A stretch of 33,407 nucleotides of DNA. Origin: an uncultured Spirochaetaceae bacterium. GTDB taxonomy: Bacteria; Spirochaetota; Spirochaetia; Sphaerochaetales; Sphaerochaetaceae. Position 1 is the first letter of the stretch. Each line of letters begins with the position of its first letter. The position numbers and the translations under genes were made by a program. This document shows positions 1 through 33,407 of the stretch, one piece after another. Location of the stretch: contig CALXQU010000018.1 of NCBI GenBank assembly GCA_944390725.1, positions 1-33,407 on the forward strand, given 5' to 3'. Under the pieces are notes generated by a model that worked only from the letters and a program-made list of their open reading frames with translations, did not search any database and was not told the DNA's origin.

Positions 1-594
1 TGCACCAACGCCATCGCATACGGGCAGGGAGCTCCCGTCTATGTCGGCGGCATATCCCTCGGCAGCGACAGCGTGACCGGCGATATCGCCTACATGCTGC
101 AGATCCCGCGCACGGCAGCCGAGTCCATCAAGATATCCGATGGCTGCTGCCATACGCCCTCTGTCTCAGAATCGGAGATGATCGTCACGCCGGCAGTAGG
201 CGGCAAGCCGCCTATCCGCTTCCCGCGCAAGGAGCTTTCCAAGCTGATCGAGCCGCGCATGGCAGAGATATTCTCCATCCTCTCGTCCGAAATCGAGCGC
301 AGCGACATACAGGGCTCCTTCGGTGCCGGCGTCGTCCTCGTAGGCGGCGGCGCGCTGCTCTCAGGCGCCACGGAGCTTGCCTCGGAGATCTTCAGGCTGC
401 CGGCTCGCATAGGCTTCCCCGAGGCCATCAACGGGCTGGACAGGATGTACATAGATCCGCGCTATTCCACGCTTCTGGGACTCCTGAAGATGGAGGCAAA
501 GAAATACAGGGAGAACACATCGCTCGCATCCGGGAGCAAGGATGACGGGAGTTTCGGCGGGAAGATAAGGAATTTCTTCGGCAAGCTGTTTTAA
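1..594 (+). CDS. ftsA: Cell division protein FtsA, 3' part (start lies outside the window)
   Basis: The frame is open from base 1 and gives 197 C-terminal residues. FtsA is the actin-like ATPase that anchors FtsZ filaments to the inner membrane at midcell. Visible family features are the '[13 protein letters not shown]' phosphate-binding loop near residue 104, the preceding '[17 protein letters not shown]' helix, and a very short C-terminal amphipathic helix ('[10 protein letters not shown]') after a flexible linker. That helix is the usual membrane-targeting sequence. The gene lies 10 bases upstream of ftsZ in the classic ftsA-ftsZ order, so the two are surely co-transcribed. The protein looks intact at its end; nothing can be said of its N-terminus. 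Confidence 0.95.
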
Positions 595-604
595 GGAGCA
601 TAAT

Positions 605-1876
605 ATGGGTATGGATTTTGACATTTTCGATATTGAGGACGCCGCGGCCAGCGAGCAGTCCGCGCCAACGATCATCAAGGTCGTCGGAGTCGGCGGAGGC
701 GGCGGCAATGCTGTCAACAGGATGATCGCATCAGGGCTAAAGAAGGTCTCCTTCATAGCCCTCAATACCGATGTCCAGGCCCTGCAGCGCTCCAATGCGC
801 AGACCAGGATAGCCATCGGCAAGGAAATCACCGGCGGGCTCGGGGCCGGCGGCGTGCCTGAGATCGGCGAGAAGGCCGCGCTCGAGTCGAAGGATGAGAT
901 CCGCGCCGAGCTGGAGAATGCCGACATGGTCTTCATCACAGCCGGCATGGGCGGCGGCACGGGAACGGGAGCCGCTGCCGTCGTGGCGGAGATCGCCAAG
1001 AGCTGCGGCGCGCTGACCGTGGCCGTCGTGACGACTCCCTTCGCCTTCGAGGGCAAGAAGAAGCTCGTGCTCGCACATCAGGGCATCGACAGGCTCCGCA
1101 AGCAGGTCGATACGCTCATACTCATACCCAACCAGCATCTGCTCAAGGTCGTGGAGAACAATACGCCCATCAAGCAGGCGTTCCTCATCGCGGACAGCGC
1201 GCTCCTGCAGTCCGTGCAGGGCATCTCCGACCTCATCACCGAACCCGGTGAGATCAACATAGACTTCGCCGATGTGAAGACGATCATGAAGGGCAAGGGC
1301 GATGCGCTCATCGGCCTCGGCTTCGGTGAAGGCGCCAACAGGGCAGTCGATGCTGCCAAGCTGGCGATCTCCAACCCATTGCTCGAGAATGCCAGCATCG
1401 ATGGCGCCAAGTCCGTGCTCGTTAATCTCGCAGGAGGCGATAACCTCACGCTCCAGGAGTACCAGGATGTCGTCGAGCTCATCACCGCCAACTGCGCGGA
1501 TGATGCGCTGATCATCGCCGGCCAGAGCTACAACGAGGCACTCGGGGACAGGATCAAGGTCACCGTCGTCGCCACGGGCTTCGATTCCAAGCCTGAGGCT
1601 TCCACCGAGGTCGATCCCGATACCGAGATCTTCCGCAGGAGGCCGGAGCCTGTGCAGGAGAAGAGGGAGCCTGAGCCTGAGCCTCAGGCCGCGCCTTCCT
1701 TCCGCCAGGAGGAGAGGCCCAAGCCGGCTGAGAAGCAGGGCTCTGACCCTGCTGCCATCACGGTCAACAGATGGCAGGACCTCCAGCAGCAGCTCGGCAA
1801 GCGCAGTGCGCAGCAGAATGACTATTCGATCCCTGCCGTACTGAGGTATGCCCGCCACGATGACCAGGATAAGTGA
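605..1876 (+). CDS. ftsZ: Cell division GTPase FtsZ
   Basis: 423 residues, normal for the family. FtsZ is the tubulin homologue that forms the cytokinetic ring. The tubulin signature GGGTGTG is at residues 116-122, the N-terminal glycine loop '[13 protein letters not shown]' at 28-40, and the T7 synergy loop around 'NIDFADV'. A charged, Pro/Glu-rich linker (about 330-395) leads to the conserved tail 'IPAVLRYAR', the docking peptide for FtsA and other partners. The start is fixed by an AAGGAG Shine-Dalgarno sequence just before ATG 605. The last codons overlap the next gene, which points to translational coupling. All catalytic elements are present. Confidence 0.98.
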
Positions 1877-2798
1877 GCTGGACGGCGCCAGTGCCCGCCT
1901 TATCAGGGAATACGGCAGCTATATAGTTTTCGAAAGACGCCTCTCGGAGAAGACCCGGGAGGCTTATTCCGCTGAAGCGGCCTCATATCTCGGCTTCCTT
2001 GCCTCCAGGTCGATAGGCCTTGCGGAGGCAGACCCGCAGACGATAGAGTCGTATCTGGCCTGGCGGCGCGCGGAAGGCGGCCTTGATGAGCGCACGGAGG
2101 GCAAGGTCCTTTCTTCCCTCAGGTCCTTCTACGGCTTCCTCCTTGCCCGCGACAGGGCGGGAAGCAATCCTGCCAGGCTCGTGGAGAAGCCCCGCGAGCA
2201 TGTCCATCTGCCCCGCGTGATATCCGAGGAGGATGTCGATGAGCTCCTGGCATCCTTCCCTGGGGATGATATCCTCTCGGTGCGCGACTACGTGCTCTTC
2301 GAGCTCATCTACTCCTCGGGCATGCGCATCAGCGAGGCCGTGGCCCTCGATGTCGGTTCGTTCCGCGAGGAGGAGTCGACCATAGCCGTCATAGGCAAGA
2401 GGGACAAGGAGAGGCTCGTCTTCATCGGCGAGATCGCCGCGGATGCCCTCCGCATGTATCTGCGCGATATCCGCCCGCAGCTTGTGAGGAAGTCCGGCGA
2501 GAAGGCGATGTTCCTCAACAGGAGGGGCGGGCGCCTCACGAGGCAGGCTGCGCATAAGCGCTTCCACCAGGCGGCCATGAAGCTCGGCCTCGATGCGACT
2601 GTCCATACCCTCAGGCATTCCTTCGCCTCCCATATGATCGAGCATGGTGCCGATATCAGGTCGGTGCAGGAGATGCTCGGCCATTCCGATGTGAGGACCA
2701 CGCAGATCTATACCCATCTCGATACCGCCTCCATACTCGCGTATTTTGACCGCTATTCGCCTCTTTCGGATGAGGAGGATGGGGATACAATCCATTAG
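1848..2798 (+). CDS. Tyrosine site-specific recombinase, Xer family (first copy)
   Basis: 316 residues with an N-terminal SAM-like DNA-binding domain (about 20-110) and a C-terminal catalytic domain. All catalytic residues of tyrosine recombinases are visible: R160 ('SGMRISE'), K184, H253 and R256 ('HTLRHSFASHM'), H279 ('LGHS') and nucleophile Y288 ('QIYTH'). XerC/XerD proteins resolve chromosome dimers at dif. ATG 1848 lies inside the end of ftsZ; ATG 1860, four codons later, is an equally possible start. The C-terminal tail is longer and more divergent than in the second Xer copy at 3497. Whether this is the XerD partner or a separate integrase cannot be decided from sequence alone. Confidence 0.9.
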   Translation: MPATMTRISELDGASARLIREYGSYIVFERRLSEKTREAYSAEAASYLGFLASRSIGLAEADPQTIESYLAWRRAEGGLDERTEGKVLSSLRSFYGFLLARDRAGSNPARLVEKPREHVHLPRVISEEDVDELLASFPGDDILSVRDYVLFELIYSSGMRISEAVALDVGSFREEESTIAVIGKRDKERLVFIGEIAADALRMYLRDIRPQLVRKSGEKAMFLNRRGGRLTRQAAHKRFHQAAMKLGLDATVHTLRHSFASHMIEHGADIRSVQEMLGHSDVRTTQIYTHLDTASILAYFDRYSPLSDEEDGDTIH

Positions 2799-2799
2799 C

Positions 2800-3513
2800 A
2801 TGGATAGCTCATTCATAGGCTCGTTCCCTCCAGGCTGCAGGGACAGCCTCATCAGGGCTTCCCAGTCCGGCATCGATGGATGCTCCATAGGCGGCATCCC
2901 CTGCTTCTTCCGGGGCAGCCTGCCGGATGTGGGGAAAGCCGTCCTCTTCGCCTCGTATGGCGCGGCCATGCCGCTTGCCCAGGCCTTCTATGCCTCGGCG
3001 CTCGAGGCTGCCATCTCGGGCTGGGATGCAGTCAATATCGCGGAGAGCTCAGGCAATGGCTCAGTGCTGAGGGGATGCATGGATGGCGAGGGAAGGCTCT
3101 TCATCGTGACCGCGCTTCCGCTGATGGAATACTGCGCACGCTTCCCGGTACGCCTCCGCCGCGCGCTCCTCACGGGAGGAGGGGTTCTCTCCCCGGGACT
3201 GGACAGGGCCGGGCGGGAAGCTGCCATCGAGCTTGCGCTCTCCCTTTCCCGCTTTGCCGTGGCAGGCGGCGGCCATGCCGCCTATGATATCGTTAGGAGG
3301 GCAGCTGACAGGGGCATGGATGCATATATCCTCCGCGCATCCCTCGCGTTCCCTGCCATGAGGAGGCTGTACGGCGAGGGCTGTCCGGTAATCTCCTCAT
3401 TCTCCTCCGCATCCGCCCATCCGGAGGCCATCGCATATGAGGAATGCGGCGGAAGCTATAGGTTTCTTGCGAAGGAATATGGTATCTTGTCAGCAGATGA
3501 AGCTTATAGATGA
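2800..3513 (+). CDS. Diverged DprA/Smf-like protein (Rossmann fold)
   Basis: About 237 residues from ATG 2800, which follows the upstream stop directly; ATG 2779 is a possible alternative. The layout resembles DprA, the ssDNA-binding RecA loader: 'FFRGSL', then a beta strand 'KAVLFASYG' where DprA has 'VAIVGSR', then 'VNIAESSGNGSVLRG' where DprA has 'VSGLARGID.AAH', then 'RLFIVTALPL', 'GGGVLSPG' and 'GEGCPVI'. The most conserved DprA residues are changed, so ordinary DprA activity is doubtful. Position supports the family: in Bacillus dprA (smf) is upstream of xerC (codV) and clpQY (hslVU), as here. Fold assignment is moderate confidence; function is not known. Confidence 0.6.
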   Translation: MDSSFIGSFPPGCRDSLIRASQSGIDGCSIGGIPCFFRGSLPDVGKAVLFASYGAAMPLAQAFYASALEAAISGWDAVNIAESSGNGSVLRGCMDGEGRLFIVTALPLMEYCARFPVRLRRALLTGGGVLSPGLDRAGREAAIELALSLSRFAVAGGGHAAYDIVRRAADRGMDAYILRASLAFPAMRRLYGEGCPVISSFSSASAHPEAIAYEECGGSYRFLAKEYGILSADEAYR

Positions 3514-4375
3514 GTTCATTTCGTATATCAGGGACGTGAGGCGGCTTTCGCATAATACCGTCATCAGCTACAGGACCGACCTGGAGGAGTTCTCCTCGTT
3601 CATGCAGAAGGCCGGGCTCGATGAGCGCAGCTTCACGAAGATGGATGCCGCCGATTACGCCAGGGAGCTTGCCGCGGAGTTCTCGGAGCGCTCCTTGCTG
3701 AGGAAGCTGACGGCCCTCAGGACGTACTTCGGCTACCTGGAGAAGCGCGGCATCATCCCGGGCGACCCATTCGCATCGATCTCGATGCGCACCAAGGAGC
3801 GCCGGCTGCCATCGGTGCTTACCGAGGATGAGGTCAGCCAGCTGCTGTCCCTTCCGCGCAGCGATTTCTGGGATGAGCGTGACCATATGCTCTTCCTGCT
3901 TATCTACAACTCGGGCATGCGCATCAGCGAGGCGCTTTCCGTGGATATCGGGGAGATAGACTTCAGCAGGCGCAGGATACTGATAAAGGGCAAGGGCGAT
4001 AAGGAGCGCTTCGTCTTCTTCTCCCCCTCGACGGCGGAAGAGCTCAGGTGCTATATCGCGCTCAGGGAGCAGGTCTTCCCGCAGCAGAAGGCCCTTTTCA
4101 TCGGAAAGAAGGGCGGGAGGTTGCCTCTGTCTTCCGCTCATATTATCTTTGGGGAATACAGGCAGAGGCTTGGCTGGCAGAAGGAGTTCACGCCCCACAC
4201 GCTGAGGCATTCCTTCGCGACGCATATGATGGACATGGGCGCCGATATACGCCTGGTGCAGGAGCTGCTGGGGCATGAGAGCATCTCCACTACGCAGATA
4301 TATACCCATGTCTCCCGTGCGAGGCTGAAGAAGGTCTATGACGGGACGCATCCTCATGCAAAGGAGAGCAGATGA
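3497..4375 (+). CDS. xerC: Tyrosine recombinase XerC-like (CodV type)
   Basis: 292 residues from ATG 3497; an in-frame ATG at 3479 would add six residues. The N-terminus 'IDEFISYIRDVRRLSHNTVISYRTDL' is typical of XerC/XerD core-binding domains. Catalytic residues are R142, K166, H234, R237, H260 and Y269. The C-terminus 'KKVYDGTHPHA' closely matches the family tail that contacts the partner recombinase. XerC acts with XerD at dif to resolve chromosome dimers. The gene directly precedes hslV with an ATGA-type overlap, the same xerC-hslV-hslU order as the Bacillus codV-clpQ-clpY operon, which favours calling this copy XerC. The start overlaps the DprA-like gene. Confidence 0.92.
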   Translation: MKLIDEFISYIRDVRRLSHNTVISYRTDLEEFSSFMQKAGLDERSFTKMDAADYARELAAEFSERSLLRKLTALRTYFGYLEKRGIIPGDPFASISMRTKERRLPSVLTEDEVSQLLSLPRSDFWDERDHMLFLLIYNSGMRISEALSVDIGEIDFSRRRILIKGKGDKERFVFFSPSTAEELRCYIALREQVFPQQKALFIGKKGGRLPLSSAHIIFGEYRQRLGWQKEFTPHTLRHSFATHMMDMGADIRLVQELLGHESISTTQIYTHVSRARLKKVYDGTHPHAKESR

Positions 4376-4923
4376 CCATACACAGCACGACGATCTGTGC
4401 GGTGAAGAAGGATGGGACCGTCGCCATCGCCGGCGACGGGCAGGCATCGGCCCAGGAGGCCGGTATCGTCATGAAGGGCAACTGCCGCAAGGTCAGGAGG
4501 CTCTACGATGGCTCTATCATCGTCGGCTTCGCAGGCTCGACGGCTGATGCGATCACGCTCTCGGAGCTCTTCGAGGGCAAGCTCAAGCAGTACAATGGCG
4601 ATATCACGCGCTCGGCGGTGGAGCTCGCCAAGGACTGGCGCACGGATAAGATGATGAAGAACCTCAATGCGCTGATGATCGCCTCGGACGGCGACAAGAT
4701 CTTCACCCTCTCCGGTGCCGGCGATGTCTTCGAGGCGGAATACGATGTGGCTGGCATCGGTTCGGGCGGCGCATATGCGCTGGCTGCTGCCAGGGCCTAT
4801 CTCGATGCGGGCGTCAGCATGTCCGCCGAGGAGATCGCGAGGAAGAGCGTGGGTATCGCCGCCGATATCTGCATATACACGAACCACAATATCATCGCAG
4901 AGGTGCAGGATGGCAGAGTATAG
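4372..4923 (+). CDS. hslV: HslV, peptidase subunit of the HslUV protease
   Basis: 183 residues. HslV forms a two-tier hexameric threonine peptidase that degrades proteins unfolded by HslU. 'AIAGDGQ', 'MKGNCRKVRRLY', 'GFAGSTADA', 'AVELAKDWRTDK' and 'IAADICIYTNH' are family hallmarks. E. coli HslV begins MTT with Thr2 catalytic; here the aligned 'TTI' starts at Thr6 after a five-residue pre-sequence (MTIHS), so processing is needed to expose the nucleophile. There is also an apparent two-residue insertion after GDGQ. AAGGAG lies upstream of ATG 4372. The 3' end overlaps hslU by 14 bases. Confidence 0.97.
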   Translation: MTIHSTTICAVKKDGTVAIAGDGQASAQEAGIVMKGNCRKVRRLYDGSIIVGFAGSTADAITLSELFEGKLKQYNGDITRSAVELAKDWRTDKMMKNLNALMIASDGDKIFTLSGAGDVFEAEYDVAGIGSGGAYALAAARAYLDAGVSMSAEEIARKSVGIAADICIYTNHNIIAEVQDGRV

Positions 4924-6247
4924 GAAGCTTGATGACATGGTTCCGTCGGAGATCGTCAGGAGCCTTGATGAGTATATAGTAGGGCAGGAGGATGCCAAGC
5001 GCACGATCGCGGTGGCTATCCGCAACCGCGTCAGACGCAAGAGGCTGCCTGAGGAGGTGCGTGACGAGGTGACTCCCAAGAATATCCTGATGATCGGCCC
5101 GACAGGCGTCGGCAAGACGGAGATCGCCAGGAGGATAGCGAAGCTTGCCAATGCCCCGTTCATCAAGGTAGAGGCCACCAAGTATACCGAGGTCGGCTAC
5201 GTGGGCCGCGATGTCGAATCGATGGTGCGCGACCTGATGGCCAGCTCCGTGCAGATGGTGAAGGCTGAGATGGCGGAGAACAAGAAGGCCCAGGTGGACC
5301 AGCGGGTGGAGGAGAGGCTCCTTGACCTGCTGCTGCCGTCGCAGCCTTCCTCCTCGACCGATGTGTCTTCTGCGGATACGCGCGAGAAGTTCCGCTCGAT
5401 GCTCAGGTCAGGGACCTTCGACGGCAAGGAAGTGGAGATGAATATCGATGTGCGCCCGCGTGTCGAGGTCATCGGGACATCCACTGCCGATGATATCCAG
5501 CAGACGCTCTCCAACCTCACATCTATGTTCGCATCCGGTGCCGGCACGAAGCGCAGGAAGCTGACGGTAAAGCGGGCGCGCGAGATCATCACGCAGGAGG
5601 AGATGGAGAAGGTCATCGATACCGATAAGGCTGTCGATGAGGCCCTGGAGAGGGCGCAGGAGATGGGCATCATCTTCATCGATGAGATCGATAAGGTCGC
5701 CTCCAAGGGGAACTCGGCCAATACCGATGTCTCCCGCGAGGGCGTCCAGCGCGATATCCTTCCCATCGTCGAGGGCACCACCGTCTCGACCAAGTGGGGA
5801 GCTGTCGATACGACCAACATCCTCTTCATCGCTGCCGGCGCCTTCTCGATGTCCAAGCCGTCCGACCTCATCCCCGAGCTGCAGGGCAGGTTCCCGCTCC
5901 ATGTCGAGCTCAAGGACCTCACTGCAGATGACTTCTACAGGATCCTCACGGAGCCGCAGAATGCCATCGTCAAGCAGTACAAGGCGCTTCTCGGCACTGA
6001 GGGCGTGACGCTCTCGTTCACCGATGCGGCCCTGCGCAAGATCGCGGATATCGCATACGAGGTGAATATGTCCAATGACAATATCGGGGCAAGGCGGCTC
6101 CATACCGTGATGGAGAAGCTGCTGGAGGAGCTTGCGTTCTCCGCCGATGAGCTTTCCGGCCAGAGCATAGAGATCACTGAGGACTATGTGAGGCAGCGCC
6201 TTTCCGGCATTGCCGAGGATAGGGACCTTTCGAGGTATATACTGTAG
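4910..6247 (+). CDS. hslU: HslU, ATPase/unfoldase subunit of the HslUV protease
   Basis: 445 residues from ATG 4910 ('MAEYRKLDDMVPSEIV'), chosen because it is the canonical HslU N-terminus; the frame is open further upstream but inside hslV. AAA+ features are Walker A GPTGVGKT (63-70), Walker B 'IIFIDEIDK', the long intermediate domain between them, and arginine-finger/sensor segments. The C-terminal 'DLSRYIL' is the conserved tail that inserts between HslV subunits to switch on the peptidase. The translation overlap with hslV suggests balanced expression of the two subunits. Confidence 0.97.
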   Translation: MAEYRKLDDMVPSEIVRSLDEYIVGQEDAKRTIAVAIRNRVRRKRLPEEVRDEVTPKNILMIGPTGVGKTEIARRIAKLANAPFIKVEATKYTEVGYVGRDVESMVRDLMASSVQMVKAEMAENKKAQVDQRVEERLLDLLLPSQPSSSTDVSSADTREKFRSMLRSGTFDGKEVEMNIDVRPRVEVIGTSTADDIQQTLSNLTSMFASGAGTKRRKLTVKRAREIITQEEMEKVIDTDKAVDEALERAQEMGIIFIDEIDKVASKGNSANTDVSREGVQRDILPIVEGTTVSTKWGAVDTTNILFIAAGAFSMSKPSDLIPELQGRFPLHVELKDLTADDFYRILTEPQNAIVKQYKALLGTEGVTLSFTDAALRKIADIAYEVNMSNDNIGARRLHTVMEKLLEELAFSADELSGQSIEITEDYVRQRLSGIAEDRDLSRYIL

Positions 6248-6249
6248 GC

Positions 6250-7338
6250 ATGGAGTACTACACAGTCATCGGCGATACATACGAGAATACGGTGAGGAAG
6301 GCCAAGGAGATGTATGGCGACCATGTCAGGATCATCTCCCGGCGCGACTTCACGACGCGCGGCGGCCTCTTCACCAGGAAGGAGCCCCGCTGTGAGGTCG
6401 TCTGCTATCTGCCGGCAGGCAAGGGCGGGAAGAAGAGCGACAGGAAGGACCTCAAGGAGTTCGAGGCGGAGGCCAGGACCCCGGATCCGGCATCGCTTAC
6501 CCCCTCAGAGCGCCTCGATACCGAGTCATTCCGCGAAGAGGAGGAGAGCGAGGCGGTGAGGAAGGCACGCTCCCTGCTGGCCGAGAACCATATCACGGCC
6601 CCGCTGCTTGATAAGCTCCTCGAGGACCTTCCGGCCGATAAGGACCCTGCCGCGGTGCTGCCTGACAGGATCGTCAGGAACACGCCCATCGATTATGCCA
6701 AGCAGGTGCATCCGCGCCATTTCGTCGTCTTCCTCGGCCCTACGGGCTCCGGCAAGACTACGACGCTGGCCAAGGCGGCCAGCCTCTATGCCAAGGCAGG
6801 CAAGCGCGTCGCCATCATCACTCTCGATACATTCCGTACCGGTGCCTATGAGCAGATCAAGGCTTTCGGCGATGCGCTCTCCATCCCCGTGCTCAAGGCG
6901 GGTGACGAGAGCGAGCTGCTCTCCGCCACCGAGCAGTTCTCCTGGAAGGATGTCATCTTCATCGACACGATGGGGGTCTCTCCACGTGACCAGGAGCTCA
7001 ACCTGCGCCTGCGCTCGCTCCTGGACATCCTCGACCGCGACAGGACGGACTTCATGCTCACGCTCTCGGCTTCGATGAAGGAGGAGGATGCGATGGAGCA
7101 GTATGGGGCGTATTCGCAGTTCGCGCCGCTCTCTCTTGCCGTGACGAAGCTCGATGAGACGGAGACGATCGGCAATGTCCTCTCGTTCTCATACAAGGTC
7201 TCGTCGCCGATACTCTTCTTCACGAACGGGCAGAAGGTCCCTGATGATATCCGCAGGGCATCGAGCGAGGCGATACTGGAGAACCTGAGGTCATTCGGGC
7301 TGGATATGAAGGGATACCGCTCGCAGATCAGGAAATGA
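6250..7338 (+). CDS. flhF: FlhF-like SRP-family GTPase
   Basis: 362 residues starting two bases after the hslU stop. The N-terminus 'YYTVIGDTYENTVRKAKEMYGDHVRIISRR' is the FlhF B-domain, followed by a charged linker (60-105) and an NG GTPase domain: G1 GPTGSGKT (163-170), G2 DTFR (193-196), G3 DTMG (239-242, usually DTAG), G4 TKLD (299-302) and G5 TNGQ (325-328). FlhF sets flagellar number and pole in many bacteria, together with FlhG. No flhG, flhA or other flagellar gene is near, which is unusual; the gene rides in a division/protease operon. FtsY and Ffh are less likely because of the FlhF-type N-terminus. Confidence 0.85.
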   Translation: MEYYTVIGDTYENTVRKAKEMYGDHVRIISRRDFTTRGGLFTRKEPRCEVVCYLPAGKGGKKSDRKDLKEFEAEARTPDPASLTPSERLDTESFREEEESEAVRKARSLLAENHITAPLLDKLLEDLPADKDPAAVLPDRIVRNTPIDYAKQVHPRHFVVFLGPTGSGKTTTLAKAASLYAKAGKRVAIITLDTFRTGAYEQIKAFGDALSIPVLKAGDESELLSATEQFSWKDVIFIDTMGVSPRDQELNLRLRSLLDILDRDRTDFMLTLSASMKEEDAMEQYGAYSQFAPLSLAVTKLDETETIGNVLSFSYKVSSPILFFTNGQKVPDDIRRASSEAILENLRSFGLDMKGYRSQIRK

Positions 7339-8191
7339 CGGTATCGCCGAAAGCCTCGGCAATCGACTCTGCATATCCGCTTCGCGATGCATAGTAGGCG
7401 AGGCCTGATTCCCCCTCGATGGTATCCAGCGCGAGCCTGAGGGGGCTTCCCTTGTAGAAGGATACCCCATCCCTGCTTTTCACCTCACGCACGAGGGAGC
7501 TCAGTATGGTGGAGGACATGGGCCCGCTCCAGGCGATGATGGCCCCGTCCTCGATTACCGCAGCAGATCCCGGGATGCCGAGGCTGTCGAGCCTCTCCTG
7601 CGCCTCGATATCCACGGTCAGGTAGACATCCCTGCCATATGCCACGTCCCTGAAGAGGCTGGGAACCGCGTCAAGGCTCTCCTGGCAGAGCCTCTCTATG
7701 CCGGAGATGCCATTGAGGCTGCTGTCGACATCGCCGATGAAGGCGGCATCCGTCATCTTCTTGCGCGCTTCCCTGCGCGCAAGGCTGATCATGCCGTCCA
7801 GCCGCGATCCGCTGATTTCCTTCCTTATCTCGTCAGCGGCATCTGATGAGGGAATCATGGTTATGGGGATGAACGGCACGCCGCTGTCGATCTTCGCTTC
7901 GATGGAGATGGCGCTTTCCCTCGTATAGCGCGAGATGAATGCTGCCTCCATGGCTGCATCCCCTGCAGGGGAGATGGTGAATCCGTAGTCCGGTGCCTGC
8001 ATGGCGAGGATCTCGCCATCCCTGTCATAGATGGTGCCGCGCACCGTGGAGATGGATACGGCCGGATCATCGTACAGCTGGCGCCCGTCACCGGCAGCAA
8101 GGCTGTATGACCTGATGATGATGGATGCAAGCAGCGCGAAGAGCACCGCAGAGGCTGCCGCTATCCTTGGCTTATTGCCATTTCCGCTCAT
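7328..8191 (-). CDS. PBP-like protein (class B type) lacking a transpeptidase active site
   Basis: 287 residues. One transmembrane helix (about 9-27) is followed by 'RGTIYDRDGEILA' (51-63), the hallmark of the dimerisation domain of FtsI/PBP2-type enzymes, then 'GISGIERLCQESLD' (161-174) and 'GRDVYLTVDIEAQ' (186-198), which normally introduce the transpeptidase domain. Only about 90 residues follow, against about 300 in active enzymes. The place of the SxxK nucleophile motif is occupied by S249-P-L-R252, so the Lys is lost, and SxN and KTG motifs are absent. It probably acts as a structural division or wall-synthesis partner. It converges with flhF (11-base overlap) and is divergent from the LysM gene. 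Confidence 0.75.
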   Translation of the reverse strand: MSGNGNKPRIAAASAVLFALLASIIIRSYSLAAGDGRQLYDDPAVSISTVRGTIYDRDGEILAMQAPDYGFTISPAGDAAMEAAFISRYTRESAISIEAKIDSGVPFIPITMIPSSDAADEIRKEISGSRLDGMISLARREARKKMTDAAFIGDVDSSLNGISGIERLCQESLDAVPSLFRDVAYGRDVYLTVDIEAQERLDSLGIPGSAAVIEDGAIIAWSGPMSSTILSSLVREVKSRDGVSFYKGSPLRLALDTIEGESGLAYYASRSGYAESIAEAFGDTVIS

Positions 8192-8204
8192 AGAAAGCTA
8201 TAAT
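8175..8204 (+). promoter_or_regulatory. Sigma-70-type promoter of the LysM/M23 gene
   Basis: TTGCCA (8175-8180), an 18-base spacer, and a perfect TATAAT (8199-8204). Transcription would start near 8211, about 20 bases before ATG 8232, leaving room for the AGAGGA ribosome site. The -35 box lies inside the 5' end of the divergent PBP-like gene, so the two envelope genes share this short control region. Confidence 0.7.
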
Positions 8205-8231
8205 AATTCCCACGCAGAGGATAGTCTACAC

Positions 8232-9260
8232 ATGAGCAGATACAGTTATGATGATATGCCGCCCGAAGGATACAGGGAGAAAGGCGGGATGCGGAGGAGC
8301 TCCTCGCTCATCATCGCCTTCATCGGCGTGCTCATAACGCTTATCGCTATCCTCCTTTACCTGATGTTCTCCCCGCAGGAGGAAGCTTCCCAGGAGGAAG
8401 CGGCTTCCCCTGATGCCGTCACCGTGGATATCCAGGACGTGCAGCTGCTTGAGAATGAGCTTGACGATGCGGCCCTCGCTGCCGCCAGCGAGCCTGAGGC
8501 GCAGCCTGCGGCAGAGGAGGGGAGAGTGATCGTATCGGCCTACGGGCCGCTCGACCCGCCTGCGGTGTATGTCGTGCAGGAAGGCGATACGCTTTCATCC
8601 ATAGCCTCTGATTTCTCCGTCTCTCCAGGGACTATCATCTCCTGCAACTCAATCACTGACGTGAAGGACGTGGTTCCCGGACTGCGGCTGGTCATCCCTG
8701 AGATAAGCGGCAGCTACTACATAGCCGAGGAAGGGGATACTGCCGATAGCGTCGCGCTCCATCGCAATCCTGGGCTTTCCGGCGATGACATCCTTGCCCT
8801 CAACGGCATGGACAGGGACCTCGTGGCAGGGGACAGGATCTTCATACCTTCCCTTGGCGCCGACCTTGAGGCGGAAGCGGACAAGGGCTTCATCAGCCCG
8901 CTTGCGGATGGCGATGAGGTCTACAGCTTCCTTGATGTGTATGGCGGAAGCTCCCTTGAGGGCGTTGTCCTTGCAGGCCCTGCAGGCTCTGCCGTCGTCG
9001 CAGCGGATTCCGGCCATGTCATCGACCTCCCCATGGATAAGTACGGCAAGGGCGTGAAGATCCTCCATGATGATGGCTACTATACGGTCTATGAGGGGCT
9101 TGAGCGCATCCTCGTGCGCCAGGCGGAGAAGGTCTCCAAGGGACAGCCCATAGGCTCAATCGGCACGAGCCAGACCTACTTCGGCAGGCCTGCCGTCTTC
9201 TTCCAGATCGAGCAGGAAGGGGTGAAGATCGATCCGGCGCTCATGGTAAAGGGCCTCTGA
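8232..9260 (+). CDS. LysM-domain membrane protein with degenerate M23 (LytM-like) domain
   Basis: 342 residues from ATG 8232 (AGAGGA upstream; the frame is open earlier but inside the divergent gene and promoter). A basic N-terminus and one transmembrane helix (25-46) are followed by an acidic linker, two LysM peptidoglycan-binding repeats (about 111-156 'YVVQEGDTLSSIASDF' and 161-206 'YYIAEEGDTADSVAL') and an M23-like beta fold (about 242-336). Zn ligands are missing: the 'YAHL' His is 'YEGL' and the HxH motif is 'FFQIE'. It is therefore unlikely to cut peptidoglycan and may regulate amidases, as EnvC and NlpD do in E. coli. The 3' end overlaps the convergent lacI-type gene by 20 bases. Confidence 0.85.
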   Translation: MSRYSYDDMPPEGYREKGGMRRSSSLIIAFIGVLITLIAILLYLMFSPQEEASQEEAASPDAVTVDIQDVQLLENELDDAALAAASEPEAQPAAEEGRVIVSAYGPLDPPAVYVVQEGDTLSSIASDFSVSPGTIISCNSITDVKDVVPGLRLVIPEISGSYYIAEEGDTADSVALHRNPGLSGDDILALNGMDRDLVAGDRIFIPSLGADLEAEADKGFISPLADGDEVYSFLDVYGGSSLEGVVLAGPAGSAVVAADSGHVIDLPMDKYGKGVKILHDDGYYTVYEGLERILVRQAEKVSKGQPIGSIGTSQTYFGRPAVFFQIEQEGVKIDPALMVKGL

Positions 9261-10326
9261 TTTTCCGTCTCTCCTCTTCGTAGGATTTCTCTATCTCCGG
9301 GATGTGCTCGGCAAGCAGTATCCTCGTCTTTATGAAGTTATCGTGCCTGGGCGTCTCTTCGGAGCCGGTAAGGATCGAAGCCATTGTCTTTACGGCGGTA
9401 TATCCCTGGAGAGTAGGCTGCTGGGCGATTATGGCCATTATGTTCCTTTCCCTGAGGGCTTGGATCATGATCCTGGAGCAGTCATAGGCTATGATCTTCG
9501 CCTTTCCGAAGAATCCGCTGTCCTTTATCGCCGTAAGGCAGCCCCTGCCGAATGCTCCGGGGCAGATTATCTGGTCTGTCTGGGGATGCTCCTCAAGCTT
9601 CTTCCTTGTTATCTGGTAGTCGGAGATCTCGTCATTGGTCAGCTCTATGTATTCCTGGAGCCTTATTGCCGGATAGTCCCGTTCAATGGTCTCCCTCAGC
9701 CCTTTCAGCCTGAGCCTGTGCCCATACATCGCGAGGCTGGGGATGAAGACCAGGAGACGTCCTCCTGCCGGAGATGCCAGGTTCATAAGGCCCGCGGCAA
9801 TCTGGCCGCTGAGCTCATAGTCGCATCCGACGAAGCTATCGTATTCCGTTCCGTCTATGAGGTTCGTAAGGAAGACCACCGGAATGCCTGCGGATGATAT
9901 CCCATTCAGCCTGGCGCTGATGCGGCTGTCGCAGATTGGGACTATGATTATGCCGTTGGTCCTTTCTGCTATCGCCTCATCGATATTCCGCAGCTGGTCA
10001 TCCGCGTTGAAGTCGGAGGTGTACTTGATATCTATCGTCATGCCGTAATCGATAAGCTCGTCGTAGCCCTGCTTGATGCCGATCATTACATCATCGAAGA
10101 AGAAATTCGTCTTGGAGATATGGAGGATAATCGTGATCTTCATGTTATCCTTCCGCTTGCTCAGTCCCTTTGCGATCGCATTGGGCCTGTATCCGAGTTC
10201 CTTGGCAATCTTCCTGATCCTTTCCGCGACTTCCGGGTTGACCCTGCCTCTGTTGTGGAGTGCCCTGTCTACCGTACCTGCGGAAACCCCTGCCATATCT
10301 GCGATGTCCTTAAGAGTAGTTGCCAT
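9241..10326 (-). CDS. LacI-family transcriptional regulator
   Basis: 361 residues. The N-terminal helix-turn-helix 'TLKDIADMAGVSAGTVDRALHNRGRVNPEVAERI' (4-38) and hinge helix ('GYRPNAIAKGLSKR') are typical of LacI/PurR. The rest (about 62-340) is a periplasmic-binding-protein-like ligand domain. The start is supported by AGAGG seven bases before the ATG (minus strand). It is divergent from the solute-binding-protein/ABC/sulfatase operon and is the obvious local regulator of it, most likely a repressor released by the imported substrate or a product; the effector is unknown. It ends convergently with the LysM gene with no terminator between. Confidence 0.93.
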   Translation of the reverse strand: MATTLKDIADMAGVSAGTVDRALHNRGRVNPEVAERIRKIAKELGYRPNAIAKGLSKRKDNMKITIILHISKTNFFFDDVMIGIKQGYDELIDYGMTIDIKYTSDFNADDQLRNIDEAIAERTNGIIIVPICDSRISARLNGISSAGIPVVFLTNLIDGTEYDSFVGCDYELSGQIAAGLMNLASPAGGRLLVFIPSLAMYGHRLRLKGLRETIERDYPAIRLQEYIELTNDEISDYQITRKKLEEHPQTDQIICPGAFGRGCLTAIKDSGFFGKAKIIAYDCSRIMIQALRERNIMAIIAQQPTLQGYTAVKTMASILTGSEETPRHDNFIKTRILLAEHIPEIEKSYEEERRKIRGPLP

Positions 10327-10334
10327 AAAACCTC

Positions 10335-10382
10335 TTTGCGTGTCCGTTAACAGAATATATTCCGGTTCCTGTTGATATTATA
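10335..10382 (-). promoter_or_regulatory. Likely control region of the lacI-type gene
   Basis: On the minus strand a TATAAT (plus 10377-10382) is followed by a palindrome GAATATATTC (10353-10362) and GTTAAC (10346-10351). The leader then reads GGACACGCAAA, resembling the GGACGCACACGCAAA upstream of the divergent binding-protein gene, which suggests a shared operator half. No convincing -35 box was found. Confidence 0.35.
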
Positions 10383-10457
10383 TCACTAATCCGCTGATGC
10401 GTAAGGATAAAAAATCCCTTGCAGCATAAAGGGAAGAAATACAATCCAAATTTAGTG

Positions 10458-10509
10458 TTGACAAACTCAAAAGGTATGATAAGGTGATTAATGTAGATGC
10501 GTGGACGCA
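10458..10509 (+). promoter_or_regulatory. Promoter and candidate operator of the ABC transporter/sulfatase operon
   Basis: A perfect TTGACA (10458-10463), a 16-base spacer and a weaker TAAGGT (10480-10485) form the promoter. Just downstream, at 10498-10509, is the inverted repeat TGCGT-GG-ACGCA, placed where a LacI-family repressor would block transcription. The ribosome site AAAGGAG follows and leads to ATG 10533. Operator assignment is inference from position and symmetry. Confidence 0.55.
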
Positions 10510-10532
10510 CACGCAAATAAAAAGGAGAGAGT

Positions 10533-11582
10533 ATGAAGAGATTATTGATCGGGCTTGTTTGCCTCGTTCTTGCGGCAGGTATGGTTACGGCAGGCGGATC
10601 CAAGGAAGTTGCTGAGGATGGTACAGGTGCTGTACTCAAGGTTGGACTTCTTCCGCTTTCGGTAGGTGTGCCGGTGCAGTATGCAGCGGACCAGGGCTGG
10701 TTCGAAGAGGAGGGACTCAATGTCCAGCTCGAGTATTTCGCGACTGGAGCTCCCGTGAATGAGGCAATCGCGGCAAAGGAGATAGATGTTGCGGCTTCCG
10801 GATTCGCTTCGGTATACTCTCTTGCAAATGCCGGATGCATCTGGCTTGCCGATATCAATACGACAGGCGGAATGGGTGTCTATGCCAGGCCCGACAGCCC
10901 GATCGTGGCAGCGGGGAATACGGTGCCGGAGCTTCCTGCCGTGCTTGGTTCTGCCGACACTGTCATGGGGAAGCAGATCCTTGAGCCCCTTGGGACAGCC
11001 GCACAGTATATGGTGGAGAGCTATGTTGATGTATTCGGCCTTGCGCCATGGGATGTCCAGCAGGTCAACATGGAGTGGGCACCTGCATTCCAGGCTTATC
11101 AGACAGGCGAGGGTGACCTCTGCGCTATGAATCCTCCGTATAGCTACCAGATCGAGGATCTCGGATACATTGAGGTGGCAAGCTTCGAGGATGTGACGGG
11201 CGTCGACATGATGGATGGACTTTTCGCACGCGGCGAGGTCGTCGAGGCAAGGCCCCAGGATATCACGAAGCTCGTGAAGTGCATCGTGCGTGCTATGGAT
11301 GACCTGCAGGATGAGGAGCTCAGGAAGGAATATACGACGAAGTTCTATGATGAGAATGGCGTCGCATTCTCCGAATCAGACCTCATGCATGAGATCGAGG
11401 ACAGGGCTTATGTCGGTAGGGACTACATGAGCCAGGATGGATACAAGCTCGGAGAGGCATGGGTCGCTATCACGGACTTCCTCGTACGTGCTGAGAAGAT
11501 CACTTCCGATAACGCTCCTAACGTTGCTGCATCGATCAATACGGAGATCATCTCCAACGCGACCGGAATGGATATCAACTGA
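10533..11582 (+). CDS. ABC transporter solute-binding protein (SsuA/TauA/NMT1 type)
   Basis: 349 residues with a Sec signal peptide (1-20, cleavage expected after 'VTA', mature start GGSKE); there is no lipobox cysteine. The mature protein follows the NitT/TauT/SsuA pattern: 'KVGLLPLSVGVPVQYAADQGWFEEEGLNV', 'GAPVNEAIAAKEIDVAASGFASVY', and 'FQAYQTGEGDLCAMNPPYSYQ'. This family binds sulfonates, sulfate esters, nitrate or thiamine precursors outside the membrane. A sulfatase at the end of the same operon makes a sulfated organic ligand attractive, but that is inference. A strong ribosome site (AAAGGAG) and a terminator after the gene suggest it is made in excess over the membrane parts. Confidence 0.9.
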   Translation: MKRLLIGLVCLVLAAGMVTAGGSKEVAEDGTGAVLKVGLLPLSVGVPVQYAADQGWFEEEGLNVQLEYFATGAPVNEAIAAKEIDVAASGFASVYSLANAGCIWLADINTTGGMGVYARPDSPIVAAGNTVPELPAVLGSADTVMGKQILEPLGTAAQYMVESYVDVFGLAPWDVQQVNMEWAPAFQAYQTGEGDLCAMNPPYSYQIEDLGYIEVASFEDVTGVDMMDGLFARGEVVEARPQDITKLVKCIVRAMDDLQDEELRKEYTTKFYDENGVAFSESDLMHEIEDRAYVGRDYMSQDGYKLGEAWVAITDFLVRAEKITSDNAPNVAASINTEIISNATGMDIN

Positions 11583-11598
11583 GAGGGCAGGTGACCAG

Positions 11599-11627
11599 GA
11601 GGAGGCTTGTCATGGCCTCCTCTTTTT
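11599..11627 (+). terminator. Intrinsic terminator/attenuator between binding protein and permease genes
   Basis: An 8-bp stem (GAGGAGGC 11599-11606 / GCCTCCTC 11615-11622), an 8-base loop and T5. It is inside the operon, so partial read-through is expected, a common device for making more binding protein than permease. Confidence 0.75.
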
Positions 11628-11642
11628 CTTAAGGAGGTTGAA

Positions 11643-12425
11643 GTGGCTGCAACAAAGAAGAAGAGCTATATATGGCTTTCTGTGCTTTCAATAGCAGTAT
11701 TCATATTCGTCTGGTATATTGCCTGCGATGTCCTCAAGCTCACTGATGCGTCGACCCTCCCAGGGCCTAAGACGGTAGTGAGGACATTCATAACGAAGCT
11801 TTCATCGACAGCTCCTGATGGTGCCACGCTTTTCGAGCATATCGGCTCATCACTCGAGATCGCGATGAGCGGATGGGCGATGGGCGTGATTATCGGGACG
11901 CCGCTTGGCATAGCGATGGCGTGGTATAAGAAGATCGATCTCTATGCAAGGCCGCTTTTCGACCTTATCAGGCCTGTTCCCGGCCTTGCATGGATCCCGC
12001 TTATGATCCTGCTCTTCGGAATCGGGCTGACATCGAAGATCGTTACGGTATTCCTTTCCGCGTTCGTCCCCTGCGTCCTCAACAGCTATACGGGAATCAG
12101 GCAGACACGTGATGTCCATCTCTGGGTAGGGCAGACGTTCGGAGCTTCTGACTTCCAGATGCTGATGAAGATTGCCGTCCCGACATCGCTGCCGCTTGTC
12201 ATGACTGGTGTCAGGGTCGCACTTGGTGCCTCATGGACATGCATAGTCGCCGCTGAGATGCTTGCCAGCACGAAGGGGCTTGGCTATATGATCCAGCAGG
12301 CGAGGGGAATCTACCGCCCGGATATCATCATCTGCGGCATGATCACCATCGGCGTGATAGGTGCATTGTTCTCATGGCTGCTGACGCTTGTCGAGCGCGT
12401 GGTAATCAAAGGAGTGAAGAGATGA
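11643..12425 (+). CDS. ABC transporter permease 1 (SsuC/TauC-like)
   Basis: 260 residues from GTG 11643, chosen because AAGGAGG sits five bases upstream; the earlier in-frame ATG 11607 lies in the loop of the terminator hairpin and has no ribosome site. Several hydrophobic segments surround the cytoplasmic coupling (EAA-type) loop 'GASDFQMLMKIAVPTSLPLVMTGVRVAL'. It forms half of the membrane channel, with permease 2 as partner. The stop overlaps the next start (ATGA), showing tight coupling. Confidence 0.92.
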   Translation: MAATKKKSYIWLSVLSIAVFIFVWYIACDVLKLTDASTLPGPKTVVRTFITKLSSTAPDGATLFEHIGSSLEIAMSGWAMGVIIGTPLGIAMAWYKKIDLYARPLFDLIRPVPGLAWIPLMILLFGIGLTSKIVTVFLSAFVPCVLNSYTGIRQTRDVHLWVGQTFGASDFQMLMKIAVPTSLPLVMTGVRVALGASWTCIVAAEMLASTKGLGYMIQQARGIYRPDIIICGMITIGVIGALFSWLLTLVERVVIKGVKR

Positions 12426-13216
12426 CAGGGCGCAACGTATCAGGAATAAGCAAATACAGGAAAGTCTATGCTGCGGTGGTATCCATCCTGGCATTCCTCG
12501 TCCTCTGGCAGCTGGTCGTCTCATTCACCGATGTCGGCATCGTCATGGTCGGCCCTGTTGATGTGATAAAGCTCTTCTTCGTCAGCATCGTCAAGCCAAT
12601 CGGGCATTATACGATCCAGATGCACATCGTGTGGAGCCTTTCCAGGGTCATGGCAGGATTCATACTCGGTTCCGTGCTCGGTGTCGTACTCGGCATCCTG
12701 ATGGGCTGGTTCCGTCCGATGAATGCTATCTTCAGGCCTCTTTATGAAGTCATAAGGCCTATCCCGCCTATCGCATGGATTCCTCTTTCGATTGTCTGGT
12801 TCGGAATCGGCGAGCCTTCGAAATACTTCATCATCTTCCTTGCTGCATTCTCCGCTATCACGATGAATGCATTCGCAGGGGTAAGGTCTGTAGATCCTGA
12901 GCTGATAGGGGCAGCGAGGATGCTTGGCGCGAACAACAGGCAGGTCTTCACGACCATAGTCCTGCCTTCATGCGTTCCCCATATCTTCGCAGGCCTCCAG
13001 ATCGCTATCGGATCTTCATGGGCGACTGTCGTCGCTGCGGAGATGGTAAGGTCTTCAGAAGGTGTCGGCTGGGTCATCATCAGGGGACAGGATTCCAACA
13101 GCACTGTGCAGATCATGGTTGGCATCGTAGCTATCGGCATCATCGGCTTTGCGCTTGCCGTGCTGATGAGATGGATAGAAGCCAGGCTCTGTGCCTGGAA
13201 TGTGAGGGGCAGATGA
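12422..13216 (+). CDS. ABC transporter permease 2 (SsuC/TauC-like)
   Basis: 264 residues. ATG 12422 overlaps the preceding stop and has AAAGGAG-like bases upstream. It is a paralogue of permease 1 with the same membrane topology and a coupling loop 'LGANNRQVFTTIVLPSCVPHIFAGLQIAIG'. Most SsuABC/TauABC systems use one permease as a homodimer; here two different permeases point to a heterodimeric channel. It couples by ATGA overlap to the first ATPase gene. Confidence 0.92.
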   Translation: MTGRNVSGISKYRKVYAAVVSILAFLVLWQLVVSFTDVGIVMVGPVDVIKLFFVSIVKPIGHYTIQMHIVWSLSRVMAGFILGSVLGVVLGILMGWFRPMNAIFRPLYEVIRPIPPIAWIPLSIVWFGIGEPSKYFIIFLAAFSAITMNAFAGVRSVDPELIGAARMLGANNRQVFTTIVLPSCVPHIFAGLQIAIGSSWATVVAAEMVRSSEGVGWVIIRGQDSNSTVQIMVGIVAIGIIGFALAVLMRWIEARLCAWNVRGR

Positions 13217-13968
13217 ACAGGGAAATGATTGTCTGCGATAACGTTTCTAAGACATTCGAAACTTCTCGCGGTAATGTTGATGTAATAGGCAATGTGAGCC
13301 TGACTGTCCATGAGAACGAGCTTCTCGTGCTCTTCGGGCCTGGCCAGTGCGGCAAGAGCACGCTCCTGAACTGCATGTCGGGACTAGAGACCGTGACTTC
13401 AGGCAGTGTCACGATAAACGGCAAGGTCATTGATTCCCCGGGACCTGACAGGGGAGTCGTCTACCAGAGGACCGCTCTCTTCCCATGGCTCACTGTTATG
13501 GGGAATGTCGAGTACGGGCCGAAAGTCCGCGGCATGTCAAAGAGCGAGAGAAGGGAGAAGGCACAGTACTATATCAACCTGGTGGGGCTTGAGGGATTCG
13601 AGGATTCATACCCGAATCAGCTTTCAGGCGGAATGCAGCAGCGTGTCGGTATCGCCAGGGCATACTGCAATGAGCCCGATGTCCTCTTCATGGATGAGCC
13701 GTTCGGCCATCTTGATGCGCAGACAAGGTATCTTATGCAGGAAGACCTGATAAGGATCTGGGAGAAGGAGAAGAGGACTGTCGTCTTCGTTACGAACAAT
13801 ATCGAGGAAGCGATTTATCTTGCCGACAGGATCGCCGTGCTTACGAACTGCCCTACAAGCGTCAAGACTGAGTATGGAATCAGTCTCGGACGTCCTAGGA
13901 ACTATGTCGATCCGGAATTCCTCCGCCTGCGCGAGGAGATAAGCTCTGTCGTCGATAAGGCGCTTTAA
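13213..13968 (+). CDS. ABC transporter ATPase 1, with H-loop and Walker A variants
   Basis: 251 residues from ATG 13213, overlapping the permease stop. Family: nitrate/sulfonate importer ATPases. Q-loop Q85, signature LSGGM (137-141) and Walker B with catalytic E162 ('LFMDEP') are canonical. Two positions are not: Walker A reads GPGQCGKST (42-50) instead of the usual GxSGxGKS/T, and the H-loop histidine is Asn195 ('VFVTNNIEEA'). These defects lie in the half-site contributed by this subunit's own nucleotide-binding core. Its intact signature would serve the other subunit's site. It is expected to pair with ATPase 2 (13979). Confidence 0.93.
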   Translation: MNREMIVCDNVSKTFETSRGNVDVIGNVSLTVHENELLVLFGPGQCGKSTLLNCMSGLETVTSGSVTINGKVIDSPGPDRGVVYQRTALFPWLTVMGNVEYGPKVRGMSKSERREKAQYYINLVGLEGFEDSYPNQLSGGMQQRVGIARAYCNEPDVLFMDEPFGHLDAQTRYLMQEDLIRIWEKEKRTVVFVTNNIEEAIYLADRIAVLTNCPTSVKTEYGISLGRPRNYVDPEFLRLREEISSVVDKAL

Positions 13969-13978
13969 GGAGGCAGGG

Positions 13979-14719
13979 ATGAGCGAAACAATCGTCAAAG
14001 TAAACCACATGACAAAGAAATTCGGGGATCTCCTCGTCCTCGATGATGTTTCCTTCGATGTACGGAAGGGGGAGTTCCTCTGCATAGTCGGCCCTACGGG
14101 ATGCGGCAAGACCACATTCCTCAACTGCATAACGAAGCTCTATGAGCCGACAGCAGGCGAGATCCTCATAAACGGTAAGCCTGTTGACCTCAAGGAAGAC
14201 AATATCGCATACATCTTCCAGGAGTATTCCACCATGTCCTGGCTGACGGTAGAGCAGAATGTAGCATTCGGCCTTGAGATCAAGAAGAAGCCGAAGGATT
14301 TCATCAAGAAGGAAGTGGATGAGGTCCTTGAGATGGTAGGCCTTACGAAGTACCGCGATTACTATCCGTCCGAGCTTTCGACTTCGATGCTTCAGAGGGT
14401 CGTAATCGCAAGGGCGTTCGCCGTGAAGCCGCAGCTCCTGCTGATGGATGAACCCTATGGCCAGCTTGATGTGGAGCTCAGGTTCCGCCTTGAGGATGAG
14501 CTGCTCAACCTCTGGAGGAAGACAGGTACGACGGTAATCTTCATCACGCATAATATCGAGGAAGCGGTCTATCTCAGCCAGAACATCCTTGTGCTGACCA
14601 ACAAGCCGACGACAATCAAGGCAAGGCTTGAGAATGATCTTCCGTTCCCTAGGAGCGTGACATCGCCGGAATTCATCGATATAAGGACAAAGGTCACTGA
14701 CCTGATCAAATGGTGGTAA
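13979..14719 (+). CDS. ABC transporter ATPase 2, with degenerate signature motif
   Basis: 246 residues; AAGGAGG precedes ATG 13979. Walker A GPTGCGKT (38-45), Q81, Walker B D157/E158 and H-loop His191 ('FITHNIEEA') are canonical. The signature, normally LSGGM/Q, is LSTSM (133-137). This is the reverse of ATPase 1. In a head-to-tail heterodimer the degenerate signature faces the altered Walker A/H-loop of ATPase 1, giving one dead or slow site and one fully canonical site. It is followed after a short gap by the sulfatase. Confidence 0.93.
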   Translation: MSETIVKVNHMTKKFGDLLVLDDVSFDVRKGEFLCIVGPTGCGKTTFLNCITKLYEPTAGEILINGKPVDLKEDNIAYIFQEYSTMSWLTVEQNVAFGLEIKKKPKDFIKKEVDEVLEMVGLTKYRDYYPSELSTSMLQRVVIARAFAVKPQLLLMDEPYGQLDVELRFRLEDELLNLWRKTGTTVIFITHNIEEAVYLSQNILVLTNKPTTIKARLENDLPFPRSVTSPEFIDIRTKVTDLIKWW

Positions 14720-14730
14720 GGAGGAAGAGA

Positions 14731-16194
14731 ATGCGGGCTATCATGCTGATGTTCGATACGCTTAACAGAAGGATGCTGAGCACTTATGGCTGCGACTGGA
14801 CGCACACGCCCAATTTCCAGCGTCTCGCTGAGCGTACCGTTGTTTTCGATAACTGCTATGCAGGAAGCCTTCCATGCATGCCAGCACGGCGCGAGCTGCA
14901 TACCGGGAGATATAATTTCCTCCATAGGAGCTGGGGGCCTATCGAGCCATATGATGATTCCATCCCAGAGATGCTTGGGCGTTCCGGCGTACATACGCAT
15001 ATGATCACTGACCACCAGCATTACTGGGAAGATGGAGGAGCGACATACCACAACAGATACACCTCGTATGAGTTCGTACGCGGACAGGAAGGCGACAGGT
15101 GGAAAGGCGATGTGGAGGATCCGGTCATTCCGGAGCATCTTGGCAGGTTCTGGCGCCAGGATGCTGTCAACCGCAGGTATTTCATCGATGCAGGGAAGCA
15201 GCCCCTCGATGATGTATTCAGCTTTGGCATGCAGTTCCTTGAGAAGAACAAGGACCAGGATAACTGGTTCCTGCATTGGGAATGCTTCGATCCGCATGAG
15301 CCGTTCTTCACTGTCGATAGCAAGTATTCGGAGATGTATCCTGATAGCTATGACGGCCCGCAGTTCGACTGGCCTGATTACAAGGAAGTCACCGAAAGCC
15401 CGGAGGCAGTCGAGCATTGCCGCAGGAAATATGCAGCGCTGCTGACCAAGTGCGATGAGTGCATCGGCCGCTTTATCGACTTCATGGATGCCAATGATAT
15501 GTGGAAGGATACGGCGGTCATCGTGAATACCGACCATGGCTTCTTCCTCGGCGAGCATGACTTCTGGGGCAAGAGCGCCCATCCGTGGTACAACGAGACT
15601 GTGCATATCCCCTTGTTCATCTGGGATCCCAGATCAGGGAAGAAGGGAGAGAGAAGGGAAGCGCTGGTACAGAATATCGATGTGGCGGTGACTATCCTGA
15701 AGTACTTCGGCCTTGAACCGACCAAGGATATGCAGGGACATGACCTGAAGGAGACGATAGACCATGATGAGAAGGTCAGGGATTATGCGCTCTTCGGACT
15801 CCATGGTGCCCATGTCAATATCACGGATGGCAGGTATGTCTACATGAGGGCGCCCGCTACGGAGGATAATGCCCCGCTCTATAACTATACCGACATGCCG
15901 ACGCATATGCGCTGCCTCTTCTCGATAGAGGAGATGAGGAAGGCTGAGCTCTCCAGCGGTTTCTCCTTCACGAAGGGCGTTCCGCTTCTCAGGATACCTT
16001 CCGTGGAGGATAAGACCGGGGATACTGCTGCAAAGCATAGGATGGAGACAATGCTTTTCGATCTCAGTACCGATCCCGGGCAGAAGCATCCTATCCATGA
16101 TGAGGGGACTGAACAGCGGATGGTCGAGGCGCTGAAAGCTGAGATGAAGAAGAATGATGCTCCTGAAGAGCAGTATATCAGGCTAGGCCTTTGA
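14731..16194 (+). CDS. Cytoplasmic sulfatase (type I, Cys-type formylglycine motif)
   Basis: 487 residues from ATG 14731 (AAGGAGG upstream; ATG 14710 lies in the end of the ATPase gene). The signature C49-M-P-A-R53 followed by 'ELHTGR' is the CxPxR motif whose Cys is turned into catalytic formylglycine. Metal ligands include Asp9 near the N-terminus and D268-H269 ('NTDHGFFLGEHD'); K281 follows. It would cleave a sulfate or related monoester. There is no signal peptide, so it acts inside the cell, consistent with import of the sulfated substrate by the preceding transporter. The maturase (anSME or FGE) is not in the window. A phosphonate monoester hydrolase is an alternative within the superfamily. 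Confidence 0.9.
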   Translation: MRAIMLMFDTLNRRMLSTYGCDWTHTPNFQRLAERTVVFDNCYAGSLPCMPARRELHTGRYNFLHRSWGPIEPYDDSIPEMLGRSGVHTHMITDHQHYWEDGGATYHNRYTSYEFVRGQEGDRWKGDVEDPVIPEHLGRFWRQDAVNRRYFIDAGKQPLDDVFSFGMQFLEKNKDQDNWFLHWECFDPHEPFFTVDSKYSEMYPDSYDGPQFDWPDYKEVTESPEAVEHCRRKYAALLTKCDECIGRFIDFMDANDMWKDTAVIVNTDHGFFLGEHDFWGKSAHPWYNETVHIPLFIWDPRSGKKGERREALVQNIDVAVTILKYFGLEPTKDMQGHDLKETIDHDEKVRDYALFGLHGAHVNITDGRYVYMRAPATEDNAPLYNYTDMPTHMRCLFSIEEMRKAELSSGFSFTKGVPLLRIPSVEDKTGDTAAKHRMETMLFDLSTDPGQKHPIHDEGTEQRMVEALKAEMKKNDAPEEQYIRLGL

Positions 16195-16200
16195 TTATGG

Positions 16201-16232
16201 ATGCCTCCTGGGAGATTCTCGGGAGGCATTTC
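16201..16232 (+). terminator. Terminator of the ABC/sulfatase operon
   Basis: Stem ATGCCTCC (16201-16208) / GGAGGCAT (16222-16229) followed by a short T-rich stretch, six bases after the sulfatase stop. The U-tract is weak. Confidence 0.6.
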
Positions 16233-16244
16233 TGCGGCCTTGGC

Positions 16245-16272
16245 CTGATTATGCAGCTATGGATATGCTGAT
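16245..16272. repeat. Direct repeat, copy 1 (28 identical bases; partner at 17028)
   Basis: These 28 bases recur exactly at 17028-17055, 783 bases away in the same orientation, and both copies are preceded by a hairpin and followed by a similar dozen bases. Copy 2 lies at the 3' end of the AAA/DUF4143 gene. Bases after copy 1 read on the minus strand as 'LTDGNPVRASLESS' then stop, comparable to the ATPase end 'LTETGKYIPSF'. Copy 1 is therefore probably the leftover 3' end of another such gene. The toxin-antitoxin module lies between the copies. Confidence 0.75.
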
Positions 16273-16316
16273 CCTTCAGGATGATTCTAAGGATGCACGC
16301 ACGGGATTCCCATCGG

Positions 16317-16676
16317 TCAGATGAATCTCGAGGCAGGGACATCGAAAATCCCGGAGAGCTTCTTTGCCATCATCCTGCTGATAGGCTTCCTGTCATTCTC
16401 GAGATTGGATATGAACTGCTTTGTAGTTCCAAGCACCGCAGCAAGCTCAGGCTGGGTCATTCCTTTCAGCCTGCGATAGAAACGGAGAGCTCTGCCGGGA
16501 GTATCCTTTGCAGCTTCCTCCCTATACCACTCCATATCCTCGGCATTCATCATATCGTCTTCTTCGATCTTGACGTTATCAGGGCCATATTCGGAGACAA
16601 GGCTCTGGATAAGCTTCCTAGGTACGTCCCCATTCAGAGAGAATTCAGTACGGGGCCTTCTCACGACTACCAACAT
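16317..16676 (-). CDS. HigA-like antitoxin (XRE-family helix-turn-helix)
   Basis: 119 residues from the ATG at 16676 (minus strand), chosen because GGAGGTGGAG precedes it; the frame is open further upstream. The C-terminal half is an XRE/HTH_3 domain (about 66-108: 'ALRFYRRLKGMTQPELAAVLG', 'QFISNLENDRKPISRMMAKKLS') ending in 'FDVPASRFI'. In HigBA-type modules the antitoxin follows the toxin gene, neutralises the toxin and represses the shared promoter. Here it overlaps the toxin's last 32 bases. It looks intact, although the toxin frame is broken. Confidence 0.8.
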   Translation of the reverse strand: MLVVVRRPRTEFSLNGDVPRKLIQSLVSEYGPDNVKIEEDDMMNAEDMEWYREEAAKDTPGRALRFYRRLKGMTQPELAAVLGTTKQFISNLENDRKPISRMMAKKLSGIFDVPASRFI

Positions 16677-16894
16677 ACTCCACCTCCACAATAAGCTTCC
16701 CTTTCTCATTCCTCCAGCAGGCAACCCCATCGATACGCAAGATGGCAATGAAAGGTATTCTCGCCAAGCTTGCTGTAGTTGCGGTATCCAGGCTGCACTG
16801 GACCTGAAGCCTTGATATCATTGATAAGACGATAAAGCGTTTCCCTGGCATTGGATGGCATCTGCCTTATGGCTTTACCGAATTTTCCCGACAT
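16645..16894 (-). pseudogene. HigB/RelE-like toxin, disrupted by a one-base frameshift
   Basis: Translation from the ATG at 16894 gives 'MSGKFGKAIRQMPSNARETL', continues through 'SGPVQPGYRNYSKLGENTFHCHLAYRW', and then leaves frame. The expected continuation 'VACWRNEKGKLIVEVEYVGS' and 'REKAPY' is present one frame over. The shift maps to a G4 run (plus 16725-16728) that should be G3. Corrected length is about 82 residues, typical for this small toxin family of mRNA interferases acting at the ribosome. The cause may be a real inactivating indel, a phase-variable tract or a sequencing error. Identity of the family is by recognised motif order, not by search. Confidence 0.7.
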
Positions 16895-16913
16895 CCGGGC
16901 TTCATATCTGAAT

Positions 16914-16950
16914 AGTACTACATTATAGAGTACTTTTCGATATTATCCAA
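16914..16950 (-). promoter_or_regulatory. Promoter and twin operator of the toxin-antitoxin module
   Basis: On the minus strand: TTGGAT (plus 16945-16950), exactly 17 bases, TATAAT (plus 16922-16927). Two copies of the palindrome AGTACT flank the -10 box (16914-16919 and 16929-16934, 15 bases apart), the expected place for antitoxin-mediated autorepression. Matching AGTACT elements occur in front of the two remnant copies of this module. Confidence 0.75.
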
Positions 16951-16993
16951 TTCGAAGGAGCGATATATCTCTTTCTTATAAAGGAAACATTTA

Positions 16994-17018
16994 GGGAAAT
17001 TCCCGGGAGGAATTTCCC
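16994..17018 (-). terminator. Strong hairpin downstream of the AAA/DUF4143 gene
   Basis: Perfect 10-bp stem (GGGAAATTCC 16994-17003 / GGAATTTCCC 17009-17018) with a 5-base loop, 41 bases beyond the ATPase stop. The minus-strand flank is only moderately T-rich, so termination is likely but not certain. Confidence 0.5.
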
Positions 17019-17027
17019 TGGATGAGG

Positions 17028-17055
17028 CTGATTATGCAGCTATGGATATGCTGAT
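17028..17055. repeat. Direct repeat, copy 2 (partner at 16245)
   Basis: Identical over 28 bases to 16245-16272. This copy ends four bases before the stop codon (17059-17061) of the AAA/DUF4143 gene, so it belongs to that gene's 3' flank. Confidence 0.75.
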
Positions 17056-17058
17056 TCC

Positions 17059-18264
17059 TCAGAATGAGGGGATGTATTTCCCTGTTTCGGTGAGGAAATG
17101 GGCTATATCCGCATAGTTGATGTACCTCACGCCATTGACGGGTTCAGGCAGGGTATCCCCTGAGTATATGATGTTCTTCCTCACCTCATATCCGGGATGG
17201 AGATGCTCGAACCTGTCCATATTCCTCGTGAACTCCTTCGAAATCGTATATGCGGACTTGATTTCGAACAGCTCCAGCTCTTTCTGTCCTCTTTCCATGA
17301 TTAGGTCGACTTCGACTCCGTTGTTATCACGATAGAAGTAGAGCTTCGGTTCCGTGTAGCTGTTGTATCTGGCCTTGAGCGCTTCCATGACCACCATGTT
17401 CTCGAAGAATGCGCCTGTCATCGAGGATATGCCGATTTCCTTCGGGTGCGATATCCTTGCAAGCGATACCAGAAGGCCTGTCTCAACGAAATACAGCTTG
17501 GGGGATTTAACTGCGCGGCTTGTATGGTTGCGGCTCCATGGCGGAAGCATGGCTATGATATATGCATTCTCAAGAAGCGAGGTCCATTCCCTTATCGTTG
17601 CAGAGCTTACCCCGACATCATTAGATACCGAACTGTGGTTCAGAAGCTGTCCGGCCCTGCCTGCAAGGATATCGAGGAAGAGATGGAAAGCCCTTATGTC
17701 CCGGAAGCCAGTCTCCTCCCGTATATCCTTGTCCAGGTGGACTGACCTGTAATTCAGATAATACTCGGAGGGGACGAGCCCTGGGGTGCTGTATATGCCT
17801 GGCATGAAGCCCGTGAATATCTGCTCATTCCTATCAAGGGATATGCCGGCCTTGCCGAGCTCCTCGAATGAAAGCGGGAGCAGATGCGCCACGGCAGTCC
17901 TCGTCGCAAGTGATTGGGCAATCGTCTTCCTCACTTCCTTCTGGTAGCTTCCGGTGATGATGTACCTGCCATATCCTTCCATTCCGTCAACGTTGGCCTG
18001 GATCTGGCTGACGAGGGCAGGGCAGCGCTGTATCTCGTCGATTATCAGCGGGGCAGGGTGGTTGATCAGGAATCCCCTGGGATCTTCTTCCGCTTCCCTC
18101 CTGATTGCGGAATCCTCGAGGTTGACGAATCCGTACTCCTTGAAAAGCTCCTTCGCAAGCGTTGATTTACCAGCCTGCCGCGGTCCGAGTATGGTGATTA
18201 CCTTGTAGGTGGATGCAAGCCTTGCCAGCTCATCCGAGAGTTTCCTGCCAATCATCCTGTCCAT
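17059..18264 (-). CDS. AAA_14/DUF4143-family ATPase
   Basis: 401 residues, the usual length. Walker A GPRQAGKS (27-34), Walker B 'LIIDEIQ' with E77, and sensor 'YIITGSYQ' form the N-terminal AAA domain; the C-terminal DUF4143 part contains 'LYFVETGLLVSL', 'GAFFENMVVMEAL' and the nuclease-like strand pattern 'YFYRDNNGVEVDLIM...ELFEIKSAYT'. The family is common in anaerobes, often in many copies per genome and near mobile or toxin-antitoxin genes; its role is unsettled. Its own promoter is at 18285-18312. It lies between the module and its decayed copy, suggesting an accessory gene cluster. Confidence 0.9.
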   Translation of the reverse strand: MDRMIGRKLSDELARLASTYKVITILGPRQAGKSTLAKELFKEYGFVNLEDSAIRREAEEDPRGFLINHPAPLIIDEIQRCPALVSQIQANVDGMEGYGRYIITGSYQKEVRKTIAQSLATRTAVAHLLPLSFEELGKAGISLDRNEQIFTGFMPGIYSTPGLVPSEYYLNYRSVHLDKDIREETGFRDIRAFHLFLDILAGRAGQLLNHSSVSNDVGVSSATIREWTSLLENAYIIAMLPPWSRNHTSRAVKSPKLYFVETGLLVSLARISHPKEIGISSMTGAFFENMVVMEALKARYNSYTEPKLYFYRDNNGVEVDLIMERGQKELELFEIKSAYTISKEFTRNMDRFEHLHPGYEVRKNIIYSGDTLPEPVNGVRYINYADIAHFLTETGKYIPSF

Positions 18265-18284
18265 ATGCCATTGTCTCTGGTATT

Positions 18285-18312
18285 ATTATACATAATTGAA
18301 ATTGAACTTCAA
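18285..18312 (-). promoter_or_regulatory. Promoter of the AAA/DUF4143 ATPase gene
   Basis: Minus-strand TTGAAG (plus 18307-18312), 16-base spacer, TATAAT (plus 18285-18290), about 20 bases from the ATG. The -35 region overlaps an inverted repeat TTGAA/TTCAA. Confidence 0.6.
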
Positions 18313-18356
18313 ATATGTATAAAAACTGCCATCTCTGCCTATGGCTGGCATCAGAT

Positions 18357-18576
18357 TCAGATAAACCTGTCAAAGAATACATCAAACTAGGGTAGAAAGC
18401 TCCTTAGCCGTCTTCCTGCTTACTGGTTTCCGTCCGTCTTCAATATCTGAAATGAAATAGCTTTGGTTCTTGCAAGCTCCAGCTGTGCATTCCGAGGTAT
18501 CTGACGTATTATCCGGCTGGATTTCGGAGACATATCCACAACATGCTTCATGTGAAGATAGTACTATATTTTGCAT
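18357..18576 (-). pseudogene. Collapsed remnant of a HigBA-like module
   Basis: Minus-strand translation reads a toxin-like start ('RQIPRNAQLEL', compare 'RQMPSNARETL' of the intact locus) that runs straight into antitoxin C-terminal sequence ('QSYFISDIEDGRKPVSRKTA', compare 'KQFISNLENDRKPISRMMA'). After 'KELSTLV' the frame breaks, but bases matching the antitoxin end and stop continue to 18357. Upstream bases at 18556-18575, including AGTACT and ATGAAGC, match the promoter leader of the intact module. An internal deletion of several hundred bases has fused the two genes. No product is expected. Confidence 0.7.
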
Positions 18577-18602
18577 TACTGATCAAATGAGGATACGAGA
18601 GG

Positions 18603-18633
18603 AAAAACCGGCCACCGTGGATTTCGGTGGCCG
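18603..18633 (-). terminator. Terminator of secA
   Basis: On the minus strand a stem CGGCCACC/GGTGGCCG (plus 18609-18616 and 18626-18633) with a 9-base loop is followed by T5 (plus A at 18603-18607), about 50 bases past the secA stop. Confidence 0.85.
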
Positions 18634-18684
18634 ATTGGGGTGCTTTCAGGAATCCGGATATGGATCCAGAACCATGATTCCCCG

Positions 18685-21432
<2,748 letters not shown>

Positions 21433-21508
21433 ATCTCGGATAATAATCACAAAAGCCAGGAAAGTGTAGCCGATAGTCTAATCAGGGCAAATCGAATAGA
21501 ATAGCGAT

Positions 21509-22033
21509 ATGGATTGGACAATCGCGATCGGATCGGTAACATTCGGGCTTCTTGACGTCATCGCCCTCGCCATAGTGCTTGTCGGGGCGATATCAGGATG
21601 CATAAAGGGATTCACCAGGAAGGCAGGCAAGGCCGCCGCGGTACTGCTGGCCATGCCGGGGGCCGCGCTCTTCACCAAGCAGGCAGGCACGCTCCTCGCC
21701 GACAGCTCGGGCCTCGCGATATTCCCCGCGACGCTGATTGCCTTCGTGGCCCTTACGGCCCTCGTGTATACGCTCATCTTCGTCTTCGTCAGCCAGCTCT
21801 CGAGCATAGTGGAGGCCAGCGGGGCGCTGAGGGCGCTCGACAGCATCGTCGGCTTCGTGCTGGGGCTGCTGTGCTCTGCGCTGGTGCTCTCGCTCATAAT
21901 CGCGCTGCTGCAGTACCAGACCTTCTTCGACATGTCGGTCCTTACCGACAACAGCGTCATATTCAAGAGGATAATACAGCCCCTCTATCCCCAGATGATG
22001 GAGCTCTTCACGGGAGCGTTCAATGGCATTTGA
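21509..22033 (+). CDS. cvpA: CvpA-family membrane protein
   Basis: 174 residues with four hydrophobic segments (about 13-30, 41-56, 70-94, 112-136). The pattern 'DVIALAIVLVGAISGCIKGF' at the N-terminus and 'LRALDSIVGFVLGLLCSALV' (108-126) are diagnostic of CvpA, named for colicin V production in E. coli and of uncertain function, with envelope roles suggested in several bacteria. It opens the operon cvpA-holB-kinase-regulator-dinG; its last 11 bases overlap the next gene. Confidence 0.85.
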   Translation: MDWTIAIGSVTFGLLDVIALAIVLVGAISGCIKGFTRKAGKAAAVLLAMPGAALFTKQAGTLLADSSGLAIFPATLIAFVALTALVYTLIFVFVSQLSSIVEASGALRALDSIVGFVLGLLCSALVLSLIIALLQYQTFFDMSVLTDNSVIFKRIIQPLYPQMMELFTGAFNGI

Positions 22034-23219
22034 GGCCCTGCGCCAGATCCAGGGGGCAGCTGCCGATGAGCTCTCATCGGCGCTGGAGTCGGGCAGGCTC
22101 CCCCGTTCCATACTGATATCCGGCGGGAAGGGGTCGGGCAGGCTGACAGGCGCGCTTGACCTCGCGTTCGCCGTCGCCGGCGGCGACAGGGAGATCCTCA
22201 GGAGCGGCAGCGTGGCATACCTGGCCGCGCGTCCATTCCGTTCCCGGTTCGAGGCCGCGGCCAATCTCTTCCTCGCGCAGAAGAACAGGAGGAGCAGGAT
22301 CTTCTTCATCCAGACTGTGCGGAGCATACTGCTCCAGTACCATCCATCCCTCAGCCCGCTGTATAAGGATAAGGCCGGCATCAAGGGGAATGTGGACAGG
22401 AAGGCCTTCACTAGGCTGGGGGCATCGCCCTCCATCGCGGAGGCGGCATCGCAGCTTGACGAGGTCCTGCTGTCGATCGAGGATGACAGGGATTACGGCA
22501 GCGCCGAGATAGAGGCGGCCGTCAATGCCGCCATGCTGCTGCTGACCCCTGAGGTCATGCGCTGCGGCAGGAAGACTCCCGGCGCCTCGATAGAGGAGAT
22601 ACGCGCCATCCAGGAATGGCTTGCCGATGGCAGCGAGGGCAAGGCGGTGATACTCGAGAATATCGAGGACTATTCCGAGGGGGCGAAGAACAGCCTGCTG
22701 AAGCTGCTTGAGGAGCCTCCAGAGGGCGCATGGCTGATACTCGTTTCCGGCAGCCAGTCGCGCATCATGGAGACGATCCTCTCGCGCGTGAGGAAGTTCC
22801 AGTTCCCGGCGCTTTCCGAGAAGGCGGTCTCCGGCTGCATCGCCAGCATGTTCTCGATCTACGGCAGGTACAGGTCCTTCGATGCCTTCTTCTTCGAAGA
22901 GGGCGCAGGCGATGAGGAGAAGTCGCAGATGGAACGGTGCCTCTCGGCGTACTCTTCGGCGCTGCTGGAGGGCAGGATGCTGCCCAATGACGAGATGGAG
23001 AAGCTGCTGTCCTCGCTTGCCAGGATCGACGGGTTCGGCTATTTCCGCGAGGAGCTCTGCGGCCTGGTCGCCGACAGGCTTGCCGACGGGAGCCTTAGCA
23101 GGGTGCGGGCTAGGCGCATCTGGGATGCGCTCTCCCTCTATCTGGGGATGAGCGACAGCTACAACATGAGCATAAGGCTGGCTCTTGACTATGCCTTGAG
23201 GGAGGTCTCCGGTGTCTGA
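22023..23219 (+). CDS. holB: DNA polymerase III delta'-like clamp-loader subunit
   Basis: 398 residues. 'GKAVILENIEDYSEGAKNSL' and 'LKLLEEPPEGAWLILVSGSQ' (from about 206) followed by 'TILSRVRKFQFPAL' is the core of gamma/delta' clamp-loader proteins. The P-loop position reads GGKGSGR (34-40), without a GKT, as in non-hydrolysing delta'. A long stretch (about 60-190) separates it from the core and lacks the four-Cys zinc module of DnaX-type proteins. The start overlaps cvpA and the end overlaps the kinase gene, so all are translated together. Confidence 0.8.
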   Translation: MAFEALRQIQGAAADELSSALESGRLPRSILISGGKGSGRLTGALDLAFAVAGGDREILRSGSVAYLAARPFRSRFEAAANLFLAQKNRRSRIFFIQTVRSILLQYHPSLSPLYKDKAGIKGNVDRKAFTRLGASPSIAEAASQLDEVLLSIEDDRDYGSAEIEAAVNAAMLLLTPEVMRCGRKTPGASIEEIRAIQEWLADGSEGKAVILENIEDYSEGAKNSLLKLLEEPPEGAWLILVSGSQSRIMETILSRVRKFQFPALSEKAVSGCIASMFSIYGRYRSFDAFFFEEGAGDEEKSQMERCLSAYSSALLEGRMLPNDEMEKLLSSLARIDGFGYFREELCGLVADRLADGSLSRVRARRIWDALSLYLGMSDSYNMSIRLALDYALREVSGV

Positions 23220-24381
23220 GAAGCTTCTGAGGAAGGTGCTTGAGGATTTCGAGTCATATCCTGCGGAAGAGGTGCAGCGCCTCATCAGGGAAGGGCTGGA
23301 GAAGAACGAGGTCTACAGGTCGCTGCTCGATTTCCAGCCGATCGGCCATATAGCGGTAGGCGGCGAGAGGCAGATACTCTTCGTCTCCAAGTCCGTGCAG
23401 CTCCTGCTTCCATGCGACAGGAGGAAGCGGACCAGGGAGGGGATGAAGCTCGATTCGCTGATGGTCGATGCCGATGTGAAGAAGTTCCTCCTGGCTGTCT
23501 TCAGGGGACGGGAGAAGCCTGATGCGAGGGAGTTCGCGGTGCAGATGGGCGGCGAGACGCGCATCATCCGCATATCGTTCGCCTCCATCGACGCGGGCAG
23601 CTTCCCGTTCGTGGACATCATATTGCAGGATATCACGGAGGAGAAGCAGAAGGAGATCAGGCTCAGGCGCTCTGAGTCCCTTGCCTCTATGACCACGATG
23701 GCGGCAGGCATCGCCCATGAGATCAAGAACCCCCTGGCGGCGATGAAGATACACCTGCAGCTGATGCGCAAGGTGCTGCAGCAGAAGAAGAGCATCTCCG
23801 ATGCGGAGGCCGAGCGCTATCTGGGCGTGCTCGACGAGGAGATCGACCATCTCAACACGATTGCCGTCGACTTCCTCTTCGCCGTGCGCCCGATGGATAT
23901 CGAGCTGATGCTGGGCTCCGTCAATGCGGTCATGGATGACCTCATCACGTTCCTCGCCCCGGAGGCTGAGGAGAAGCATATCAGGATATCCAGGAACCTC
24001 GACAGCTTCCTGCCGAATGTGGAGATCGATGCGCGCTATCTCAGGCAGTGCCTGCTGAACATCATCGAGAATGCCTTCGCGGCGATGCCTGGAGGCGGCA
24101 CCCTGGGGCTATCCACCAGGCTTGACGGCGATTTCGTCACCATACGCATCAGCGATACCGGCACGGGAATCGCCGAGGGCGAGATACAGAAGATCTTCGA
24201 GCCTTACTTCACCACCAAGGCGACAGGCACCGGCCTGGGCCTCACTGTCGTGTACAAGGTGATCAAGGAGCACCGCGGCGATATCTTCGTCTCCAGCCAG
24301 GAAGGGAAGGGGACGGTATTCACGATCAAGCTCCCGGTGCCGCAGAGCCAGCGCAAGGCCATAGGGAACAAGGAGGTATGA
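23212..24381 (+). CDS. Soluble PAS-domain sensor histidine kinase (NtrB/Hk2-like)
   Basis: 389 residues from GTG 23212, supported by GGGAGG eight bases upstream. No transmembrane segment is present. An N-terminal PAS-like domain (about 35-145) is followed by the HisKA H-box 'AGIAHEIKNPLAAMK' with phospho-acceptor His169, then the HATPase domain: N-box 'NIIENAFAAMPGGG', 'DTGTGIAEGEIQKIFEPYFT' and 'TGTGLGL'. It is clearly the partner of the NtrC-type regulator that begins one base after its stop. The signal sensed is unknown but must be intracellular. The layout parallels Borrelia Hk2/Rrp2. Confidence 0.93.
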   Translation: MSEKLLRKVLEDFESYPAEEVQRLIREGLEKNEVYRSLLDFQPIGHIAVGGERQILFVSKSVQLLLPCDRRKRTREGMKLDSLMVDADVKKFLLAVFRGREKPDAREFAVQMGGETRIIRISFASIDAGSFPFVDIILQDITEEKQKEIRLRRSESLASMTTMAAGIAHEIKNPLAAMKIHLQLMRKVLQQKKSISDAEAERYLGVLDEEIDHLNTIAVDFLFAVRPMDIELMLGSVNAVMDDLITFLAPEAEEKHIRISRNLDSFLPNVEIDARYLRQCLLNIIENAFAAMPGGGTLGLSTRLDGDFVTIRISDTGTGIAEGEIQKIFEPYFTTKATGTGLGLTVVYKVIKEHRGDIFVSSQEGKGTVFTIKLPVPQSQRKAIGNKEV

Positions 24382-24382
24382 C

Positions 24383-25741
24383 ATGGCGACCCTTCTGATT
24401 GCCGATGACGAGAAGAACATAAGGTCAGGGCTCCAGCTCGCCTTCGAGGGCGAAGGCTATGACGTGCTTACGGCCGCGGATGGCAGCGAGGCATGGGAGA
24501 AGGTGCAGAGGAATATCATCGACCTTGTCATCACCGACCTGAGGATGCCGGGCATGGATGGCAATGAGCTGATAAGGCGCATCGTCTCCTCCTATCCCAC
24601 GATGCCTGTCATCGTCCTTACCGGCCATGGCACCATAGAGACTGCCGTGGAGACGATGAGGGAAGGGGCGGTGGACTTCTTCACCAAGCCTGTCGATATA
24701 GACAAGCTCTCGCTTGTCGTCCGCAAGACCATATCAGCCTCCCAGCTCGCGGAGCAGAACAGGAAGCTGGCGGAGGAGGTGGAGAAGCTGCGGAGGCAGC
24801 AGGGCTACGGCAGGATCATCGGCAAGTCAGGCAAGGTCGCCCAGCTCATGCAGATCGTCAGCCAGGTGGCCTCGACCAAGGCCTCTGTCCTCATCACTGG
24901 CGAGTCAGGGACGGGCAAGGAGCTCGTGGCGGAGGCCATACAGCAGCTTTCCCCGCGCAAGGACGGCCCGTACGTCAAGGTGCACTGCGCCTCCCTTTCC
25001 CCTACGCTGCTGGAGGATGAGCTCTTCGGCCATGAGAAGGGTGCCTTCACCGGTGCCGTATCGCAGAAGAAGGGCAGGTTCGAGCTTGCTGACGGCGGCA
25101 CGCTCTTCCTCGACGAGATCGGCGAGATCGACCAGGCCACACAGGTCAAGCTCCTGAGGGTGCTGCAGGAGAAGCAGTTCGAGCGCGTAGGCGGGGAGAA
25201 GACGCTCACCGTCGATGTGCGCGTGATCTGCGCGACCAACAGGGACCTCTATAAGGAGATGCAGGAGGGCCGCTTCAGGGAGGACCTCTACTACAGGCTC
25301 AATGTCGTCCATATCGAGGTGCCGCCGCTTCGCGAGAGGAAGGAGGATATAGACCTCCTCTGCGCATCTTTCCTCAGCACTTTCAACAGCGAGGATGGCC
25401 GCAAGGTGGAGGGCTTCACCCCCCAGGCGCGCAAGGCGCTCTTCGCCTATTCCTGGCCAGGCAATGTCAGGGAGCTGCGCAATACCATCGAGGCGGCTGT
25501 GGTGCTCTGCAAGGGCAGGATGATAGATATCGATGACCTCCCTCCGCAGATCAGGGAGACAGGAGGCGGGAGCACTGTCACGTTCACCCTTCCCGTGACG
25601 ATGGAGGATGCCGAGATGCGCCTCATCCTCGAGACGATCTCCTATGCCAAGGGCAACAAGACCAAGGCCGCGGACCTGCTGGGCATAGGCCGCAAGACGC
25701 TGCACAGGAAGCTGGCGGAGAGAAATGCCGAGGAGCAGTGA
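24383..25741 (+). CDS. NtrC-family sigma-54 activator (response regulator)
   Basis: 452 residues in the classic three-domain form. Receiver domain (1-118) with acidic pair D9/D10 and phospho-acceptor D52; AAA+ domain with Walker A GESGTGKE (173-180), the sigma-54-contacting GAFTGA loop (220-225) and Walker B 'LFLDEIGE' (241-248); C-terminal Fis-type HTH ('NKTKAADLLGIGRKTLHRKL'). An intact GAFTGA means it should activate RpoN-dependent promoters by ATP hydrolysis. The only convincing -24/-12 promoter noticed in the window is that of the sigma factor at 28800, the best local target candidate. rpoN itself is not in the window. The 3' end overlaps the dinG-like gene. Confidence 0.95.
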   Translation: MATLLIADDEKNIRSGLQLAFEGEGYDVLTAADGSEAWEKVQRNIIDLVITDLRMPGMDGNELIRRIVSSYPTMPVIVLTGHGTIETAVETMREGAVDFFTKPVDIDKLSLVVRKTISASQLAEQNRKLAEEVEKLRRQQGYGRIIGKSGKVAQLMQIVSQVASTKASVLITGESGTGKELVAEAIQQLSPRKDGPYVKVHCASLSPTLLEDELFGHEKGAFTGAVSQKKGRFELADGGTLFLDEIGEIDQATQVKLLRVLQEKQFERVGGEKTLTVDVRVICATNRDLYKEMQEGRFREDLYYRLNVVHIEVPPLRERKEDIDLLCASFLSTFNSEDGRKVEGFTPQARKALFAYSWPGNVRELRNTIEAAVVLCKGRMIDIDDLPPQIRETGGGSTVTFTLPVTMEDAEMRLILETISYAKGNKTKAADLLGIGRKTLHRKLAERNAEEQ

Positions 25742-27809
25742 TTTCTTCGCCGCGGGCGGCATCCTCTCCAGGCGCATACCGGGCTTCGCGTACCGTCCCT
25801 GCCAGGAAGGGATGGCTGAGCTGGTGGAGAAGGCCCTCAGCTCATCATGCCATGCGGTGGTGGAGGCCGGTACAGGCACCGGCAAGAGCTATGCATATAT
25901 CGTGCCGCTCATGCTCAGGGCCGCTGAGGGCCTGGGCAAGGAGATCATCGCCACCAGCACCATGCCGCTGATGGGACAGCTCCTGCGTAAGGACATACCG
26001 CAGATGCTTGACGCGCTCTCCCTCGACCTCGATGTGGCTGCGCTCTACGGCAGGGGCAACTACCTCTGCGCGCTCAAGTGGGACTATCTCTACCAGAGCA
26101 GGAAGGATGATGACGGGGTAAGGCGCTTCGCCGGCTGGGTCGACGGGACGGAGACAGGGCTCAGGGATGAGATAGCCGACCCGTCGCTGTATCCCCTCTT
26201 CGCCGAGTGCGCTGCCGAGCGCGAGAGCTGCATAGGCCGCTTCTGCCCGTACATCAGCCAGTGCTTCTATTACAGGGCGAGGAAGAGGGCCGAGGAGGCG
26301 GACATCATCGTGACCAACCACCACGTCGTCCTCTCGGATATCATGCTCAGGAGGGAGAAGGGCTCCGGAAGCGATGAGGCCGTCCTGCTCCCGCCCTTCG
26401 ATGCCATGGCGATAGATGAGGCCCACAACTTCCCGGACGGTGCTACCGATACCTTCACATCGACATTCTCCACGCGCGATGCCAGGCATGTCCTGAAGGC
26501 CATCGCCGACAGGAGGGCAGGGAAGGGCCAGTGCCTTATCGATGCCCTCTCTCCCTGCCTTAAGGACAGGGCTGCCTATGGCGAGATCAGCAGCATGGTT
26601 GCGGAGATAAGGGAGATGGCCGAGGATTTCGACGTGAGGATACGCTCCCTGCTCGGCCGCCGGGGACGCAGCGGGGAGAGGATTGCGTTCGATGCCAGGT
26701 TCTACGAGGAGAACAGGTTCGCGGCAAGGTCATTCGCGCCCCTTGCCGGGAGGCTGTCCGAGCTCGGCTCCCTGCTGGCCTCGTCATTCATGGCCCCTGA
26801 GGATGCCAGCGAGGAGACCTGGGGCGATATGAGGACGCTCGCATTCGCAGCTGAGAGGCTCTCGGAGCTAGGGACACTGCTGGAACGCTGGATCGGATTC
26901 TCCTATCCTGCCGATGAGATACCGTATGGCGTGGAGGAAGGCGGGACGCTCTATATATCATTCGCGCCGATGGACACGGGCCGCATCCTCGCGGAGTCCT
27001 TCCTGGACAATGGCTCGCCAATCATCTTCTCCTCGGCGACGCTCTCCGTCGGCGGCTCCTTTGATTTCTTCGCCTCCCAGGTAGGCCTCGACATATGCGA
27101 GACCGGCTATATCTCCTCATGCTTCCCGACATCGTTCGACCTGGGCCGCAACCTGCTCTGCCTTGTCGCCAGGGGAGGGATGAGCTATTCCAATGAGGAG
27201 AAGGGAAGCTGGGAGGAGGGCCTTGCCCAGCCGATCGCCGATGCGATAAGGGCCTCGGGCGGAGGCGCGCTCGTGCTCTTCACCTCGCGCTCCTCGATGG
27301 AGAACGTCTATCCTAAGGTGAAGGTGCTGCTTCCGGGCATGTCCGTCCTCATGCAGGAGAGCGGCAGGTCGAGGAACATGCTGCTGAAGGCCTTCAAGGA
27401 GGATGAGGACAGCTCCCTCTTCGCGCTTTCCTCGTTCTGGGAGGGCATCGATGCGCCAGGCGAGACGCTGAGGCTGCTTATCATCCCCAAGCTGCCGTAT
27501 CCGGTGCCTACCGACCCCATCATAGCCGCACGCGGCGAGATGCTTGCCGAGCGGACGGGGCGCTCTGCCTTCATGGAGCAGGCGGTGCCCCTCTGCGCGC
27601 TGAAGATGAAGCAGGGCATCGGGCGCGTCATCCGCGGCGAGAAGGACAGGGGAGCCGTGCTGATCCTCGACCAGCGCATCATGAAGCCGATGTCGAGGAA
27701 GATACTCGCATCCCTCCCCGAGTGCCATATGGAGACGGATGTGCCGCTTGCCATGGTCCCTGGCAGGCTGCGTGGGTTCTACGGAATGGAAAAGCCGGAG
27801 CACCCATAG
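25725..27809 (+). CDS. DinG-family ATP-dependent helicase with Fe-S cluster motif
   Basis: 694 residues of the XPD/DinG superfamily 2 helicases. Walker A 'EAGTGTGKS' (47-55), DEAH box 231-234, and motif VI 'QGIGRVIRGEKDRGAVLILD' near the end. Cys115, Cys169, Cys174 and Cys180 lie between motifs I and II in the spacing expected for a 4Fe-4S cluster. Such enzymes unwind damaged or structured DNA 5' to 3'. It begins 17 bases before the end of the regulator gene and ends inside a terminator stem. DinG and YoaA cannot be distinguished here. Confidence 0.9.
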   Translation: MPRSSDFFAAGGILSRRIPGFAYRPCQEGMAELVEKALSSSCHAVVEAGTGTGKSYAYIVPLMLRAAEGLGKEIIATSTMPLMGQLLRKDIPQMLDALSLDLDVAALYGRGNYLCALKWDYLYQSRKDDDGVRRFAGWVDGTETGLRDEIADPSLYPLFAECAAERESCIGRFCPYISQCFYYRARKRAEEADIIVTNHHVVLSDIMLRREKGSGSDEAVLLPPFDAMAIDEAHNFPDGATDTFTSTFSTRDARHVLKAIADRRAGKGQCLIDALSPCLKDRAAYGEISSMVAEIREMAEDFDVRIRSLLGRRGRSGERIAFDARFYEENRFAARSFAPLAGRLSELGSLLASSFMAPEDASEETWGDMRTLAFAAERLSELGTLLERWIGFSYPADEIPYGVEEGGTLYISFAPMDTGRILAESFLDNGSPIIFSSATLSVGGSFDFFASQVGLDICETGYISSCFPTSFDLGRNLLCLVARGGMSYSNEEKGSWEEGLAQPIADAIRASGGGALVLFTSRSSMENVYPKVKVLLPGMSVLMQESGRSRNMLLKAFKEDEDSSLFALSSFWEGIDAPGETLRLLIIPKLPYPVPTDPIIAARGEMLAERTGRSAFMEQAVPLCALKMKQGIGRVIRGEKDRGAVLILDQRIMKPMSRKILASLPECHMETDVPLAMVPGRLRGFYGMEKPEHP

Positions 27810-27820
27810 GGCCTCCGGCT
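27790..27820. terminator. Bidirectional terminator between dinG-like and groES genes
   Basis: Stem AGCCGGAG (27793-27800) / CTCCGGCT (27813-27820). The minus-strand side ends in TTTT (plus AAAA at 27790-27793), so it best serves groES; on the plus strand it overlaps the dinG-like stop codon. Confidence 0.7.
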
Positions 27821-27842
27821 GATGCATTTCCTGCTATGCCGA

Positions 27843-28106
27843 TTACTCGACGACAGCAAGGATATCGGAATAGGAGAGGATCAGGTAGTCCTCGCCATTG
27901 TCCTTGATCTGGGTTCCGGCATACTTGTCATGGATGATCTCCTGACCGGCCTTGACCTTGATCGTCTCGTCATCGCCGACTGCGATTACCTCTGCGATCT
28001 GCGTCTTCTCCTGAGCTGTCTGCGGGATGAAGATGCCGGAAGCGGTCTTCTCTTCAGTAGCCTTTGCCTTAACAAGCACCCTGTCGCCAAGTGGAAGAAT
28101 TTTCAT
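27843..28106 (-). CDS. groES: Co-chaperonin GroES
   Basis: 87 residues from the ATG at 28106 ('MKILPLGDRVLVKA'), with GAGAGG eight bases upstream. GroES is the heptameric lid of the GroEL chamber. 'KTASGIFIPQTAQEKTQIAEV' is the mobile loop that binds GroEL, and 'VIAVGD' and 'GEDYLILSYSDILAVVE' complete the fold. The gene is alone: groEL is not next to it, unlike most bacteria, so the pair must be expressed from separate loci. No CIRCE element was found; a short inverted repeat GGTC-N5-GACC lies at 28127-28139 in the leader. Confidence 0.97.
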   Translation of the reverse strand: MKILPLGDRVLVKAKATEEKTASGIFIPQTAQEKTQIAEVIAVGDDETIKVKAGQEIIHDKYAGTQIKDNGEDYLILSYSDILAVVE

Positions 28107-28146
28107 GTTATCACCTCTCTGTATTAGGTCCCTAAGACCATATAGG

Positions 28147-28175
28147 AATATACATAGGTAAGGTGAAAACGGCAA
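28147..28175 (-). promoter_or_regulatory. Promoter of groES
   Basis: Minus-strand TTGCCG (plus 28170-28175), 17-base spacer, TATATT (plus 28147-28152). The leader of roughly 35 bases includes the inverted repeat GGTC-N5-GACC. Confidence 0.55.
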
Positions 28176-28247
28176 GTGCAGGTTTTTCTCCACAGGCTCT
28201 TCACTTTCCGCGGATTCTTATTATATTCCTTGTTGAAGGTACTGATC

Positions 28248-28622
28248 ATGGAGACATTGGGGAATGCCTATTACCATACCGGACTGCGGGAAGCGCGCGA
28301 GGGCCATTACGAGAAGGCCTTCGATGCCTATTCCCTCGCGTTCCTCATCAGGAGGGGCGAGACCTCCCCGACGCTGGAGTTCATCTCCTTCTACAGGTAC
28401 CAGCTCCTTTCATACCTGAAGGGCAAGTGCTCGTTCGTACTCTCCCTTCCCGAGGGCGATATGGTAACGGACCTAATCGAGGATGAGTACAGGAGCTTCG
28501 TCGAGTCGATGTCCTCCTCCCCGTTCTGCATCACAGGCGACGGCCGGCGCAATCTCCTCGAGAGCGTGAAGATCGTCTTCCCGTGCCTATTTGACACGGA
28601 AGGCGGCGAGGATGCCCTCTGA
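28248..28622 (+). CDS. Small protein of unknown function with a TPR-like N-terminus
   Basis: 124 residues from ATG 28248 (GAAGG upstream). I do not recognise the family. 'GNAYYHTGLREAREGHYEKA' and 'FDAYSLAFLI' resemble a single tetratricopeptide repeat, suggesting protein-protein contacts; the rest is mixed helix with no catalytic motif, signal or membrane segment. Codon use matches the neighbours and the reading frame is clean, so it is likely real. It lies between groES (divergent) and the sigma-factor control region, whose first palindrome begins at the base following its stop. Confidence 0.6.
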   Translation: METLGNAYYHTGLREAREGHYEKAFDAYSLAFLIRRGETSPTLEFISFYRYQLLSYLKGKCSFVLSLPEGDMVTDLIEDEYRSFVESMSSSPFCITGDGRRNLLESVKIVFPCLFDTEGGEDAL

Positions 28623-28637
28623 GTGTCATAATGACAC
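28623..28637. promoter_or_regulatory. Candidate activator site 1 (perfect palindrome)
   Basis: GTGTCATAATGACAC: seven-base arms around a central A. Its centre is about 153 bases upstream of the predicted sigma-54 transcription start at 28783, in the usual range for an enhancer of an NtrC-type activator. Confidence 0.7.
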
Positions 28638-28662
28638 CTTTAGCCGGCTTCCGGCACCCGCT

Positions 28663-28677
28663 GTGGCAGAATGACAC
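28663..28677. promoter_or_regulatory. Candidate activator site 2 (13 of 15 match to site 1)
   Basis: GTGGCAGAATGACAC, centred 40 bases after site 1 and about 113 bases before the predicted start. Paired sites are typical for cooperative binding of NtrC-family dimers. A very A+T-rich, probably bendable stretch (about 28700-28745) lies between this site and the promoter. Confidence 0.65.
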
Positions 28678-28755
28678 TTACTATATGCTATCTACATAAA
28701 GCGGAATATAGTTTAATTTTATATATTATAATTAATTATCATGATATGCATAGAG

Positions 28756-28773
28756 TTGGCACGCCTCCTGCAA
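28756..28773 (+). promoter_or_regulatory. Sigma-54 (-24/-12) promoter of the sigma-factor gene
   Basis: TTGGCACGCCTCCTGCAA: the invariant GG is at 28758-28759 and the GC at 28770-28771, exactly 12 bases apart as the RpoN consensus demands. Transcription would begin near 28783, giving a 17-base leader that contains the CGGAGG ribosome site of ATG 28800. Confidence 0.85.
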
Positions 28774-28799
28774 GATATGTTTATGAACGGAGGTTCGCA

Positions 28800-29681
28800 A
28801 TGGACACAGCCAATATAAAGAAGAATGAGTACCTTGACAGCGACAGCGATAACGAGGTCCTTTCCATATATCTCAGGGAAATAAACAGGATCCCTCTCCT
28901 CACGCATGAGGAGGAGACGGAGCTCGCGGTGAAGGCCAAGAACGGCGACAAGGCGGCAAGGGAGAGGCTCATAAACAGCAATCTCAGGTTCGTGGTGTCT
29001 GTTGCCAAGAAGTTCCGCGGGCAGGGGCTTCCGCTCCTTGACCTCATCAACGAGGGGAATATCGGGCTCATCACGGCAATCGACAAGTTCGAGCCGGACA
29101 AGGGCTACCACTTCATCTCATACGCGGTATGGTGGATCCGCCAGTCTATCCTCAAGGCGATCCCTGAGAAGTCGAGGGCCGTAAGGCTCCCGCTCAACAG
29201 GTCCAACGAGCTGATGCAGATACTGAAGGCGAAGAAGGCCCTAATGCATGAGATGGAGACGGCAGAGCCTTCCGTCGAGGATATCTCCAGGGAGACGGGG
29301 CTTGATGCGAAGCTCATCTCCGACCTGCTCGCGGTCAGCGGCGAGATGATGTCCTTCGACAGTCCCGTGAAGAAGGGCGAGGACGGCTCCTCGACCTACG
29401 GCGACTTCCTCGAGGATGAGTCGGCAGGACCTGAGACGAGGATGATGGACAAGGCCCTCAAGGAGGAGGTCAGGTCACTCCTGGATGTCCTCAGCGACAA
29501 GGAGAGGGACATCATCATCAAGCGCAACGGGCTTGACGGCAATGAGGCGATGAGCCTCAAGGAGATAGGCGAGGGCTACTCCCTTACCAAGGAGAGGATC
29601 CGCCAGATAGAGAAGAGGGCGCTCATGAAGCTCAGGGAAGAGAGCATGCGCCGCGGCATGGATGCGTTCATGGCATCATGA
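28800..29681 (+). CDS. Short sigma-70-family factor (group 2, RpoS-like in size)
   Basis: 293 residues from ATG 28800, with CGGAGG upstream. Region 1.2 ('LSIYLREINRIPLL'), regions 2.1-2.4 (60-120; 'DLINEGNIGLITAIDKFEP' and 'YAVWWIRQSI'), region 3 (about 155-210) and region 4.2 ('SLTKERIRQIEKRALMKLR', 261-279) are all present. Region 1.1 and the long non-conserved insert of primary sigma factors are missing, so this is an alternative sigma rather than the housekeeping RpoD. Its sigma-54 promoter and upstream palindromes place it under an NtrC-type activator, the way rpoS is controlled in Borrelia. Its regulon cannot be read from this window. Confidence 0.88.
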   Translation: MDTANIKKNEYLDSDSDNEVLSIYLREINRIPLLTHEEETELAVKAKNGDKAARERLINSNLRFVVSVAKKFRGQGLPLLDLINEGNIGLITAIDKFEPDKGYHFISYAVWWIRQSILKAIPEKSRAVRLPLNRSNELMQILKAKKALMHEMETAEPSVEDISRETGLDAKLISDLLAVSGEMMSFDSPVKKGEDGSSTYGDFLEDESAGPETRMMDKALKEEVRSLLDVLSDKERDIIIKRNGLDGNEAMSLKEIGEGYSLTKERIRQIEKRALMKLREESMRRGMDAFMAS

Positions 29682-29702
29682 TGGCCGGAAATAGATAGAT
29701 AG

Positions 29703-29734
29703 GAAGCCAGGGACCCATAGCCTCTGGCTTCTTT
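29703..29734 (+). terminator. Terminator of the sigma-factor gene
   Basis: Stem GAAGCCAG (29703-29710) / CTGGCTTC (29724-29731) followed by TTT, 20 bases after the stop. Confidence 0.7.
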
Positions 29735-29746
29735 CCGTACCAGGGC

Positions 29747-30118
29747 TCAGCCCATCTCCTCGAGGTGCCTGCTGATGGCGTCGACGGTCTCCTGCGAGAT
29801 GATGTGCTCGATGCGGCAGGCGTCCTGGGTCGCTACGGCATTGCTGACGCCGATCCTGCGGAGGAAGGCGGAGAGCATCTTGTGGCGCGAATAGATGGCC
29901 TCGGCAATCTCCATCCCCTTGTCCAGCAGCCTGATGCTTCCTGTCTCCGGATTGATGGATACATATCCGTTCTCACGCAGGTTCTTCATCGCCCTGCTGA
30001 CGCTGGGCTTCGAGAAGTCCATGGCCTGTGCGACATCGATGGCGCGGACGATCTCCCTCGTCTCCGAAAGGCGGAGTATCGTCTCCAGATACATTTCAGC
30101 GGATTCCTGTATTACCAT
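29747..30118 (-). CDS. DtxR/MntR-family metal-dependent repressor (short form)
   Basis: 123 residues from the ATG at 30118 (AAAGGAA upstream); a start further up is possible. A winged-helix domain (about 5-65) is followed by the dimerisation domain; the SH3-like third domain of DtxR is absent, as in MntR. Aligned primary-site residues are M9, C101, E104 and H105, matching the Met/Cys pattern of DtxR/IdeR rather than the Asp/Glu of MntR, which hints at Fe(II). Of the ancillary site only H79 remains (S83 and Q98 replace Glu and His). It is divergent from ppdK; no metal transporter gene is near. Confidence 0.85.
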   Translation of the reverse strand: MVIQESAEMYLETILRLSETREIVRAIDVAQAMDFSKPSVSRAMKNLRENGYVSINPETGSIRLLDKGMEIAEAIYSRHKMLSAFLRRIGVSNAVATQDACRIEHIISQETVDAISRHLEEMG

Positions 30119-30234
30119 TGCCGTTCCTTTCCTCTGATTATACATGATAAGGGCGCATAATACGACATCCATCGCACACTGGAACGATGTTTCATTTTTC
30201 AGAATGCTAATTTCTGCGATTTTCAGGCTTTAGA

Positions 30235-30263
30235 TTGACCATCTTAGCAGTAGTCAGTACCAT
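30235..30263 (+). promoter_or_regulatory. Promoter of ppdK
   Basis: TTGACC (30235-30240), 17-base spacer, TACCAT (30258-30263). The start would be near 30270, with AAAGAGG before ATG 30289. Confidence 0.5.
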
Positions 30264-30288
30264 TGCCAGTGTTAAAGAGGCATACACA

Positions 30289-32985
30289 ATGGAGAAAAGG
30301 AAAAAGTACGTATACTTCTTCGGCAACGGAAAGGCCGAAGGCACTGCGGACATGAAGTCCCTCCTAGGCGGCAAGGGCGCCAATCTTGCCGATATGACAA
30401 GCATCGGCCTGCCGGTTCCGCCAGGATTCACGATCACTACCGAGGCATGCGCCTACTGGGACCAGCACAACGCCTATCCGGAGGGCATGAAGGATGAGGT
30501 CCTCGCCAATCTCAAGAAGCTCGAGGACATGATGGGAGCCAGGCTCGGCGACAAGGAGAACCCGCTTCTCGTGTCGGTGCGCTCAGGCGCTGCGCAGTCG
30601 ATGCCGGGCATGATGGACACGGTCCTCAACCTCGGCCTCAACCCCGATTCGCTTGATGCCCTCATCAGGAAGACCGGCAACGAGCGCTTCGCCTGGGACA
30701 GCTACCGCCGCTTCATCCAGATGTTCGGCGATGTCGTTATGGGAGTGCCCCATGAGAAGTTCGAGTATGCGCTGCAGGCCGTGAAGGACGAGAACGGCAA
30801 GCATTTCGATACGGAGCTTGATGTAGACAACCTCAAGGACGTCATCAGGCGCTATATGATCATCTACAGGAAGGCTACCGGCGAGGATTTCCCCACCGAT
30901 CCGGAGTACCAGCTCTTCAAGACCATCGATGCGGTCTTCAGGTCATGGAACAACGACAGGGCCATCAAGTACCGCCTCATGAATGATATCCGCGGCCTCC
31001 TGGGCACGGCTGTCAACGTGCAGTGCATGGTCTTCGGCAACATGGGAGAGACATCAGGCACAGGCGTCGCCTTCACCCGTGACCCGTCCTCTGGCGAGAA
31101 CAGGTTCTACGGCGAGTACCTGATGAATGCGCAGGGCGAGGACGTCGTCGCCGGCATCAGGACACCGCAGAAGGTCGAGACGATGAAGGAAGTCAACCCG
31201 GATGCCTATGAGCAGCTGCTGAAGATCCGCCAGACCCTCGAGAACCACTATCATGATATGCAGGATATCGAGTTCACGATCCAGGAAGGCAAGCTCTACA
31301 TGCTCCAGACCAGGAGCGGCAAGAGGACGATCTTCGCATGGCTCCGTAGCCAGGTGGAGATGGTGGAGGAGGGCCTCATCGACAAGAAGACGGCTGTCTC
31401 CCGCGTTCCCGCATCGGAGTTCAACAAGCTCTTCGCCCCGGTTCTCGACAATAACTACATCCGCGAGAATTCCCTCAGCGAGACCACGCATGGCCTCAAT
31501 GCATCGCCAGGCGGCGCCTGCGGCGAGATCTACTTCACGGCCAAGGATGCCGAGGAAGCCGCGAAGATGGGCAAGGATGTCCTCCTCGTCAGGACCGAGA
31601 CATCCCCTGAGGATATCGGCGGAATGGCTGTCTCCAGGGGCATCGTCACCTGCCGCGGCGGCATGACGAGCCATGCTGCCGTCGTCGCCAGGGGCATGGG
31701 CTGCCCATGCGTATCAGGCTGCGGCGAGATCCATGTCGATGAGCTGAAGAAGACGCTTGAGGTCAATGGCAAGATCCTGTCCGAGGGCGACTACATGTCG
31801 ATCGATGGATTCACGGGCGCTGTCTATGCGCAGAAGATTCCCGTGCGTCCTTCCGAGATCATGCAGGTCCTCGAGGGGACGATGAACGAGAACGAGTCCG
31901 TCCTCTACAAGAACTACAAGACATTCATGGGCTACGTGAATGAGCTCAAGACGATGTCCGTCCGCACCAATGCCGATACCCCGGCCGATGCGCACCATGC
32001 CGTACAGCTCGGCGCCGAGGGCGTAGGACTGTGCAGGACAGAGCATATGTTCTTCGGCGGAAGCAGGATCATATCGATGAGGAAGATGATCCTTGCCGAT
32101 ACCTATGGCGAGAGGCAGATCGCGCTTTCCGAGCTCCTTCCGATGCAGAGGGAGGACTTCATCGGCATCTTCCGCGAGCTGAAGGGCCTGCCGGTGACGA
32201 TCCGCCTGCTTGACCCGCCGCTCCATGAGTTCCTCCCGAACGACCATACCTCGAGGCATGAGATGGCGCTCCAGCTCGGGACGACTGTCGAGGCAATCTC
32301 CAAGAAAATCAACTCGCTCCAGGAGTTCAACCCGATGCTCGGCTTCCGCGGATGCCGCCTTGCCATCGTGTACCCTGAGATCCTGCAGATGCAGGTGAGG
32401 GCCATCATCGAGGCTGCCATCACGGTCAAGAGGCAGGGGCTTGATGTCCATCCGGAGATCATGATCCCGCTCGTGGGCATCTACAAGGAGTTCCATTTCT
32501 GCAAGGAGAAGGCTGAGAAGGTAATCCAGCAGGTCTTCGACGAGCAGAGCCTCAAGGTCGAGTACAAGCTCGGCACGATGGTCGAGGTCCCGAGGGCTGC
32601 CATCACCGCCGATGAGATTGCCAAGGAAGCTGAGTTCTTCTCCTTCGGCACCAATGACCTCACGCAGATGACCTGCGGCTTCTCACGCGACGATGCGGCA
32701 TCGTTCCTGACGCACTACGTCAACGACCCTGACAAGCAGTTCTATCCGTATGATCCGTTCCAGACGATCGACTTCGACGGAGTGGGCAAGCTCATCAGGA
32801 TGGCCGTGGAGCTCGGGCGCGGCGTAAGGCCGGGCATGAAGATGGGTATCTGCGGAGAGCATGGCGGAGACCCGAAGTCCATCGCCTTCTGCCAGAAGGT
32901 CGGCCTGGACTACGTTTCCTGCTCGCCGTTCAGGGTGCCTATCGCACGCCTCGCGGCAGCCCAGGCAGCTATCGCCAACAGCTGA
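30289..32985 (+). CDS. ppdK: Pyruvate, phosphate dikinase
   Basis: 898 residues from ATG 30289 ('MEKRKKYVYFFGNGKAEG'), the normal length for the bacterial enzyme. It interconverts pyruvate + ATP + Pi and PEP + AMP + PPi, a PPi-saving step common in anaerobes. The ATP-grasp domain includes 'GGKGANLADM' and 'SVRSGAAQSMPGMMDT'; the swivelling domain has 'CRGGMTSHAAVVARG' with phospho-carrier His462 and neighbouring Thr460; the C-terminal PEP/pyruvate barrel has 'GTNDLTQMTCGFSRDD' and 'GICGEHGGDP' with its catalytic Cys. Nothing is missing. It is monocistronic with a strong terminator. Confidence 0.98.
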   Translation: MEKRKKYVYFFGNGKAEGTADMKSLLGGKGANLADMTSIGLPVPPGFTITTEACAYWDQHNAYPEGMKDEVLANLKKLEDMMGARLGDKENPLLVSVRSGAAQSMPGMMDTVLNLGLNPDSLDALIRKTGNERFAWDSYRRFIQMFGDVVMGVPHEKFEYALQAVKDENGKHFDTELDVDNLKDVIRRYMIIYRKATGEDFPTDPEYQLFKTIDAVFRSWNNDRAIKYRLMNDIRGLLGTAVNVQCMVFGNMGETSGTGVAFTRDPSSGENRFYGEYLMNAQGEDVVAGIRTPQKVETMKEVNPDAYEQLLKIRQTLENHYHDMQDIEFTIQEGKLYMLQTRSGKRTIFAWLRSQVEMVEEGLIDKKTAVSRVPASEFNKLFAPVLDNNYIRENSLSETTHGLNASPGGACGEIYFTAKDAEEAAKMGKDVLLVRTETSPEDIGGMAVSRGIVTCRGGMTSHAAVVARGMGCPCVSGCGEIHVDELKKTLEVNGKILSEGDYMSIDGFTGAVYAQKIPVRPSEIMQVLEGTMNENESVLYKNYKTFMGYVNELKTMSVRTNADTPADAHHAVQLGAEGVGLCRTEHMFFGGSRIISMRKMILADTYGERQIALSELLPMQREDFIGIFRELKGLPVTIRLLDPPLHEFLPNDHTSRHEMALQLGTTVEAISKKINSLQEFNPMLGFRGCRLAIVYPEILQMQVRAIIEAAITVKRQGLDVHPEIMIPLVGIYKEFHFCKEKAEKVIQQVFDEQSLKVEYKLGTMVEVPRAAITADEIAKEAEFFSFGTNDLTQMTCGFSRDDAASFLTHYVNDPDKQFYPYDPFQTIDFDGVGKLIRMAVELGRGVRPGMKMGICGEHGGDPKSIAFCQKVGLDYVSCSPFRVPIARLAAAQAAIANS

Positions 32986-32991
32986 TTTCCC

Positions 32992-33022
32992 AGGCAGGGC
33001 CCACCAGCCCTGCCTTAAATTT
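32992..33022 (+). terminator. Terminator of ppdK
   Basis: 9-bp stem AGGCAGGGC (32992-33000) / GCCCTGCCT (33007-33015), 6-base loop, followed by TAAATTTT. Confidence 0.9.
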
Positions 33023-33085
33023 TGACTATTGCTTAACTTTGTAAACATAAAAACATTAATATCTATAAAATAAGAACCCGGAAAT

Positions 33086-33332
33086 CGTAGTATCCTGTTA
33101 GAAGTACTTTGCAGATTATGTCGATGGAATATCATATCTTCCTGTATGTAAATCAATTAAGATGGAACTACGCTTAGGGGTGTTCCTGTGTGCTTGGCAG
33201 TTCAATCGGGAAAATGGTGCATTCTGGAAGGTGTCAAACCGGGAAAATAGTGCATTAATCGCAGGTCTAAGCAGGAAGACTGCGAAGGAACTTGGAAAGC
33301 TCTTCAGGGTTTCTCCTGCCAGGTTCATCTAG
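33086..33332 (+). pseudogene. Third HigBA-like remnant
   Basis: The 3' end reads 'GLSRKTAKELGKLFRVSPARFI' in parts, then stop (TAG 33330-33332), matching the antitoxin tail 'ISRMMAKKLSGIFDVPASRFI' of the locus at 16317. At 33089-33108 AGTATC and AGTACT sit 14 bases apart, resembling the twin operator of that module, and the following leader to ATG 33118 is also similar. The toxin and most of the antitoxin between are gone or replaced by unrelated bases. No product is expected. Confidence 0.55.
33207..33256. repeat. Pair of 17-bp direct repeats inside the remnant
   Basis: CGGGAAAATGGTGCATT at 33207-33223 recurs with one change (A for the second-run G) at 33240-33256, 33 bases later. Closely spaced repeats of this kind occur at the ends of some insertion sequences (IS21 family), so this may be a leftover IS end; no transposase is visible. 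Confidence 0.5.
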
Positions 33333-33407
33333 CCAAGTCTGGTAACGGAAGTACAGCCAAGTCTGGTAACGGAAGTACAGCCAAGTCTGGTAACGGAAGT
33401 ACAGCCA
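33331..33407. repeat. 24-bp tandem repeat running off the window
   Basis: Three identical 24-base units (33331-33354, 33355-33378, 33379-33402) and five bases of a fourth. The array starts on the stop codon of the antitoxin remnant. One frame is open through the units (AKSGNGST repeated) but has no start codon here, so coding is unlikely. Confidence 0.9.

Follow-up and report, generated by a model that had tools for sequence, protein, structure and literature searches.

Has the sigma cascade of Lyme-disease Borrelia, in which RpoN and RpoS form a switch for infection genes that is studied as a virulence device, counterparts in other spirochaetes, and if so, in what form? The window analysed here, the whole stretch of 33,407 nucleotides from an uncultured Spirochaetaceae bacterium, raises this question, as a preliminary description made from its letters had proposed a Borrelia-like cascade within it. 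The whole set of a kinase, an activator, a sigma-54-type promoter, palindromes and a short sigma gene is packed inside 6.5 kb, and we consider its parts in turn.

Organization of the locus

All features lie on the forward strand unless stated otherwise. The set begins behind holB, a DNA polymerase III delta-prime-like gene (22023-23219; Pfam DNA_pol3_delta2, E 4e-21), with a soluble sensor histidine kinase (23212-24381), the positional counterpart of Hk2/Hpk2. Its earlier description as a PAS kinase holds for the kinase part, with HisKA and HATPase_c domains, and less directly for the PAS part. A Pfam scan of the window protein returned no PAS even at E 5; the orthologue in one relative (L165) carries PAS_4 at E 1.6e-10, and that in another (L039) a PAS match at 3.5e-4, below the cut-off. 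In an AF2 model (mean pLDDT 76), residues 45-140 have a PAS-like topology, and a fold search with this model matched PAS/LOV-kinase chains; a PAS-like fold is predicted for the N-terminus.

The neighbouring gene (24383-25741) encodes an NtrC-type sigma-54 activator, as originally assigned, with the architecture of an NtrC-family enhancer-binding protein complete in Pfam searches: receiver, Sigma54_activat (AAA+) and Fis-type HTH. The latter (25598-25720; HTH_8, residues 406-446) carries in alignment the recognition helix IGRKTLHRKL. Each of seven Borrelia-like genomes has a single protein that matches the activator at E<1e-60, with 51-52% identity, and the order holB-kinase-activator recurs in six Borrelia-like genomes, in three that are T. 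denticola-like and in one of T. pallidum size. This identity, together with the order common to the six Borrelia-like genomes, indicates that the pair is orthologous to Hk2-Rrp2, with the activator as the Rrp2 counterpart.

Downstream follow a DinG-type helicase gene (25725-27809; Helicase_C_2), which occupies the same position in 27 of 51 named spirochaete relatives, and, on the reverse strand, groES (27843-28106; Cpn10, E 2e-28), divergent from the sigma gene. The interval between groES and the promoter holds a conserved ORF of 124 aa (28248-28622) to which no function is assigned, and of the 27 relatives that have the block, 26 show tblastn matches at this position, L039 being the exception; its longer frame (28176-28622) matched no family in a Pfam search, and its 3' end overlaps the first palindrome described below. 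Comparison of neighbourhoods found the full order kinase-activator-dinG-groES(-)-sigma in 27 of the 51 relatives, and T. pallidum-sized and T. denticola-like genomes likewise have groES next to the sigma gene in divergent orientation.

The last gene (28800-29681) indeed encodes a short sigma-70-family protein, of 293 aa. Pfam regions r1_2, r2, r3 and r4 all score over the cut-off and there is no region 1.1 domain, which, with the tree, fits a group-2-like sigma factor; the best NCBIfam match is RpoS (TIGR02394), at 282.8 bits below the cut-off of 378.7. A start at 28671, given by a mechanical ORF call, was rejected as lying upstream of the promoter, and the ATG at 28800, with GGAGG at 28789-28793, is preferred.

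A conserved -24/-12 promoter

The near-consensus sigma-54 site reported earlier, TGGCACGCCTCCTGCA at 28757-28772, is the sole exact match to TGGCACN5YTGCW in the window. With up to one mismatch, the motif occurs four times against 2.06 by chance, so that by itself it is poor evidence, and it is conservation in relatives that carries the case. Of the 51 relatives, 46 carry a sigma-54-type site just 5' of the sigma gene, where 0.0044 is expected in each and about 0.2 in all, from a background of 26 sites in 1,097,204 other positions. Judged by this conservation, the site is not a product of chance. The transcript start predicted from it, near 28783, coincides with the one proposed before, and the claim that no other good promoter precedes the gene agrees with a search of 28400-28900, in which no sigma-70-type site was found on the forward strand; the reverse strand has two. 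That the site is a chance match, with some unrecognised housekeeping promoter driving the sigma gene, is hardly credible: the near-chance motif count in the window alone would allow it, but the same-place conservation is strong counter-evidence, and the lack of a sigma-70-type site on the forward strand also counts against it.

In a wider panel, the site precedes the sigma gene in 23 of 29 genomes of the same class outside the Borrelia-like family, in 6 of 7 Borrelia-like genomes, and in 20 of the 53 genomes read from other spirochaete classes, being absent from 33; a comparison set drawn mostly from other phyla (L054-L082) has it in 2 of 29. The -24 element is TAGCAT instead of TGGCAT in four of five T. 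denticola-like genomes. At the level of sequence, this distribution supports the earlier suggestion that the cascade is older or wider in spirochaetes than usually described.

The preliminary description made the cascade depend on an rpoN gene in the genome, and one was found (C13:4248-4718; Sigma54_DBD, E 6e-47). Its co-occurrence was dropped as a test of the cascade, since rpoN is found in 190 of 198 genomes of the phylum and its presence alone cannot discriminate. The source genome has 13 sites matching TGGCAYN5YTGCW (4 in the reversed control), which were not retained as a regulon, as most apparently lie within genes; those before a 329-aa protein on contig C9 (no Pfam family) and on contig C7 have no palindrome, and two others (L084, L089) have scattered 7-of-8 matches, which were taken for chance.

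A palindrome array in 40-bp steps

Upstream of the sigma gene we describe for the first time here palindromes of the form GKGTCAWWWTGACMC in exact 40-bp steps. The second copy (28623-28637; GTGTCATAATGACAC) matches perfectly, while the first (28583-28597; GTGCCTATTTGACAC) and the third (28663-28677; GTGGCAGAATGACAC), each with two mismatches, lie exactly 40 bp to its 5' and 3' side. The three palindromes constitute a candidate enhancer upstream of the promoter, where the Borrelia-type cascade has none.

GTCA-N3-TGAC is present at 7 or 8 of 8 letters in 55 of 82 promoter-bearing upstreams, against 4.2 in shuffles, and control half-site spacers of 1, 2 and 4-7 are met in only 0-6 upstreams. The remaining 27 of 82 have no palindrome at 7 of 8. 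Genomes G006 and G049 carry a single perfect copy and no tandem. Five genomes (G130, G146, G182, G194 and G126) have no such palindrome, yet keep the LHRK helix; the palindrome is thus not needed wherever the helix is kept. In 76 non-redundant upstreams, 38 palindrome pairs are exactly 40 bp apart and 12 are 80 bp apart, and seven other distances occur once each.

Single copies of TGTCAN3TGACA, at one mismatch, occur at 49 places in the source genome (11 in the reversed control) and are too numerous to use alone, so that tandem copies were searched for instead. A gene-blind search returned 47 sites, spread over 38 of 297 genomes, against 4 in the reversed control, and a composite search for palindrome plus promoter 32 matches in 28 of 297 (reversed control 1). 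Among 41 tandem-array units, the target is the sigma gene in 29, an Hsp20 gene in nine, a lipoprotein-like gene in two and another gene in one; by these searches, the tandem array is confined almost wholly to sigma and Hsp20 genes. Ahead of the Hsp20 gene of the source genome lie a promoter site and, at -120, a palindrome, followed 40 bp on by a half-preserved second copy (5 of 8 letters). Arrays in L290, L337 and L340, each leading to a sigma or Hsp20 gene, have no -24/-12 site by the scans used. By eye, groES upstreams share a TTGMC...GTATATT-like pattern, a possible promoter through which the short sigma factor might act. Neither the array nor the Hsp20 co-targets figure in the preliminary description, nor does the lack of palindromes in the Borrelia-like upstreams examined.

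A proposed cascade and its alternatives

Our analysis makes it probable that the kinase-activator pair, the three palindromes, the -24/-12 promoter and the short sigma gene act as one cascade, of which the Hk2-Rrp2-RpoN-RpoS pathway of Borrelia would most simply be a derived form that lost the array. The kinase would phosphorylate the activator, which would bind the palindromes and switch on RpoN polymerase at 28757-28772; the short sigma factor so made would then steer RNA polymerase to a stress regulon.

Could a different sigma-54 activator occupy the array instead, for example the kinase-linked paralogue from contig C20, while the neighbouring pair has other targets? Three clear activators are encoded in the source genome, the ten further array-positive genomes read for the C20 type all contain it, and the 17 array-positive genomes searched all have the linked activator, but at least one further activator in each too; moreover, the genomes with the fewest further activators (G101 none, G182 one) also have upstreams without a palindrome. 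We nevertheless regard this as improbable. Between the window genome, with GTG palindromes, and G355, G385 and G420, with GGG palindromes, the C20-type helix, ISRRTLISKIQEY, does not change, whereas the helix of the linked activator does (the G420 helix is that of L007, which has an identical array). Thus, in one clade the recognition helix of the linked activator changes together with the palindrome flank and that of the paralogue does not, although this co-change is essentially one evolutionary event, and its counts are not independent. Linkage of activator and sigma gene in a block in 27 of 51 relatives also speaks against the paralogue, as do the Borrelia-like genomes, which keep the linked activator alone and a -24/-12 site in 6 of 7. 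A different objection concerns the sigma factors themselves: Borrelia RpoS and the window sigma might not be orthologues, different sigma genes having been recruited to RpoN in two spirochaete lineages, with a likeness that is partly convergent. In free trees, Borrelia RpoS falls on a very long branch away from the spirochaete clade, its identity to the window sigma is only 38-40%, and groES is absent from the 13 kb read around the Borrelia-like rpoS. Still, long branches meet in these trees, a single clade of Borrelia RpoS with the spirochaete short sigmas is not rejected (AU p 0.24; Borrelia branch length 4.0), and the Borrelia-like rpoS has a promoter of the same kind, with the holB-kinase-activator set again nearby, at about 7 kb; we give separate recruitment less than even odds and treat the two sigma proteins as possible orthologues.

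On sequence comparison, the window set and its counterparts in relatives are likely to represent an ancestral spirochaete sigma-54-to-sigma stress cascade, with the Borrelia RpoN-RpoS pathway as a probable derived form. A bolder version, which we advance tentatively and at somewhat less than even confidence, is that kinase and activator, the 40-bp-phased enhancer array, RpoN, and the short sigma beside groES, with Hsp20, make up an inherited protein-folding stress cascade gated by sigma-54, doing the job of RpoH elsewhere; the temperature-induced virulence switch of Borrelia would be that heat-shock circuit minus its enhancer, rewired to lipoproteins. It is possible, if doubtful, that the pathway is no protein-folding response at all, the kinase sensing oxygen, redox or nutrients and Hsp20 being one general stress target. 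The PAS-like domain of the window kinase has no known ligand, and T. denticola Hpk2, with a PAS domain described as oxygen-sensing in passages of PMC12070737, pairs with Rrp2; on the other side, tandem arrays lead to the sigma gene, to Hsp20 genes and to little else, and groES is the divergent neighbour.

An ancestral circuit would make two Borrelia observations intelligible: loss of the enhancer would explain why purified Rrp2 bound no DNA near rpoS despite its DNA-binding domain (PMC1976401), and an inherited stress input would explain why rpoS expression there is temperature-dependent through rpoN (PMC1976401). Its original job and signal would then be open to study in other spirochaetes that are harmless. 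In dozens of spirochaete genomes, the 40-bp array defines a regulon that can be put to the test, and its fixed geometry lends itself to the question of how activators of the NtrC type come together on DNA.

Comparison with known systems

Among titles and abstract openings, with subscription literature mostly outside reach, we found no earlier paper on the palindrome and none on sigma-54 control of a short sigma gene outside Borrelia. A 2025 survey of sigma-54 regulons associates sigma-54 promoters with COG0568 sigma genes generally, and in the passages available names Spirochaetia only for other groups (PMC12316311).

The Borrelia burgdorferi Hk2-Rrp2-RpoN-RpoS cascade resembles the window in its adjacent kinase and NtrC-type activator behind holB, in an rpoN in the genome, and in a short sigma-70-family gene that lies a few kb from the pair behind a -24/-12 promoter. 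It differs in the array: the window and many relatives have palindromes in 40-bp steps, whereas none of the six Borrelia-like upstreams examined reaches 7 of 8, which fits the published enhancer-independent activation by Rrp2. Furthermore, the window sigma gene adjoins groES and has Hsp20 as co-target, whereas the Borrelia-like rpoS has no groES in the 13 kb read. One paper states, in the part available, that Borrelia 'has appropriated' RpoN for its RpoN-RpoS cascade (PMC6719511). The source genome also has two Fur-family genes (compare BosR co-activation in the Borrelia-type cascade).

In T. denticola-like genomes, a kinase-activator pair likewise follows holB, the activator being 56-57% identical, and presumably represents the same genes as T. 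denticola Hpk2-Rrp2 (TDE1970-TDE1969). Passages of PMC12070737 describe this Rrp2 as a predicted sigma-54 enhancer-binding protein that pairs with Hpk2, and name no target sigma gene. Here the sigma gene lies elsewhere in the genome, beside groES, and four of the five genomes have the variant -24 element noted above. In the T. pallidum-sized genome, the sigma gene and groES diverge, with TGGCATGATATTTGCT upstream of the former, a likely counterpart of TP1012, which is listed as an RNA polymerase sigma factor, and TP1013 as GroES, in the available part of PMC5015957; it has no palindrome at 7 of 8, and its activator helix reads IGRKTLYLKL.

To proteobacterial RpoS and other group-2 sigma factors the window sigma is tied by its best NCBIfam match and by Pfam regions 1.2-4, but it falls below the TIGR02394 cut-off, and E. 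coli RpoS lies outside the spirochaete clade in our tree. Like classical NtrC-type enhancers, the array would offer an activator palindromic sites that lie some 80-170 bp ahead of a -24/-12 promoter. It differs in its strict 40-bp spacing, in up to three copies, and in targets nearly limited to a sigma gene and genes for small heat-shock proteins.

Parts of the probable cascade and their conservation

The preliminary description was right in placing a kinase, an activator, a sigma-54-type site and a short sigma gene in one window, where all of these parts could be read. The window, contig C18 of its genome, carries holB (22023-23219), a soluble kinase (23212-24381) with HisKA and HATPase_c domains, an NtrC-type activator (24383-25741) with receiver, AAA+ and Fis-type HTH domains, a dinG-type helicase gene and, on the strand opposite to its neighbours, groES. 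The kinase had been called a soluble PAS kinase; it is soluble, but Pfam does not call a PAS domain in it directly; a PAS-like domain is predicted from a Pfam match in an orthologue and from a structure model. The -24/-12 site (28757-28772) and predicted transcript start (28783) precede the ATG (28800) of the sigma gene (28800-29681), which encodes a 293-residue sigma-70-family protein with Pfam regions 1.2-4. A search of the genome (2.08 Mb, 84% complete) found rpoN on contig C13.

A conserved small ORF without assigned function (28248-28622) lies between groES and the promoter, as in 26 of the 27 relatives bearing the block. Upstreams of groES share, by eye, a TTGMC...GTATATT-like pattern (window 28107-28250, minus strand, for example), which may mark either a promoter recognised by the short sigma factor or a housekeeping one. 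Beyond the sigma gene stands a regulator gene of the iron-dependent repressor family (DtxR/MntR type; 29747-30172 (-)).

Judged within the window alone, the -24/-12 motif is weak. It was scored with a weight matrix built for this analysis, following the usual sigma-54 consensus, on the best 80 relatives kept from a protein search of named genomes. Sites of at least 13 bits occur within the 185 start positions before the sigma gene in 46 of 51 spirochaete relatives (L003-L053), while the background elsewhere on the same loci is 26 sites in 1,097,204 positions, or 0.0044 per such window. No such site was found before the gene in L026, L033, L045, L046 and L052, of which L026 and L045 have less than 50 nt of upstream DNA. 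Loci L054-L082 (n=29; mostly other phyla, two Spirochaetia and a few unassigned bacteria) hold two sites of at least 12 bits, one in the Spirochaetia record L055. In a phylum panel of 198 genomes, with one locus per genome read in 89 and a threshold of 12 bits within 200 nt, the site is present in 23 of 29 genomes of the same class outside the Borrelia-like family (G081 and G153, also of this class, being left out of the count), in 6 of 7 Borrelia-like genomes and in 20 of 53 from other classes; none of the five Brachyspira-like genomes read has it at these settings. On the gene tree the site label changes 15 times versus 50 in shuffles, a clustering that near-copies favour. Four of five T. 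denticola-like genomes (L157-L160) have TAGCAT rather than TGGCAT as their -24 element, in an otherwise preserved site.

Of the 51 named relatives, 27 show the order kinase, activator, dinG, groES(-), sigma; L044 is truncated at its start, and for several more the upstream DNA is too short to judge. Together with the conserved site, this comparison supports well the earlier suggestion that the cascade is older or wider in spirochaetes. Six Borrelia-like genomes keep holB-kinase-activator and have their short sigma gene some 7 kb ahead of the activator, in the same orientation; at E<1e-60 the linked activator has a single match in each of seven such genomes (51-52% identity). One T. pallidum-sized and three T. 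denticola-like genomes also keep holB-kinase-activator, and their sigma gene lies elsewhere, beside a divergent groES; PMC5015957 gives TP1012 as sigma factor and TP1013 as GroES in T. pallidum.

A phased palindrome array and its targets

A repeated palindrome came to light on listing the sigma-gene upstreams. In a survey covering upstreams with a recognised -24/-12 site, 55 of the 82 distinct sequences have a GTCA-N3-TGAC match of 7 or 8 letters out of 8 (4.2 in letter shuffles), and 21 have a full 8-letter match (0.15 in shuffles); other spacer lengths occur in 0-6 of the same 82. Over 76 non-redundant upstreams the consensus is GKGTCAWWWTGACMC, and copies stand 40 bp apart in 38 cases and 80 bp apart in 12, with each of seven further spacings occurring once. 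The window has three copies (28583, 28623, 28663), against 0.21 matches expected in its whole length. At 7 of 8 letters the palindrome is absent from six Borrelia-like, one T. pallidum-sized and one T. denticola-like upstream.

When 297 genomes of the class were searched, blind to genes and promoters, for a palindrome pair at 40-bp spacing (one mismatch allowed), 47 sites emerged in 38 genomes (reversed pattern, 4). Merging overlapping arrays and counting by hand left 41 target units: 29 lead to the sigma gene (including L290, L279 and L281), nine to Hsp20 genes, two to long lipoprotein-like repeat proteins of one genome (G138; L335, 1182 and 4402) and one (L287), probably an array inside a gene, to neither sigma nor Hsp20. 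A -24/-12 site of at least 12.5 bits lies within reach at 28 of the first 30 array loci; the scans used found none at L290, L337 and L340. A composite search, for a palindrome and a promoter 80-110 bp further on, gave 32 matches in 28 of the 297 genomes (reversed control, 1), the window being missed because its perfect copy stands 121 bp off. The 30 loci read comprise 17 sigma genes, 10 Hsp20 genes (two weak matches and one named by eye among them), one FtsH-like gene, also named by eye, and two sites inside long open frames. From the target counts of both searches, the array therefore stands almost wholly before two kinds of gene, the sigma gene and those for small heat-shock proteins.

Upstream of an Hsp20 gene (Pfam) of the window's own genome stand TGGCACGCGTACTGCA and, at -120, a palindrome matching 7 of 8 letters; exactly 40 bp further on a second copy is half preserved, at 5 of 8. 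The G138 repeat proteins have both a tandem array and a -24/-12 site upstream and are reminiscent of the lipoproteins that the Borrelia pathway targets.

Two other sigma-54-type sites were seen in this genome. One, TGGCACGCAATCTGCA (G000:C9:69629-69644; L091, L252), lies without a palindrome 52 bp before the gene of a 329-residue protein without Pfam family, and is perhaps a target of another activator. The other, TGGCACGCATCCTGCT (G000:C7:36431-36446; L087, L254), lies away from any long open frame; no gene is obvious just behind it, and the DNA downstream looks repeat-like. This site may serve a small RNA or short ORF.

Which activator binds the array?

The linked activator is present in all 17 array-positive genomes searched, the 16 others being 58-90% identical over the matched stretch. 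Each of the 17 also has at least one further activator, and as the window's genome has three clear sigma-54 activators, the linked one is not the sole candidate binder. Seven genomes of a genus-level clade have the recognition helix IGRKTI[AST]R[RK][MI] instead of IGRKTL[HY]RK[LI]; G predominates in the flank of their palindromes (32 G versus 7 T half-sites) and T in that of 14 other genomes of the clade (16 G versus 50 T), counts that are non-independent, come from a single clade and include L003 without its helix read. The C20-type paralogue has the helix ISRRTLISKIQEY in the window's genome and, unchanged, in G355, G385 and G420, which belong to the other type, so this paralogue does not track the flank change. 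This second NtrC-type activator (L253, L325-L334) is conserved in all 10 further array-positive genomes read, its helix nearly invariant.

The helix reads IGRKTLHNKI in Borrelia-like activators and IGRKTLYLKL in the T. pallidum-sized one; the replacement of the arginine, alongside the absence of the palindrome, is suggestive. The arginine is retained, and the palindrome lacking, in lineages such as G130, G146, G182, G194 and G126, so that loss of the palindrome needs no helix change.

Proposed mechanism and comparison with Borrelia

A likely order of events, as far as sequence can indicate, is that the kinase would act on the activator, which would act at the array and, bound there, engage RpoN, whereupon the short sigma factor and Hsp20 would be made. 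For the Borrelia counterparts, PMC7649798 reports that overexpressed Hk2 reduces Rrp2 phosphorylation. The chaperone targets would argue for protein-folding stress as the input signal; PMC12070737 presents the Hpk2 of T. denticola as oxygen-sensing.

The short sigmas of spirochaetes form one clade (97/93; 33 rows). Borrelia RpoS falls outside it, with a branch 4.0 long, and a tree with this RpoS forced inside is not rejected (AU p 0.24); by NCBIfam the short sigma factor is below the RpoS cut-off. New here, at the level of comparative genomics, are the phasing of the array, its tight target set, the co-change of helix and palindrome and the absence of the palindrome from the Borrelia-like upstreams examined. 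Judged from genes and sequence, the cascade of the window is built like the Borrelia pathway, a likeness which does not imply that its sigma gene is the same as RpoS.
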